From assembly GCA_012520645.1 (NCBI GenBank), contig JAAYNV010000031.1, positions 1-64,000 on the forward strand: a DNA stretch of 64,000 bases, given 5' to 3'. Made by a program: the position numbers and the translations under genes. The DNA comes from Clostridiales bacterium (GTDB lineage: Bacteria; Bacillota; Clostridia; Lachnospirales; Lachnospiraceae). Positions within the stretch are counted from its first letter, which is position 1; every line of letters begins with the position of its first letter. Shown here one piece after another: positions 1 through 64,000 of this stretch. The notes under the pieces are model-generated. The model saw only the letters and a program-made list of their open reading frames with translations, was not told the DNA's origin and searched no databases.

Positions 1-24
1 CAGGAAAAGAGGGGGAAGACTTAT

Positions 25-528
25 ATGAAACAAAAAGTGGTGATACATGATCTGGAAGCAGAAGCGTGGGGACAGCTTCATTTAGAGACGGAAGATTGTA
101 TCGTCGTTGCGGCAAGGGAAAAAGCGGCCGGCTGTCAGGGGTGTTTTGGCTGCTGGTTGAAGACACCGGGGCAGTGTGTTTATCGGGACAGACTTCAGAA
201 TGTTGGAGCAGTGATGGCACAGAGCAGAGAGATCATTCTGATCACCAGAGGCTGCTATGGCGGTTACAGTCCACAGGTAAAGCGTGTGCTGGACAGAAGC
301 ATTTCTGCATCCCTGCCCTTTTTCACCTATCGGGCCGGAAAAATACATCATCCGTTGAGGTATAAAACCCACCCCAGACTGACCGTGTATTTGTATGGGG
401 AACAGGATGAAATGGAAAGACAGATTGCGGCAGAGCTGGTACAGGCCAATGGTATTAATCTGGGATGTGAGAAGGCAGAATATGTTTTTTTGAATGATCC
501 GGGAGAATTGAAGGAGATATGGGCATGA
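25..528 (+). CDS. Flavodoxin/NADPH-dependent FMN reductase-like protein
   Basis: ORF 167 aa; GCxGCFGCWLKTPGQCVYRD and ITRGCYGGYSPQVKRVLDRS are typical of iron-sulfur flavoprotein/flavodoxin-like reductases. Confidence 0.6.
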   Translation: MKQKVVIHDLEAEAWGQLHLETEDCIVVAAREKAAGCQGCFGCWLKTPGQCVYRDRLQNVGAVMAQSREIILITRGCYGGYSPQVKRVLDRSISASLPFFTYRAGKIHHPLRYKTHPRLTVYLYGEQDEMERQIAAELVQANGINLGCEKAEYVFLNDPGELKEIWA

Positions 529-1280
529 GAATTGTTGTATTAAATGCGAGTTCCAAGAAAAAGGGCGGTGCATCGAGATGTTTTTCCCGGATATTAAAGC
601 TGATGCTGGCCGGCTGCCAGGTAACAACAGTCCAGGTGCGGAATCAGAGTGACCATGAGGACGCATTTACAGAAATGGAAAAGGCCGATGCAGTGATTCT
701 TTCAGCACCACTCTATATTGATGGGATACCGGCTCACTTGTTAGAGTTTCTGCAGCAGGCAGAGATGATGTGCAGAGAGAAGAATTGTTCCTTCCGGTTA
801 TATGTGCTTTCCAACGGTGGATTTGTAGAAGGAAGACAGAATAAAATCCATTTGAAAATGTACGAGGCGTGGTGCAGACATGCCGGAGTGACCTGGGGAG
901 GCGGTCTTGGAATCGGTGGTGGAACCATACTGCATGTTTTTTGTATCCTGTTGCCGATTCTGTTTGTCTTGCGGTTGATACAGGTGGCCGCCATTTTCTG
1001 GACAAACGGAGACATCAGCGGAGGAGAGATATGGAATTGCATGCAGGGATTATGTATCTATGTATTCTTTCTGCTTGGCCTTCTGCTTCATGAAGGAATT
1101 ATGGCGCTTGGAATACGAAAGGGCAGGACGATGAAGAATCATTATACGAGAGTCTGGATGCCATCGTTTTTGTTTTTGATCGGAGCGGATATTTTTATGC
1201 TGCTTGCAGCACTTTGTAATGGGACCCTGCCCCATAAACTGTTCCGGAAGGTTTATCCGGATACCGAAAAGAATGGATAA
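525..1280 (+). CDS. NADPH-dependent FMN reductase-like N-terminus with C-terminal membrane segments
   Basis: MRIVVLNASSKKKGGASRCF start overlaps the upstream ORF; ADAVILSAPLYIDGIPAHLLEFL flavodoxin-like; hydrophobic C-terminal helices. Confidence 0.5.
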   Translation: MRIVVLNASSKKKGGASRCFSRILKLMLAGCQVTTVQVRNQSDHEDAFTEMEKADAVILSAPLYIDGIPAHLLEFLQQAEMMCREKNCSFRLYVLSNGGFVEGRQNKIHLKMYEAWCRHAGVTWGGGLGIGGGTILHVFCILLPILFVLRLIQVAAIFWTNGDISGGEIWNCMQGLCIYVFFLLGLLLHEGIMALGIRKGRTMKNHYTRVWMPSFLFLIGADIFMLLAALCNGTLPHKLFRKVYPDTEKNG

Positions 1281-1293
1281 GGAAAGGAAAACA

Positions 1294-2061
1294 ATGGATT
1301 ACAGTATTACGAAAAAGGGTGGACTTAATTCCAACCAGCTTAAATTTCTGGCGATCATAGCCATGACGATCGATCATCTGGTCTGTGTGATCTGGCCGGG
1401 TTATCCAAAGGACTGGTGGATTCTGGGATTACATATTATCGGAAGGCTTACGGCACCGATCATGTGGTTTATGATCTGTGAGGGTTATCATTATACCCGT
1501 AATCTGAAAAAATATATTACGAGACTGTTTCTCTTTGCAGTAATTTCGCATTTTGCTTACAATTTTGCGTTTGGAATACCTTTTATTCCGTTTCAGACAT
1601 CCGTTTTTAATCAGACCAGTGTGATCTGGTCTCTGGCCTGGGGTGTGGTGGCACTCGCCCTGACCGATGACAAACGTTTTGCCTTCAAGCAGTGGCAGAA
1701 AACGCTCATCGTTCTGGTTATCTGCATGATTACCTTCTGTTCGGACTGGAGCTGTATAGCGGTGCTCGCCATTCTTGCAATCTATGCTCACAGAGGAGAT
1801 CTGAAAAAGCAGGCGGCGGGAATGCTGTTTTATGTGACGATGTATGCACTGGTCTATTTTCTGTTTATTGACAAGGTTTATGGTGTGATACAGCTGTTTG
1901 TAGTAATCTGTATACCGTTTATGAAAAGATACAATGGGGAAAGAGGAAAGTGGAAGGGGATGAAATGGTTCTTCTATCTGTATTATCCCGCACATCTGAT
2001 CGTCTGTGGAATCATCCGGGTTCTGCTGCACGGAAATATAGGGGTTATGATAGGCGGTTAA
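1294..2061 (+). CDS. TraX family membrane protein
   Basis: LNSNQLKFLAIIAMTIDHLVCVIWP...IGRLTAPIMWFMICEGYHYTRNLKKY pattern of TraX; start re-assigned to ATG 1294. Confidence 0.8.
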   Translation: MDYSITKKGGLNSNQLKFLAIIAMTIDHLVCVIWPGYPKDWWILGLHIIGRLTAPIMWFMICEGYHYTRNLKKYITRLFLFAVISHFAYNFAFGIPFIPFQTSVFNQTSVIWSLAWGVVALALTDDKRFAFKQWQKTLIVLVICMITFCSDWSCIAVLAILAIYAHRGDLKKQAAGMLFYVTMYALVYFLFIDKVYGVIQLFVVICIPFMKRYNGERGKWKGMKWFFYLYYPAHLIVCGIIRVLLHGNIGVMIGG

Positions 2062-2097
2062 GAGGAACGAAGTGAAAAATATCGCAGTAAATATACC

Positions 2098-2148
2098 GGC
2101 AGGCAGTGTCCGGCTCTGATAAGAGGGCCGGACACTGCCTGCCTTTTT
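2098..2148 (+). terminator. Rho-independent terminator after traX-like gene
   Basis: 17-bp perfect stem GGCAGGCAGTGTCCGGC/GCCGGACACTGCCTGCC followed by TTTTT. Confidence 0.9.
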
Positions 2149-2250
2149 GTCTTTATGGCTGATACATATATTTTTCAAAGTTGTCAATGCTAACAGAAGG
2201 GAAGAACAGGACAGAAAGTAATAAAGAAAAGACAAAAAGGAAGAGAAGGA

Positions 2251-5200
2251 ATGGAAGAAAAAAGAATGGCAAGAGGCAGCAAGACAATGGACGGCAATCA
2301 GGCGGCCGCCTGTGCAGCCTATTATTACAGTGATGTGGCGGCAATTTATCCCATCACTCCCTCGACTACAATGGCTGAGCTTATGGATGAATGGGCCGCA
2401 GCAGGTAAAAAAAATCTGTTTGGACAGACCGTGCAGGTAACTCAGTTCCAGTCGGAGGCCGGGGCGGCAGGGGCCATGCACGGGGCACTTCTGGCAGGAG
2501 CTCTTACTTCCACCTTTACTGCGTCCCAGGGGCTTCTGCTCATGATTCCGAATCTATATAAAATGGCAGGGGAACAGCTTCCGGGTGTATTTCATGTGGC
2601 GGCAAGAACGATTGCTGTGCATGCCCTTTCGATTTTCGGGGATCATTCGGATATTTATGCCTGCAGACAGACCGGGGCTGCACTTCTGTGTTCTGCAACC
2701 GTGCAGGAGGTCATGGATCTGGCCCCTGTGGCACACATCGCAGCCGTGGCGGGAAGACTGCCCTTTGTCCATTTCTTTGATGGTTTCCGAACATCCCATG
2801 AGATTCAGAAGATTGCGGTATGGAGTGAGGAGGATATGAAAGCACTGGCGGATGAGGAAGCAATTCTGCGTTTCCGTCAGGGAGCATTGACTCCGGAACA
2901 CGGGAAGGAAATGGGTTCGGCCCAGAACCCGGATGTCTTTTTCCAGTTTCGGGAAGCGGCTAACCGCAATTATGAGCGGCTTCCGGAACTTGTGCAGAAG
3001 TGCCTGGATGCTGTCAATATCCGGATCGGGACGGACTATCATCTGTTTGAATATTACGGGGCAGAGGACGCGGAGGAAGTCATTGTGGCGATGGGCTCTG
3101 TCTGCGGTACGATTGAGGAAACGGTTGATTTTCTGAATGCCTCCGGAAGAAAGACCGGTCTTATCAAAGTACGGCTTTACCGTCCTTTCAGCATAGAGCA
3201 TTTCATCCGGACAATTCCCGGGACTGTGCGGCATTTGACGGTTCTGGACCGGACGAAGGAGCCAGGGGGGCCGGGCGAGCCGCTTTATCTGGATGTGGCT
3301 GCGGCTTTGAAGGAAGGCGGAAGGGAAGAGATCAGACTGTATGGAGGCCGCTATGGTCTGGCATCCAAGGATACGACACCAAAGCAGATTGCGGCAGTGT
3401 TTGAAAATCACAAAAAGAAACATTTTACAATCGGCATTGAGGATGATGTGACACATATGTCATTAAAACCGGCAGAGTGGATACCGTCACTGGATCAGGA
3501 TTATCTGAGCTGCAAATTCTGGGGCTTTGGCGGGGACGGAACGGTAGGAGCCAACAAGAACTCCGTGAAGATCATCGGAGATCATACGAAGCTCTATGCG
3601 CAGGCTTACTTTTCCTATGATTCCAAAAAGTCCAGAGGATTGACCGTGTCTCATCTGCGGTTCGGAAAACGGCCGATCCGTTCGGCCTATCTGGTCTATC
3701 AGGCCGATTTTGCAGCCTGTCATAATCCGGTCTATATGCACAAATATGATATGGTACAGGAGGTCAAGGACGGCGGCGTTTTTTTACTGAATTGTCCGTA
3801 TGAGGGAGAAGCGCTGGAACGTTTCCTGCCGGGTCAGGTAAAACGCTATATGGCAGAGCATCATATCCGGTTTTATACGATCGATGCTATCCGCATCGGA
3901 AAAGAAATCGGACTAAACAGCCGGGTCAACACGATCCTGCAGGCAGCGTTTTTTAAGCTTTCCGGTATATTACCGAAGGAAGAGGGAATGCGCTTTATGA
4001 AGGAGGCGGCCCGACAGGCCTATCTGAAAAAGGGCGAAAAAATTGTGGAGATGAATTACCGTGCCATTGAGAGAGGCATGGAAGAGGTGCGAAAAATTGA
4101 AGTACCGGAGCACTGGAAAGAGGCAGAAGAGGAACCGCTCGATACAGAGCTTATAGAGGATAGGGCAGAACTGCTTGAATTTGTGGAGAAAATTCAGAAA
4201 CCGTTAGAGAAGCAGGAAGGAGACAAGCTGCCGGTTTCGGCATTTCTGGACAGGCAGGAGGGCAGCGTGCCGTCCGGCTCTGCGGCTCATGAGCGTAGAA
4301 ATGTCAGCGTGGAAATCCCATTCTGGAAGCCGGAAAACTGCATCCAGTGTAACCGGTGTGCGTATGTCTGTCCCCATGCAGTCATCCGGCCCTTTGTCCT
4401 GAATGAAGAAGAACAAAAAAAGGCGACGGAGGGCATGAAGGTACTTCCAATGACGGGAATGTCAGAATACGGGTTCTGTATTGCGGTATCGGAGACAGAT
4501 TGTACCGGGTGCGGCTCCTGTGTGGGTGTCTGTCCGGGCAGACAGGGAGAGAAGGCATTGGAAATGTGTCCGGTAGGAGAACACACAGAGCGGCAGGACT
4601 TCTTTGATTATGCCAAGGCTCTTCGCACCAAAAAAGAGGTATTGGATATTTTCCGGGAAAATACCGTAAAAGGGAGCCAGTTCAAACGGCCGCTTTTGGA
4701 GTTTCATGGAGCCTGTGCCGGATGCGGGGAGACCCCGTACGCAAAGCTAGTCACACAGCTATTCGGTGAAAGAATGTATATTGCCAATGCTACCGGTTGT
4801 TCATCGATCTGGGGGAATTCCTATCCGTCCACACCCTATGCCGTCAATTGGAAGGGACAGGGGCCTGCCTGGGCCAATTCCCTGTTTGAAGACGCAGCAG
4901 AATTCGGATATGGGATGTATTTGTCCGGAAAAGCGGTCAGGGAGCGGCTGAAAAAAACGGCGATAGAGCTGCTTTCAGAGGTAACAGGGGAAGGAAGGGT
5001 GGAAAATGCCCTGAAGCTTTGGCTTTCCAACTATGACAGGGGCGCGGAAAACCAGGCGGCATCGGAGCAGTTAAAAGAAGCGTTGAAAACATGTGACCAT
5101 CCGCTTGCCAAAAAGCTTTTATCAGAACAGGATTCTCTTGCAAAAAAATCCTACTGGATTTTCGGTGGAGACGGATGGGCTTATGATATCGGCTTTTCGG

Positions 5201-5793
5201 GGCTGGATCATGTACTGGCAAGCGGGCAGGATATCAATATTTTAGTTTTTGATACAGAGGTCTATTCCAACACCGGAGGGCAGGTATCCAAAGCAACGCC
5301 GGAGGGTGCTTCTGCAAAGTTTGCGGCAGACGGGAAGCGGACAGGAAAGAAGAATCTGGCGGCCATGGCCATGACCTATGGCAATGCCTATGTCGCCCAG
5401 GTCGCCATGGGAGCGGATTATAACCAGACCCTGCAGGCGCTTCTGGAGGCAGAGCGTTATCCAGGACCGGCCCTGGTCATTGCCTATTCGCCCTGCATCA
5501 GTCACGGCATCAAAGCCGGGATGGGCAGTGCACAGCATGAGGAGAAAAAGGCGGTGGAGGCCGGCTACTGGCATCTGTTCCGTTTTGATCCTTCCGGAAA
5601 GGAAGCCGGGCAGAATCCGTTTCGGCTGGACAGTAAAGTACCGAAGCTTTCTTATGAACAATTTCTGGATGGGGAAATCCGCTATACGTCTTTGAAGCAG
5701 AGAGATCCGGAAGCGGCGGAGAGTCTTTTTGCAAAAGCGGCAAAACGGGCTGAAGAAAAATATGAGGAATTAAAAAAATGGGAAAGAGGTTGA
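2251..5793 (+). CDS. nifJ: Pyruvate:ferredoxin (flavodoxin) oxidoreductase
   Basis: 1180 aa single-chain PFOR; YPITPSTTMAELMDEW, two 4Fe-4S motifs (CIQCNRCAYVCPHA, CTGCGSCVGVCP), TPP domain GDGWAYDIGFSGLDHVLASG. Confidence 0.95.
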   Translation: MEEKRMARGSKTMDGNQAAACAAYYYSDVAAIYPITPSTTMAELMDEWAAAGKKNLFGQTVQVTQFQSEAGAAGAMHGALLAGALTSTFTASQGLLLMIPNLYKMAGEQLPGVFHVAARTIAVHALSIFGDHSDIYACRQTGAALLCSATVQEVMDLAPVAHIAAVAGRLPFVHFFDGFRTSHEIQKIAVWSEEDMKALADEEAILRFRQGALTPEHGKEMGSAQNPDVFFQFREAANRNYERLPELVQKCLDAVNIRIGTDYHLFEYYGAEDAEEVIVAMGSVCGTIEETVDFLNASGRKTGLIKVRLYRPFSIEHFIRTIPGTVRHLTVLDRTKEPGGPGEPLYLDVAAALKEGGREEIRLYGGRYGLASKDTTPKQIAAVFENHKKKHFTIGIEDDVTHMSLKPAEWIPSLDQDYLSCKFWGFGGDGTVGANKNSVKIIGDHTKLYAQAYFSYDSKKSRGLTVSHLRFGKRPIRSAYLVYQADFAACHNPVYMHKYDMVQEVKDGGVFLLNCPYEGEALERFLPGQVKRYMAEHHIRFYTIDAIRIGKEIGLNSRVNTILQAAFFKLSGILPKEEGMRFMKEAARQAYLKKGEKIVEMNYRAIERGMEEVRKIEVPEHWKEAEEEPLDTELIEDRAELLEFVEKIQKPLEKQEGDKLPVSAFLDRQEGSVPSGSAAHERRNVSVEIPFWKPENCIQCNRCAYVCPHAVIRPFVLNEEEQKKATEGMKVLPMTGMSEYGFCIAVSETDCTGCGSCVGVCPGRQGEKALEMCPVGEHTERQDFFDYAKALRTKKEVLDIFRENTVKGSQFKRPLLEFHGACAGCGETPYAKLVTQLFGERMYIANATGCSSIWGNSYPSTPYAVNWKGQGPAWANSLFEDAAEFGYGMYLSGKAVRERLKKTAIELLSEVTGEGRVENALKLWLSNYDRGAENQAASEQLKEALKTCDHPLAKKLLSEQDSLAKKSYWIFGGDGWAYDIGFSGLDHVLASGQDINILVFDTEVYSNTGGQVSKATPEGASAKFAADGKRTGKKNLAAMAMTYGNAYVAQVAMGADYNQTLQALLEAERYPGPALVIAYSPCISHGIKAGMGSAQHEEKKAVEAGYWHLFRFDPSGKEAGQNPFRLDSKVPKLSYEQFLDGEIRYTSLKQRDPEAAESLFAKAAKRAEEKYEELKKWERG

Positions 5794-5798
5794 CTAAA

Positions 5799-6398
5799 AT
5801 GGCAGTAGATTTTAAAAACAGTGAGACAAAGGATAATCTGATGCGTGCATTTGCAGGGGAAAGCCAGGCCAGGAACCGGTATACCTTTGGGGCGGCTCTG
5901 GCCAAAAGAGAAAACCTGCATGTCATTGAAGCTGTGTTTACCTATACGGCTGATCAGGAAAAGGAACATGCGGAAATATTTTATAATTATCTCAAGGAAC
6001 TATCCGGTGAGACCATCCACGTGGACGGTGGTTATCCGGTGGATCTTTCGGAGGATGTGGCAGAGCTTTTGCGTATGGCCCAGCACAATGAGTATGAGGA
6101 GCATGATTCGGTGTACAAGGCGTTTGGGGATAAGGCGAAGGAAGAGGGCTTTGATAAGATAGCAGCTTCCTTTCATATGATTGCAGAGATTGAAAAATAT
6201 CACGGGGACCGGTTTGGACGGTTTGCCGAGTGGATGGAGCAAAATAAGCTGTTCGTATCAGAGGTGAAAACCGGATGGATCTGCTTAAACTGCGGTTATA
6301 TCTACGAGGGAGAAAGGGCACCCGTTAAATGTCCGGTCTGCGATCACGACCAGGGCTATTTTGTCCGGCTTACACTTTCCCCATATGCGGAAGCATAG
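5799..6398 (+). CDS. Rubrerythrin family protein
   Basis: Ferritin-like ExxH motifs plus C-terminal rubredoxin CLNCGYIYEG...CPVCDH. Confidence 0.9.
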   Translation: MAVDFKNSETKDNLMRAFAGESQARNRYTFGAALAKRENLHVIEAVFTYTADQEKEHAEIFYNYLKELSGETIHVDGGYPVDLSEDVAELLRMAQHNEYEEHDSVYKAFGDKAKEEGFDKIAASFHMIAEIEKYHGDRFGRFAEWMEQNKLFVSEVKTGWICLNCGYIYEGERAPVKCPVCDHDQGYFVRLTLSPYAEA

Positions 6399-6521
6399 AC
6401 CGGATAAAAGTCCGATTTCACTTTGTACAGATACAAAAGGAAAAGATGAGTAGGGACTCTGGAAAGAGAGGTTCAAATAGAGTATAATTGAACCAGAGAT
6501 ACCAAAGAAGGAGGACTGCTT

Positions 6522-6926
6522 ATGTACGAAATGAAAGACGAATATTTAACCGGAATTCCAGAGATCGACCGGGAGCATACCAGGCTGTTTGAAATTGCGG
6601 AGGAAACCTATCAGATCGCAAAGCAGGAGTTTATACCGGATAAATATGATCAGATTCAAACGTTATTAGAAGAATTAAAGGAATATACGTTCCTTCATTT
6701 TGAACATGAAGAAGAGTATATGGAAAGCATTCATTATAAAAAGCTGTATACCCAGAAAATCCAGCATGAGGGCTTTCGCAGAAAGCTGGAGGAGCTGACC
6801 AGGCTGGATAGTATTGAAGGGGATCAGGAAGATCAGGACAAGGTCATTGATGACATTTTGAAATTCCTGACGGACTGGCTGGTCAGCCACATCCTGCATA
6901 ATGATAAGCTGATCGGAAAGCTGTAA
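6522..6926 (+). CDS. Bacteriohemerythrin
   Basis: GIPEIDREHTRLF, FLHFEHEEEYM and ILHNDKLIGKL hemerythrin iron ligands. Confidence 0.85.
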   Translation: MYEMKDEYLTGIPEIDREHTRLFEIAEETYQIAKQEFIPDKYDQIQTLLEELKEYTFLHFEHEEEYMESIHYKKLYTQKIQHEGFRRKLEELTRLDSIEGDQEDQDKVIDDILKFLTDWLVSHILHNDKLIGKL

Positions 6927-6983
6927 AACTTTTTAGGTGAAAGCAGAAGCTGCCAACAAAATTCCATATAAGTTGCAAAATCG

Positions 6984-7038
6984 TGCCATATGCGACAGAC
7001 AAAATTCATGTTACATTAATTGTGTGTCGTATATGGCA
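6984..7038. promoter_or_regulatory. Inverted-repeat operator upstream of alpha-galactosidase
   Basis: TGCCATATGCGACA (6984-6997) and TGTCGTATATGGCA (7025-7038), 13/14 complementary. Confidence 0.55.
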
Positions 7039-7091
7039 TGAAGTATTTTAATGAAATAGAAACAGGCAATCATCAATATGAGGTGAATGAG

Positions 7092-9338
7092 ATGGCGGTT
7101 TATGTGAATCAAATACAACAATTATTTACATTGGAGACAAAGAATTCAACCTATCAGATGGGAGTGCATCCGACCGGAGTTCTGTTACATTACTATTATG
7201 GCAGGAAAACCGGAAGAGAGAGTTTGGACTATCTTTATGAGTGTTATGATGTAGGATTTTCGGGCAATCCGGATGAAGCAGGTACGGATCGGACCTTTTC
7301 ATTGGATACAGCACCACAGGAATACAGCGGAAGCTGTGTCGGTGATTATCGGTTAAACAGCATTGGAGTACGTAACGCGGACGGGACGGGTGCCGTAGAC
7401 TTACGATTTATTTCCTATGAACAAAGCAAGGGAAAGTATGGAAGAAAGGGTATGCCGGCTGTGTACGGCAGCGAAAAGGATGCGGATAGTCTGGTTCTTC
7501 ACTTGAAGGACAAAGCAACATGTCTGGCAGTAGATCTGTGGTACAGTGTGTGGGAAGACTATGACTTGATTACAAGAGCGGTTACGGTGCGTAATGAAAC
7601 AGGAAGGACGCTGCATCTGACGAAGGCAGCTTCTATGCTGTTGGATATTTTATATGGTGATTGGGAAATTCTGCATTTTCACGGAAGACATTGTATGGAG
7701 AGGCAGCCGGAAAGAGTGGTCCTGCCGCATGGCAGAATGGCATTCGAAAGTAACCGGGGAACCTCCAGCCATCAGCACAATCCTTTTGTGGTGCTGTGTG
7801 ACAGAAGGACACAGGAGGATTTTGGAGAATGCATTGGAGTCGGACTTTTATACAGCGGAAATTTCAGCATCCAGACAGAAAAAGATCAGTTGAACCGGAT
7901 ACGTCTGGTAGCAGGCATTCAGGAAAAAGATTTTGATTTTGTGCTGGAGCCTGGAGAAGAATTTGAGACTCCTGAGGCAGTGATGGTCTATAGTGGAGAC
8001 GGCTTTACTCCGATGTCGCAGAAGCTGCACAGACTGGTTAGAGAGCATATATGCCGTGGAAAATATAAGCTGGCAAGACGGCCGGTGTTAATCAATAATT
8101 GGGAAGCTACCTATTTTGACTTCAATGAAGAAAAGATTCTGGACATTGCAAAGGGTGCGGCTGAGTTAGGCGTGGAAATGCTGGTATTGGATGACGGCTG
8201 GTTTGGAAAGCGTGATGCAGATAACAGCGGTCTGGGTGACTGGATTGTGAACACGGGCAAACTGAAAGGCGGGTTAAAGCCTCTGGCAGAAAAGATCAAT
8301 GCGCTTGGACTGAAATTTGGTCTCTGGTTTGAACCGGAAATGGTATCCGAGGACAGTGATCTGTATCGTGCACATCCAGACTGGGCGGTACAGATACCGG
8401 GCAGAAAGCCGTGCAGAGGCCGTTTCCAGCTGGTGCTTGACATGACAAGAAAGGATGTCAGGGATTATCTGTTTGATATGATGTGTGCGGTACTGGATGA
8501 GGCTAATATTGAATATGTCAAATGGGATATGAACCGCAGTGTTTGTGATGCTTATTCGGCCCTGCTTCCGCCAGAGCGTCAGGGAGAGTTTTACCATCGC
8601 TATGTGTTGGGCGTGTATGAATTGTATGAGAGACTGATTGCACGCTACCCGGATATCTTATGGGAGGGTTGTAGCGGCGGTGGTGGTAGATTTGATCTGG
8701 GGCAGCTTTATTATACACCGCAGATCTGGTGCAGTGACGATACGGATGCCATTGAGCGCTTGAAGATTCAATATGGAACCAGCTTTGCATACCCGATCAG
8801 TACGGTCGGCTCCCATGTGTCTGCTTCGCCTAATCACCAGACCGGCAGGAGTACGCCGTTTGAAACAAGGGGCATTGTAGCTATGGCAGGAACCTTTGGC
8901 TATGAGCTTGATCTGAATCTTTTGAGTGATGAAGAAAAGGGACGGGTTACCGGACAAATTGAACGATTTAAAAAATATTATGATGTCATTCATTTTGGGG
9001 ATTATTACCGACTGACAGATCCTTTTGAAAATGAACTGTTTACTGCGTGGGAATATGTCAGCAGGGATAAGGGGGAGGCGTTAGTACATATTGTTAGTAC
9101 TCATGTGCTGGCCAATACGCCCCAGTTTGGACTTCGGTTTAAGGGTCTTCAGGAAGAGGCACAGTATGAAGTACAGGTATGGACAGACGGTAAGATTGTG
9201 AAAAATCAGAAGGCAAAAGTTCTTTCGGGAGCTGTGCTGATGCATGCCGGCATTGTTGTACCGGCTGTCTGGGGAGACTATAAATGCAGCGAGATATATC
9301 TGAAAAGAAGGGACTGTGCATGTGAGCCGGAAAAATAA
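7092..9338 (+). CDS. Alpha-galactosidase, GH36
   Basis: GH36 motifs EMLVLDDGWFGKRDADNSGLGDW, KFGLWFEPEMVSEDSDLYR, YVKWDMNRS, LWEGCSGGGGRFDLG, IWCSDDTDAIERLKIQYGTS. ORF opens at 7020, but ATG 7092 has an RBS and lies clear of the operator repeat. Confidence 0.93.
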   Translation: MAVYVNQIQQLFTLETKNSTYQMGVHPTGVLLHYYYGRKTGRESLDYLYECYDVGFSGNPDEAGTDRTFSLDTAPQEYSGSCVGDYRLNSIGVRNADGTGAVDLRFISYEQSKGKYGRKGMPAVYGSEKDADSLVLHLKDKATCLAVDLWYSVWEDYDLITRAVTVRNETGRTLHLTKAASMLLDILYGDWEILHFHGRHCMERQPERVVLPHGRMAFESNRGTSSHQHNPFVVLCDRRTQEDFGECIGVGLLYSGNFSIQTEKDQLNRIRLVAGIQEKDFDFVLEPGEEFETPEAVMVYSGDGFTPMSQKLHRLVREHICRGKYKLARRPVLINNWEATYFDFNEEKILDIAKGAAELGVEMLVLDDGWFGKRDADNSGLGDWIVNTGKLKGGLKPLAEKINALGLKFGLWFEPEMVSEDSDLYRAHPDWAVQIPGRKPCRGRFQLVLDMTRKDVRDYLFDMMCAVLDEANIEYVKWDMNRSVCDAYSALLPPERQGEFYHRYVLGVYELYERLIARYPDILWEGCSGGGGRFDLGQLYYTPQIWCSDDTDAIERLKIQYGTSFAYPISTVGSHVSASPNHQTGRSTPFETRGIVAMAGTFGYELDLNLLSDEEKGRVTGQIERFKKYYDVIHFGDYYRLTDPFENELFTAWEYVSRDKGEALVHIVSTHVLANTPQFGLRFKGLQEEAQYEVQVWTDGKIVKNQKAKVLSGAVLMHAGIVVPAVWGDYKCSEIYLKRRDCACEPEK

Positions 9339-9368
9339 AACCGGAAAAAAGCATTGCAGAATATGTGT

Positions 9369-9405
9369 GAGGCGGAACAGAAGTTGTCCGCCTCATACCT
9401 TTTTC
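9369..9405 (+). terminator. Rho-independent terminator
   Basis: GAGGCGGA/TCCGCCTC stem then CCTTTTTC. Confidence 0.8.
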
Positions 9406-9765
9406 ATAGAATTAAATTATGGAAAAATGTTATATTATGAAACCATGATGTTTTTTATAAAAGAAGATATGGAAAAATGTTTTCTGCAAATGTAAAAATA
9501 ATATATAGTATGAGAAATATGAAAGGTAAATAAAAGAATCTAAATACCAAAAATAATAATTGCCATACGAATTGCACAAAAAAGCATCCTATTTTTTGAT
9601 TAAGTGTACAAAAGACGAAAAAGAAACATTATGCCATATATATAAAACACTTTCCACTATTACAAAATGCCATGTTCCTCTATAATGTGCAATATCAAAG
9701 GACAACGATATCGAATGCCTTAGAAGATTAACATTGAGGAAAGGTTTAAAACAGGGAGGAAGACA

Positions 9766-11097
9766 ATGAAGGCAAAAAAACTTATGGCACTTGCATTGGC
9801 AGCAGTTATGACATTTTCTGTAACGGCTTGCGGAAAAGGACAGGATACGACTCAGACGGCATCGCAGGAGAGCGGTACCCAGGAGGCAGGAACAGAAGCA
9901 GAAGAAATGAAAGGCAGCACAGAGGGAAAACTGACTGTAGCAATCTGGGACAGCAATCAACAGCCGGGTATTCAGGAGATTTTGGATGACTGGTCTGCAC
10001 AGTCTGGAATTGAGGCAGAAACTCAGGTCATCACATGGAATGAGTATTGGACACTTCTGGAGGCCGGTGCTTCGGGTGGTTCTCTTCCGGATGTATTCTG
10101 GATGCATTCCAATCAGAGCCAGAGATATATGGAAAATGGCCTGCTGTTAGATCTGACAGACAAGATTGCTGCCAGTGATAAGATTGATTTGAATAATTAC
10201 TATGAGGACATTGTAGGTCTGTATGAATCAGAAGGAAAGCAGTATGCGATCCCGAAGGATATTGATACCATTGCCCTGTGGTATAACAAGACCATGTTTG
10301 ATGAAGCGGGAGTGGAGTATCCGAATGCAGACTGGACATGGGAGGATTTTTATGAAGCAGCCAAAAAACTGACAAAAGAGGATGGCAGTCAGTGGGGCTA
10401 TGCAATCAATACAGGAAATAATCAGGACAGCTACTATAATATGATCTATGATTACGGCGGATATGTAATCAGTGAGGATAAGAAGACCTCCGGATATGAT
10501 GATCCGAGGACGATTGAGGCTATGCAGTTTGTGGAGAGAATGCTTCGTGAAGGACTCTGTCCGGATCTTCAGACCATTTCTGAAAACGGATGTGATGTAC
10601 TGTTCCAGTCCGGTAAGGTGGCAATGATTACACAGGGTTCCTGGATGGTAGCAGGTTTCCGTGATAATGAGTATACACATGATAACTGTGATGTAGCAGT
10701 ACTCCCAATGGGAGCTGATGGTACAAGAGTTTCTATTTATAATGGACTTGGCTGGGCAGCAGCGGCAAATGGAAAGAATACGGAAGCAGCGTGGTCACTG
10801 ATTGAATATTTAGGCAGCAAGGAAGCACAGCTTAAGCAGGCAGAACTTGGAGTTACGATGTCAGCATATAAAGGAACATCGGATGCATGGGTGAACAGCG
10901 TTGACTGCTTTGACTTAAAAGGACATCTGGATATGCTGGATGCAACTTTGGTAATTCGTCCTTATTCCAGAAATACAAATGTCTGGGAGGATATGGCAAC
11001 AGAGACCTTCAAATCTGCATGGACAGGCGAAATGTCCATGGAGGAAGCATGTAAGCAGATTGCAGAATCCATGAATACGGCATTAGCAGAGGAATAG
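9766..11097 (+). CDS. Sugar ABC transporter substrate-binding lipoprotein
   Basis: Lipobox VTACGKG; family 1 extracellular solute-binding pattern; followed by two MalF/MalG-type permeases. Confidence 0.9.
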   Translation: MKAKKLMALALAAVMTFSVTACGKGQDTTQTASQESGTQEAGTEAEEMKGSTEGKLTVAIWDSNQQPGIQEILDDWSAQSGIEAETQVITWNEYWTLLEAGASGGSLPDVFWMHSNQSQRYMENGLLLDLTDKIAASDKIDLNNYYEDIVGLYESEGKQYAIPKDIDTIALWYNKTMFDEAGVEYPNADWTWEDFYEAAKKLTKEDGSQWGYAINTGNNQDSYYNMIYDYGGYVISEDKKTSGYDDPRTIEAMQFVERMLREGLCPDLQTISENGCDVLFQSGKVAMITQGSWMVAGFRDNEYTHDNCDVAVLPMGADGTRVSIYNGLGWAAAANGKNTEAAWSLIEYLGSKEAQLKQAELGVTMSAYKGTSDAWVNSVDCFDLKGHLDMLDATLVIRPYSRNTNVWEDMATETFKSAWTGEMSMEEACKQIAESMNTALAEE

Positions 11098-11107
11098 GAA
11101 GTAAAGG

Positions 11108-12016
11108 ATGATGAGTATGGCAACGCAGAAGAAAAGAAAGATGACACCGAGGGAGAAAAGTGAATTTTTCTGGGGCTGGCTGTTTATTCTGCCGACTGTG
11201 ATTGGACTTCTGATATTGAATATTATTCCGATTTTCCAGACCATCTGGCAGAGTTTTTTTAAAACAGGTGATTTTGGCAAAGGAAATATTTTCATCGGAA
11301 TGGCGAATTACCAGAAACTGATGCAGGATAAGGCGGTATGGCAGGCATTATGGAATACCGTAAAATATGCGATTGTGGAAGTTCCTTTTTCCATTGTCAT
11401 TGCACTTGTTCTGGCAGTATTTTTGAACAGAAAGATGCGCGGCAGATCTGCATACCGAACCATTTTCTTTCTGCCCATGGTGGCTGCTCCGGCAGCCATT
11501 GCCATGGTTTGGAGATGGCTTTATAATTCGGAATTTGGTTTATTAAACCATTTGATTGGCAGGAAGGTAAACTGGATTTCAGATCCGAATCTGGCAATCT
11601 ATTCGATAGCTGTTATTGGTATCTGGTCCATTATCGGTTACAATATGGTTTTATTTTTGGCAGGACTTCAGGAGGTGCCGCGGGACTATTATGAAGCGGC
11701 AGCCATTGACGGAGCCTCCGGCATTCATCAATTTTTTCATATTACCGTTCCACTCATTTCACCGACTATTTTCTTTGTGGCAGTAACAAGAGTGATTGGA
11801 GCATTTCAGGTATTTGATTTGATTTATATGGTAATGGATAAAACAAATCCGGCGCTTGCAAAGACACAGTCACTGGTGTATCTGTTCTATCGGTATTCGT
11901 TTACCGAAGGCAATAAAGGTTACGGATCTGCAATCGTGGTACTGCTGCTTGCGGTAATTATGTGCATTACTGTGTTTCAAATGACAGCGCAGAAAAAGTG
12001 GGTTCATTACAATTAG
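11108..12016 (+). CDS. Sugar ABC transporter permease (MalF/UgpA type)
   Basis: EAAAIDGASGIHQFFHITVPLISPT EAA loop; multiple TM helices. Confidence 0.92.
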   Translation: MMSMATQKKRKMTPREKSEFFWGWLFILPTVIGLLILNIIPIFQTIWQSFFKTGDFGKGNIFIGMANYQKLMQDKAVWQALWNTVKYAIVEVPFSIVIALVLAVFLNRKMRGRSAYRTIFFLPMVAAPAAIAMVWRWLYNSEFGLLNHLIGRKVNWISDPNLAIYSIAVIGIWSIIGYNMVLFLAGLQEVPRDYYEAAAIDGASGIHQFFHITVPLISPTIFFVAVTRVIGAFQVFDLIYMVMDKTNPALAKTQSLVYLFYRYSFTEGNKGYGSAIVVLLLAVIMCITVFQMTAQKKWVHYN

Positions 12017-12025
12017 GAGGGGCAA

Positions 12026-12856
12026 ATGGAAGCAAAGAAGAAATTGGTGTCAATCATTATACATATTATACTGCTGGCCTGCTCTGTAACCATGCTGATT
12101 CCCTTTTTGTGGATGATCCTGACTGCTTTTAAATCGGTATCAGAAGCAACCAGTGTGAATCCATTTATTATCCTTCCGACGGTATGGCGCAGGGATGCAT
12201 TTGATAATGTAATAAAAAATATGAATTTTTTGCTGTTGTATAAAAATACACTGCTTATGATAGCGGGAAGAGTATTGGCGGCAGTGCTGACGGCAACAAT
12301 GGCTGGCTATGCCTTCGGAAGATTACACTTCAAGGGAAGGGACCTGATGTTTTCACTGGTGCTGTTTCAGATGATGGTACCCGGACAGATTTTTATCATT
12401 CCGCAGTATTTGATGGTAAGCAAGCTGGGAATACTCAATAGTACAATGGCATTAGTCTTTCCCGGACTGGTTACTGCTTTTGGAACCTTCCTGCTCAGAC
12501 AGGCATATATGGGACTTCCCAAAGATCTGGAGGAGGCAGCAAGGCTAGATGGCTGTAATATCGGACAGACGTTTCTATATATTATGGCACCGCTGACCAA
12601 GTCCTCTATGGTGGCGTTGGGAATTTTTACCACAGTATTTGCCTATAAGGATCTGATGTGGCCGATGATCGTCAATTCGGAAAATGATAAGGCAACATTG
12701 GCGTCAGCGCTGGCGAAAATGCAGGGACAGTACGGCAGCAAATTTCCGGAACTGATGGCTGCAGCTCTGATTGCGTGTATTCCGATGATTATCATTTATC
12801 TGTTTTTTCAGAAACAGTTTATCGAAGGAATCGCTACTTCCGGTGGAAAATTATAA
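12026..12856 (+). CDS. Sugar ABC transporter permease (MalG/UgpE type)
   Basis: EAARLDGCNIGQTFLYIMAPLTKS EAA loop; multiple TM helices. Confidence 0.92.
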   Translation: MEAKKKLVSIIIHIILLACSVTMLIPFLWMILTAFKSVSEATSVNPFIILPTVWRRDAFDNVIKNMNFLLLYKNTLLMIAGRVLAAVLTATMAGYAFGRLHFKGRDLMFSLVLFQMMVPGQIFIIPQYLMVSKLGILNSTMALVFPGLVTAFGTFLLRQAYMGLPKDLEEAARLDGCNIGQTFLYIMAPLTKSSMVALGIFTTVFAYKDLMWPMIVNSENDKATLASALAKMQGQYGSKFPELMAAALIACIPMIIIYLFFQKQFIEGIATSGGKL

Positions 12857-12881
12857 AAACATACAGATTCAGGATACGGAT

Positions 12882-12914
12882 AGAGTCCCCTGCATGTATT
12901 GCGGGGGACTCTTT
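12882..12914 (+). terminator. Hairpin terminator
   Basis: AGAGTCCCC...GGGGACTCT followed by TTG-rich tract. Confidence 0.7.
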
Positions 12915-12968
12915 GTTGCAATTTGGACAGCGATAGATTAAACTGGAAAAGGACAGGGAGGACTTGGC

Positions 12969-13877
12969 ATGGAGAAACAGGCAGGATTTACAACAAGTGC
13001 AAGATATAAATGTCTGGAGGATCTGCAAAGGGATTCTGCTGATTTGTATCTTGGATACTGTGGGACGGAAAAATGTGTGCCGGGGCACTCCTTCGGGCCC
13101 ACGGAAAGAACGCTTTATGTCATTCATTTTGCGAGGAGGGGCAGAGGACGTTTCAGCATTGGCGGAAAGGAATATTCTATTACGGCAGGTGAAGCTTTCC
13201 TGATTTCTCCCGGTGAAACGACTTATTATGAGGCAGATGAGAAGCAGCCCTGGGAATACTGGTGGATTGGTTTTCAGGGAATCAAGGCATATGAGTATAT
13301 ATTAAATGCAGGATTTGACAAATATACACCGGTGATTCACGTAGAAGGAATGGATCAGATCATAGGGTGCATCAATAATATGCTGGAGGCACATCAGCTC
13401 ACGATTGCAAATGATTTGCGGAGAAAGAGTGAACTGATGCGGGTGTTTGCACACCTGATAGAAGAAAACGGGAAAAAACAGAAAGAAGTATCCGGCTATG
13501 ATTATCAGGGGGCAATTTATGTCAGGCAGGCAGTCGATTATCTGACGTACCATTATCATGAGAGGATAAAGATTAATGAACTGGCAGATTATATCGGGAT
13601 AAACCGCTGCTATTTGACGAACAGCTTTAAGAAGCAGCTTGGGATGTCGCCGCAGGAATACCTGGTAAAGCTTCGCATGGACAAGGCGGCGTCCCTGATC
13701 CGTAATACGGGGCTTTCAGTTAGTGAAATCGCAGTGCGGGTAGGATATGAGGATCCGCTTGCGTTTTCCAAAATATTCAGGCTAAAATACGGAGTCAGTC
13801 CACGCAAATGGCGTGAGATGGAAGAAATTCTGGTAGAATACCATGAGAAAGGTTTTGTTCATAAGGATCTTTTATAA
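12969..13877 (+). CDS. AraC family transcriptional regulator
   Basis: N-terminal cupin-like domain; C-terminal two-HTH domain with PQEYLVKLRMDKAASLIRNTGLSVSEIAVRVGYEDPLAFSKIFRLKYGVSPRKWRE. Confidence 0.92.
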   Translation: MEKQAGFTTSARYKCLEDLQRDSADLYLGYCGTEKCVPGHSFGPTERTLYVIHFARRGRGRFSIGGKEYSITAGEAFLISPGETTYYEADEKQPWEYWWIGFQGIKAYEYILNAGFDKYTPVIHVEGMDQIIGCINNMLEAHQLTIANDLRRKSELMRVFAHLIEENGKKQKEVSGYDYQGAIYVRQAVDYLTYHYHERIKINELADYIGINRCYLTNSFKKQLGMSPQEYLVKLRMDKAASLIRNTGLSVSEIAVRVGYEDPLAFSKIFRLKYGVSPRKWREMEEILVEYHEKGFVHKDLL

Positions 13878-13880
13878 GTG

Positions 13881-14924
13881 ATGGAGAAAAAGAAACGACT
13901 GGATGAAAATAAAAAACTGTTTTTGGGAGCTGCGGCTATTTTGGCTTTTGTTCTGTTAGTGACGATAGGTGGAATGGTTTTTTTTAAACAGCAGGTAAAG
14001 AAAGCGGCACAGGCACTTGAGGAAACAGAATACCGGGAATATGACAGATACTATGCGATGATCGTAGAGGATGCGGATTCTCCCTTCTGGCAGGAGGTTT
14101 ATGCCGGAGCCTGTGCACAGGCGGAAGAAAATAATGTATGCGTGGAATTGTTAAACGATACATTAGAGGAAGAGTATTCCAGAGAAGAACTGACGCACAT
14201 CGCCATTGAAAGCCAGATGGATGGTATTATTGTTCAGGCGGATGAAAGTGAAGAACTGACTGCCTGTATTGATGAGGCTGTAGAAAAAGGCATTCCGGTT
14301 ATTACGGTGCTTGGAGATAATACGTCGGGACACAGACAGAGCTTTGTCGGGGTAGGCAGCTATAATCTGGGCCGGGAATACGGCAGACAGGTCATAGAAA
14401 TATATCAGAATAGGGAGCCGGCTTCCGGTAAGGTATATGTGCTGATGGATACAAAAGCGGAGGATTCCAGTCAGAATATTTTGTATTCCGGAATACAGGA
14501 AACTTTGGAGAATCTGGATATCAGTCTGGAGATGTATGCAGTAAATAATGAGAGCCGCTTTTCTGTAGAAGAGTCGATCCGGGATCTTTTTATGAATGTG
14601 GAAGAGCAGCCGGATATCATCATCTGTCTGGATGAGTTAAATACCTCCTGTGTCTATCAGGCTGTGGTGGACTATAACCGGGTAGGAGAAGTGGGCATAA
14701 TAGGATATTATGATTCGGAAGACATTCTGCGGGCAATCGAGAGAAAGGTAATTCATTCTACGATTACTGTCAATACAGCGCAGATGGGAAGCTATTGTGT
14801 CGAGGCATTGTGTGAGTTTGACGAGGTTGGAAATGTAAGTGAGTATTTTACTGTGGATATACAGCTGGTCAATGCTGACAATGTTGCCGCCTATCTGGTG
14901 CAGGAGGAAGCAGATGAAAAATAA
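13881..14924 (+). CDS. Membrane-anchored periplasmic-binding (LacI-type) sugar sensor protein
   Basis: Single N-terminal TM without lipobox; MDGIIVQADESEELTACIDEAVEKGIPVITVLGD; overlaps the start of a histidine kinase. Confidence 0.8.
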   Translation: MEKKKRLDENKKLFLGAAAILAFVLLVTIGGMVFFKQQVKKAAQALEETEYREYDRYYAMIVEDADSPFWQEVYAGACAQAEENNVCVELLNDTLEEEYSREELTHIAIESQMDGIIVQADESEELTACIDEAVEKGIPVITVLGDNTSGHRQSFVGVGSYNLGREYGRQVIEIYQNREPASGKVYVLMDTKAEDSSQNILYSGIQETLENLDISLEMYAVNNESRFSVEESIRDLFMNVEEQPDIIICLDELNTSCVYQAVVDYNRVGEVGIIGYYDSEDILRAIERKVIHSTITVNTAQMGSYCVEALCEFDEVGNVSEYFTVDIQLVNADNVAAYLVQEEADEK

Positions 14925-16401
14925 CTTGTTTGGAAAAATATCCATTCAGACAAAGCTTGCTGTGGTATTTGTCTTTACCAGTCTCATTATTCTGGTGGTC
15001 AATCTGTTTATGTATGTGAATATCAATAATATGGTAAACCGTATGGACAGGGTTTATCAGGGAAACCTCCGCCTGAATGAGCTGAATCGTGCTTTAAGGG
15101 ATGTACAGGACAATATGACGGAATACCTGAATGTGAAAAATTCCGATACGCTGGAGGCTTATTACCGGAGTGTACAGGAGTATACTGCCTACGTGGACCG
15201 TCTGAGTGATGTAGTCAGCAGCGATGCGTTTGGAAGGATGGAACGCAATATTAAAAAACTGTCAGAAAATTATCTGGAACTGACGAATCAGACTGTGGAA
15301 GCAAAACGAGGCAGAAACGTAGAGAAATACAATTCGCGTTATGAGAGTGCGACGAAGATGTATGAACACATAAGCACTTACATTTATAGTCTGAACAATG
15401 AGCAGTTTAATGCCAATTCTGCAAATTATGAGGCATTGTCCATTTCGCTCCGGTCCTTGGAATTAGTCAGTAACCTGATTCTTGTTGCGGTCATCATCAG
15501 CAATATTCTTCTGATCCTGATTCTGACCAAAACCATCACCAGTCCGTTAAAAACTCTGGCGGATACGGCGGATGAGGTGGCTGAGGGCAACTTTGAAGTG
15601 GCACTTTTGCCAGTACAGTCGCAGGATGAGATCGGTATTGTGACAAGAGCTTTCAATACCATGGTTGTAAATATCAGAGAGTACATTGAACGGATTAAAA
15701 AAAGCATGGAGTTAGAGCGTGAGATGAAGGAGCGGGAGCTTCTGATGGAGACGCACTTAAAGGATGCACAGTTAAAATATTTACAGGCGCAGATTAATCC
15801 ACATTTTCTGTTCAATACCCTCAATGCCGGTGCCCAGCTTGCAATGATGGAAGGGGCGGACCGGACTTATGAATACATACAGAATATGGCGGATTTTTTT
15901 CGTTATAATGTCAAAAAGAACAATGAGACCGTGACACTGGCGGAAGAAATTGAACTGGTGGATAATTATATCTATATTTTAAATGTCCGTTTTTCAGGAG
16001 AGATTCATTTTGAGAAGAAGGTAGACAAACGGTATACCTATCTTCCCGTGCCCAGCATGCTGCTGCAGCCCATTGTGGAAAACAGTGTGAATTACGGAAT
16101 CCGTAATATTGATTGGGAGGGAAAGATTACGCTTTCGGTCTATGCTATAGAGGATACGCTTTGTATCAGTATTAAGGACAATGGTATCGGTATGAGTCAG
16201 GAGAAGATTGACAAGATTATGACAAGCAGACTGAAAGAGGCAGATCTGTCACAGGACTCCAATGGAATCGGTCTGGATAATGTGATCGGCAGACTCAGAC
16301 TCTTTTTAAAGACGGAAGACAATCTGGAGATTTTAAGCGGAGGAAAGAATCAGGGTACGGAGGTGCGCATCTATCTGCCAATCCCGGATGAAAATATATA
16401 A
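14914..16401 (+). CDS. Sensor histidine kinase (YesM/LytS-type, HAMP, His_kinase)
   Basis: HAMP region; YLQAQINPHFLFNTLNAG; ATPase motif VENSVNYGIRN, DNGIGM, GIGLDNVIGRLRL. Confidence 0.92.
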   Translation: MKNNLFGKISIQTKLAVVFVFTSLIILVVNLFMYVNINNMVNRMDRVYQGNLRLNELNRALRDVQDNMTEYLNVKNSDTLEAYYRSVQEYTAYVDRLSDVVSSDAFGRMERNIKKLSENYLELTNQTVEAKRGRNVEKYNSRYESATKMYEHISTYIYSLNNEQFNANSANYEALSISLRSLELVSNLILVAVIISNILLILILTKTITSPLKTLADTADEVAEGNFEVALLPVQSQDEIGIVTRAFNTMVVNIREYIERIKKSMELEREMKERELLMETHLKDAQLKYLQAQINPHFLFNTLNAGAQLAMMEGADRTYEYIQNMADFFRYNVKKNNETVTLAEEIELVDNYIYILNVRFSGEIHFEKKVDKRYTYLPVPSMLLQPIVENSVNYGIRNIDWEGKITLSVYAIEDTLCISIKDNGIGMSQEKIDKIMTSRLKEADLSQDSNGIGLDNVIGRLRLFLKTEDNLEILSGGKNQGTEVRIYLPIPDENI

Positions 16402-16415
16402 AGGAGTAAGAGCGG

Positions 16416-18011
16416 ATGTATAAGATAATGCTTGCAGACGATGAGGGAATCGTCATCGACTCTTTAAAGTTTATTATCGAGAAGGAATTTGGAGACAAGT
16501 GTATGGTAGAATCTGCCAAGACGGGGAGAAGTGTTATCGAGCTGGCAGAGCGCTTCCGTCCGGATATTGCCATTATGGATATCCAGATGCCGGGTATCAA
16601 CGGAATTGATGCCATGAAGGAAATCCGAAGCTTCAGTAAGGATATGATCTTTATTGTCATGTCTGCCTATGATAAGTTTGATTATGCCCAGGAGGCCATC
16701 AATCTTGGCGTGTTGGAATACATTACAAAGCCGATGAACCGGGATAAGATTACCGGAGTTTTAAGACGTGCGATGTCGATGATTGATGAGGAGAGAACGA
16801 AGCGCAGCAATGATCTGATGATCAAGGAAAAGCTGGAAACGGTTGTGCCGATCATTGAAAACGGACTGATTTATAATATTTTATTTCAGGAACATTTTGA
16901 GGAGGACGTGGAGAACTTTAAAAGCCTGCTCGGTATCAAAGAGGAATATGGTTATATGATCGCTTTTGTCTTTGGGGATGAGCAACAGGGTAATCATATG
17001 ACCAATGCAGTCGGCACCAGTGTAAAGGTGCAGAACCATTACAGAGAAGTGCGGGAAATGGCAAGGGAATATTTCCCGGGTATTATGGGTTCTGTGATGG
17101 GCAATAAGATTGCGATGCTTGTTCCAAGCAGGAAACAGAAGATGGAATACAATGAAAGAATTGAGCTGATCGAGCGGGCAAGGGAACTGGTGCGGAAGAT
17201 ACGTAAGCGGCTGGATGTCAGCTTTCGCATTGGAATCGGAGCAATAAAGGGGCTGCAAAAACAGCTGGATTCTTATAATGAAGCGTTAAATGCGCTGATA
17301 AATTCCACAGGAACTGTTGCGCATGTAGATGATCTTCCGTTAGCCTGTGTCTATGAAGAAAACTATCCCGTTGATCTGGAAAAACAGTTGTTTGATGCCG
17401 TATCCAAGGGAGACTCCAATCTGGCCATGGAAAAGGCCGGGAGATTTTTTGAATGGATGGAGGAGACATACCCGGACAGCCTTATGGATATCCGGTTAAA
17501 GTCTTTGGAATTTGTCCTTTGGTCCGAACATCTTGCATATGAGAGCGGAGGAATGTCGTACCGCTTTAAAGCGCGTGAAGACTGGCTGCCGATGATTATG
17601 CAGATGTCAGGGCTTGAGGAGATTAAAAGCTGGTTTTTAGATAAGGTTGCGACTGCCAGCCGGAACGTGGCGACGAAACGGGAGGAAAAGTCGATTAGTC
17701 TGGTGGAAAAGGCGAAGGCATATATCAATGAAAATTTTCAAAGAGATCTGTCGCTTGATGAGATTTCCAGAGAGTACGATATCAGTCCCTATTATTTCAG
17801 CAAAATTTTCAAGGATGAGACAGGAGAGAACTTTATCGAATATCTGACCGGTGTGCGTATGGAGAAAGCGAAGCAGCTTCTGCTGAATAAGGAGCTGTCC
17901 ATGAAGGAGATATGTTCCATGGTGGGATATGCGGATCCAAACTATTTCAGTCGTTCCTTTAAAAAGAATGTAGGAGTTACTCCGACGGAATATCGGGAGG
18001 GAAAGGGTTGA
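16416..18011 (+). CDS. Response regulator, YesN-type with AraC HTH output
   Basis: Receiver domain MLADDEGIVIDSL...IAIMDIQMPGINGIDAMK; C-terminal AraC HTH. Confidence 0.93.
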   Translation: MYKIMLADDEGIVIDSLKFIIEKEFGDKCMVESAKTGRSVIELAERFRPDIAIMDIQMPGINGIDAMKEIRSFSKDMIFIVMSAYDKFDYAQEAINLGVLEYITKPMNRDKITGVLRRAMSMIDEERTKRSNDLMIKEKLETVVPIIENGLIYNILFQEHFEEDVENFKSLLGIKEEYGYMIAFVFGDEQQGNHMTNAVGTSVKVQNHYREVREMAREYFPGIMGSVMGNKIAMLVPSRKQKMEYNERIELIERARELVRKIRKRLDVSFRIGIGAIKGLQKQLDSYNEALNALINSTGTVAHVDDLPLACVYEENYPVDLEKQLFDAVSKGDSNLAMEKAGRFFEWMEETYPDSLMDIRLKSLEFVLWSEHLAYESGGMSYRFKAREDWLPMIMQMSGLEEIKSWFLDKVATASRNVATKREEKSISLVEKAKAYINENFQRDLSLDEISREYDISPYYFSKIFKDETGENFIEYLTGVRMEKAKQLLLNKELSMKEICSMVGYADPNYFSRSFKKNVGVTPTEYREGKG

Positions 18012-18018
18012 AAAGGAT

Positions 18019-19119
18019 ATGGACATAAAAAAGAAAATTATGCGGTTGTTTGCGGCAGTCAGTGTGGTCGTGATGTTTTCGTTATGTTCCGGCTGCAGCA
18101 GTCAATCGGTGGAAACGCTTGAAGAAAATGAGCAGTCTGAAGAAAAAATCCAGATTGGTATGTGCTTTGATTCCTTTGTAATCGAGCGGTGGCAGAGAGA
18201 CCGGGATGTGTTCGTGTCCACCGCAAAGGAACTGGGCGCAGAGGTTAATGTCCAGAATGCGAATGGAGATGTGGAAGAGCAGATCAGACAGATTGAATAT
18301 TTCATTGAGAAAAAAATGGATGTGATCGTCATTATCTGTATTGATTCAGACAGTCTGAAGGATGTGGTGAAGAAGGCGCAGGATGAGGGTATCAAAATCA
18401 TAGCCTATGACCGCCTGATCCGGGATGCGGATGTGGATCTGTATATATCCTTTGATAATGAACAGGTTGGGACAATGATGGGAGAGGCGCTGGTAAGGGA
18501 AGGGTTGGCAGGAGGCAAAGTGCTGATGATCGGAGGACCGCTTGCTGACAATAACGTACCTTTGGTGGAAAGCGGTTTTCGAAAGATTATGAAAAAATAC
18601 AATATAGAAGTGATCGATTCCATACATGTGGATGGCTGGAAGCCGGAACTTGGAGCATCCTATGTGTATGAACATCCTTATATGGTGGATCAGGCGGATG
18701 CCATCATGTGTGGTAATGATTCCGTGGCGACTCAGGTAGTGCATGCGCTGTCGGAAAAACGCCTGGCGGGCAAGACTGTAGTCGTCGGACAGGATGCGGA
18801 TCTGGAAGCATGTCAGAGAATTGTAGAGGGGACGCAGGTCATGACCGTATATAAACCGGTCGAAAAACTGGCGCAGACGGCTGCAGAATATGCGATTGCG
18901 CTGGCGGAAGGCAAGGAAATCATACCGGAGACAGCCGGTGAAGCAGATGGGGAAAGTCAGCCGGTGGTCATGCTGGACGACGGAACCTATCAGGTTCCAT
19001 ATGTCGGACTGGAACCCATTGCTGTCGATAAGGCGAATATAAATGAGGTGATTATCGGAAGCGGTTTTCATCTGAAAGAGGATGTATATCTGAACGTACC
19101 GGATCAGATGCCGAATTAA
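18019..19119 (+). CDS. Sugar-binding lipoprotein (ChvE/xylose-binding-like)
   Basis: Lipobox SLCSGCSS; VIIICIDSDSLKDVVKKAQDEGIKIIAYDRLIRDADVDLYISFDNEQVG. Confidence 0.88.
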   Translation: MDIKKKIMRLFAAVSVVVMFSLCSGCSSQSVETLEENEQSEEKIQIGMCFDSFVIERWQRDRDVFVSTAKELGAEVNVQNANGDVEEQIRQIEYFIEKKMDVIVIICIDSDSLKDVVKKAQDEGIKIIAYDRLIRDADVDLYISFDNEQVGTMMGEALVREGLAGGKVLMIGGPLADNNVPLVESGFRKIMKKYNIEVIDSIHVDGWKPELGASYVYEHPYMVDQADAIMCGNDSVATQVVHALSEKRLAGKTVVVGQDADLEACQRIVEGTQVMTVYKPVEKLAQTAAEYAIALAEGKEIIPETAGEADGESQPVVMLDDGTYQVPYVGLEPIAVDKANINEVIIGSGFHLKEDVYLNVPDQMPN

Positions 19120-19141
19120 AAAATGTAAATAGCAAATTTTT

Positions 19142-19190
19142 AAGTGATGCTCGTATTCTTTTGCAAAAAAGTGCTAGCATCACTTATTTT
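19142..19190 (+). terminator. Hairpin, probable terminator
   Basis: 10-bp perfect stem AAGTGATGCT/AGCATCACTT followed by ATTTTG. Confidence 0.6.
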
Positions 19191-19316
19191 GTGTGAAATT
19201 ATATCGTAAAAATGTGCAGACATTCGCAATCTATTCCAGTTTCATCTATGGTATATTCTAGTTGTGGCAGGGAACTGCTATAAAACACATACATAATAAG
19301 GGAGGACTACAGTAAG

Positions 19317-20471
19317 ATGAAGAAAAAAGTTTTAAGCGCAATCTTAAGTGTAGCTATGGTAGCAACATTACTGACAGGCTGTGGAAATTCAGCAAAACCG
19401 GCTGAAGAAGCAGCAGCACCGGCTGAAACAACTGAAGCAGCAGCACCGGCTGAAGAAGCTGAGGCACCGGCTGAGAATACAGCGGGCGGTGAAGGCGGAC
19501 TGATCGGTGTAGCAATGCCGACCAAGGATCTTCAGAGATGGAATCAGGATGGTTCCAACATGGAAGCTCAGTTAAAGGAAGCAGGATACGAAGTTGACTT
19601 ACAGTATGCAAGCAACGACATCCAGACACAGGTTTCCCAGATTGAGAACATGATCTCCAACGGATGCCAGTTACTCGTTATCGCATCTATCGACGGTGAT
19701 TCTCTCGGAACTGTTTTAGCACAGGCTAAGGAAGCAAACATTCCGGTTATCGCATATGACCGTCTGATCATGAACTCTGATGCGGTTACATACTACGCAA
19801 CATTTGATAACTACATGGTAGGTACAAAGCAGGGTGAATACATCAGAGACGCTCTTGATCTGGACAATGCAGAAGGACCGTTCAACATCGAGTTAATCAC
19901 AGGTGACCCGGGTGATAACAATGCAAGATTCTTCTTCGGTGGTGCTATGGATGTTCTTCAGCCGTACATTGACAATGGCAAACTGGTTGTTAAATCCGGT
20001 CAGACATCCTTCGAAGAATGTGCAACAGCTAACTGGGCAACAGAAACAGCACAGGCAAGATTTGATGCAATCCTTGCTTCCAACTATTCTGATGGAACAA
20101 AGCTTGACGCTGTACTTGCATCCAATGACTCTACAGCACTTGGTGTAGCAAACTCCTTAGCAGCTAACTACACAGGCGATTATCCGATCTTAACAGGTCA
20201 GGACTGTGATATTGCAAACGTTAAGAACATGATCGACGGAAAGCAGTCCATGTCTATCTTCAAGGATACACGTACTCTGGCAACTCAGGTTGTTAAGATG
20301 GTAGATGCTATCATGAAGGGCGGCGAAGCTCCGGTTAACGATACAGAGAGCTATGACAACGGCACAGGCATTATTCCTTCTTACCTTTGCGAGCCGGTAT
20401 TCGCAGACAAAGATAACTACAAAGAATTACTGATCGATTCCGGATACTATACAGAAGCTGACTTACAGTAA
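19317..20471 (+). CDS. Multiple-monosaccharide ABC transporter substrate-binding protein (ChvE family)
   Basis: Lipobox LLTGCGNS; MPTKDLQRWNQDGSNMEAQLKEAGYEVDLQYASND; followed by MmsA/MmsB-like genes. Confidence 0.9.
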   Translation: MKKKVLSAILSVAMVATLLTGCGNSAKPAEEAAAPAETTEAAAPAEEAEAPAENTAGGEGGLIGVAMPTKDLQRWNQDGSNMEAQLKEAGYEVDLQYASNDIQTQVSQIENMISNGCQLLVIASIDGDSLGTVLAQAKEANIPVIAYDRLIMNSDAVTYYATFDNYMVGTKQGEYIRDALDLDNAEGPFNIELITGDPGDNNARFFFGGAMDVLQPYIDNGKLVVKSGQTSFEECATANWATETAQARFDAILASNYSDGTKLDAVLASNDSTALGVANSLAANYTGDYPILTGQDCDIANVKNMIDGKQSMSIFKDTRTLATQVVKMVDAIMKGGEAPVNDTESYDNGTGIIPSYLCEPVFADKDNYKELLIDSGYYTEADLQ

Positions 20472-20496
20472 TCTGTTTTAGAGGAATGATTTTACC

Positions 20497-20520
20497 GGCA
20501 GGCGGGTAATACCGCCTGCC
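20497..20520 (+). other. Intercistronic hairpin between SBP and ABC ATPase
   Basis: Perfect 9-bp stem GGCAGGCGG/CCGCCTGCC, loop GTAATA, not followed by a T-run. Confidence 0.7.
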
Positions 20521-20627
20521 AAATTCTTGAAAAGAACAAAATTCCGAAAAGCGTTTTTCTTTTGGAAACAGGAGAAGTATTTGATTAGATAGGATAAGAA
20601 CAAAGAAGTTCTTGGGAGGGATTAGAC

Positions 20628-22169
20628 TTGGCGAAAATTTTACTTGAAATGAAGAACATCACCAAAACATTCCCCGGTGTAAAGGCACTTGACAACGTGA
20701 ATCTGCAAGTGGAAGAGGGCGAGATTCATGCTCTCGTAGGCGAGAACGGTGCGGGTAAATCCACACTGATGAATGTGCTGAGTGGTATATATCCATATGG
20801 TACATATGAAGGAAATATTGTTTATAACGGAGAAATATGTCAGTTCTCCAAAATCAAAGACAGTGAAGAAAAAGGAATCGTCATTATCCATCAGGAGCTG
20901 GCACTTGTGCCGTATATGACGATCGGAGAAAATATGTTCCTCGGAAATGAAAGAGGACATAAATTCGCATTGAATTGGAATGAAACATACGGGCGTGCAG
21001 ATGAACTGCTTCGGACGGTTGGATTGAAGGAGTCTTCCAGAACGCTCATTAAAGATATAGGTGTCGGCAAGCAGCAGCTGGTAGAGATTGCCAAAGCGCT
21101 TGCGAAAAATGCAAAGCTGCTCATTTTGGATGAGCCGACTGCTTCCCTGAATGAGTCAGATTCCAAAGCACTTCTGGATCTGCTGTTAAAATTCAAGGAA
21201 CAGGGAATGACCTCAATTATTATTTCTCATAAGTTAAATGAGATTTCTTATGTTGCAGATAAGATTACGGTTATCCGTGACGGATCTACGATTGAAACAC
21301 TGGATAAGAAGAAGGATGATATTTCAGAGGACCGTATTATCAAAGGCATGGTAGGACGTGATCTGACGGACCGTTTCCCGAAACGTCCGGAGCAGAAGAT
21401 CGGAGATGTCATGATGGAAATCGAGGACTGGAACGTTTACCATCCGCTTTATACGGAACGCAAGGTGGTTGACAATGTCAGCATAAATGTGCGTAAGGGT
21501 GAGGTCGTAGGTATCTCCGGTCTGATGGGTGCAGGACGTACCGAGCTTGCCATGAGTGTATTCGGAAGAAGCTATGGAACCAATATTTCCGGTACGGTTA
21601 AAATCAAGGGAAAAGAGGTTCAACTGCATTCAGTCAAGGCAGCAATCGAAAATGGTCTGGCTTATGTAACAGAGGATCGTAAGGGAAACGGACTGATCTT
21701 AAGTAATCCGATCAAGATCAATACCACGCTTGCAAATCTGAAGGAAGTCAGCAAACATACTGTAATTGATAAAGATAAGGAATATGAGGTTGCAGTAGAG
21801 TATAAAGAAAAACTGAGAACCAAATGTCCGACTGTAGAGCAGAACGTCGGAAACTTAAGTGGTGGTAACCAGCAGAAGGTACTGCTTGCGAAGTGGATGT
21901 TCTCGGATCCGGATATTCTGATTCTGGATGAACCGACCAGAGGTATTGATGTCGGAGCGAAATATGAAATTTACTGTATTATCAATCAGCTTGTTGCAGA
22001 GGGAAAATCGGTTATCATGATTTCTTCCGAACTGCCGGAGGTACTTGGAATGTGTGACCGTATCTACATTATGAATGAAGGCAGAATGGTGGGTGAGCTG
22101 TCCGGTAAGGAAGCAACCCAGGAGCTCATTATGTCCCATATCATAAAATCTGGCAGAAAAGAAGCATAG
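20628..22169 (+). CDS. mmsA: Multiple-monosaccharide ABC transporter ATP-binding protein
   Basis: Duplicated ABC domains ([56 protein letters not shown]). Confidence 0.9.
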
Positions 22170-22194
22170 GATTTGAAAGGAGAAAAGTATAGTT

Positions 22195-23370
22195 ATGGAT
22201 AAGACAAAAGCATTAGATATCGTAAAGAAATATACCATGATTATCGTTCTGATTCTGGTGACCGCTTTCTTTACCTGGAAGACCGGAGGAAAGATCCTCC
22301 TGCCGCAGAACGTAAGTAACCTGATCGCACAGAATGCGTATGTGTTTGTATTGGCAACCGGTATGCTGTTATGTATTCTGACCGGTGGTAACATTGACCT
22401 TTCCGTCGGCAGTATCGTCTGCTTTGTTGGTGCAATCGGTGCAACACTGATGGAAAATCATGGAATGAATGTTTATGCTGCTATTTTTGTAATGGTTTTA
22501 GTCGGTCTCTTGATTGGTGCATGGCAGGGCTTCTGGATCGCTTATGTACATGTTCCGCCATTTATTACAACATTATCCGGTATGCTGGTATTCCGTGGAC
22601 TTTCCAATGTAGTATTACAGGGTATGACAGTATCTTTAAAATCAGAAACCTTTATCAAGCTGTTTGGCGGCGGTGCAGACTGCTATGTACCGGATCTGTT
22701 TGGTGTGGAAGGCTTCAATATGACCTGTATGTTAGTCGGTGTGGCTGCCTGTGCAATTTATGTTATTATCCAGTTAAAAAACCGGATTACAAGAGCAAGA
22801 AAAGGCTATGAAATGGAAAACTTAGGCGGCATGATTGCTAAAACGGTTGCCATTTGTGCAGTTGTTCTGCTCTTTACACTTCGTCTGGCACAATACAGAG
22901 GAATTCCTACAGCGTTAATATGGGTTATGGTAGTCGTTTTACTTTATGGATATATTACTTCGAATACAACAATCGGACGTTATTTCTATGCAGTAGGTGG
23001 TAATGAGAAGGCTACGAAGCTTTCCGGTATCAATACAAAAAATGTATACTTCCTTGCATATTTGAACATGGGACTGTTATCTGCACTTGCAGGAATGTTA
23101 ACGATCGCACGTATGACGTCTGCACAGCCGACTTATGGACAGAGTTATGAAATGGATGCAATCGGCTCCTGCTTTATCGGTGGTGCTTCCGCATACGGCG
23201 GAACCGGTACAGTTCCGGGTGTTATCGTCGGAGCGGTTCTGATGGGTGTCATCAACCTTGGTATGAGTATTATGGGTGTAGATGCGAACTATCAGAAAGT
23301 AGTTAAAGGTCTTGTATTGTTAGCAGCCGTTATCTTCGATGTAGTATCTAAAAAAGGTGGAAGGGACTAA
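22195..23370 (+). CDS. mmsB: Multiple-monosaccharide ABC transporter permease
   Basis: NIDLSVGSIVCFVGAIGA, AYGGTGTVPGVIVGAVLMGVINLGMSIMGVDANYQKVVKGLVLLAAVIFDV. Confidence 0.9.
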   Translation: MDKTKALDIVKKYTMIIVLILVTAFFTWKTGGKILLPQNVSNLIAQNAYVFVLATGMLLCILTGGNIDLSVGSIVCFVGAIGATLMENHGMNVYAAIFVMVLVGLLIGAWQGFWIAYVHVPPFITTLSGMLVFRGLSNVVLQGMTVSLKSETFIKLFGGGADCYVPDLFGVEGFNMTCMLVGVAACAIYVIIQLKNRITRARKGYEMENLGGMIAKTVAICAVVLLFTLRLAQYRGIPTALIWVMVVVLLYGYITSNTTIGRYFYAVGGNEKATKLSGINTKNVYFLAYLNMGLLSALAGMLTIARMTSAQPTYGQSYEMDAIGSCFIGGASAYGGTGTVPGVIVGAVLMGVINLGMSIMGVDANYQKVVKGLVLLAAVIFDVVSKKGGRD

Positions 23371-23393
23371 TTCCTTTCTATATCTAATCAAAG

Positions 23394-23427
23394 AAAAGTT
23401 CCGGCATGGAAGCATGCTGGGGCTTTT
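23394..23427 (+). terminator. Terminator after mmsB
   Basis: AAAAGttCCGGCATG gaag CATGCTGGggCTTTTC. Confidence 0.7.
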
Positions 23428-23484
23428 CTTGTTTTCCATTATGGTGTATGATAAAAAAAGAGAAAGTGAAATGGGAGGGATACG

Positions 23485-25260
23485 ATGGGAAAACCCAGAA
23501 AGACAACTGCATTAAGTGGAATCGGTAAGAGAATCTATCTGCAGGTGCTGATACTGCTGGTGGTCAGTCTGGCAGTGATGGGCGGTCTGGCGCGGAATCT
23601 CCAGTCTGCCAGCAGTGCAAATGAGAAGCTGTTAAATGAGCAGGTGGAGCAGGTAGAGAAAATCTCCAAGATTTCCAGAGAATATTCCTATATTAACGGG
23701 CAGGTGATGAATCATGTGCTGACCACGAGAGAACAGACCATGGATGCCATTGCAGAAATGGTAAATACCCGTCTGGCAGGTCTGGATACTATGGTAGCGG
23801 AATATGATACTCTTTTGGAAGAAGGGGATGTAAGAAGGGAATACTTTGAAAGCTTTCAGGCGGATTATGAGCGCTATAAGAAAACGGTAGCCAGTCTGTT
23901 GGAGACCAGCAAAACGAATAAGCAGCAGGCAACGGTATCCGCTACCTCCAATCTTTCCATGTTTGATGCGAACATAGAGGGTTATATCGATCAGATCATA
24001 GCACTGACGAATGAAGACATGGAACGGGAACAGGCGAGCATGGACCGGATTTCGGAGCAGATTCCGATGCTGATTACAGGTTCCGCCCTGATACTGATTA
24101 TTGCAAGTTTGGTTATTGTGGTGCTGATAGGTACGGGTGTAGTACGTCCGATCAAAAAGACAACCAGTCAGATCAGTGGTATTGTAAAGGATATTAAGAT
24201 GGATCAGGGTGATCTGACGAAGCGTATTCCGGCAAAACGCAAAGATGAGACCGGAGAAGCTGCCAGAGGCATGAATGAACTTTTGGATTTGGTACAGCAG
24301 GTGATCGGTGGACTGACGGCATCTTGTGGGGAATTGACAAGCAGACAGCAGAGCGTGGCAGCAAATGTGGCAAGTGCGGTACAGGGAGCCGGTGATACGG
24401 AGAAGAATCTGGTAAGACTTCAGGGAGGAATGCAGCAGGTAGGAGATTCGACCGGAGGCGTAGTAGCCGGAACCGGACATGCACAGGAGTCGGCAGCTGA
24501 AATGGACGGACAGGCAGGTCAGGGTCAGGCGTATGCAGAGGAAATCAAGGAAAAGGCAGGCGAAGTCCGAAAGAAGGCAGTCCGAAGCAGGGAAGAGGCA
24601 GAAGCAGTGCTGCATGAGATTGAGGATCAAACGAAAGAAGCAGTTGCAAACAGCGGACAGATACATAGAATCCGTGAGCTTACAGATGACATTCTTGGGA
24701 TTGCCTCAAAGACGAATCTTCTTGCCCTCAATGCTTCGATCGAGGCGGCAAGAGCGGGTGAGTCAGGTAAGGGGTTCTCGGTTGTCGCGGATGAAATTCG
24801 CGAACTGGCGGATAATTCCAAGGATGCCGCCGGAAGGATCCAGAGCATCAGCGATCAGGTCGTGACCAATGTGGAAAAACTGGTGACAGAGACGACGAAT
24901 CTGTTAGAATTTTTAAATACCAAGGTTATGTCGGATTATCAGCTTCTTGAGAATACCGGAGAGGAGTACTTTCAGGCAGCGGAGAAGATTGACAATTTAA
25001 TGGAACATTTTCGGGGGGCTATGGGAGACGTGCTTTCCGTAACGAAGGAAATCCACAGAGCGAATGAGGAAATCGGACTGACTGTGACAGAGAGCACCAA
25101 TGGAATCAGTGGCGTGGTACGAAATACCACTGAACTGACAGAGAGTATGCAGGCAATATCCCAAGCCCTGACGGATATGGAGAAAATTGTTGTGGATCTG
25201 AATACCAGCATTGGTTGTTTTTCGGTTGTATTCGACGAAAAAAATGATAAAATAGCCTAA
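23485..25260 (+). CDS. Methyl-accepting chemotaxis protein
   Basis: [48 protein letters not shown] signalling hairpin; HAMP after TM2. Confidence 0.93.
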
Positions 25261-25288
25261 AGATGATATTATAAGCTGGAGGCGTACT

Positions 25289-27106
25289 ATGAGCAAGGGG
25301 TTACAGAAAAAGGGAAGTACAGCACCGCCAAAACAGAAAAAGGATAAAAGGCCTGTTTCCAGAGCAGGGAAGAGAAGGGCTGTCATTAAAAAAGTTGGTA
25401 TCAAAATATATGCCATTGTGGCGGTTCTGGTAGTAGTTGCGTTAGCCGGAATGATTTATCTTGCGAATGTTCTGACGGATCTGAGTGCAATCAATAGAGA
25501 GATTATTTCTACTGAGGTGGTTGATATTGAGAAAATCTCAGAAATCGGGCGAGACTTTTCCTATATCAACGGACAGGTTATGAACCATGTGCTGACTACC
25601 AGAGAGCAGACCATGGATGCCATTGCGGAGACGATCAATAGCAGGCTGGCAGAATTGGATGCAAAGGTTGCGGAATTTGATGCAAGACTTTCGGCAGAAG
25701 ATGAGAGAAGAGTAGCATTTGAAAAGTTTACCGGAGATTATGAGCGATATAAAGGAACGGTAGACTATCTGTTAGAAATCAGCAAAATGAATAAGAAGCA
25801 GGCCGGTCTGGCAGCGACTTCCAATCTGAATCTCTTTGCAGAGAATACGGAAAAATACATAAACGATATTATTGGACTGACGGATGAACAGCTGGCATAC
25901 CGCAGACAGCAGACGGATGGCTATGCGGCACAGATTCCGGTTACGATTACGGTTTGCTGTGCGATGCTGTTTGTGACAACACTTATTATTATCATTATTA
26001 CACAACGGGGAATCGTAAGACCCTTGAAGCATGTGACCAGACAGTTAAAACAGATCATGGAAGATATTCGCCGCAAAGAGGGTGATTTGACTATGCGTAT
26101 TGACGTGCAGTCTCAGGATGAGATTGGGCAGTTGGCAGAAAGTGTAAATTCCTTCCTGGATCTGTTCCAGAATATTATTGCGGGAATTATACGTTCCTGC
26201 GATGAACTTTCCGGACAGCAGAAGACGGTCGGAAATAATGTGGACAGGGCAGAACAGGGCGCTGATGATACCTCTGCAACACTGGAACAGCTTGCTGCCG
26301 GCATGCAGGAGGTGGCTGCTAATGTTACGACAGTCAATAGTAATACCAAGGATGTAGAGAGTTCTGTTGATGCAATGACGAAAGAAGTGGAAGCAGGAAG
26401 CCGTTATGCGGAAAGCATTAAGGGCAAGGCGGATACGGTAGAGCGTCAGGCAGTGGAGAGCAAAAAAGAAGTGACCGGCATGATTCAGCATATTGATGAG
26501 GCGGTCACCCGTTCGGTAGAGGAGAGTAAGCAGGTTGCGCGTATTTCGGATTTGACGGAAGAAATCCTTGGTATTGCCAATAAGACAAATCTGCTTGCCC
26601 TGAATGCGTCGATTGAGGCGGCAAGAGCAGGAGAAGCCGGAAGAGGTTTTGCGGTTGTTGCAGATGAGATCAGACAGTTAGCAGATAATTCCAGAACTAC
26701 TGCAAACAATATTCAGGAAATCAGTGTAGAAGTGGTAAACAGTGTAGAAGAGCTTGCTGCAAATGCTTCCAGACTTTTAGAGTTTGTAAACAGCCGTGTG
26801 CTTGCAGATTATGAAATTCTGGAAGAGACCGGTGTAGAGTATGCGAAAGCAGCTGCAACCATCGAAGGAATTATGGGCAGGTTTCATGCAGCGACAGAGG
26901 AACTGCTGCAGGTTATGAGAAGTGTGACCTCCGCCAATGAAGGCATCACCGTTACTGTAAATGAAAGTACCCAGGGTGTTACAAATGTTGTGAACAATAC
27001 TTCACAGCTTGCCGGAGGTATGAAGGAAATCAGCGCTGCCTTGAACGGGGTAAATAAGGTGGTAGGACAGCTTTTAGACAGTGTGAACTGTTTTACAAAG
27101 TATTGA
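25289..27106 (+). CDS. Methyl-accepting chemotaxis protein (tandem paralogue)
   Basis: [48 protein letters not shown]; shares [23 protein letters not shown] with the upstream MCP. Confidence 0.94.
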
Positions 27107-27125
27107 TTCAGGGAGATAAGATGAC

Positions 27126-27542
27126 ATGAAGTATGAGATGAAGCAGGAATATTTTTTAGGCATAGAAAAAATCGATACACAGCATGCCAGATTGTTAGAA
27201 TTAATGGATGAAGCACACAGCCTTTTGAAGGATGAGAATAAGCTGTATAAATGCGCGGATATCCGCAAAATACTTGCAGGAATCAAGGAATATGTGAACT
27301 TTCATTTTACGGATGAAGAACAGTATATGCAGGAAATCGGTTACACAGGGTTAGAGGAGCATAAAAAGCTTCATCAGGCGTTTGCCATAAAGGTAGATGA
27401 ATTTGATGTACATGTGTCGAATCTTTCTCTGGGGACACAGGATGGAATGATTCTGGAGCTTTTGGATTATCTGAAGGCATGGATTCAGGAGCATATCTGT
27501 GAGGAAGACAGAAAGTATGTGTCGCAGACAGACAACCGGTAA
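27126..27542 (+). CDS. Bacteriohemerythrin
   Basis: GIEKIDTQHARLLELMDEAH, FHFTDEEQYM, HKKLHQAF, HICEED iron ligand pattern. Confidence 0.85.
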   Translation: MKYEMKQEYFLGIEKIDTQHARLLELMDEAHSLLKDENKLYKCADIRKILAGIKEYVNFHFTDEEQYMQEIGYTGLEEHKKLHQAFAIKVDEFDVHVSNLSLGTQDGMILELLDYLKAWIQEHICEEDRKYVSQTDNR

Positions 27543-27594
27543 AATCAGACCACTTTTTTAAGATTCAAAAAATTAAGATTCATAAAAACATAAG

Positions 27595-27638
27595 AAACCG
27601 TTTCGGAAATCTTTCTTGTATGCCGAAACGGTTTTTGT
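27595..27638 (+). terminator. Rho-independent terminator
   Basis: AAACCGTTTCGG/CCGAAACGGTTT stem plus TTG. Confidence 0.8.
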
Positions 27639-27668
27639 TAATATAAGGATGATTTGGAGGGAAAGAAT

Positions 27669-28487
27669 ATGTGGGCGTATATAATCGGAGGCTTGTGCCT
27701 GCTTTATTTTGTCGGTGTCTGTATTTTTGGAGGAGTCGGAACAAATTTCTATTTAATATGGGCGGTGATGGGGGCTACTCTTTTATCCTATGGTGTTTTG
27801 TCAAAGAGAGGGTGGTTCGAACAGCATATTCCGGTCTTTTTCAGACGAAGTTTTTTGGTCTGTTTTCTGCTTGGAGTTGTTTTATTGGTTGTGGTAGAAG
27901 GCTTGATTGTCAGTGGCTTTTCGGCTAAAGGGAAAAAGAATCTGGATTATATTGTGGTACTGGGAGCGCAGGTGAAGCCGGATAGACCGAGTAAAGTGCT
28001 TGCCATGCGTCTGGACCGGGCTTATGATTACCTGACGGAAAATGAGAATACCGTTGCCATAGTCTCAGGAGGACAGGGGAGTGATGAGCCGGAGACGGAG
28101 GCGGCATGTATGAGGCGGTATCTGGTAGAAAAAGGGATTTCACCGGAACGGATCTTATTAGAAGACCAGTCTACCAACACGGTGGAGAATCTGCAGTTTT
28201 CCAGGAGGATCATGGCAGAACACAAAGCGATTATGGAAAAAGGGGCAGGTCAGGAAGGCGGTGCTTCGCAGGGAAACGCTGCAGAACAAAATGACGGAGT
28301 GAGAGATGTGTCAGTGGGGATCATCAGCAATAACTTTCATATTTTCCGTGCAGTCAACATTGCAAAAAAGCAGGGATATGAGAATGTATGCGGTATTGCC
28401 GCAAGGTCTGATCTGCCCACACAGCCGAACAATATGCTGCGGGAATTTTTTGGAGTCATGAAGGATTATCTGTTTGGAAATATGTAA
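27669..28487 (+). CDS. YdcF/SanA family (DUF218) protein
   Basis: DYIVVLGAQVKPDRPSKVLAMRLDRAYDYL, VSGGQGSDEPETEA, ILLEDQSTNTVENLQFSR. Confidence 0.85.
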   Translation: MWAYIIGGLCLLYFVGVCIFGGVGTNFYLIWAVMGATLLSYGVLSKRGWFEQHIPVFFRRSFLVCFLLGVVLLVVVEGLIVSGFSAKGKKNLDYIVVLGAQVKPDRPSKVLAMRLDRAYDYLTENENTVAIVSGGQGSDEPETEAACMRRYLVEKGISPERILLEDQSTNTVENLQFSRRIMAEHKAIMEKGAGQEGGASQGNAAEQNDGVRDVSVGIISNNFHIFRAVNIAKKQGYENVCGIAARSDLPTQPNNMLREFFGVMKDYLFGNM

Positions 28488-28534
28488 TATGGAAGGCGGA
28501 TGTGATATAATAAAGGAAAAAGGCAGGTATGTGT

Positions 28535-29248
28535 ATGGAGCAGATCGAAAAACTGAGAGAAATGATTGACCAAACAGATAATATTGTTTTTTTCGGAGGT
28601 GCCGGTGTATCCACCGAAAGCGGTATTCCGGATTTTAGGAGTGTGGATGGTCTTTATAATCAAAAGTATGATTATCCGCCGGAAACGATTTTGAGTCATA
28701 CCTTTTATATGCGTAAGCCGGAGGAATTTTTCCGGTTTTACCGGGACAAGATGCTTTGCCTTGATGCGAAACCGAATGCTGCACATTTGAAACTGGCAAA
28801 GTGGGAACAGGAAGGCAAGTTAAAGGCAGTCATAACACAGAATATTGACGGACTGCATCAGGCGGCAGGTAGTAAAAATGTACTGGAGCTGCATGGAAGT
28901 GTTCTGAGAAATTATTGTGAGAAGTGCGGAAAATTTTATAATGTGCAGGCAGTAACCGATTCGAAAGGAGTACCAACTTGTGAATGCGGCGGTCATATTA
29001 AGCCGGATGTGGTGCTCTATGAAGAAGGATTGAATCAGAAGACGTTGCAGGACGCGGTTTATTTTATCAGCCATGCAGATGTACTTATAATAGGAGGTAC
29101 CTCACTTGCGGTTTATCCGGCAGCAGGATTGATCGATTATTATCAGGGAGACAAGCTGGTGCTGATCAATAAGACACCGACTCCGAAGGACAAGATGGCA
29201 GATCTGGTAGTAAGCGGTAGTATTGGAGAAATACTCGGCAGACTTTAA
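28535..29248 (+). CDS. NAD-dependent protein deacylase, SIR2 family
   Basis: FFGGAGVSTESGIPDFRS, TQNIDGLHQAAGS, CxxC pairs (CEKCG, CECGG), GTSLAVYPAAGLIDYY. Confidence 0.93.
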   Translation: MEQIEKLREMIDQTDNIVFFGGAGVSTESGIPDFRSVDGLYNQKYDYPPETILSHTFYMRKPEEFFRFYRDKMLCLDAKPNAAHLKLAKWEQEGKLKAVITQNIDGLHQAAGSKNVLELHGSVLRNYCEKCGKFYNVQAVTDSKGVPTCECGGHIKPDVVLYEEGLNQKTLQDAVYFISHADVLIIGGTSLAVYPAAGLIDYYQGDKLVLINKTPTPKDKMADLVVSGSIGEILGRL

Positions 29249-29267
29249 AAGGAGAATCGTTGTAAAG

Positions 29268-29450
29268 ATGGACATTCAGGTAGGAGATGTGCTGCGTTTG
29301 AAGAAACCGCATCCGTGCGGCAGCAAGGAGTGGGAGGTGCTGCGTATCGGTGCAGACTTTCGGCTCAAATGTGCAGGCTGCGGACATCAGATTATGATAG
29401 CACGTAAATTAGTAGAAAAAAATGTAAAAGAAATCAAGAAAAATGCTTGA
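29268..29450 (+). CDS. DUF951 domain-containing protein
   Basis: MDIQVGDVLRLKKPHPCGSKEWEVLRIGADFRLKCAGCGHQIMIARKLVEKNVKEI. Confidence 0.85.
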   Translation: MDIQVGDVLRLKKPHPCGSKEWEVLRIGADFRLKCAGCGHQIMIARKLVEKNVKEIKKNA

Positions 29451-29503
29451 AACACCCTGAAAAATATGGTATCATTTTTATTCGTGATATATTAAATTCC
29501 TTG

Positions 29504-29521
29504 CTCACGGAAGGTCGTGGG
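29504..29521 (+). promoter_or_regulatory. Leader hairpin upstream of rpsF
   Basis: CTCACG-GAAGGT-CGTGGG (one G-U) just before the rpsF RBS; possible S6:S18 autoregulatory element, not confirmed. Confidence 0.35.
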
Positions 29522-29548
29522 CCAGAGACCATAAGGAGGTAAAGAAGC

Positions 29549-29839
29549 ATGAACAAATACGAATTAGCCGTTGTTGTCAGTGCAAAGATCGAAGACGATG
29601 AGAGAGCAGCAGTTGTTGACAAGTGTAAAGCTCTGATCGAGAGATTCGGTGGAACAGTTACAAACGTTGATGAATGGGGTAAGAAGAGATTAGCTTACGA
29701 AATTCAGAAAATGAAAGAAGCGTTCTACTATTTCATCGCTTTTGATGCTGATGCTACAGTTCCCGCTGAAATCGAGAGCCGTGTGCGTATCATGGACAAC
29801 GTTATCAGATATTTATGCGTTAGACAGGACGAGGCGTAA
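29549..29839 (+). CDS. rpsF: 30S ribosomal protein S6
   Basis: MNKYELAVVVSAKIEDDERAAVVDKCKALIERFGGTVTNVDEWGKKRLAYEIQKMKEAFYYF. Confidence 0.96.
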   Translation: MNKYELAVVVSAKIEDDERAAVVDKCKALIERFGGTVTNVDEWGKKRLAYEIQKMKEAFYYFIAFDADATVPAEIESRVRIMDNVIRYLCVRQDEA

Positions 29840-29875
29840 GATTGCATAGCTTATATGCAGCAGAAAGAGGATAGT

Positions 29876-30331
29876 ATGAATAAAGTAATTCTGATGGGAA
29901 GATTGACACGAGACCCGGAGGTAAGATATTCTCAGGGTGACAATCCGATGGCGATTGCCAGATATACTCTTGCAGTAGACCGCAGATTTAACCGCAATGG
30001 CGATGATGCTTCAGCAGATTTTATTGGGTGCGTTGCATTTGGCAGAAGTGGCGAATTTGCAGAGAAGTATTTCCGCAAGGGAACCAAGATCGTGGTAACA
30101 GGGCGCATCCAGACAGGCAGCTATACGAACAAGGACGGTAACAAGGTCTATACGACTGACGTAGTAGTTGAGGATCAGGAATTTGCAGAGAGTAAGAATG
30201 CGTCCGGCGGCGGTGATGGTTTTGGAGGCGGGTTCTCTGGCGGTGGTGCAGGCAGACCGAAGCCTTCTTCCGCAGGAGACGGATTCATGAATATTCCGGA
30301 TGGAATTGATGAAGAACTTCCATTTAACTAA
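29876..30331 (+). CDS. ssb: Single-stranded DNA-binding protein
   Basis: MNKVILMGRLTRDPEVRYSQGDNPMAIARYTLAVDRRF; C-terminal acidic DEELPFN tip; between rpsF and rpsR. Confidence 0.96.
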   Translation: MNKVILMGRLTRDPEVRYSQGDNPMAIARYTLAVDRRFNRNGDDASADFIGCVAFGRSGEFAEKYFRKGTKIVVTGRIQTGSYTNKDGNKVYTTDVVVEDQEFAESKNASGGGDGFGGGFSGGGAGRPKPSSAGDGFMNIPDGIDEELPFN

Positions 30332-30362
30332 CAATTATTGATTAAGATAGGAGGCAAATACC

Positions 30363-30626
30363 ATGGCTTACAATAAAGCAGAAAAAGCTGATGCTCCGAT
30401 GAAGAGAAGAGGCGGAATGCGCAGAAGAAAGAAAGTATGTGTATTCTGTGGAAAAGATAATGTAATCGATTACAAAGATGTGAATAAGTTAAAGAGATAT
30501 GTATCTGAGAGAGGAAAAATTCTTCCGAGAAGAATTACAGGAAACTGTGCAAAACATCAGAGAGCTTTAACAGTAGCAATCAAGAGAGCACGTCACATCG
30601 CTTTAATGCCATACGTTGCAGAATAA
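30363..30626 (+). CDS. rpsR: 30S ribosomal protein S18
   Basis: [60 protein letters not shown]. Confidence 0.97.
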
Positions 30627-30666
30627 ATGGCAGAAAAGAAAGTTCTGAAATAAAATCAGTCAGTAA

Positions 30667-30698
30667 AAAAGCCAATCATCGTAAGATGGTTGGCTTTT
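30667..30698. terminator. Bidirectional terminator between rpsR and HD-GYP gene
   Basis: AAAAGCCAATCATC gtaa GATGGTTGGCTTTT. Confidence 0.85.
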
Positions 30699-30704
30699 CC
30701 TATG

Positions 30705-31802
30705 CTACTGAATGATCAGACTTGCATAGTTTAAATTATTTAACAGATCATAAACTTTTCCGGTATTTAGTCCGACGACCCTGGGGCGCAGAATAGATTC
30801 CGGATTATTGGCGACAACCCGTGCTTTCTCGCCGCTGCTTAACAGTACTGTGCTGCCGACAGGATATAGTATAACACTGTCCAAAAAGCTGCGCATACAG
30901 GAAATATCCAGTTCATCTGTCATTGCCATGATCATTTCCACGGCATCACGTTTGGAAAAAGGCTTTTTGTAAGCACGTTCTGTGACCAGTGCATCATAAA
31001 TATCTACAATGGACAGAATTTGTGCAAAAAGAGAAATCTGTTCCTTTGGAACGCCAAGCGGGTAGCCCTTTCCGTTAATCTTTTCATGATGCTGTAACAC
31101 ACCAAGGCGTATGGGATTCGAAATATCCGGCTTATGATCCAGAATACGGTAGCCATAAAGGGAATGCTGCTTCATGATCATAAATTCCTCATCCGTTAAA
31201 CGTGACGGTTTATTTAAAATTTCGTTTGGAATTTTGGATTTACCGATATCGTGCAGAAGACCGGAAATACCGATTTCATATATTTGTTTTTCGGACAGAC
31301 CATGTTTCCTTGCAACCACCATTGCCATGGTAGCGACATCCACGCTGTGCTTGAAAGTATATTCATCACTGATCTTCAGAGTATCAATATCAATGGCGAT
31401 ATCATCATTTTCCAGAATTGCCTTCATCAGATCATTGGCAATGCTGTTGGTGGTTTGGGTAAAGTCTTCTGATTCGGCATTGCTATACAGATGCTGAATT
31501 CCGACTCCGACACGCTGTTTTACGCTCTCTGTCAGTTTTACTTTAGCGCGGTCAATAATAGTGTTTTTGTCAATGGTTTCTTTGATGGCGGGAGGAAGTT
31601 TGTCATCTTCAGCCGGTTCGTCATCCTGTCCTTCTCCAATATAGACTCCCATAATACCGAGTTTCAGCATGGATGAGATCATATATTCATCCAGAATAGT
31701 TCCCCGGCAGATCAGCTTTCTGCCGGTATGATCTACGATTGTCTGATCGATTTCCATACCATCCTGCAGCATTCTTGTGTGCATAAATTTTCGTCTTCTC
31801 AA
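30705..31802 (-). CDS. HD-GYP domain protein (putative c-di-GMP phosphodiesterase)
   Basis: HSVDVATMAMVVARKHGLSEKQIYEIGISGLLHDIGKSKIPNEIL...HHEKINGKGYPLG. Confidence 0.9.
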   Translation of the reverse strand: MRRRKFMHTRMLQDGMEIDQTIVDHTGRKLICRGTILDEYMISSMLKLGIMGVYIGEGQDDEPAEDDKLPPAIKETIDKNTIIDRAKVKLTESVKQRVGVGIQHLYSNAESEDFTQTTNSIANDLMKAILENDDIAIDIDTLKISDEYTFKHSVDVATMAMVVARKHGLSEKQIYEIGISGLLHDIGKSKIPNEILNKPSRLTDEEFMIMKQHSLYGYRILDHKPDISNPIRLGVLQHHEKINGKGYPLGVPKEQISLFAQILSIVDIYDALVTERAYKKPFSKRDAVEMIMAMTDELDISCMRSFLDSVILYPVGSTVLLSSGEKARVVANNPESILRPRVVGLNTGKVYDLLNNLNYASLIIQ

Positions 31803-31817
31803 GTGTGATCCCCTCTT

Positions 31818-32399
31818 TTATTTCATGGAAAGCAGACCCTCATCCGTGCAGAGCGCCAATTTTTCAGCTAGTATTTCAATGTTATAAGAAGTTTCTGATT
31901 CTAAAAAACTTTGTCCGGCAGCCAGTATGATGCTGGATACGATCTTTGCAAACATATCGACAGGAAGACCGTTTGGTATCTGATTGTGAAAGGTCTGAAT
32001 CAGGCTGTCAGTGATGAGTTTTTCCAGGTAGTCCCTGAGACATTCCAAAATATCACTCTGACGGTTGGATGCAATGATTCTGCGGTAAGATGTTTTCTGT
32101 TTTTCCAGAAACGAAAAAAGCATATAAAAAAATTTTTGTGTACGATCACGGCTTTGAATGATTTGAATATCAATTTCCAATCCGGCATCTGCCCGCAAAC
32201 GGTCAAAGCAATGATAGAGCAGTGCATACTTATCTTCAAAGTGCCGGTAGAAGGTAGAATGTGGCACCATGGCAAGCTTGCAGATATCGGTCAGTGATAT
32301 TTTATCAAATGGCTTGGTCAGCAGCAGAGTAAAAAGTGACTGCCGTAAAAGGACATTTGTGCGTTCGGTGGAGATGGATGGTACAGTAGTGTTATTCAT
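31818..32399 (-). CDS. TetR/AcrR family transcriptional regulator
   Basis: ISLTDICKLAMVPHSTFYRHFEDKYALLYHCFD HTH; divergent from an MMPL transporter gene. Confidence 0.85.
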   Translation of the reverse strand: MNNTTVPSISTERTNVLLRQSLFTLLLTKPFDKISLTDICKLAMVPHSTFYRHFEDKYALLYHCFDRLRADAGLEIDIQIIQSRDRTQKFFYMLFSFLEKQKTSYRRIIASNRQSDILECLRDYLEKLITDSLIQTFHNQIPNGLPVDMFAKIVSSIILAAGQSFLESETSYNIEILAEKLALCTDEGLLSMK

Positions 32400-32541
32400 G
32401 ATTTACTCCTATAACATAATCGGTTAGACAGTTTAGAAAAAATGTTTCAAATGGGATAAATTCTAAATAATGTTTCTTGAAAATTATACCATGGTTTGTA
32501 AACTAATGATAGTGTGATGTGAAAAGAAAGGATGAATTTTA

Positions 32542-34866
32542 ATGAATGAGAAACGAAGTGTAATGGAAAGGATTGCGGCATTTATTGTAAACAAGCGGAA
32601 AGCATTTCTGGTGCTTTTTTTATTGGCTGCAGTGCACTGTGCTCTTTCCATTTCCAAGGTTCAGGTCAATGATGATTTGACAGAATATCTGCCGGATACA
32701 ACAGAGACCAGACGTGGGCTGGATATCATGGAAGACGAATTTTCCACGTTCGGAAGTGCCAGAATTCTGGTAGCGAATGTGACCTATGATAAGGCGAAGG
32801 AGCTTGCGGAAAATATAGAGGATATTCCTGGTATTTCCAGTGTGACATTTTATGATCCGGAGGATGAAGCCTATGATGATGATCGGTTAGAGGAATACTA
32901 TGAAGATTGTGCGGCTTTGTTTACGCTCGCTTTTGATGAGGAGGAGGATACAGAGCTGAGCCAGAAGGCGATTGCCCAGGTCAGGGAATATCTGTCTGAC
33001 TATGATACATATGTATATACAACTGTAGATAAGGATGATTCGGCAAGTCTTCAGGAGGATATGAAGGTCATTCTGGTCATTGCGGTCATAATTATTGTTG
33101 CAGTGCTGTTTTTTACGTCTACGACCTATATGGAGATCGTGATTTTTATGCTGACCTTTGGAATGGCGGCTGTTTTAAGTAAGGGAACTAATTATCTCTT
33201 TGGACAGGTATCTTTTATCAGTAATGCGGTAGATATTGTTCTTCAGCTTGCGCTCGCCATTGATTACGCTATCATTTTATTTCATCGTTTTATGGAAGAA
33301 AAAGAGCATTTAAAGACCAAACCGGCACTGATTACAGCGCTTAGCAAGGCAATACCGGAAATTTCCTCCAGCAGCCTGACTACGATTGCCGGAATGGTGG
33401 CTCTTATGCTGATGCAGTTTGGAATTGGTAAGGATTTGGGCAGCGTACTGGTTAAAGCAATTATCATAAGCATGATTTCTGTATTCTGTTTTATGCCGGC
33501 TCTGATTATGATGTTCGCCAAATCCATTGAAAAGACAAGACATAAAAGCTTTGTTCCGAAAATTTCCGTGTGGGGAAAAATCGTTGTAAAGACCCGATAT
33601 ATTCTTCTGCCGGTATTTCTTTTCGTGCTTGTATTCGCCTGTGTTTTCTCGAACCGGTGTCATTACATTTATGATATCAACTCGGTAGAATCGGAGAAAA
33701 AGACCGAATATCTGGCATCCAAAGCAAGAATTGACGAGACCTTTGATACGACCAATCTGCTTGCCGTAGTCGTTCCGAAGGGAGATTATGAAAAGGAAGC
33801 AGCGATTGTGGCAGATTTAAAAAAAGTAGAAGAGGTGGACACCATTACAGCACTTTCCAATGTGGAAGTCGGAGATAATGGAGAGTATGTATTGACGGAT
33901 AAATTAAATCCGCGTGAATTTGCCGAGATGGCGGATACGGATATTGATCTGGTTCGCTTTGTTTATCGTGCGTATGCGATGGAGAAGGAGGAGTACGGTG
34001 CGCTGCTTGGCAGTATTGATGAGTATGATGTGTCGATTCTTAGAATGATTGATTTTATCTATGAACAGAAGGAAACAAGGGCGCTCAGTCTGGATGAGGA
34101 TATTTCCGAGGATATTGATGAGATGTATGATGCTGTTTGTGATGCAAGAGCACAGCTGGAGGGGGAAAATTATTCCAGACTTGTTGTGCAGCTGACCGGT
34201 CCGGTAGAGGGTGAAGAAACCTTTGCAGTAGTGGATCAGATCCGGGAGATTGCATTAAAACAATATGAGGATGTTTTTGTAGTCGGAGATCCTACCAGCA
34301 ACTATGATCTGAGCAATTCTTTTTCGAAGGATAATGTGCTGATCAGCGTCTTTACGGCACTGTTTGTCGGTATTATTCTGCTATTTACATTCCAGAATGT
34401 GGGGCTGCCGTTTATGCTTGTTCTGACCATACAGGGGAGCATCTGGATTAACTTTTCCTTGCCGTATTTAAAAAATGAGACAATGTTCTTTATCAGCTAT
34501 CTTGTAGTCAGCTCCATACAGATGGGAGCAACGATCGACTATGCGATTGTCCTTACCAACCGTTACATGGCGCTTCGCAGGGAGATGGAATCGAAAAAGG
34601 ATGCTGTGGTAGAAGCGCTCAATCAGGCTTTTCCGACGATTATTACTTCGGGTACGATTATGTGCAGCGCCGGTTTTATCATTGGAAAGATTACCAGTAA
34701 TGCAGTAATTGCATCATTAGGAACCACGCTTGGCTGGGGAACTTTGATTTCGGTCATTCTGGTCATGCTGATTCTGCCTCAGATTCTTCTGATAGGAGAT
34801 ACCATCATTGAAAAGGCGGAGTTCAGTGTAAGGCGTGAGACGGAGGAGGATGAGGCAGATGAATAA
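32542..34866 (+). CDS. RND/MMPL family transporter
   Basis: 774 aa; two sets of TM clusters with LALAIDYAIILFHRFMEE and IQMGATIDYAIVLTNRYMALR (MMPL GxxxDY motifs). Confidence 0.9.
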   Translation: MNEKRSVMERIAAFIVNKRKAFLVLFLLAAVHCALSISKVQVNDDLTEYLPDTTETRRGLDIMEDEFSTFGSARILVANVTYDKAKELAENIEDIPGISSVTFYDPEDEAYDDDRLEEYYEDCAALFTLAFDEEEDTELSQKAIAQVREYLSDYDTYVYTTVDKDDSASLQEDMKVILVIAVIIIVAVLFFTSTTYMEIVIFMLTFGMAAVLSKGTNYLFGQVSFISNAVDIVLQLALAIDYAIILFHRFMEEKEHLKTKPALITALSKAIPEISSSSLTTIAGMVALMLMQFGIGKDLGSVLVKAIIISMISVFCFMPALIMMFAKSIEKTRHKSFVPKISVWGKIVVKTRYILLPVFLFVLVFACVFSNRCHYIYDINSVESEKKTEYLASKARIDETFDTTNLLAVVVPKGDYEKEAAIVADLKKVEEVDTITALSNVEVGDNGEYVLTDKLNPREFAEMADTDIDLVRFVYRAYAMEKEEYGALLGSIDEYDVSILRMIDFIYEQKETRALSLDEDISEDIDEMYDAVCDARAQLEGENYSRLVVQLTGPVEGEETFAVVDQIREIALKQYEDVFVVGDPTSNYDLSNSFSKDNVLISVFTALFVGIILLFTFQNVGLPFMLVLTIQGSIWINFSLPYLKNETMFFISYLVVSSIQMGATIDYAIVLTNRYMALRREMESKKDAVVEALNQAFPTIITSGTIMCSAGFIIGKITSNAVIASLGTTLGWGTLISVILVMLILPQILLIGDTIIEKAEFSVRRETEEDEADE

Positions 34867-37800
34867 GAAAAAAATCTTTCAGGCGGCAGCAACGCTTTTA
34901 TGTGTGACTGTGACAGGTACGAACCTTTCATCCGGTTTCAGCATGGTGCAGGCGAAAGAAACCGGACAGCAGATGGATGCGCAGGCGAAAGAAACTGCCG
35001 CAGAGACTATACATATTAAGAATGCAACAGAATTGAAGAAAGTGGCAGAAAAATGTATTAACGATTCGTATTCCAGAGACAGGGTATTCATGCTGGATGC
35101 GGATATCGATCTTCAGGGAGAGGAGATTGAGCCGATTGCCATATTCTGTGGTACATTTGAGGGAAACGGACATAAGATCAGCGGATATATGCTGAAGGAA
35201 ACAGGATCAGATTTTGGGTTTATTCGTTTTCTGGAAAAGGAAGGTATTGTAAAAAATCTGAATCTGCAAGGAAAAATACAGCCAACCGGAACACGCATTA
35301 ACATCGGGGGCATAGTTGGTACAAACCGTGGAACTTTGGAAAACTGCAGTTTTAAAGGCGAGGTAATTGGGAAGGAAGCGGTAGGCGGAATTGCCGGACG
35401 GAATGAGGCAGGCGGAAGCATTAACGGCTGCCGGAATGAAGGCAGACTGCTTGGAACAAAAAAAACCGGTGGAATCTGTGGCAGCAATGAAGGGAGCATT
35501 ACAAATTGTCTGAACCGCGGTGGAATTAATGCAACTGCAGAAACGGTCAAGGAGGCGGATGAAGGAGAAGAAAGTACAACGAACTTCAGCTTCAGCATGG
35601 ATCTGACCCAGACCGCAACGGATGAAGAGAAGATTACATCTGCGGGCGGTATAGCCGGTATTAACAGCGGGCTGATACAGAGTTGTACCAACCATGGTGC
35701 GATCGGTTATCCGCATGTAGGATACCGGATGGGTGGAATTGCCGGTTATCAGCGGGGCTGTATTGATGGCTGTATCAATCACGGAAAGGTACAGGGACGT
35801 AAAGATATTGGTGGAATTGCCGGATTATTCGAACCCTATGTTGAGATTAATTATGAGGAAGGAACGTCGAAAAAGCTTCGTGGACAGATGGATGATCTGA
35901 TCGACATGCTTTCGGAACTTTCCGATATTACACGGAATGCAGATGAGAATACCATTGACAATATGGATCATGTGGGGGAATCCATCGATGGTATCAAAGA
36001 TTCCATTGATGATTATAAGAAACACTATCAGGATAAGAATGACGCCTTTATTGATGATATGGAAGAGGCACTTGATATCGTGGAACGAAGGATCGACATG
36101 TTGGACTTTGATATCAATGACAAGCTGGTGACAGATGCAGTCAGTGGCATGGAAAAGGATCTGAGAGAAGCACAGGTGCTGTTGGAAATGCTGAAAATGA
36201 TGCAGACCGGGAGTGGAACCGCAAACGGGGCATCTATCATGTCAGTGGAATCGGACAATACTGCAAAGAACCCTGTGAACGGGCAGGCAGCTGATGAAAA
36301 TACAGACAATGAAAATGCAACCGATGAAAATACAGCCGATGAAAGTACGTCGGATGAAAGTGATTCAGAGAGTCACAGAACGGATACCAGTGTAAGTGGA
36401 AATGATACAGGAGATACTGTCGCTTCGATGGATATAAATGTATTTCGTGCCGCAGGTTCCGGGCTGTCAGCTATGCTTCCGGATTCGGTCAAACAGGCTA
36501 TGCAGCAGCTTGGTATTTCGGAGGAAGAACTGATGGAAGCTCTGATTGAGCAGGGCTTTGATCCGACGACTTTTGACCCGACTGATCCGGCTCAGGTGGC
36601 ACAGCTTCAAGCCATGGTAGTTCAGGTGCTCCAGGAGGCAGCCAGACAGAAGGTGCTTGGTATTACGCAGGATATGGGAAGGCAGAGTGGCAAACTTGGT
36701 GAGGCGGCAAAGGATGCCGTGGGTGAAGGAAAGAGCTTTGTGGACAATGCCGATAAGCTTGGAACAGAGGTGAAGCATGTAATCCATGTAGCAGAAAATT
36801 ATGTAAAGGACCTTCGGGATGATCCGCGGGAAACAGATGAAGATCTGTCGTCTCAGATGGATGAGCTGGATGAAAAGATCGATGCCCTGAAGGATGATCT
36901 GCGGGGTGCCAATGATGATGTGATGGACCAGATGGACCGGATTACGGATCAGATGCATCTTATTAATAACACGGCTTCTGATGGAATGGATAAGTTGGAA
37001 GATAAGCTGAATGATACCGGAGAGGATAAGAAACTGGAGGATTATTATGATGATCTGTCTGATTCGGATGACCGTACGCAGATAAGCGGAAAAGTAATGG
37101 GCTGCCGTAATGAAGGTCCGATTATTTCGGATATTAACGGAGGGGGCATTGCCGGTGCTTTAAGTGTGGATCTGCTGGAGGGTGAGTCGGAGTTTGCTAT
37201 TGAGAAAAAGGGTAGTTTCAGTCTGGATGCCGAGCGAAAGGCAATAGGAACGATTCTTGACTGTAAAAACAATAATGAAGTTGCGGTAAAAAATGATTAT
37301 GCCGGAGGTATTGTAGGACGTGCAGATCTGGGAGCTGTGATAGCCTGTGAAAATTATGGGGATGTTACCACTGTGGATGGAGATTATGCCGGAGGTATTG
37401 CGGGACGGAGCGGCTATATGATTCGTAACAGCTATACCCTGTGTAATATTGCAGGGAATAATTATGCCGGAGGTATTGCAGGTGAGGGCAGCAGTATTAA
37501 GGACAGTTATGCCATGACCTCGATTGATTCGGACGAGGGCGAGAAATACGGCGCCATCGCGGGTGATGTGGATGAGGACGGTGTGCTTTCCGGGAATTAT
37601 TTTGTGGAAGAGGGAATTGCAGCTGTAAACGGTCTGACTTATTCCGGGCAGGCAGCACCTCTTAGTTATGAAGAACTGATTGCAAAAGAACAGACGCCGT
37701 TGGATTTCAGACACTTTACGATCCGGTTTATGGTAGGCGATGAGGTGATAAAAACAGTTACCTGTGAGTATGAAGAATCCCTGAAAGAAAATGAAATTCC

Positions 37801-38467
37801 GGAAACACCTGCACAGGACGGCATTCTGGGGAGCTGGGATAAAACAGACTTTACAAATATCCGGAGAAATATGATTGTCCGGGCGGTCTATGGAGACTGG
37901 AAAACGGCACTTGCCAGTGAAGGAAGCACACCGGAGGTGTTGATTTCAGGGCAGTTTCTGCCGAATGCAATTCTTTACTGTGAACGTCTGGAAAATGAGG
38001 AGGTTCCGCAGCCGGCAGGTTATCAGGTACAGGCTGCTTACCGGTACAGTATAGAGGATGGTTCTGTTCAGGGAGAGGATACGTTTGGAGTGCATGTGCT
38101 GACAGAGAATTACCGTGGAAAGATCTGTGCAGCAGTCTTGCAGGACGGTAAGCTTAAATTTGTGGATGGTAAGCAGGACGGACGCTACTATGTATTCCGG
38201 ATCAATAGCGAAAAGGATGGAGAATTTGTTGTATTTACACAGGAGGTTAACTGGAAGGCTATAGCGTGTGTGGCGGCTGTGGCAGTAGTCGTTCTTATTC
38301 TGATCGTGATCCTTGTGAGAGGAAGAAGGAAAAAAACGGCTGAAAAGGCAGCGCAAGCAGAAAAGCCAGTAGAAGAAAAGTCAGTAAAAGAGAAGCCAGT
38401 AAAAGAGAAGCTGGAAGAAGAAAAGGAAGTAGAAGAGACAAAGACAGTAGAAGAAGCAGAAAAATAA
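34859..38467 (+). CDS. Large surface protein with GLUG-type repeats, coiled-coil segments and C-terminal TM anchor
   Basis: Repeated GGIAGxNxGxIxxCxNxG units at both ends; long charged helical middle; C-terminal TM then K/E-rich tail; start overlaps the MMPL stop. Confidence 0.75.
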   Translation: MNKKKIFQAAATLLCVTVTGTNLSSGFSMVQAKETGQQMDAQAKETAAETIHIKNATELKKVAEKCINDSYSRDRVFMLDADIDLQGEEIEPIAIFCGTFEGNGHKISGYMLKETGSDFGFIRFLEKEGIVKNLNLQGKIQPTGTRINIGGIVGTNRGTLENCSFKGEVIGKEAVGGIAGRNEAGGSINGCRNEGRLLGTKKTGGICGSNEGSITNCLNRGGINATAETVKEADEGEESTTNFSFSMDLTQTATDEEKITSAGGIAGINSGLIQSCTNHGAIGYPHVGYRMGGIAGYQRGCIDGCINHGKVQGRKDIGGIAGLFEPYVEINYEEGTSKKLRGQMDDLIDMLSELSDITRNADENTIDNMDHVGESIDGIKDSIDDYKKHYQDKNDAFIDDMEEALDIVERRIDMLDFDINDKLVTDAVSGMEKDLREAQVLLEMLKMMQTGSGTANGASIMSVESDNTAKNPVNGQAADENTDNENATDENTADESTSDESDSESHRTDTSVSGNDTGDTVASMDINVFRAAGSGLSAMLPDSVKQAMQQLGISEEELMEALIEQGFDPTTFDPTDPAQVAQLQAMVVQVLQEAARQKVLGITQDMGRQSGKLGEAAKDAVGEGKSFVDNADKLGTEVKHVIHVAENYVKDLRDDPRETDEDLSSQMDELDEKIDALKDDLRGANDDVMDQMDRITDQMHLINNTASDGMDKLEDKLNDTGEDKKLEDYYDDLSDSDDRTQISGKVMGCRNEGPIISDINGGGIAGALSVDLLEGESEFAIEKKGSFSLDAERKAIGTILDCKNNNEVAVKNDYAGGIVGRADLGAVIACENYGDVTTVDGDYAGGIAGRSGYMIRNSYTLCNIAGNNYAGGIAGEGSSIKDSYAMTSIDSDEGEKYGAIAGDVDEDGVLSGNYFVEEGIAAVNGLTYSGQAAPLSYEELIAKEQTPLDFRHFTIRFMVGDEVIKTVTCEYEESLKENEIPETPAQDGILGSWDKTDFTNIRRNMIVRAVYGDWKTALASEGSTPEVLISGQFLPNAILYCERLENEEVPQPAGYQVQAAYRYSIEDGSVQGEDTFGVHVLTENYRGKICAAVLQDGKLKFVDGKQDGRYYVFRINSEKDGEFVVFTQEVNWKAIACVAAVAVVVLILIVILVRGRRKKTAEKAAQAEKPVEEKSVKEKPVKEKLEEEKEVEETKTVEEAEK

Positions 38468-38506
38468 AGAAAGGCATAGTAAAAAGGATACAACGAAAAC
38501 AGGATG

Positions 38507-38540
38507 AGACCCCAAAAAGTCAGACTTTTTGGGGTCTTAT
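38507..38540 (+). terminator. Rho-independent terminator
   Basis: AGACCCCAAAAAGT cag ACTTTTTGGGGTCT, nested in an outer ATACAACG/CGTTGTAT pair (38488-38495/38554-38561). Confidence 0.85.
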
Positions 38541-38738
38541 CAACAATCGGATACGTTGTATTGTTTTGGTAGTCAAAAGGAGCATTTAAGAATATCAAGA
38601 CGCTTCTTGTCACTATTTGCTGTCATAAGGGTATGGAACTTTAACAAAAAAAATGCTATACTATACAACGTGGATATTTATATAAAGGTTTCAAAACAAG
38701 TTGGGGAATAGAACAATACGGACAAAGAGAGAGAAGCT

Positions 38739-40790
38739 ATGAGCAAAAAGATAAAAATAAAGGTCAAGGGAAGGCTTCGCAGCTTTCAACAGGCTTCTGT
38801 AATTCTTGGCATATTGCTGGCTTTGGTCAATGGAGCCATCTATCTGTTTGATTTTGGAGCGGGTGTGTTACTGACCTGTTTTGTAGTAATTTATTTTATT
38901 GTGATCATTCTGCTGATGTTTTACAATAAGCCTATTATTATGAATGAACTGATCAGTTTTGCAACGCAGTATGGTCAGATTCAGAGAAGACTTTTAAGGG
39001 ATCTGGAGCTTCCCCATGCACTTTTGGACGATGGCGGGCATATCATCTGGACCAATAAAGCCTTTGAGAAGGCCGTACATAAGGATAAGGGATACCGCAA
39101 GTCCATTACGACACTTTTTCCGTCCATTACGAAGGAAAAGCTGCCGGGAGAACTGGAAGAGACGGAGCAGGAGCTTACTTTTGAGGGCTTTGAATTTCTG
39201 GCAAAGATGAAGAAGATTTCCTTAAAAGAAATGGCAGTTAACAGTGACATTATTGAGGCAAAGGATTACAACGGATATCTGATTGCAATGTATCTGTTTG
39301 ATGAGACAGCACTTAAGATTGCCCTGAAGGAGAATGACGATCAGTCACTGGTGGTCGGCATGATCTATCTGGACAATTATGAAGAAGCGCTGGATAGCGT
39401 AGAAGAGGTCAGAAGATCCCTGCTAATTGCATTAATTGACAAAAAAGTCAATAAATATATTGCGGCACTGGACGGTATTTCGAAAAAGACCGAAAAGGAC
39501 AAGTACCTGATCATTATGCGGAAAAAGTCACTGCAGCAGTTGGAGGAGAGCCGGTTTGATCTGCTGGAGGATGTGAAGACGGTCAATATCGGTAATGAAA
39601 TGGCGGTTACGTTGAGTATCGGTATCGGACTGGATGGACTGACCTTTGCGCAGAATTATGAGTTTGCACGTACTTCCATTGATCTGGCATTGGGACGTGG
39701 CGGTGACCAGGCGGTTGTAAAAACCCCTTCATCGACGACCTACTATGGCGGCAAGAGCCAGCAGGTAGAGAAAAATACCCGTGTGAAAGCCCGTGTGAAA
39801 GCACATGCGTTAAATGAAATCATTACCTCCAAGGACAAGGTGCTTGTGATGGGACACCGTATTGCGGATGTGGACAGCTTCGGTGCGGCAGTCGGTATTT
39901 GCCGGATTGCCAAGACATTGGAAAGAAAGGCACATATTGTTATCAATGATGTGACGACATCCATGCAGCCACTTGTAGAGCTGTTTCAGAATAATCCGGA
40001 ATATGAAGAGGATATGCTTTTAAACAGCAATCAGGCGATTGAGGCAGCGGGCAGTAATACGGTACTGGTTATCGTGGATGTGAATAAACCAAGTATTACG
40101 GAATGTCCGGAGCTGCTTCGTTTCTGTAAGTCGGTTGTTGTGCTGGATCATCACAGACAGGGAACGGAAATCATGGAAAATGCAACACTTTCCTATGTGG
40201 AGCCGTATGCTTCCTCGACCTGCGAAATGGTATCGGAAATTTTACAATATATCGGAGAAGGAATCCGCCTGAAAAATGAAGAAGCGGACTGTCTGTATTC
40301 CGGTATTATGATTGATACGAATAATTTTATGAGCAAAACCGGTGTGCGTACTTTTGAGGCAGCAGCCTATCTGCGTAGAAATGGTGCGGACGTGACCCGG
40401 GTGCGTAAGCTGTTCCGTGAAAATGCGGACGAATACAAAGCGAAGGCAGATGCAGTCAGTCAGGCAGAAATCTACCGGAGTGATTATGCGATTTCGGTAT
40501 GTCCGGGCGAGGATCTCCAAAGTCCTACGATCGTAGGTGCACAGGCGGCAAACGAACTGCTGAATATCCGCGGAATCAAAGCGAGCTTCGTATTGACGGA
40601 GTATCAGAGCAAGATATATGTGAGTGCAAGATCGATTGACGAGGTCAATGTCCAGGTTATTATGGAGAGACTCGGAGGCGGTGGGCACATGAACATTGCC
40701 GGGGCGCAGATTGAGAATACGAATATGGCAGAAGCGATACAGATCGTAAAAAGTACATTAGACAGAATGATAGAAGAAGGTGACCTATAA
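38739..40790 (+). CDS. gdpP: GdpP-type c-di-AMP phosphodiesterase (PAS, degenerate GGDEF, DHH/DHHA1)
   Basis: DHH motif VVVLDHHRQG, GHRIADVDSFGAAVGI, GGGGHMNIAGAQ; followed by rplI and dnaB. Confidence 0.94.
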   Translation: MSKKIKIKVKGRLRSFQQASVILGILLALVNGAIYLFDFGAGVLLTCFVVIYFIVIILLMFYNKPIIMNELISFATQYGQIQRRLLRDLELPHALLDDGGHIIWTNKAFEKAVHKDKGYRKSITTLFPSITKEKLPGELEETEQELTFEGFEFLAKMKKISLKEMAVNSDIIEAKDYNGYLIAMYLFDETALKIALKENDDQSLVVGMIYLDNYEEALDSVEEVRRSLLIALIDKKVNKYIAALDGISKKTEKDKYLIIMRKKSLQQLEESRFDLLEDVKTVNIGNEMAVTLSIGIGLDGLTFAQNYEFARTSIDLALGRGGDQAVVKTPSSTTYYGGKSQQVEKNTRVKARVKAHALNEIITSKDKVLVMGHRIADVDSFGAAVGICRIAKTLERKAHIVINDVTTSMQPLVELFQNNPEYEEDMLLNSNQAIEAAGSNTVLVIVDVNKPSITECPELLRFCKSVVVLDHHRQGTEIMENATLSYVEPYASSTCEMVSEILQYIGEGIRLKNEEADCLYSGIMIDTNNFMSKTGVRTFEAAAYLRRNGADVTRVRKLFRENADEYKAKADAVSQAEIYRSDYAISVCPGEDLQSPTIVGAQAANELLNIRGIKASFVLTEYQSKIYVSARSIDEVNVQVIMERLGGGGHMNIAGAQIENTNMAEAIQIVKSTLDRMIEEGDL

Positions 40791-41236
40791 TGAAAGTAAT
40801 ATTGTTGGAAGATGTAAAAGCACTTGGGAAAAAGGGCGAGGTAGTCAATGTAAGCGACGGTTATGCAAGAAACTGCATTCTCCCCAAAAAACTCGGTGTA
40901 GAAGCAAACGGACAGAATTTGAATGACTTAAAACTTCAGAAAGCAAATGATGCCAAAATTGCACAGGAGCAGTTAGAGGAAGCGCAGGCGCTTGCCAAAG
41001 AACTGGAAACGAAGATGGTCGTTGTGAGCATGAAGGCGGGAGAAGGCGGAAGAGCCTTCGGTTCCATATCCTCTAAGGAAATTTCCCAGGCATTAAAAGA
41101 GCAGTTTGATCTTTCGATTGATAAAAAGAAGATTCAGCTTCCGGAAGCACTTAAGAATTTTGGAACCTATGAGGTATCCGTGAAACTGCATCCGAAGGTA
41201 GTGGGAAAATTCCGTGTCAATGTAAAGGAAGCGTAA
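40790..41236 (+). CDS. rplI: 50S ribosomal protein L9
   Basis: MKVILLEDVKALGKKGEVVNVSDGYARNCILPKKLGVEA. Confidence 0.97.
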   Translation: MKVILLEDVKALGKKGEVVNVSDGYARNCILPKKLGVEANGQNLNDLKLQKANDAKIAQEQLEEAQALAKELETKMVVVSMKAGEGGRAFGSISSKEISQALKEQFDLSIDKKKIQLPEALKNFGTYEVSVKLHPKVVGKFRVNVKEA

Positions 41237-41237
41237 A

Positions 41238-42566
41238 ATGGATGAAACACTCATTAAGAGAATACTGCCGCATAGTTTAGAAGCGGAGCAGTCGGTCATC
41301 GGTTCCATGATCATGGACAGGGAAGCCATTGTCGTTGCCTCTGAGATTATAACCGGAGACGATTTTTACAGCAGACAATATGGTGTGCTGTTTGAAACGA
41401 TGGTAGAGCTGAATGATGAAGGACAGCCGGTGGATCTGGTGACCCTGCAGAACCGTCTGAAGGAGAAGGATGTACCGCCGGAGGTCAGCAGTCTGGAATT
41501 TATCCGTGATTTGATCACGGCAGTTCCAACGTCTGCCAATATCAAATATTATGCGAATATTGTGGCTGAGAAATCTACCCTGCGAAAGCTGATTAAGCTA
41601 AATGATGAGATTTCCAATACCTGTTATGCGGGTAAAGAACCTCTGGAAATGATTTTGGAGGAGACGGAAAAGAAGGTATTTAACCTTGTGCAGCGTCGGA
41701 ATACGGAGGAGTTTGTACCGATCCGGCAGGTTGTTATGAATGCGATGGATAAGATCGAACAGGCATCCCGAAACAGTGGGGCAGTGACAGGTATTCCGAC
41801 CGGATTTCTTGATTTGGATTACCGTACGGCTGGAATGCAGCCTTCTGATCTGATTCTGGTAGCAGCCAGACCGTCAATGGGTAAGACGGCATTTGTTTTG
41901 AATATTGCACAGCATGTGGCATTTAAGCAGGATATGTGTGTCGCTATTTTCAGTCTGGAAATGTCCAAGGAACAGCTTGTGAATCGTCTGTTCTCTCTGG
42001 AATCCCAGGTCAATTCCCAAAATCTGCGTACTGGACAGCTTTCGGATGCGGAGTGGGAAAAACTGATCGAAAGTGCAGGAGTCATCGGGAAATCCAAGCT
42101 GATTATTGATGATACACCGGGTATCAGTATTGCGGAGCTGCGTTCCAAATGCAGAAAATATAAGCTGGAGCATGATTTAAAAATTATTATCATTGACTAT
42201 TTACAGTTGATGACCGGAAGTGGAAAAAGTGATTCCAGACAGCAGGAAATTTCCGATATTTCACGTTCTTTAAAGGCACTTGCCAGGGAACTGAGTGTGC
42301 CGGTTGTGGCACTGTCACAGCTGTCACGTGCGGTAGAGCAGCGGCCGGATCACAGACCGATGCTGTCTGATTTACGTGAGTCCGGAGCGATTGAGCAGGA
42401 TGCCGATGTGGTAATGTTTATTTACCGGGATGATTATTATAATAAAGATACCGATATGAAGGGAATTGCGGAAATTATTATAGCTAAGCAGAGAAATGGT
42501 CCGATCGGAACCGTCAATCTGGTCTGGCTCCCGGATTATACAAGATTTGCCAATATGCAGAAATAG
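41238..42566 (+). CDS. dnaB: Replicative DNA helicase
   Basis: LPHSLEAEQSVIGSM, ARPSMGKTAFVLNIAQ, SLEMSKEQLVNR, DYLQLM. Confidence 0.97.
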   Translation: MDETLIKRILPHSLEAEQSVIGSMIMDREAIVVASEIITGDDFYSRQYGVLFETMVELNDEGQPVDLVTLQNRLKEKDVPPEVSSLEFIRDLITAVPTSANIKYYANIVAEKSTLRKLIKLNDEISNTCYAGKEPLEMILEETEKKVFNLVQRRNTEEFVPIRQVVMNAMDKIEQASRNSGAVTGIPTGFLDLDYRTAGMQPSDLILVAARPSMGKTAFVLNIAQHVAFKQDMCVAIFSLEMSKEQLVNRLFSLESQVNSQNLRTGQLSDAEWEKLIESAGVIGKSKLIIDDTPGISIAELRSKCRKYKLEHDLKIIIIDYLQLMTGSGKSDSRQQEISDISRSLKALARELSVPVVALSQLSRAVEQRPDHRPMLSDLRESGAIEQDADVVMFIYRDDYYNKDTDMKGIAEIIIAKQRNGPIGTVNLVWLPDYTRFANMQK

Positions 42567-42578
42567 CAGTGTTACGAA

Positions 42579-42615
42579 AGAGAATCCACCAAACAGGTGT
42601 GGTTCTCTTTTTTTT
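42579..42615 (+). terminator. Terminator after dnaB
   Basis: AGAGAATCCACC aaaca GGTGTGGTTCTCT then T-run. Confidence 0.85.
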
Positions 42616-42684
42616 ATAACTGAAAAGTTTTTTGCTTTTGAAAGAATTTCATAAATATATGTAGAAGAAAAGGAGAGGAAGAAA

Positions 42685-43467
42685 ATGGAACAATTACTTA
42701 CAGAACAGTATCTGATTTCGGATGCAGCAAGGCAGGTTGAGGTGGAATCTCATGTTCTGCGGTATTGGGAGGAGGAATTGAAGCTGCCGATTCAAAGAAA
42801 TAAGCAGGGACACCGATTTTACACAAAGGAAGACATTGAACGATTTCGCAGGATCAAGCAGTGGAAAGAACAAGGACTGCAGCTGAAAGCAATACGAAAT
42901 GCTCTGCAAAATCCGCAGAACAAAGCAATATGGAATGGAACAGAGTTGGAAAAAGAGAATGTGCAGGATGCTGTCAGGGAGACGGCAGAAGAAATGAAAC
43001 AGGTAGTGAGGAGGGTTTCCAGAAGCGATATGAAGGGAAGGGGAAGAAAGGCAAAGAAGAACCGCCAGAAGATTATGGAAAAGCAGTTTCTGAAGAAAAC
43101 AGAAGCAGAAAGGACCGAAGCGGAAAAAACGGAAAGAATGGAAGTGGACACGGTAAAGACAGCTGAAGTAATTGCAGAGGAAGAAAAGCGGGAAAAGGCA
43201 GCAAGATTCCAGTTTCTGATGTCCCAGATGATGAAAGAGGCGGTGCGCAGCAATAATGAAGAGCTGCTGTCCAATGTTCAGGAAATGGTTGTAAAGGAGA
43301 TGGATTTTCAGTTCAGACAGCAGGAAGAGAGAAACCAGGAACGTGAAGAGAGGCGTATAGCGCGGGAAGAGGAGCATTTTAAAAAGATTGATATGCTGCT
43401 TCGAAACCGTAGTGATCAGGCGGCAGAAAAGAAGAAAAAGAGACTGTTATTCGGGTTAAATGGATAA
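42685..43467 (+). CDS. MerR-family helix-turn-helix protein
   Basis: YLISDAARQVEVESHVLRYWEEELKLPIQRNKQGHRFYTKEDIERFRRIKQWKEQGLQLKAIRNAL. Confidence 0.85.
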   Translation: MEQLLTEQYLISDAARQVEVESHVLRYWEEELKLPIQRNKQGHRFYTKEDIERFRRIKQWKEQGLQLKAIRNALQNPQNKAIWNGTELEKENVQDAVRETAEEMKQVVRRVSRSDMKGRGRKAKKNRQKIMEKQFLKKTEAERTEAEKTERMEVDTVKTAEVIAEEEKREKAARFQFLMSQMMKEAVRSNNEELLSNVQEMVVKEMDFQFRQQEERNQEREERRIAREEEHFKKIDMLLRNRSDQAAEKKKKRLLFGLNG

Positions 43468-43563
43468 AATTAGATACAATTAAGTACAACCTGCCTCGTT
43501 GATTTTTCTATTATGAAATAGTATACTAAGAGAGTCAGATAGAAGGAAATGGGAGGACATGCA

Positions 43564-44334
43564 ATGAGCGGAAGAATACATTCACTGGAGAGCTTCGGTA
43601 CCGTGGACGGACCGGGAGTCAGATTTGTCGTATTTGTGCAGGGATGCCCGATGCGGTGTGCTTACTGCCATAATCCGGATACATGGGAAATGAATGCCGG
43701 TACGATCATGGAAGCGGCAGATATTATAGAGCAGTATGAAAGAAACAAGGGATTTTATCAGGATGGAGGCATTACTGTGACGGGCGGTGAGCCGCTAATG
43801 CAGGTGGACTTTCTGTTGGAACTGTTTGAGCTTGCAAAGCAGAAAGGGATTCATACCTGTATTGATTCTTCCGGTATTGCATTTAATGATAAAAATGCGG
43901 AATGGATGGAGAAGCTGGACAGGCTGATGACTATGACGAACCTTGTCATGCTGGATATCAAGCATATTGATCCGGTGAAGCATAAGGAGCTGACCGGACA
44001 GCCCAACGACAGGATTCTTGCTTTTGCGAAGTATTTATCTGAGAAGAATGTAGATATCTGGATTCGTCATGTGGTTGTACCGGGGATTACGGATGATGAT
44101 AAATATCTGTACCAGTTGGGCTACTTTATCGGTGGTCTGAGCAGTCTTCGCGCATTGGATGTGCTGCCTTATCATACGATGGGTAAGGTAAAGTATGAGA
44201 AGCTTGGAATCAAGTATAAGCTTGAGGATGTTCCACCAATGGATAAGGACAAGGTCATTGAGAAAAAGCAGGTCATTCTAGATGGCATACGTGCCAGAAG
44301 GGCGGAGAAAAATGAAGCAAAGGAAGAAAAATAG
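43564..44334 (+). CDS. pflA: Pyruvate formate-lyase-activating enzyme (radical SAM)
   Basis: SGRIHSLESFGTVDGPGVRFVVFVQGCPMRCAYCHNPDTW with CxxxCxxC cluster. Confidence 0.96.
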   Translation: MSGRIHSLESFGTVDGPGVRFVVFVQGCPMRCAYCHNPDTWEMNAGTIMEAADIIEQYERNKGFYQDGGITVTGGEPLMQVDFLLELFELAKQKGIHTCIDSSGIAFNDKNAEWMEKLDRLMTMTNLVMLDIKHIDPVKHKELTGQPNDRILAFAKYLSEKNVDIWIRHVVVPGITDDDKYLYQLGYFIGGLSSLRALDVLPYHTMGKVKYEKLGIKYKLEDVPPMDKDKVIEKKQVILDGIRARRAEKNEAKEEK

Positions 44335-44497
44335 CATTTGCAATGGTTTCTGTGTAACCAGTAACAGCATTTTTCATATCACGTATTTTCCGTATAATTT
44401 TACTTGTATTAGTGGTCGGTTTGTATTAGAATAAAGACAGGGTTTGATAATAATATATCAATCACAGAAAGGAAAGACATATAAGGAGGATAAGAAT

Positions 44498-44668
44498 ATG
44501 GCATTTGCAATTTCTGACGCTTGTGTAGCATGCGGAGCATGTGAAGCACAGTGCCCGGTTGGCGCTATCAGCATGGGAGACGGTAAGTTTGAAATCGACG
44601 CTGAAAAGTGCATCGACTGCGGTTCCTGCGCAGGACAGTGCCCGACAGGTGCTATTGAACAGGCATAA
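44498..44668 (+). CDS. 2x[4Fe-4S] ferredoxin
   Basis: MAFAISDACVACGACEAQCPVGAISMGDGKFEIDAEKCIDCGSCAGQCPTGAIEQA. Confidence 0.97.
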   Translation: MAFAISDACVACGACEAQCPVGAISMGDGKFEIDAEKCIDCGSCAGQCPTGAIEQA

Positions 44669-44686
44669 AAGTTTACAGCAAACAGA

Positions 44687-44730
44687 GAAGCCGTGAAGGT
44701 GCTTTTAAGCATTGTCACGGTTTCTTTTAT
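44687..44730 (+). terminator. Terminator after ferredoxin
   Basis: GAAGCCGTGA...TCACGGTTTC then TTTTAT. Confidence 0.8.
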
Positions 44731-44777
44731 AAGAAGCTTTGCTTTTTGACAGCAAAGGATACAGAAGGAGAAATCAT

Positions 44778-45671
44778 ATGAGAAAGATCAGTAAATGGAA
44801 GCTGTTTGCTGTTTCGAGTCTTACAGCCACATTGATCTGCATGAGTGTTCCGGTACAAAAGGTACAGGCAGCTGAAGAGGTGCCGGGCGTGCCTTCTGTC
44901 TGTTATCTGGCTATGGATGTAGACACCGGAGAAGTGTTAGTTGAAAAAAATGCAGATGTTACGGTAGCTCCGGCAAGTACGACTAAGTTAGTTACCGCAA
45001 TGGTCATTTGTGATGTTTTACCGATGGATACGCCGATTACGGTAACGCAGGAGATGCTTGACCGGGTTCCGGGCGGTACATCGAAAGCCGGTGTTCGGGC
45101 AGGGGGAACTTATTATGGCTATGAACTGCTTGCGATGCTGCTGATTCCTTCCGGTGCAGATGCGGCTCAGGTGCTGGCGGAGACTGCTTATGGCAGCGCA
45201 GATGCCTGTGTGGTAAAGATGAATGAAAAGGTGGCAGAGCTTGGGCTTTCCAATACCTATTTTGATAATATTTACGGATTGGATATTGGTGACGGTTATC
45301 CACTGATCCATACGACTGCCAGAGATTTTGCAGTGATCACAAAACATGCGCTGACCTATGACTGGATTCGAATCATTACCGCGATGCCGCAATATGCGCT
45401 TCCTGCAAGAACCAATAATGATGTGATTGGCAGTCTGAATACCAATCAGTTCTTAAATGGAAAAAAGCCTTACAGTACCGACTTATATCAGGTCATTGGT
45501 ACAAAGACCGGTACGACACGTACAGCAGGAAACGTACTTGCTGCTACGGCGACAAACGGAAAGAAAACAGTGATCTGTACCTGTTTCTATAATCCTAATG
45601 CGGATGTGCTGTATGGATCGGTAAAGCAGATATTCGATTATGTGTATCTGCAGGAGGCTGTTGGAGAGTAA
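44778..45671 (+). CDS. D-alanyl-D-alanine carboxypeptidase (serine-type, DacF-like)
   Basis: Signal peptide; APASTTKLVTAMV (SxxK), SGADAAQ, KTGTT motifs. Confidence 0.92.
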   Translation: MRKISKWKLFAVSSLTATLICMSVPVQKVQAAEEVPGVPSVCYLAMDVDTGEVLVEKNADVTVAPASTTKLVTAMVICDVLPMDTPITVTQEMLDRVPGGTSKAGVRAGGTYYGYELLAMLLIPSGADAAQVLAETAYGSADACVVKMNEKVAELGLSNTYFDNIYGLDIGDGYPLIHTTARDFAVITKHALTYDWIRIITAMPQYALPARTNNDVIGSLNTNQFLNGKKPYSTDLYQVIGTKTGTTRTAGNVLAATATNGKKTVICTCFYNPNADVLYGSVKQIFDYVYLQEAVGE

Positions 45672-45712
45672 GGGAAAAGAGATATAAGTGCCTATATAGC
45701 CCAAAATAAAAG

Positions 45713-45748
45713 GACTCAGATGAAAGCAAGCTCTCATCTGAGTCTTCT
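45713..45748. terminator. Bidirectional terminator
   Basis: GACTCAGATGA aagcaagctc TCATCTGAGTC. Confidence 0.8.
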
Positions 45749-45778
45749 ATTTCTTTCTATGCACTTTTCACTCGGATA

Positions 45779-46024
45779 TTAGATAGCTTCGTGGAAAGTT
45801 CTGCTGATTACGTCAGCCTGCTGTTCCGGAGTTAATTTGATGAAGTTAACTGCGTATCCGGATACACGGATTGTTAACTGCGGATAGTTTTCCGGATGCT
45901 TCTGAGCGTCTAATAAAGTATCTCTGTTTAATACGTTTACGTTAAGGTGATGTCCGCCTTTTGTTGCGTAACCATCTAATAATGCTACCAGGTTATCTAC
46001 CTGAGCTGTACTTGCTGTACTCAT
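45779..46024 (-). CDS. Glycyl-radical C-terminal piece of split pyruvate formate-lyase (GrcA/YfiD-like)
   Basis: [74 protein letters not shown] includes the RVSGYAV glycyl radical loop; start re-assigned to ATG 46024 after AGGAGG. Confidence 0.93.
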
Positions 46025-46060
46025 GTCAATTCCTCCTATAATCATTCAAAATATTTTTAT

Positions 46061-46261
46061 TCAAATCTTATCATCAAGACCTTCTTGAAGGGTCGGTACA
46101 CTGCATGCCAATGGATTTTTGGAACAATCCGCACACCCCATTGTTTCTACGGTATTGCCGGAAAGTGTGTTGTCGGTATCGACATTCACATGTCCGACGC
46201 CGTTTGCGAAACCAGAGTCCAGCATTTTTACGATGTCGTCAATCAAAGCTTTGTCGTCCAT
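46061..46261 (-). CDS. Small Cys-rich protein resembling the N-terminal half of the PFL glycyl-radical domain
   Basis: MDDKALIDDIVKMLDSGFANGVGHVNVDTDNTLSGNTVETMGCADCSKNPLACSVPTLQEGLDDKI; IDDIVKMLD..GHVNV parallels [14 protein letters not shown] of the adjacent GrcA-like piece; RBS AGGGAG upstream. Confidence 0.7.
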   Translation of the reverse strand: MDDKALIDDIVKMLDSGFANGVGHVNVDTDNTLSGNTVETMGCADCSKNPLACSVPTLQEGLDDKI

Positions 46262-46296
46262 GGGTTCCACTCCCTTCTGACGGATAAGGAACTACA

Positions 46297-46320
46297 GGAA
46301 CTCCGTATTGGCGGAGTTCC
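46297..46320 (-). other. Intercistronic hairpin downstream of pfl
   Basis: Perfect 9-bp stem GGAACTCCG/CGGAGTTCC between pfl stop and the small Cys-rich ORF. Confidence 0.7.
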
Positions 46321-46337
46321 ATGTACAGGTTCCGTAA

Positions 46338-48377
46338 TTATTTATTTAAGTCGATTTCGATATCGCCAGCGAATACCTGATCTTCTTTTCCAAGAGCACC
46401 CGGAATGATGGTGAAGGTATTGGAAATACCATCCTGTGCATCCTTGAACGGAAGTTTGGATACAGAAGATAAGGAAGCTACTGCACCGTGAGTATCACGT
46501 CCGTGCATCGGGTTAGCACCCGGAGCGAACGGCTGACCTTTCTTACGTCCATCCGGTGTATTACCTGTTGCTTTACCGTATGTTACGTTAGAAGTAATGG
46601 TCAGGATAGAGGTTGTCGGAACACCGTTTCTGTAGGTATGGTGTCTTCTTACAGCTGTCATGAATCTATGAACAACTTCCTGTGCGATGGAGTCTACACG
46701 GTCATCATCGTTACCATATTTCGGGAATTCACCGGTTGTCTTGAAGTCAACGATGATTCCGTCTTCGTCACGAATCGGCTCAACCTTAGCGTACTTGATA
46801 GCAGATAAGGAGTCAGCCACGATGGAAAGACCTGCAACACCTGTTGCGAAGTAACGCTTAACGTCTCTGTCATGAAGAGCCATCTCTGCTCTCTCATAGC
46901 AGTATTTGTCGTGCATGTAGTGGATGATGTTCAGTGTGTTAACATAAACATCTGCCTGCCACTCCAACATGTCCATGAATTTAGCCCATACATCATCATA
47001 ATCAAGAACATCGCCTTCAACCTTGCGGTATTTCGGTCCAACCTGTTTCTTGGTTACTTCGTCGATACCACCGTTTAAAGCGTACAGTAAACATTTCGCA
47101 ACGTTAGCACGTGCTCCGAAGAACTGCATTTCTTTACCGATAACCATGGAAGATACGCAGCAAGCGATGCCGTAATCATCACCATGAGTTACTCTCATCA
47201 GGTCATCGTTCTCATACTGGATGGAAGATGTCTGAATGGAAGTCTTAGCACAGAATTTCTTGAAGTTTTCCGGAAGTCTTGTAGACCAGAGTACTGTCAG
47301 GTTCGGCTCCGGAGACGGTCCAAGGTTGGATAATGTGTGTAAGTAACGGAAGGACATCTTTGTAACCATGTGACGTCCGTCAACACCAACACCACCAAGA
47401 GACTCTGTTACCCATACCGGGTCACCAGCGAAGATCTGGTTGTATTCCGGTGTACGAGCAAACTTGATGCAACGTAACTTCATAATGAAGTGGTCAACAA
47501 ATTCTTGAATCTGCTCTTCTGTGAAAGTACCGTTTGCCAGGTCTCTCTGAGCATAAACATCAAGGAATGTGGATGTACGTCCAAGGGACATAGCAGCACC
47601 GTTCTGCTCTTTTACTGCACATAAGTATCCGAAGTATACAGCCTGAATAGCTTCCTGTACGTTAGAAGCCGGCTTGGAAATATCGCAGCCATAGGAAGCA
47701 GCCATTTCCTTCATCATCTTCAGAGCAACCATCTGCTCGGAAAGCTCTTCACGAAGACGGATTACATCATCTGTCATGACACGTCCTGTGGAATCCTTCT
47801 GCTCCTGCTTATCTTCGATCAGTCTGTCAATACCGTACAGAGCAACACGTCTGTAGTCGCCGATGATACGTCCGCGTCCGTAAGCATCCGGAAGACCTGT
47901 GATGATATGTGCGGAACGGCATGCTCTCATTTCCTGATTGTAAGCATCAAAGCAGCCTGCATTGTGAGTTTTTCTGTGTGTGGAGAAGAACTCGCTGATT
48001 TCCGGATCTACTTCATATCCGTTGTCTGCGCAAGCTTTCTCTGCCATTCTGATACCGCCGTACGGCTGTAAGGAACGTTTGAAAGGCTTGTCTGTCTGGA
48101 AACCTACGATTGTCTCTTTGCTCTTGTCAAGGTATCCAGGACCGTGGGAAGTAATTGTGGAGATGACTTTGGTGTCCATATCCAGGACGCCGCCTGCTTC
48201 ACGCTCTTTCTTCTGTAAATCAAGTACCATTGCCCAAAGGTCTTTTGTGTTCTGTGTAGGTCCTGCAAGGAAGGAATCATCTCCGTCGTACGGAGTATAG
48301 TTTCTCTGGATGAAATCACGTACGTTGATTTCAGTGTCCCATTTGCCGCCTACAAAATCTTTCCATTCTGGTCTCAT
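46338..48377 (-). CDS. pflB: Pyruvate formate-lyase core (formate C-acetyltransferase) lacking the glycyl-radical C-terminus
   Basis: [26 protein letters not shown] active-site Cys pair; ends ...[29 protein letters not shown], without RVSGYAV. Confidence 0.93.
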
Positions 48378-48627
48378 TTTGAAAAGCCTCCTAAAATTTA
48401 GTGTTATTTGGTTAATTTGTTCTATATAAGACTATTGCTAATCCTGTATGTTTATTATATGTGAAAGGTTTTTGACAGTCAAGCGACGGAGTGTACTTTT
48501 TCCTATACAAAATGTTCAAAAACCTTAAAATTTTGTGAAGTTTGGGAAAAACATTGTATAGGTTGTAAAAAGGCGGACAAAGTATTATAATCGGAATAGT
48601 CAAACGCGAAAAATAGGAGGTGGCAAG

Positions 48628-48819
48628 ATGGCTGATATTACAAAAAATATGACGATCGGTGAGATCTTAAGAACCAATCCGGATGTAGCACCTGTTTTAA
48701 TGGAGGCAGGAATGCATTGTCTTGGATGTCCGTCTGCACAGGCAGAGAGTCTCGAAGAGGCAGCGATGGTACATGGTATCGATATTGATGAACTGATGAG
48801 CAAAGTGAATGCAGTTTAA
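48628..48819 (+). CDS. DUF1858-type redox disulfide domain protein
   Basis: [61 protein letters not shown]. Confidence 0.9.
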
Positions 48820-48928
48820 GGCGTATTAAGATTTGGAAAAATAGAAAGGGCACCTGCCGCTTAAGCGGTGAGGTGCCTTTTTCGATGCAGTTTATGAAGT
48901 TGCTTTTGCCGCAAACGGCAATCATCAT

Positions 48929-49714
48929 TTACAATTTGGAAAGTGCCTGAACAGCATTGTCTTTTATGACCGGTTCATAGTGTTCTTCCAGATAGGCTTC
49001 CCCGGCAGCGGCAAAACGTTCCGGAGAAGCATACTCCGAAAGAATATTGCATACCTTGTTGAATTCTTCCGGGGTATGGTCTGTCTTTGCGATTACAAGC
49101 ATGTACCTTCCGGTCGACGCATTTTTGTACAGTGAGTTAATTCCTTGATAAAAATTGTTGAGAACATGGGACAGCCGTGTTACACCGTTTAAAGAGTCAA
49201 AGGAAAAAATCCGGGTTACATCCACATCGGGAGCAGCCGGTCTGACCGCTTTGACAGCGGACGCTTTGGAGTCTGCGGCTGTTTTGTCGTTAGAGTCCGG
49301 TTCTTCTTCGCGGTCTTGTTTGGAATTTCCAATGCGGCCTTCCTGTATCCGGCGGAAGAGATCGAGCACATCATCGGCCCCCTTGGCAAGAAGGTTTTCC
49401 TCTGTATTCGGTTCTTCATCGTGCACCGAAGGAGCAAACTTGGAAAAACGGGTATCCAGTTCCTCCGGATCCTCCACTTTGGTAATAATGAGGACGATAC
49501 ACTCGGAATTTAAGGGGATAGCTTCTATCATAAGAGGAATATCCTCTGCTTCAAAACCAAATTCGTAGGACGCCTGCTGCATCATATCGCGGAAGAGGTT
49601 TTTTGCTTTCTCTGTTCCGTATGCAAGTTCGCTGATCTTTAGCTCACGGTCTGCAAGATCGCTTTTCGTCAGAGTACAGCGAATCTGATTGTCATTGACT
49701 TTTTCGATTTTCAT
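48929..49714 (-). CDS. mecA: Adaptor protein MecA
   Basis: MKIEKVNDNQIRCTLTKSDLADRELKISELAYGTEKAKNLFRDMMQQASYEFGFE. Confidence 0.92.
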   Translation of the reverse strand: MKIEKVNDNQIRCTLTKSDLADRELKISELAYGTEKAKNLFRDMMQQASYEFGFEAEDIPLMIEAIPLNSECIVLIITKVEDPEELDTRFSKFAPSVHDEEPNTEENLLAKGADDVLDLFRRIQEGRIGNSKQDREEEPDSNDKTAADSKASAVKAVRPAAPDVDVTRIFSFDSLNGVTRLSHVLNNFYQGINSLYKNASTGRYMLVIAKTDHTPEEFNKVCNILSEYASPERFAAAGEAYLEEHYEPVIKDNAVQALSKL

Positions 49715-49900
49715 ATCTGATCACATCCTTTTTAATATGATACTGACAAAAACGCAATTGGTGATTGAAAATACTTTCAGGTTAAAAATATAGTATACTT
49801 TTGCGCGGATTTCGTCAATAGCCGTGTCGATTGTTTAAAAAAATTTAATTTTTCTGTAACTTTTGCTTGTAAAAAAATACAAAATCAAGTAAAATTTATA

Positions 49901-50154
49901 TATGAAAGATGCTGAATCAATCCGTATCGGAGAGGAGGCATTCGAAGTTAATTTTCAAAAAAGATTCCATCTGCTTTCCACAGCATTCTAATTCAGGATT
50001 TCTATGACATATCAGATGTGGAAGCGTCTTACAGGTCATTACAATACATGCCTGGTCGGAACTATATTTCCCAAATTAAAATAACCTAAAATAAAAGCGT
50101 ATAATTCAACAAGGGGTTACTACTATTTATGATACCTGTTCGGCATCTTTCATA
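49901..50154 (+). ncRNA. Candidate structured ncRNA of unassigned family
   Basis: 17-bp closing helix (49901-49917 with 50138-50154; 12 bp perfect TATGAAAGATGC/GCATCTTTCATA, then G-U and W-C pairs); TTGTAA-17 bp-TAAAAT promoter (49867-49872/49890-49895) places the TSS at the helix 5' end; internal helices 49976-49982/50017-50023 and 49936-49941/50048-50053. Confidence 0.55.
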
Positions 50155-50409
50155 CTATTATTATTGTCAATTACCAAAAAAAGCAATGGACAAATATATC
50201 CATATATTTAATATATCACGTAAAAGGCACGGCAATGCCTCCTTATTCCAATTTTGCAAAAAATTTTTATTCCATGAATCCATAAATTGCTGCTTGTGCT
50301 GACAAAAAAACAGAAATTTTTGGAATTGGGAAAAAATTTGTCATTTTTGGTAATGACGGTATATCAATAGTCTGTTATAATGAAGGGCGACACGAAAGGA
50401 GCTGGATAC

Positions 50410-52128
50410 ATGAAAAAAAGAATTCCGGTCATCATCGCGGTCGTCCTCATTTTATTGACGGTGGGGGCATGTGCGGTGATAAAGGTTCTGGAAAAATATG
50501 CCTACTCGGATCAAAGAGCAGATCTGAATGAATATTATGGAGTGACCTCGGACGGGGAGGCAGCGGTGATGCTGCAGAATGAACTTCTGGATATAAAAGC
50601 ACAGGTGAAGGACGGAAGATGTTATCTGGATCTGGATACCGTTCATGCTTATTTGAATGACCGTTTTTATGAGGATGCAGAAGGAATTTTGATTTATGCA
50701 CTTCCGAATGATCTGGTCATGACACGGATTGGGAGTACCCAGATATCGATGGGATATTACACAACGGAGGATGCAGCATCAGATGCGGGTTATATTCTTT
50801 CCTATTATGATGGAGACGGGGAAGAAAGAACAGTTTATGTGGCGCTTGATTTTGTAAAGCAGTATACGAATTTTGGATATACACTGTTCACGGAGCCGAA
50901 CCGTATCCAGCTGGATACGGTCTGGGAGGAGGAACAGGTGGCTGAACTTAAGAAGGATACGCAGGTGCGTTATCAGGGTGGGGTCAAGAGTGATATCCTT
51001 ACAGATGTGAAAAAAGGTGACAATGTTGTCGTTTTAGAGACGATGGAAAACTGGTCTAAGGTAAAAACCGCAGACAGTGTGATCGGTTATGTGGAGAATC
51101 GGAAGCTGACTGCAGCACACAGCGAGACGCCCGAAGCGGTCATGGAGTACCTGGAACCGGAGTATACCAGTCAGACCAGAGACTATAAGATCAATCTGGC
51201 ATGGCATCAGGTGACAAACCAGACAGCAAATTCCACATTTCCCGGTGTGCTTTCCGCAGCAAAGGGTGTGAATGTCATTTCCCCGACCTGGTATTCTTTA
51301 AGTGACAATCAGGGTAATTTTATGAATATTGCAAGCACGGATTATGTGAATACGGCACACGGCATGGGGCTGGAAGTATGGGGGCTTGTGGATAATTTTA
51401 ATAAAGATGTGGACACCGGTACTGTGCTTGGCTCTTTGAGCACCCGGACCGCTCTTGTCACGGGTCTGGTTCAGGAGGCGAGAGCCAGAGGGCTGGACGG
51501 CATTAATATTGATTTTGAAAATATCAGTGAAAGTGCCGGTGAGTCTTTTGTTCAGTTCTTAAGAGAACTTTCAATCTTATGCCGTTCAAACGGAATCGTG
51601 CTGTCGGTGGACAACTATGTACCGAAGGAATATTCGGCACATTATAACCGTGCTGAGCAGGGTGTCGTGGCAGATTATGTGATTATTATGGGCTATGATG
51701 AGCACTGGGGTGGCGGTGGTGTCGCAGGAAGTGTGGCAAGCATTGATTTTGTTGAGGAAGGTATTGTCAATACTTTAGCGGATGTTCCGAAAGAAAAGGT
51801 CATCAATGCACTGCCGTTTTATACAAGAATCTGGAAGACAGTAAATGGAGAGGTCACAAGTGAAGCAGTCGGTATGGATACTGCGCAGGCTTTTCTGGAC
51901 AAAAATGGTGTCACTGCTGTCTGGGATGAAGGTACCTGCCAGAATTATGCAGAGTTTACCGCAGAGGATGGCAGCTTTTATCAGGTGTGGCTGGAGGACG
52001 AGCAGTCTCTTGCTGTAAAGCTCAATGTGATGAAGATGAACGAGTTAGCGGGTGTGGCCGCATGGAAGCTTGGGTTTGAGAGAGCGTCTGTGTGGGATGT
52101 CATCGCGGAGGCAGGCTATACAAAATAA
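50410..52128 (+). CDS. SH3 domain plus GH18 (YaaH-like) glycoside hydrolase, membrane-anchored/secreted
   Basis: N-terminal TM; GLDGINIDFENI GH18 motif; VIIMGYDEHWGGG; C-terminal AGVAAWKLGFE. Confidence 0.88.
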   Translation: MKKRIPVIIAVVLILLTVGACAVIKVLEKYAYSDQRADLNEYYGVTSDGEAAVMLQNELLDIKAQVKDGRCYLDLDTVHAYLNDRFYEDAEGILIYALPNDLVMTRIGSTQISMGYYTTEDAASDAGYILSYYDGDGEERTVYVALDFVKQYTNFGYTLFTEPNRIQLDTVWEEEQVAELKKDTQVRYQGGVKSDILTDVKKGDNVVVLETMENWSKVKTADSVIGYVENRKLTAAHSETPEAVMEYLEPEYTSQTRDYKINLAWHQVTNQTANSTFPGVLSAAKGVNVISPTWYSLSDNQGNFMNIASTDYVNTAHGMGLEVWGLVDNFNKDVDTGTVLGSLSTRTALVTGLVQEARARGLDGINIDFENISESAGESFVQFLRELSILCRSNGIVLSVDNYVPKEYSAHYNRAEQGVVADYVIIMGYDEHWGGGGVAGSVASIDFVEEGIVNTLADVPKEKVINALPFYTRIWKTVNGEVTSEAVGMDTAQAFLDKNGVTAVWDEGTCQNYAEFTAEDGSFYQVWLEDEQSLAVKLNVMKMNELAGVAAWKLGFERASVWDVIAEAGYTK

Positions 52129-52154
52129 ATCGATAAAGTGAAAGAAGAGTAAAC

Positions 52155-52186
52155 GAAAACCCCCTGCATCCTGGATGCAGGGGGTT
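52155..52186. terminator. Bidirectional terminator
   Basis: AACCCCCTGCATC ctg GATGCAGGGGGTT. Confidence 0.85.
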
Positions 52187-52203
52187 ATTAGTTCGAAGCC
52201 TGG

Positions 52204-53355
52204 TCAGCGGAGTCTGCCCACTAATACCCTTAGTATGGGGAGACGTCCAAACAGTCCGGTCAGCAGAACAGAGCCTGCAAGCACGGCAAGTGTTTCTGCG
52301 AAATTCCGCAGGTAGGAGGGCGGAAGCGGATCGGAAAAGCGCATGATGCCAAACAGAGTCAGGTAGCCGGAGGTTAAGTAGATGCCGAGGCTGTTTCTGC
52401 CAAGCAGTGTCATTACGGGGAAACGGTAGTCCGGCAGCTTTTGCATGATAGATTTCCAAAGCAGGATAAAGAACACACAGCCGGCAAAGCCGATCAAAGT
52501 GCGGTGCAAATCAATAAAGAGCTGGGTTGTAATATCCTTTCCAATTAACTTATAGCCGGAAAGATAGATGAATGAGCTTTCGGTATAAAAGGAAAATAAA
52601 AACAGGAACAGCCCGCCCGAAACAAGCAGCAAGGAAAGCGGATGACGGTAAAGCAGGGTAAACAGCTGACACAGACGGGAGCCGTTCTGACCTGCTGCTT
52701 GACCGGAAGAAGCAGAATCTCCGGGAGCGCACGCAAAAGTGTTTTGCAAGAGCATGCCGTGAAAATAGAAGGCGGCAATATAGTACGGCAGCATATACTT
52801 ATAAGCACCAAGCCCCATGCCATCCGGCAGGAAGAACAGCGCCAGAAAGCCGAGGACGTAGAGCGGGATGGAATCGTGCAGGTAATAGTGCATGATATAT
52901 ACGATCAAAAAGCACCAGAAAACTGCCCATAAAAACCAGAAGTTTGTCAGAAAGCTTTTGAGATAATCTGACATTTGTGTCATAAAAGAGGGGTTGGGAT
53001 AGCCCATAATCCGATTGAAAACAAAAGCATAAATTTTTTCAAGGAGCGTCCATATGGCAATCGGAAGAAGCAGTCCGGCGGAGCGCCTTTTTAACAGACG
53101 GATACGGTCGGGAACCGTTTCTGCCCGTTCCAGACTGCCCCAGGCAAGATAACCGCTCAGGAGCATGAACAGAGGCATATGGAAGCTGTAGATAAACTGG
53201 TAAAGTTTATCCTCAAAATAGAGGGACTCCTGACGGAAGGTAAGTCCGCTGCCCTCCTGAATGCAGTGACCGAATACCATCAGAAAGACAGCAAAGCCCC
53301 GCAGAATGTCAGGCAGATGTTCGTGTTTAACTGTCTGGATTTCTTTTTCTGTCAT
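52204..53355 (-). CDS. Acyltransferase family 3 membrane protein
   Basis: HLPDILRGFAVFLMVFGHCIQEGSG; FIYSFHMPLFMLLSGYLAW; multiple TM helices. Confidence 0.88.
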   Translation of the reverse strand: MTEKEIQTVKHEHLPDILRGFAVFLMVFGHCIQEGSGLTFRQESLYFEDKLYQFIYSFHMPLFMLLSGYLAWGSLERAETVPDRIRLLKRRSAGLLLPIAIWTLLEKIYAFVFNRIMGYPNPSFMTQMSDYLKSFLTNFWFLWAVFWCFLIVYIMHYYLHDSIPLYVLGFLALFFLPDGMGLGAYKYMLPYYIAAFYFHGMLLQNTFACAPGDSASSGQAAGQNGSRLCQLFTLLYRHPLSLLLVSGGLFLFLFSFYTESSFIYLSGYKLIGKDITTQLFIDLHRTLIGFAGCVFFILLWKSIMQKLPDYRFPVMTLLGRNSLGIYLTSGYLTLFGIMRFSDPLPPSYLRNFAETLAVLAGSVLLTGLFGRLPILRVLVGRLR

Positions 53356-53472
53356 GAATGCGTCCTCCTGAATACATAGTCTATGGAAACTATTCTAGCA
53401 TAAATCCATACGGAATGAAACGGTCGTAGACATCATAAAATATAGCAACAGACGGACCGGGTGGTTTCGAAA

Positions 53473-53706
53473 ATGAAAAGAATGCAGACAAAGGGAATCC
53501 GGCTGCTCATGGCGGTTATTCTTCTGGTTTCCATGGTGGCAGTTGCCAGAGGGGCGGCGCAGATCGTCAACAGCAGCAAGGTGAAAGAGAGGCAGTATAC
53601 GGTGGTAATTGATGCGGGACATGGAAAGACCGCAGGGAGACCAAAAGAGTTTGAACTGGAATGTTCAGTATTATCTAGTGTTTCCTGTGGTGGAAGTATA
53701 ATATAG
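53473..53706 (+). pseudogene. N-acetylmuramoyl-L-alanine amidase 5' fragment (CwlD/AmiC-like), interrupted
   Basis: Signal anchor then QYTVVIDAGHGK; homology stops at the first catalytic motif and reads into A+T-rich unrelated sequence. Confidence 0.7.
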
Positions 53707-53728
53707 AGTGAAATGAAGGATTGGTGTG

Positions 53729-53759
53729 GCTTCTTATAGTAAGAAGCTGCACTTTTTTT
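53729..53759 (+). terminator. Rho-independent terminator
   Basis: GCTTCTTA tag TAAGAAGC then TTTTTTT. Confidence 0.75.
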
Positions 53760-53958
53760 ATAATTAAAAAAAGTACTTGGCATTAAATTTTGAATCTCTA
53801 AAATGCCGCAACTATTGAAGTTGGCGTTGTTTTGAGTTGAATTGACGAAAAATGGATTTTGAAGTGGCTTGTAAATGCTGAGTTGTGCAGGATTAGTGTA
53901 GCAGTTAGAAATTAGCAATATGCTATAATTAAATAAAAAACAGTTAAGGAGGTGGTTG

Positions 53959-53991
53959 ATGCAATATAAATTGGTTTTACTTGATTACTAA
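53959..53991 (+). CDS. Possible 10-aa leader peptide MQYKLVLLDY
   Basis: AAGGAGGTGGTTG RBS directly upstream; ATG CAA TAT AAA TTG GTT TTA CTT GAT TAC TAA. Confidence 0.35.
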   Translation: MQYKLVLLDY

Positions 53992-54065
53992 TATGGTTAT
54001 ACCATTGTTTTACTCGATGTTTTACGAGCGAGAAAGTCGCTAGTTATGCTGTTTTACGGTTTTAC
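53974..54065 (+). repeat. Five GTTTTAC direct repeats interleaved with short hairpins
   Basis: GTTTTAC at 53974, 54007, 54019, 54051 and 54059; hairpins ATGGT-TAT-ACCAT, CTCG..CGAG, AGCGA-GAAAG-TCGCT, GCTGT..ACAGC. Confidence 0.75.
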
Positions 54066-54088
54066 AGCTAAAAAACGGAGGGATAATT

Positions 54089-55819
54089 ATGGTTATAAAT
54101 AATGATTTTCAAAATGAAATCGATAATATCAATATGAAAATTTTTTCTATTGACGGATTAGAATTATTAATTGACGAAGATGATGTTAATGTTAAGTTTT
54201 CCATATTTGATTTCAGAAAACAGTGTATGTCACAGTTCTCTATAAAACGTAGTGTGCTTTCACCAGCTACTTTGAAAAAAGAAATCGTAAGACGTGGAGG
54301 AATTTGTCCGCAAGATATCCGAAAATTATACAACCTAGCAGAAGAATATGTTAATAAAATAATTATTGCAAATGAGTCCTCTACATGGAGTTATGCACAC
54401 TGTAACATCGGTTTTCGAGAATTTCAAGGTGAACTTGTGTTTGCAGCAAATTCAATAATTACGAAGAATGGTATCGTTGAGTCAAGATATTACGGACGAG
54501 TTCCTCTACAGCCTAAGGGGAAGTTAGAGGAACTAAAGCAACTTTATCAGGTATTAGTAAAAAATCAAAGTGTTGCAGTGCCATTATCAATTCTCGGAGT
54601 TGCTTCAGTAGTACTGAGTTTTGCCAACCACGTATGGGAAACTCATGTATATAATTTTATAGTGCATCTTTTGGGAACATCAAGTATAGGAAAATCTTCC
54701 ATTTTAATGTTGATTTCCTCTTTTTCGGGAAATCCATCTATTCCAAATGGGACTTTTCTTTCTTATCTTTCAACGCCTAACTCTATTATCGAATCACTTT
54801 GTGATTCTTATGGGCATTCATTTGTAATCGATGAGTTCTCGACAGCAGATAGTAAGAAAAATTGGACTTCTGAAGTTTACACAATAGCAAATGGTATGCG
54901 GAAAAACCGCAGTACTGCAGGAGGAATGAAGCTTCAGGAATCTAAAGGATTTGAGGGAGTTTACGTTTCGTCTGGAGAAATTAGTATGTCATGCAAGTGC
55001 GGCACCAATGAAGGAATTTCAGCTCGATTACTTGAGATTACTGCAGATTATGATTATTCAAACAATACATTGGATAAATTTACAACAAGTAGTCAAGAAT
55101 CTGATTATATTAAGACTGTCGCAAGCAATAATTATGGACTGATTGTTCCAGCCGTAGCCCAGTACTTGCTGAAAAATCCAAGCAAATATAATTATCTCAG
55201 AACTGTGTGGCTTAATAAGACGAAAGATAGATACAAGTTGGATGCTATTACACTAAACATTGGAAATCGTGTAATGGAATATGTGGCAATTATCATGACG
55301 GCTTGTGAAGTACTGCAAGACGTTTTAGAGGTGGAATTAGACAAGGACAAAATCTTTGAATATTTTTACTTTCAATTTTTGTACAAACGTTCAGATGATG
55401 AAAATATAGATGTGAAAGTGTATGATGCGATGAAATCTTTTATTAGTGCCAATCGGAAAAAGTTATATGATGCGAATTTTGTTTGGGGAGTACCTCCGTT
55501 GGATGAAGAACACATAGGATATTTCGTTGATTTGTCACACTATACAAATAAAGACAGACACAAAGGGGCAGATGGCAAATACTATGACTACCTAGCTATT
55601 TTTCCTGTCGATACCATTAATACGTATCTTAAGGGAAAAGGATTTGAAGACCCTAAGTTTGCAATCAACACATTGAGAAAAAAGAAATTGATAAAAGCTT
55701 CAAGGTCAGGTTCAAATCCTAAGCTTGATTACCCGATTGATGGCATCAATGTTCCTATGTATGCGATATGGCTTGATGTAAGTACAACGAATGTTAATCA
55801 CGCAATTAGTTATATATAA
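54089..55819 (+). CDS. DUF927 domain ATPase/helicase-like protein
   Basis: Walker A-like LLGTSSIGKSSIL, FVIDEFSTAD, IANGMRKNRS, YVSSGEISMSC...GISARLLEITADY. Confidence 0.82.
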   Translation: MVINNDFQNEIDNINMKIFSIDGLELLIDEDDVNVKFSIFDFRKQCMSQFSIKRSVLSPATLKKEIVRRGGICPQDIRKLYNLAEEYVNKIIIANESSTWSYAHCNIGFREFQGELVFAANSIITKNGIVESRYYGRVPLQPKGKLEELKQLYQVLVKNQSVAVPLSILGVASVVLSFANHVWETHVYNFIVHLLGTSSIGKSSILMLISSFSGNPSIPNGTFLSYLSTPNSIIESLCDSYGHSFVIDEFSTADSKKNWTSEVYTIANGMRKNRSTAGGMKLQESKGFEGVYVSSGEISMSCKCGTNEGISARLLEITADYDYSNNTLDKFTTSSQESDYIKTVASNNYGLIVPAVAQYLLKNPSKYNYLRTVWLNKTKDRYKLDAITLNIGNRVMEYVAIIMTACEVLQDVLEVELDKDKIFEYFYFQFLYKRSDDENIDVKVYDAMKSFISANRKKLYDANFVWGVPPLDEEHIGYFVDLSHYTNKDRHKGADGKYYDYLAIFPVDTINTYLKGKGFEDPKFAINTLRKKKLIKASRSGSNPKLDYPIDGINVPMYAIWLDVSTTNVNHAISYI

Positions 55820-55837
55820 AATAGAATAATTTTGAAG

Positions 55838-55875
55838 ATAAGGTGTATCAATCATTCGATACACCTTATTTAATT
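55838..55875 (+). terminator. Terminator after DUF927 gene
   Basis: 12-bp perfect stem ATAAGGTGTATC aatcattc GATACACCTTAT. Confidence 0.85.
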
Positions 55876-55981
55876 TATAGCAGACATTTTTAAGATTTTT
55901 TTTCAAACTAGCAATTCACTTCTTAAATAATAGAGGATGAGAAATAAACTTATAAAAGTTTTATAAGGCTTAAATCCAAAG

Positions 55982-56100
55982 GTGCTATCAAGGAGGGACA
56001 ATACCCAGCAATCCTTTCAATACTCGGCAGTTAAGTCATCTTACTACCACCACAAATAATTTCGTAGTGAGCCAGTTAACTCCAGCAGTTCTGATAGCAC
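55982..56100 (+). ncRNA. Candidate multi-helix structured RNA (5' UTR or independent)
   Basis: P1 GTGCTATCA/TGATAGCAC (55982-55990/56092-56100); P2 AGGAGGG/CCC..TCCT (55991-55997/56004-56006,56012-56015); P3 AGTTAA/TTAACT (56029-56034/56076-56081) enclosing CTTACTAC/GTAGTGAG (56040-56047/56064-56071). Confidence 0.6.
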
Positions 56101-56128
56101 AAAACAACTTATTTAAGGAGGATTTTTT

Positions 56129-56755
56129 ATGTTTGAATCAGCAGTGAAACAATTTGAATATCTCAAGGCGTTAGGCGAAGAGACTGCATTAATAGTCAGA
56201 GGACTGACAGATGGCACTAATTTAGCTGTGTACGAGGACAATATGCCGAATATGAAAAATGATGCTGAATTATTGGTAAGTTACAACAAAGCAGTCGATG
56301 CATGCAGAACTTGGTTAAAGGCTGTCTTAGCAGCAGAGCTGGTTAGTGAAACAGAGAAAGACATTTCCGCAGCAGTTTCGCTTTTACTGCCGGACAGACG
56401 ATTGGATGTAACAATTTATACTTCTGAGTTTCCTTTTGGAGGAGGAATTAATGCAGATATAGAAGAAAAAATACATACTCCATTAGGGACTATGAGTTTA
56501 TTTACCTATCGAATGCTTGTGGACATTCCAGATAATCCAGTCAGAGAGTTATATGGATTTTTTGAAGATTTGCTCCATCAGCTCCACAACATAATCATCA
56601 TGCCAAACCATCGAGATGGCGATGATGATATGTTAAGTATGGATATGCTGGAAGAAGAGGGGATAATAGACGTATTAGGCGTATATAAGGTAGATAGTTT
56701 ATTTTACAATATAAGAGATTTCTTTGATAAATATGCTGTTAAGGGGGTAGAGTAA
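56129..56755 (+). CDS. Hypothetical protein
   Basis: 208 aa ORF with AAGGAGG RBS; no family recognised. Confidence 0.7.
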   Translation: MFESAVKQFEYLKALGEETALIVRGLTDGTNLAVYEDNMPNMKNDAELLVSYNKAVDACRTWLKAVLAAELVSETEKDISAAVSLLLPDRRLDVTIYTSEFPFGGGINADIEEKIHTPLGTMSLFTYRMLVDIPDNPVRELYGFFEDLLHQLHNIIIMPNHRDGDDDMLSMDMLEEEGIIDVLGVYKVDSLFYNIRDFFDKYAVKGVE

Positions 56756-57196
56756 ATGGCTGAAGAACTGAAAAAAGTGCATTTCAGACCTCTAATAAAT
56801 GGTAATTTTGTATTGGATGGCTACAATAGGTTTGGATACCATATAGAGAAGGAGATATGTTGTCCAGACTTAGAATTAGTGGTAATGACACAATACAATA
56901 TGGATATCGTGTTTAAAAAAGGTAAGCGTTATACTGTATGGTTTAGAGACATAGATTTCTCAAAAATAAGTGTTCCTTTATACGTTAAAGGTTATAGGGT
57001 AAAAGCTGATTGTTGCCATGCCTTGTATGCAATAATTGCAGAAGTCAGCTATTATACCAGAGGACTGAGCAAAGAAATCAACAGAGATTACTTGCTAAAT
57101 ACTAAGGCACTGGCAAAATTTTATGTTAATCGTGATTTGGATATAATCATTAATATATTGCTTAAGGCTGCTGGTGGGGGAGAGCAATCTTCTTGA
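56756..57196 (+). CDS. Hypothetical protein
   Basis: 146 aa ORF directly following the stop codon of the upstream gene. Confidence 0.7.
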   Translation: MAEELKKVHFRPLINGNFVLDGYNRFGYHIEKEICCPDLELVVMTQYNMDIVFKKGKRYTVWFRDIDFSKISVPLYVKGYRVKADCCHALYAIIAEVSYYTRGLSKEINRDYLLNTKALAKFYVNRDLDIIINILLKAAGGGEQSS

Positions 57197-57222
57197 TATA
57201 AGTTCATATAGATAACGGAGAG

Positions 57223-57252
57223 GGACTTGTGGTGTGTGTCAAGTCCTTTTTC
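57223..57252 (+). terminator. Rho-independent terminator
   Basis: GGACTTG...CAAGTCC then TTTTTC. Confidence 0.75.
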
Positions 57253-57526
57253 ATATCATAATACAATCATAAAAACAGCCAGTTAAATTTATGTTTCTAA
57301 AGTCTTTTTGGGTACTATAATGATAGAAAGCATTTTGCCATTACCAACCATTGATTGACGTGTCTACTTTGGATGAGTTGGTATTTTTAGGTAGTTATAA
57401 GGTCTTATGAAACAGTGGATTTACACCCATATTTTTGTGTAGTTTCTTCAGTAAGAAATAGTGCAGAAATTCTAAGTGGGGTACTAATTAAAGGCATTTG
57501 CCCTGTTTTTTGAGAACTGAAAGCAC

Positions 57527-57562
57527 TTGATAAAATAGACAAATTGGGATATAATATGTCTA
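57527..57562 (+). promoter_or_regulatory. TA promoter with overlapping operator
   Basis: TTGATA (57527-57532)-17 bp-TATAAT (57550-57555); inverted repeat TAGACA (57536-57541)/TGTCTA (57557-57562) flanks the -10. Confidence 0.7.
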
Positions 57563-57581
57563 TATCAAGGAGGTGTTTTAA

Positions 57582-57860
57582 ATGTATGCACTACAGGAAA
57601 CTATAAGACCATCTGCCGATTTGCGAAATCATTATAACGAAATTTCAAGACAATGCAGAGAAGAAAACGAGGCAGTAATTATAACTGTAAATGGCAGGGG
57701 TGATACAGTGTCACTTGCCTATGAAGAATATAAGAGAATGAAATCAAGGATTGAGTTGTTGGAAATTTTGGCAGAAGCAGAGGATGATGTGAGAAATGGT
57801 CGGGTAGCACCAATCAGCGAAACCTTTGACGATTTAAGAAAACTGTTGCAGGAGGGATAA
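57582..57860 (+). CDS. Phd/YefM family antitoxin
   Basis: IRPSADLRNHYNEISRQCREENEAVIITVNGRGDTVSLAYEEYKRMKSRIELLEILAEAEDDVRNGR. Confidence 0.88.
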   Translation: MYALQETIRPSADLRNHYNEISRQCREENEAVIITVNGRGDTVSLAYEEYKRMKSRIELLEILAEAEDDVRNGRVAPISETFDDLRKLLQEG

Positions 57861-57862
57861 AT

Positions 57863-58180
57863 TTGAAATATAAAGTTATTCGTACTGAAACGGCAGATGC
57901 ACATATCAGAAAAATTATTTTGTATGTAGCTGAAAATTTTGGAAGTGAAGTTGCATTAAATAAACTGGAAGAATTGGAACAGAGTATTCTGGAGTTAGGT
58001 AATCATCCATCTATTGGAGTAGAACCTCGCTATCAGGTGCTTAAAAGGCAGGGATATAAGGTTTTGATATTGGAAAAAAATTTAGTGTTTTATAAGGTTA
58101 ATGAGGATAAAAAAGAAGTTATTATTTATGCGGTAGTAGACCAGCGGCAGGATTATTTAAATATTATCAGAGGATTATAG
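57863..58180 (+). CDS. RelE/ParE family toxin
   Basis: KYKVIRTETADAHIRKIILYVAENFGSEVALNKLEELEQSILELGNHPSIG...YKVLILEKNLVFYKVNEDKKEVIIYAVVDQRQDYLNII. Confidence 0.88.
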   Translation: MKYKVIRTETADAHIRKIILYVAENFGSEVALNKLEELEQSILELGNHPSIGVEPRYQVLKRQGYKVLILEKNLVFYKVNEDKKEVIIYAVVDQRQDYLNIIRGL

Positions 58181-58198
58181 AATATTATTTGTGTGACA

Positions 58199-58227
58199 GA
58201 GTCATCTTCGGATGGCTCTAATTTTTT
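58199..58227 (+). terminator. Rho-independent terminator with TTCG tetraloop
   Basis: GAGTCATC TTCG GATGGCTC then TAATTTTTT. Confidence 0.9.
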
Positions 58228-58377
58228 GCATATTTTTCGCTGATATGGCGAAGTTTAGCAAGTCATTCCATAAACCTAAGAAATAGTGTCTGATACGTTT
58301 GACTTGCTTTTAAGCTCGAGTAAGATAGACCATAACCCTGAACTTCTGGGGATTATTAGGAAAGGAGGCACGTGGCT

Positions 58378-58689
58378 ATGTTGTTACAAAATGTAGCAAA
58401 AAAGTATCCAAGGAACTATATTCTTCTCGCCCCTGCCAAACGTGATGATACTGGCAGAGTGCAAGACTGGCAGGTACTCAATAACGATAGGAATTATCAG
58501 AAGATAAAAGACCTCGCAGACTATTATCGCAGGGAAGGTATTAAAAACGCAGTTATCATCAGCACCGCCAAAACAGGTATGGATGTAGCACCAGATGAGT
58601 CAGCAAGATTCTTCAGAATTTTTCACAATATGTTTACAATTGCTGGAGTATCCATTAAATTCCCGATGACGTTGGGAGGTGAGGAATAA
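58378..58689 (+). CDS. Hypothetical protein
   Basis: ~104 aa ORF; start GTG 58372 or ATG 58378 after AAAGGAGG. Confidence 0.65.
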   Translation: MLLQNVAKKYPRNYILLAPAKRDDTGRVQDWQVLNNDRNYQKIKDLADYYRREGIKNAVIISTAKTGMDVAPDESARFFRIFHNMFTIAGVSIKFPMTLGGEE

Positions 58690-59090
58690 TGGCACTCAAG
58701 GACAGACTCACCAATGATTTTTTAGATAAAGCTCATAAGCGGTGGCGTACAGATATCAATGCAGATGTGTCTGACATCGTGCTTGATATGAAAGAAGCTG
58801 AAAAGCAGTTGGTGGAAAAAGAAAAGCAGAATATTCTTTTGACGTGGATGATGTCGCTTTACAGCTATGATGCAGTGCGTCTGCAAAGGGATATAACGAA
58901 AATGATTACATTAAAACCTTTTGAAGAACCCAGTGCAGAGGAGAGTAAAAAGCTGTTGCGAGTATTGTGGAATTCCACGCAGATGATGTTTCCAGATATG
59001 GATTATACGAAAATTTTTAATGAAATTGAGAAGTTCTCGTTATTTAATCGTCAATATCCAGACGATGGCAGTTCTCCATTTAAGTATTAA
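58689..59090 (+). CDS. Hypothetical protein
   Basis: 133 aa ORF, translationally coupled to the preceding ORF. Confidence 0.65.
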   Translation: MALKDRLTNDFLDKAHKRWRTDINADVSDIVLDMKEAEKQLVEKEKQNILLTWMMSLYSYDAVRLQRDITKMITLKPFEEPSAEESKKLLRVLWNSTQMMFPDMDYTKIFNEIEKFSLFNRQYPDDGSSPFKY

Positions 59091-59179
59091 AAAGGTATTT
59101 CCATCAACCTTTGGGGTATCCATATTTTCGTGGCAAAACCCTGCAAAACAAAATATTTTTAAAAATTTAGAAAAATAAC

Positions 59180-59210
59180 TTGCAATTCACTCTGTTTAGA
59201 GTGATAGATA
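59180..59210 (+). promoter_or_regulatory. Palindrome between promoter-like elements
   Basis: TCACTCT-GTTT-AGAGTGA (59187-59204) between TTGCAA (59180) and TAGATA (59205). Confidence 0.5.
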
Positions 59211-59267
59211 GGACACCAAAAAAATTATAGTAAATCCTGCAAAGCGAGTGCAGGGAAAGGAGCATAT

Positions 59268-59876
59268 ATGCTTATTAAATCAGTTAATGGAACTATTTTG
59301 AAAGTTGAAAAAGTAGAACCTGTAGTAGAAAAAAGAGACATCTTTAATGGAACTGTCAATCGTAGGGTGGCTGTGGCAAAAGACATGACACAGGACATCT
59401 CAGGGCTTTTATTCTCATTTGCATCTTCAGCTAGCCAGTTTGGGCTTGATGCATTCCAGGCAAACGAAGGCACGATGTTAATTGGGAACTTGCCGAGAAG
59501 GGGCGTGGAAGAATGTCTGGAGTCCATTTTAAAGAATGGCTATGCAGATTTGTCTGGCTACTCCTATCAGCCTAGTGAGGATATTACAAAGTTGAAATTT
59601 GATAATGGTAAGTCAGCCCCATATTTCATCAGAGGGTTTGCAGCGACTATGGGTTTAGAACGCCCGATGGGATTAAGTCCTTTTGCACCTGCTCAGATGG
59701 GTAATATTCCAGTAGGTGAAGATGATGGAGATTATACTGAAGATGAGCCTATGACGGCGGAAGATATGCGTAGAGATATCTATGCTATGTCTGATAAGTA
59801 CACAATCAGTCAGCTTGCCAATATGAATGAAGATGAATTGTCGGATATTCTTAAGGGAATTGAGAGCCAGTTCTAA
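59268..59876 (+). CDS. Hypothetical protein
   Basis: 202 aa ORF with GGAAAGGAG RBS; acidic C-terminal region; no family recognised. Confidence 0.7.
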   Translation: MLIKSVNGTILKVEKVEPVVEKRDIFNGTVNRRVAVAKDMTQDISGLLFSFASSASQFGLDAFQANEGTMLIGNLPRRGVEECLESILKNGYADLSGYSYQPSEDITKLKFDNGKSAPYFIRGFAATMGLERPMGLSPFAPAQMGNIPVGEDDGDYTEDEPMTAEDMRRDIYAMSDKYTISQLANMNEDELSDILKGIESQF

Positions 59877-59978
59877 GTAAATGTGAAATCTGTCTGCTGT
59901 TTTATGGCAGGCAGATTTTTTACAAGGCTGAGGTATGCAGATAGTAACGAAAATTTATTTTATGAAAGGAATTTGATT

Positions 59979-61250
59979 ATGAATAGAAGCAGTTTGCCTA
60001 TATCAGTGAATACAATGAAGAAATGGTATGAGTCAGAAGACAAAGTGTTGCAGTGTACCTTACCATTTCAAAGGCATTCAGGTATGTGGAGTGCCATTAT
60101 AAAATCTAATTTAATATGGAGTATTTTATCAGACAGTTATATTCCACCAATCGTGCTGTTAAAGGATAAGCGTGGCGTGGATGGCAAGGGCAAAGATATC
60201 TTTGGATATCAGGTGCTTGAAGGTCAACAGCGTTTAATTACAACATTGTTCCCTTTTTTGAATGACGAGTGGGCTTTGCACAGTGCAGTTGAGCCAGTAG
60301 AGTATGAAGGCTTTACTTATGATATCGCAGGAAAAAAGTACAGCGAACTCGAAGAAGAATTGCAAGACATCATAAAAAACTACAGATTTACTGTACAGGC
60401 TATCGAGAATTATTCAATGGAAGAGGCAGAAAAATTGTATTTTAACATCAACTCGGGGGTAGCTTTAAGCCCCATGCAGAAGGGCAAAGCGAGACTCGGC
60501 AACGAACTGATTGAGTTTTTGAATACCTTGTTAAATGGCAATTTTTTTACTCAGGCAATCAATATTACGGAGTCGCAGGCTTTGAAAGAAGATGACCTGC
60601 TTATGCTCATGCAGGGTATGGCTTTGTTAGACCAGCGTCACGAAAACAGAGAATTCAAAAACATCTCAGCAGCTACTATGCTTTGTTATGCAGAAAGTAT
60701 CAGAGGTACTTACAATGACAACAAGAAAGAAATGCTTTTAGAAGTTGTTGATTTCCTCGACAGAGCATTTACCTCTAAGAACAAGTTTCTGCGTAAGAAT
60801 AATACACCTATTGCATTTGTAATGGCTAAGACAGCATTGGAGCAGGGGATTGAGCCAGAGGCATTTCGTGCTTTTATTAATGATTTTGCAAACTCTTTAT
60901 ATCCTGCCTATGAAGAGGCAAGTGGAAGTGGTAACGTAAAGATTTTGAATGTAAATATGCGATTGAGAGTGATGTTCTTAGCGATGTGTGAATATTTCAA
61001 AATAGCACCCGAAAGTATACAGAAACCATTTGCGGAGGATATTCCATTGTATATGGAAAGTTTCTCTGAAAACATTGAGGTAAATGAAGAGGTTTCAAGT
61101 TCTGATGAGCCTGAAGTGGCTGAAACTGAAAATGCTGATACTACTGCCGATATGGATGTTTTGGATGATTCTGATAATTCCGCATCCGGTGAAGTAGTGG
61201 ACAGTTCCCCAGGAGAAGATTCTTATGCAGATGAGTCTACGGAGGGATAG
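59979..61250 (+). CDS. DUF262 (ParB-like, GmrSD N-terminal-type) domain protein
   Basis: LPFQRHSGMWS...YIPPIVLL...VLEGQQRLITTLFPFL; start ATG 59979 after AAAGGAA; acidic tail. Confidence 0.8.
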   Translation: MNRSSLPISVNTMKKWYESEDKVLQCTLPFQRHSGMWSAIIKSNLIWSILSDSYIPPIVLLKDKRGVDGKGKDIFGYQVLEGQQRLITTLFPFLNDEWALHSAVEPVEYEGFTYDIAGKKYSELEEELQDIIKNYRFTVQAIENYSMEEAEKLYFNINSGVALSPMQKGKARLGNELIEFLNTLLNGNFFTQAINITESQALKEDDLLMLMQGMALLDQRHENREFKNISAATMLCYAESIRGTYNDNKKEMLLEVVDFLDRAFTSKNKFLRKNNTPIAFVMAKTALEQGIEPEAFRAFINDFANSLYPAYEEASGSGNVKILNVNMRLRVMFLAMCEYFKIAPESIQKPFAEDIPLYMESFSENIEVNEEVSSSDEPEVAETENADTTADMDVLDDSDNSASGEVVDSSPGEDSYADESTEG

Positions 61251-61252
61251 TT

Positions 61253-61675
61253 ATGTCAGAGAAAATAAAAGCATATCTGTTGAGAGCAGATTCTTCTGGT
61301 CAGCTTTATCGTGGTTACATAGCAGACGTGGAAAACAGTCTTGCCTTTGAACAAAGGTATGTCGGTGACAGAATTGATGTTTATTCTCTGACGAATAATC
61401 TTGATGTTATCGGTGGTGATGAAGCTGTTGTTATGGGAAGAACCCTTAATCGGGCAGTCTATGATGAACGAGGGAATTTTATAACTGTACTTGCTGGTAA
61501 TTTAATGGTGGTAAGGTATGAAGGTGATTCCTTTGCCAGCATCCATGAAGAAGATGTTGCAGTGATTGAAAAAATGTTAAAGCCAATTGAGCGTATTTTC
61601 AATGGCAAGATATTTTTAAGAGACGTGCAGGAACTGAAAATATGGGAGGGAAAAGCAGATGAGCCAGCCAATTGA
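61253..61675 (+). CDS. DUF3846-like protein
   Basis: FEQRYVGDRIDVYSL...GRTLNRAVYDERGNFITVLAGNLMVVRYEGDSFASIHEEDV resembles the DUF3846 pattern. Confidence 0.5.
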   Translation: MSEKIKAYLLRADSSGQLYRGYIADVENSLAFEQRYVGDRIDVYSLTNNLDVIGGDEAVVMGRTLNRAVYDERGNFITVLAGNLMVVRYEGDSFASIHEEDVAVIEKMLKPIERIFNGKIFLRDVQELKIWEGKADEPAN

Positions 61676-61892
61676 TAAAAAAGCGTTGTACTCTATGAGA
61701 TATCCCAAAGGTACAATCATTGAGCTTACGGAAGCAATGGAAGATAAATATGGAGGAGGGAAACCTGCTGGCAGTCGGTTTAAGGTAGACTATGTGGATG
61801 ATATGTTGCAGCTACACGGAGTCTGGTTGCCACCACAGTCTGGTTCGTTAGCGGTCATCATAGAGCATGATAAATTTAAAGTTATTTCCTAA
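61659..61892 (+). CDS. DUF4314-like protein
   Basis: MRYPKGTIIELTEAMEDKYGGGKPAGSRFKVDYVDDMLQLHGVWLPPQSGSLAVIIEHDKFKVI resembles the DUF4314 pattern. Confidence 0.6.
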   Translation: MSQPIDKKALYSMRYPKGTIIELTEAMEDKYGGGKPAGSRFKVDYVDDMLQLHGVWLPPQSGSLAVIIEHDKFKVIS

Positions 61893-61979
61893 ATATCAGA
61901 CTGGTGGATTCTGTGGAGTTTACTGGTCTTTTATTATGGAACTGCTGGTCGGGCTTATAAGGGAAGGAACTATGCCTCA

Positions 61980-62086
61980 CACGCTGTCACAAATGCCCTA
62001 CGTTGCCTTAAAAACTTATTTGGCTTGAACTGTGCCATCGGCTGGGGAAAATGGCACAAATCGGCTTCAGCGTGGTTACGTCGTTT
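61980..62086 (+). ncRNA. Candidate structured RNA/nested inverted repeats
   Basis: Outer CACGCTG/CAGCGTG (61980-61986/62068-62074) enclosing perfect TGTGCCAT/ATGGCACA (62031-62038/62051-62058); CGTGGTTACG then TCGTTTTT at the 3' end. Confidence 0.45.
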
Positions 62087-62198
62087 TTGTTATAAATAAC
62101 AACCTGTATTTATGGGAAGGCTGTGTGTGGTCGGGTAATGCTGACAGTATCAGGGGTAAAAGAAAAGCGACTGCATTATTATGATTCATTTGCAGTCG

Positions 62199-62438
62199 CT
62201 ATTCCTTGAAGAATTCATTAAAATCGCATTTGAAAATTTTGGTTAATGCAATCAGCATATCCACAGTCGGGTTGTTACGACCATTTTCCACTTTGCTGAA
62301 AATACCAGTTGTAACGTTGATATTTTCACATTGGAGTCTGGCAATTACGTCAACAGCTTTCATATTACGTTCTTTGCGTAATCGTCTGATATTGGCTCCG
62401 ACAATTGGATTCAGGTGCTGGTTAATGCGTTCAGCCAT
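62199..62438 (-). CDS. XRE family helix-turn-helix regulator
   Basis: LNPIVGANIRRLRKERNMKAVDVIARLQCENINVTTGIFSKVENGRNNPTVDMLIALTKIFKC. Confidence 0.9.
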   Translation of the reverse strand: MAERINQHLNPIVGANIRRLRKERNMKAVDVIARLQCENINVTTGIFSKVENGRNNPTVDMLIALTKIFKCDFNEFFKE

Positions 62439-62465
62439 ATAGTATCACCTCACAGAAAAATATTA

Positions 62466-62540
62466 TCCAAAATGGAAGAAAATAGTGTCCGATATGGAAG
62501 TTTTATGATATAATATGTCAGGAAACTTCCATTTTGGACA
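62466..62540. promoter_or_regulatory. Three-copy operator between XRE regulator and lipoprotein gene
   Basis: TCCAAAATGGAAG (62466-62478), TCCGATATGGAAG (62488-62500), inverted CTTCCATTTTGGA (62526-62538); TATAAT at 62509-62514. Confidence 0.7.
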
Positions 62541-62562
62541 GTTTGACGAAAGGAGAAGATTT

Positions 62563-64000
62563 ATGAAAAAGAAATACTTAATGATGATGCTTGCAGTCGC
62601 AGTGAGTGCAAGTATGATGTTCACAGGATGCGGAAATAAGTCTGAGGAGGTCGCTGTTGATGCACAGTCCACACAAGAAACTCAGACAGAAGTCGTAGAT
62701 ACAGTTCCTGAGACGGCAGAACCAACAACAGAGGCAGTTATTAGTATTCCCTATGGAGAAGAAAATAATTGGGAATTTTGTGAAGAAATTGAACTGAAAG
62801 ATATTCCGTTTGTAGCAGTTATGACTGATGAAAATGATGAGGCTACAGAAATTCCAGGGGTTAGTGTAGAAAAAATTAGCAGTGTATATAGATTTACAAA
62901 TATTGAAGAAATTGATTCTGATAAAGATGGAATGAAAAAAATAATTATTGATTATGTAGCAGAGGTAAATTACGATACTATTCTTAACGAATTGGAGTAT
63001 GTCGAAGGCACGAAAATGACTGTTGGTTGGAGCGTAGCTATGTTTGAGGTGTGTGATTACTATAGCGGTATGTCATCTAAATTCGAGCATGAAATATTAG
63101 GAGATTACGAAGCAACTGATACAGGAGAATGGAATTGGGAATGGAATGGTGAGGTTTATCCTATTTCATATAAGTCTAATGCTGTGATGAGTAATGTAAA
63201 TGGCACATGGGAAAGTTGTGGTGATAAATTATTTGCCTTTAATTCAACATCGCTTATGGAAGTAAGTATTGAGATAGAGGCTCCCAAGGAATACGATGGA
63301 TTGGTATTAATGTTACCAAAGGAAGGAGTACAAGAACACACTAAGAAAGAGAACATATCAATTGAAATGAAGGATGCAATGCTTGATGATGATGGAAATC
63401 TAAGAACTAAGGATGAACTTTACATTTATAGAATAAGCGATATTAAACAGAAGGTTGCAGACTATAAAACAGAATCCTCAAATGAAGCAGTCGAAGGAGA
63501 AGACTATTTGTCTGCTAATGGTATTAAGATTTCTCCAAAAGTTACAGAAGAAAATTGTGCTTCTGAGCTTGGACTTTTGTCGACAGAGTACGATGTGTAT
63601 AATTGCAACTTTGTAACATTTGATGTTGGTGAGACGGAAACAATTGTTACAGTAGATTTTCAATTACAACACTCTGATACATATCCTAACTATTATGACT
63701 TTATTGTAGAGTTCTTTGATAGATATACAGGAAACAATATTACAAAGCGTCCAGATGTTATTACTGAATCAGATATTGGCGAGACAAATCTTGATGCCAG
63801 AACTGATTATACAGTTTCAGTTGTGAAAGAGGAAACAGTAATATCTGAGCCTGTAAAACATAATAGTGGAAAGGTGTCATCTGATTGGAGATATAAGAGA
63901 GTTACATATAAAATCACTCATCCAGCTAACTATGATGGTTTGGTTTTGATGATGGCATCATATGATAATCAACTTTTAAAAACCAATAATGAATCATTTT
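62563..64000 (+). CDS. Secreted lipoprotein with internal repeats, runs off window end
   Basis: RBS AGGAGA; MKKKYLMMMLAVAVSASMMFTGCGNKSEE lipobox; frame stays open to base 64000 (absent from the ORF track because no stop is reached). Confidence 0.8.
   Translation, partial: MKKKYLMMMLAVAVSASMMFTGCGNKSEEVAVDAQSTQETQTEVVDTVPETAEPTTEAVISIPYGEENNWEFCEEIELKDIPFVAVMTDENDEATEIPGVSVEKISSVYRFTNIEEIDSDKDGMKKIIIDYVAEVNYDTILNELEYVEGTKMTVGWSVAMFEVCDYYSGMSSKFEHEILGDYEATDTGEWNWEWNGEVYPISYKSNAVMSNVNGTWESCGDKLFAFNSTSLMEVSIEIEAPKEYDGLVLMLPKEGVQEHTKKENISIEMKDAMLDDDGNLRTKDELYIYRISDIKQKVADYKTESSNEAVEGEDYLSANGIKISPKVTEENCASELGLLSTEYDVYNCNFVTFDVGETETIVTVDFQLQHSDTYPNYYDFIVEFFDRYTGNNITKRPDVITESDIGETNLDARTDYTVSVVKEETVISEPVKHNSGKVSSDWRYKRVTYKITHPANYDGLVLMMASYDNQLLKTNNESF

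Follow-up and report, generated by a model that had tools for sequence, protein, structure and literature searches.

A cysteine-tailed small protein encoded between the core and the detached glycyl-radical subunit of split pyruvate formate-lyases in Lachnospirales

Pyruvate formate-lyase (PFL) is a central pyruvate enzyme in gut and rumen anaerobes, and is cleaved by oxygen at its radical glycine. In E. coli, strand 10 of the PFL barrel is replaced by YfiD, a free glycyl-radical subunit (GRD), whose docking and activation are affected by residues 696-733 of the damaged core (PMC8683613). In other glycyl radical enzymes (GREs), small Cys-bearing subunits bind the catalytic subunit, including HPAD gamma, BSS beta and gamma, and MASS beta, gamma and delta; some GRE accessory subunits control GRD opening or thiyl radical formation, and those of HPAD, BSS and MASS bind Fe-S clusters or a single Fe and have HiPIP-like or rubredoxin-like folds (PMC12358834, PMC12590467). 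The separation of PFL into a core and a GRD is already known to NCBI annotation as GrcA3 (NF038360), and the two-piece PFL is common to many gut Lachnospiraceae.

A split PFL locus with an additional gene between its two pieces was analysed in the window, the whole 64,000-nucleotide stretch of contig JAAYNV010000031.1 from a Clostridiales bacterium. The features of the locus are as follows:

46338..48377, (-) strand: split PFL core, 679 aa, with the active-site ACCVSS present and a Cys-free acidic C-terminal tail
46297..46320, (-) strand: strong hairpin with a 9-bp stem in the gap between core and MID, GGAACTCCG-loop-CGGAGTTCC
46061..46261, (-) strand: MID, an unnamed 66-aa accessory protein with a GRD-docking-like helix and strand, a variable linker and a Cys tail
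46178..46261, (-) strand: MID residues 1-28, homologous to the GRD docking segment (hhalign)
46073..46144, (-) strand: MID residues 40-63, the Cys tail, TMGCADCSKNPLACSVPTLQEGLD, with C46, C53 and P56 invariant
45779..46024, (-) strand: detached GRD, 81 aa, with the RVSGYAV Gly loop (NF038360, GrcA3)
44498..44668, (+) strand: 2[4Fe-4S] ferredoxin (NF058577, 87.8 bits), a conserved neighbour of PflA
43549..44334, (+) strand: PflA, the radical SAM PFL-activating enzyme (TIGR02493, 298 bits, cut-off 231.75)

An earlier note on this DNA, made from the letters alone, had the PFL ending at the entry to its glycyl-radical domain and the domain itself encoded as a separate ORF, and the family matches agree. 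The core scores 1086 bits against TIGR01255 (formate C-acetyltransferase, cut-off 994) over profile positions 2-665 of 744, the C-terminal 79 model positions being absent, and matches PF02901 with an E value of 2.7e-220. The 106 positions of Pfam Gly_radical are divided between the two proteins, the core holding 1-51 only and the GRD 50-106, and the GRD belongs to GrcA3 with 160.4 bits against NF038360 (curated cut-off 158) over positions 2-78 of 78. The split core is the one PFL-like gene in the source genome (88% complete), with no full-length PFL found elsewhere in it, and the split enzyme is therefore the PFL of this strain; an apparent anaerobic ribonucleotide reductase is also encoded. 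In relatives, PflA usually lies directly 3′ of the GRD. A gene for MecA, the ClpCP adaptor (48929-49714), and one for a DUF1858 redox-disulphide domain protein (48628-48819) flank the core and are recurrent PFL neighbours in relatives. A second GrcA3-type radical subunit, 89% identical to the GRD of the window, is encoded with no PFL near it (G000 contig C26, L032:7880-8125); several relatives likewise have an isolated second GRD copy, which looks like a true spare part.

MID has no match in Pfam and no real match in NCBIfam, and is a conserved gene under purifying selection. The MIDs of relatives are about 40-77% identical and lie between core and GRD. Scanning named genomes gave more than 500 confirmed related stretches, from which 80 loci were kept; a split core with a Cys-free tail is directly upstream of MID in all 80, an intact GRD is downstream in 78 (the remaining two being a contig end and a broken GRD), and a Shine-Dalgarno-like motif precedes MID in 78 of the 80. 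Across 88 sequences the median dN/dS is ~0.11, and non-synonymous change (pN) is lowest in the Cys tail (0.056), followed by the N-half (0.115) and the linker (0.36). Selection, synteny and ribosome-site motifs thus all speak against the possibility, raised beforehand, that the middle ORF is unconserved or untranslated. Four residues, D15, C46, C53 and P56, are invariant across 26 divergent MIDs. These loci belong to Lachnospiraceae, the isolate Kineothrix alysoides KNHs209 among them; in a phylum-wide sample of 399 genomes true MIDs are restricted to the window's own family, and in the order-wide sample they occur in several families of the order. Two MIDs (L030, L031) end after the first Cys cluster. 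The hairpin between core and MID is not universal, as 27 of 80 relatives have a gap that folds below -8 kcal/mol; it is possibly an expression tuner, perhaps setting the amount of MID, or an mRNA end.

The N-half of MID is kin to the GRD. Aligning MID and GRD profiles with hhalign places MID residues 1-33 on the docking segment with a probability of 96.7% (E 3.2e-10, 35 columns), and NF038360 is weakly matched by 20 of 26 MIDs, with a best E of 6.6e-6. These matches show the homology of the N-half with the docking segment that had been read from the letters alone. MID accordingly has the docking-segment homology of GrcA/YfiD proteins; the Gly loop RVSGYA and the C-terminal helix that they also require are absent from all aligned MIDs. 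In their place are the variable linker and a tail of the form TMGCxDC....ACSVPTL, so that the proposed replacement of the Gly loop by a conserved Cys tail is upheld, C46, C53 and P56 being invariant. A third, rarer family of small proteins begins with a half like the MID and GRD docking segments (MIEEILKHLDGETESGVHRMSVNM) and continues into an HKCC..YGRPA.ETVGLLDMYTD tail; its members (G000 contig C68, L063:4251-4475; L064:4010-4249; L231; and, more loosely, L065:3948-4205) have no Pfam match and occur in 2 of 147 genomes of the order.

Structure prediction with AF2 used the core and MID of L019 as one chain read through stops; the alignment left GRDs out and had 17 rows with core plus MID and 56 with the core alone. 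The core was modelled with a mean pLDDT of 81 and a pTM of 0.84, and MID formed a helix (pLDDT ~79) and a short strand at GHV. The model matches E. coli PFL over 726 columns when superposed, with a TM score of 0.89 and an rmsd of 2.7 Å; this exceeds the 651 ordered core residues and fits a MID helix and strand at the position of the docking helix and strand 10. On this column count, the model suggests that MID could place its helix and strand in the GRD berth, which comprises a helix and barrel strand 10. The tail with the Cys is disordered (pLDDT 22-29), and thus the model does not show contact between tail and active site. A run with 41 rows was set aside for its poor core (pLDDT 67) and lack of a usable MID placement, as was an alignment with MID-only rows that placed MID tails on the active-site ACCVSS. 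Among solved structures in the PDB, no relative of MID was found.

The Cys tail has a counterpart on the core itself. Cores accompanied by MID have Cys-free tails in 26 of 26 cases, whereas in 12 of 13 split PFLs without MID a similar Cys motif forms part of the core C-terminus. These cis tails read IEECGNQACNIPNIMxSIDNE in L082 and L085, LECGVDSACAIPNLMVAVDD in L083, and DC[AL]CCEP in L080, L081, L084, L086, L087 and L090-L092; that of L186, from a genome of another order, is NTNFACSEPN, with a single Cys. The sole split PFL with neither MID nor Cys tail is L088, with the C-terminus EKPVLSGKR. A profile of the MID tail (positions 46-66) ranks three ACxIPN cores at the top of 38, matching at their C-termini with E values of 0.002-0.03. 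The motif common to both settings is likely [AL]Cx[VIE]P[TN], with some CCEP tails ending in CCEPG instead; for searches, ACx[VIE]P[TN] is the motif to use in place of GCxxCSxxPxACSVPTL, put forward earlier. Close relatives' MID tails carry three Cys (GCxDC..AC). MID residues 51-58 (46088-46111), LACSVPTL, also resemble the PFL active-site IACCVSSM at core residues 404-411, and MAFFT aligned MID LACSVPTL with the core active site; this likeness may be due to chance and is not taken as evidence.

Counted by genome, a MID is present with 26 of 27 Cys-free cores versus 0 of 12 Cys-tailed cores (Fisher 3e-9, uncorrected for kinship); on the tree this amounts to 3-4 changes between the cis and trans states, with independent pairs too few and a phylogenetic sign test not significant, so that the exclusivity of the two states rests on only ~3-4 independent changes. 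Two cores with Cys-free tails and no adjacent MID (L094, L198) have one far away in the genome. In three genomes the MID gene is displaced from the PFL locus (L023:8149-8346, L024:7695-7898 and L067:4916-5122), two of them having a distant split PFL with a Cys-free tail; in the third, which is 67% complete, the GRD was not found. As cores lacking MID are, L088 apart, Cys-tailed and cores bearing MID are Cys-free, the Cys element accompanies the detached GRD either in trans or in cis. It is plausible that the element arose first on the core and was later joined to a duplicate of the docking segment.

The order sample of 245 genomes gives the same association with the detached GRD, a free-standing GRD being counted as an NF038360 match in a short frame. 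All 44 genomes with a true MID are among the 58 that have a free GRD, and none is among the other 187, the restriction to split PFLs that the earlier note had suggested checking. Full-length PFLs of the order have no Cys motif in the linker, and no MID was found with them where checked. Three full-length PFLs without MID or Cys tail (L200, L201, L206) lie inside the split-PFL clade and are possible re-fusions; as the AU test does not reject a single clade of split cores (p 0.33), re-fusion is not claimed.

We propose, with a probability of roughly 0.42, that MID serves PFL specifically, as an accessory protein keeping the place of the GRD and bringing thiols to the open active site. While PflA activates it, or once oxygen has cleaved it, the GRD would be away from the core; MID would then fill the vacant berth and keep the core foldable while the GRD is absent, and its two thiols would come near the open active-site pair Cys418/Cys419 (E. 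coli numbering). The Cys tail could guard this site sacrificially or through a mixed disulphide and could also help to hand over the next charged GRD, and in species lacking MID a shorter thiol tail would sit directly on the core. The thiol function of the tail is one we infer. The proposal that MID caps the PFL docking site is consistent with the predicted placement; as a plug or competitor alone it fails to cover all cases, since in split PFLs without MID the Cys element is fused to the core. Such cis tails lack a docking half and have to coexist with the GRD; competition for the berth is thus unnecessary for the function of the Cys.

It follows from the same cis tails that the thiols must also work with the GRD present, which makes a role in assembly or activation the strongest rival. 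Here MID and the cis tail would be recognition elements that offer the detached GRD to PflA or settle it in place, in likeness to residues 696-733 of cleaved E. coli PFL, and the Cys would have a structural part, forming a disulphide or a grip on the GRD. The Cys element is present only with a detached GRD, rescue by YfiD in E. coli requires such an element (PMC8683613), and the cis tails are compatible with GRD co-binding; however, the contact is conjectural and the role leaves unexplained why the Cys are the most constrained residues, and it is considered rather unlikely. Thiols are able to quench glycyl radicals by established chemistry, and MID could instead be a deactivase whose Cys pair gives hydrogen to the glycyl radical under oxygen threat, forming a disulphide and sparing the GRD. 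The two invariant Cys are close in sequence, and the HPAD small subunit has been proposed to take part in radical reduction (PMC12358834), but the cis tail of L186 has a single Cys and the detached GRD is already replaceable from the second free copy in the source genome, making such quenching quite improbable.

An accessory subunit binding a metal or Fe-S cluster, in the manner of HPAD gamma, BSS beta/gamma or MASS delta, is less probable still: small Cys-bearing GRE accessory subunits do exist and close relatives of this MID have three Cys, but two invariant Cys in 26 MIDs are too few for such clusters in one chain, and MID has no similarity to solved structures. The two invariant Cys and the single-Cys cis tail likewise weaken the earlier idea of a metal sensor. 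That MID is a decayed, functionless duplicate of the GRD would account for its homologous N-half and lost Gly loop, but is scarcely credible against its low dN/dS, a tail invariant across Lachnospirales and ribosome sites of its own; the pseudogene reading was rejected, as selection and conservation contradict it, and the metal-site reading was set aside for the reasons given above.

A search of the open-access literature yielded no description of MID or of any PFL accessory subunit. New here is the Cys motif on the core C-terminus in split PFLs without MID, as against the Cys-free cores of those with MID. A broader reading, tentative and somewhat doubtful, is that Lachnospirales evolved a dedicated thiol guard for the exposed active site of a split GRE, either fused to the core or carried by the MID chimera. 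If so, it would be the first accessory subunit of any PFL and a new means of servicing a radical enzyme piece by piece. When the radical piece of a split PFL is disposable, the core has to be kept alive and safe during its absence. For this upkeep MID and the cis tail offer concrete, conserved candidates that also occur in cultured strains, Kineothrix alysoides among them, and the maintenance of split glycyl radical enzymes thereby becomes a question answerable in vitro.

Among described proteins, YfiD/GrcA and GrcA3 (NF038360) have a docking helix and strand homologous to the N-half of MID and are encoded beside or used with PFL. Unlike these, MID ends in a Cys tail, its family matches being weak and confined to the N-half, and because it has neither the Gly loop RVSGYAV nor the C-terminal helix it cannot carry the radical. 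HiPIP- and rubredoxin-type GRE subunits require four Cys ligands, whereas MID has only C46 and C53 invariant; in contrast to the HPAD, BSS and MASS subunits it has no such fold and is built from the docking segment of the GRD itself. For a GRE accessory subunit in the functional sense, one that binds the catalytic subunit and alters its activity, the placement predicted with the GRD absent is no more than suggestive. Residues 696-733 of E. coli PFL sit in the berth and affect free-GRD docking and activation (PMC8683613), as is proposed for MID; unlike MID, they are part of the PFL chain, with no Cys tail and no separate gene.
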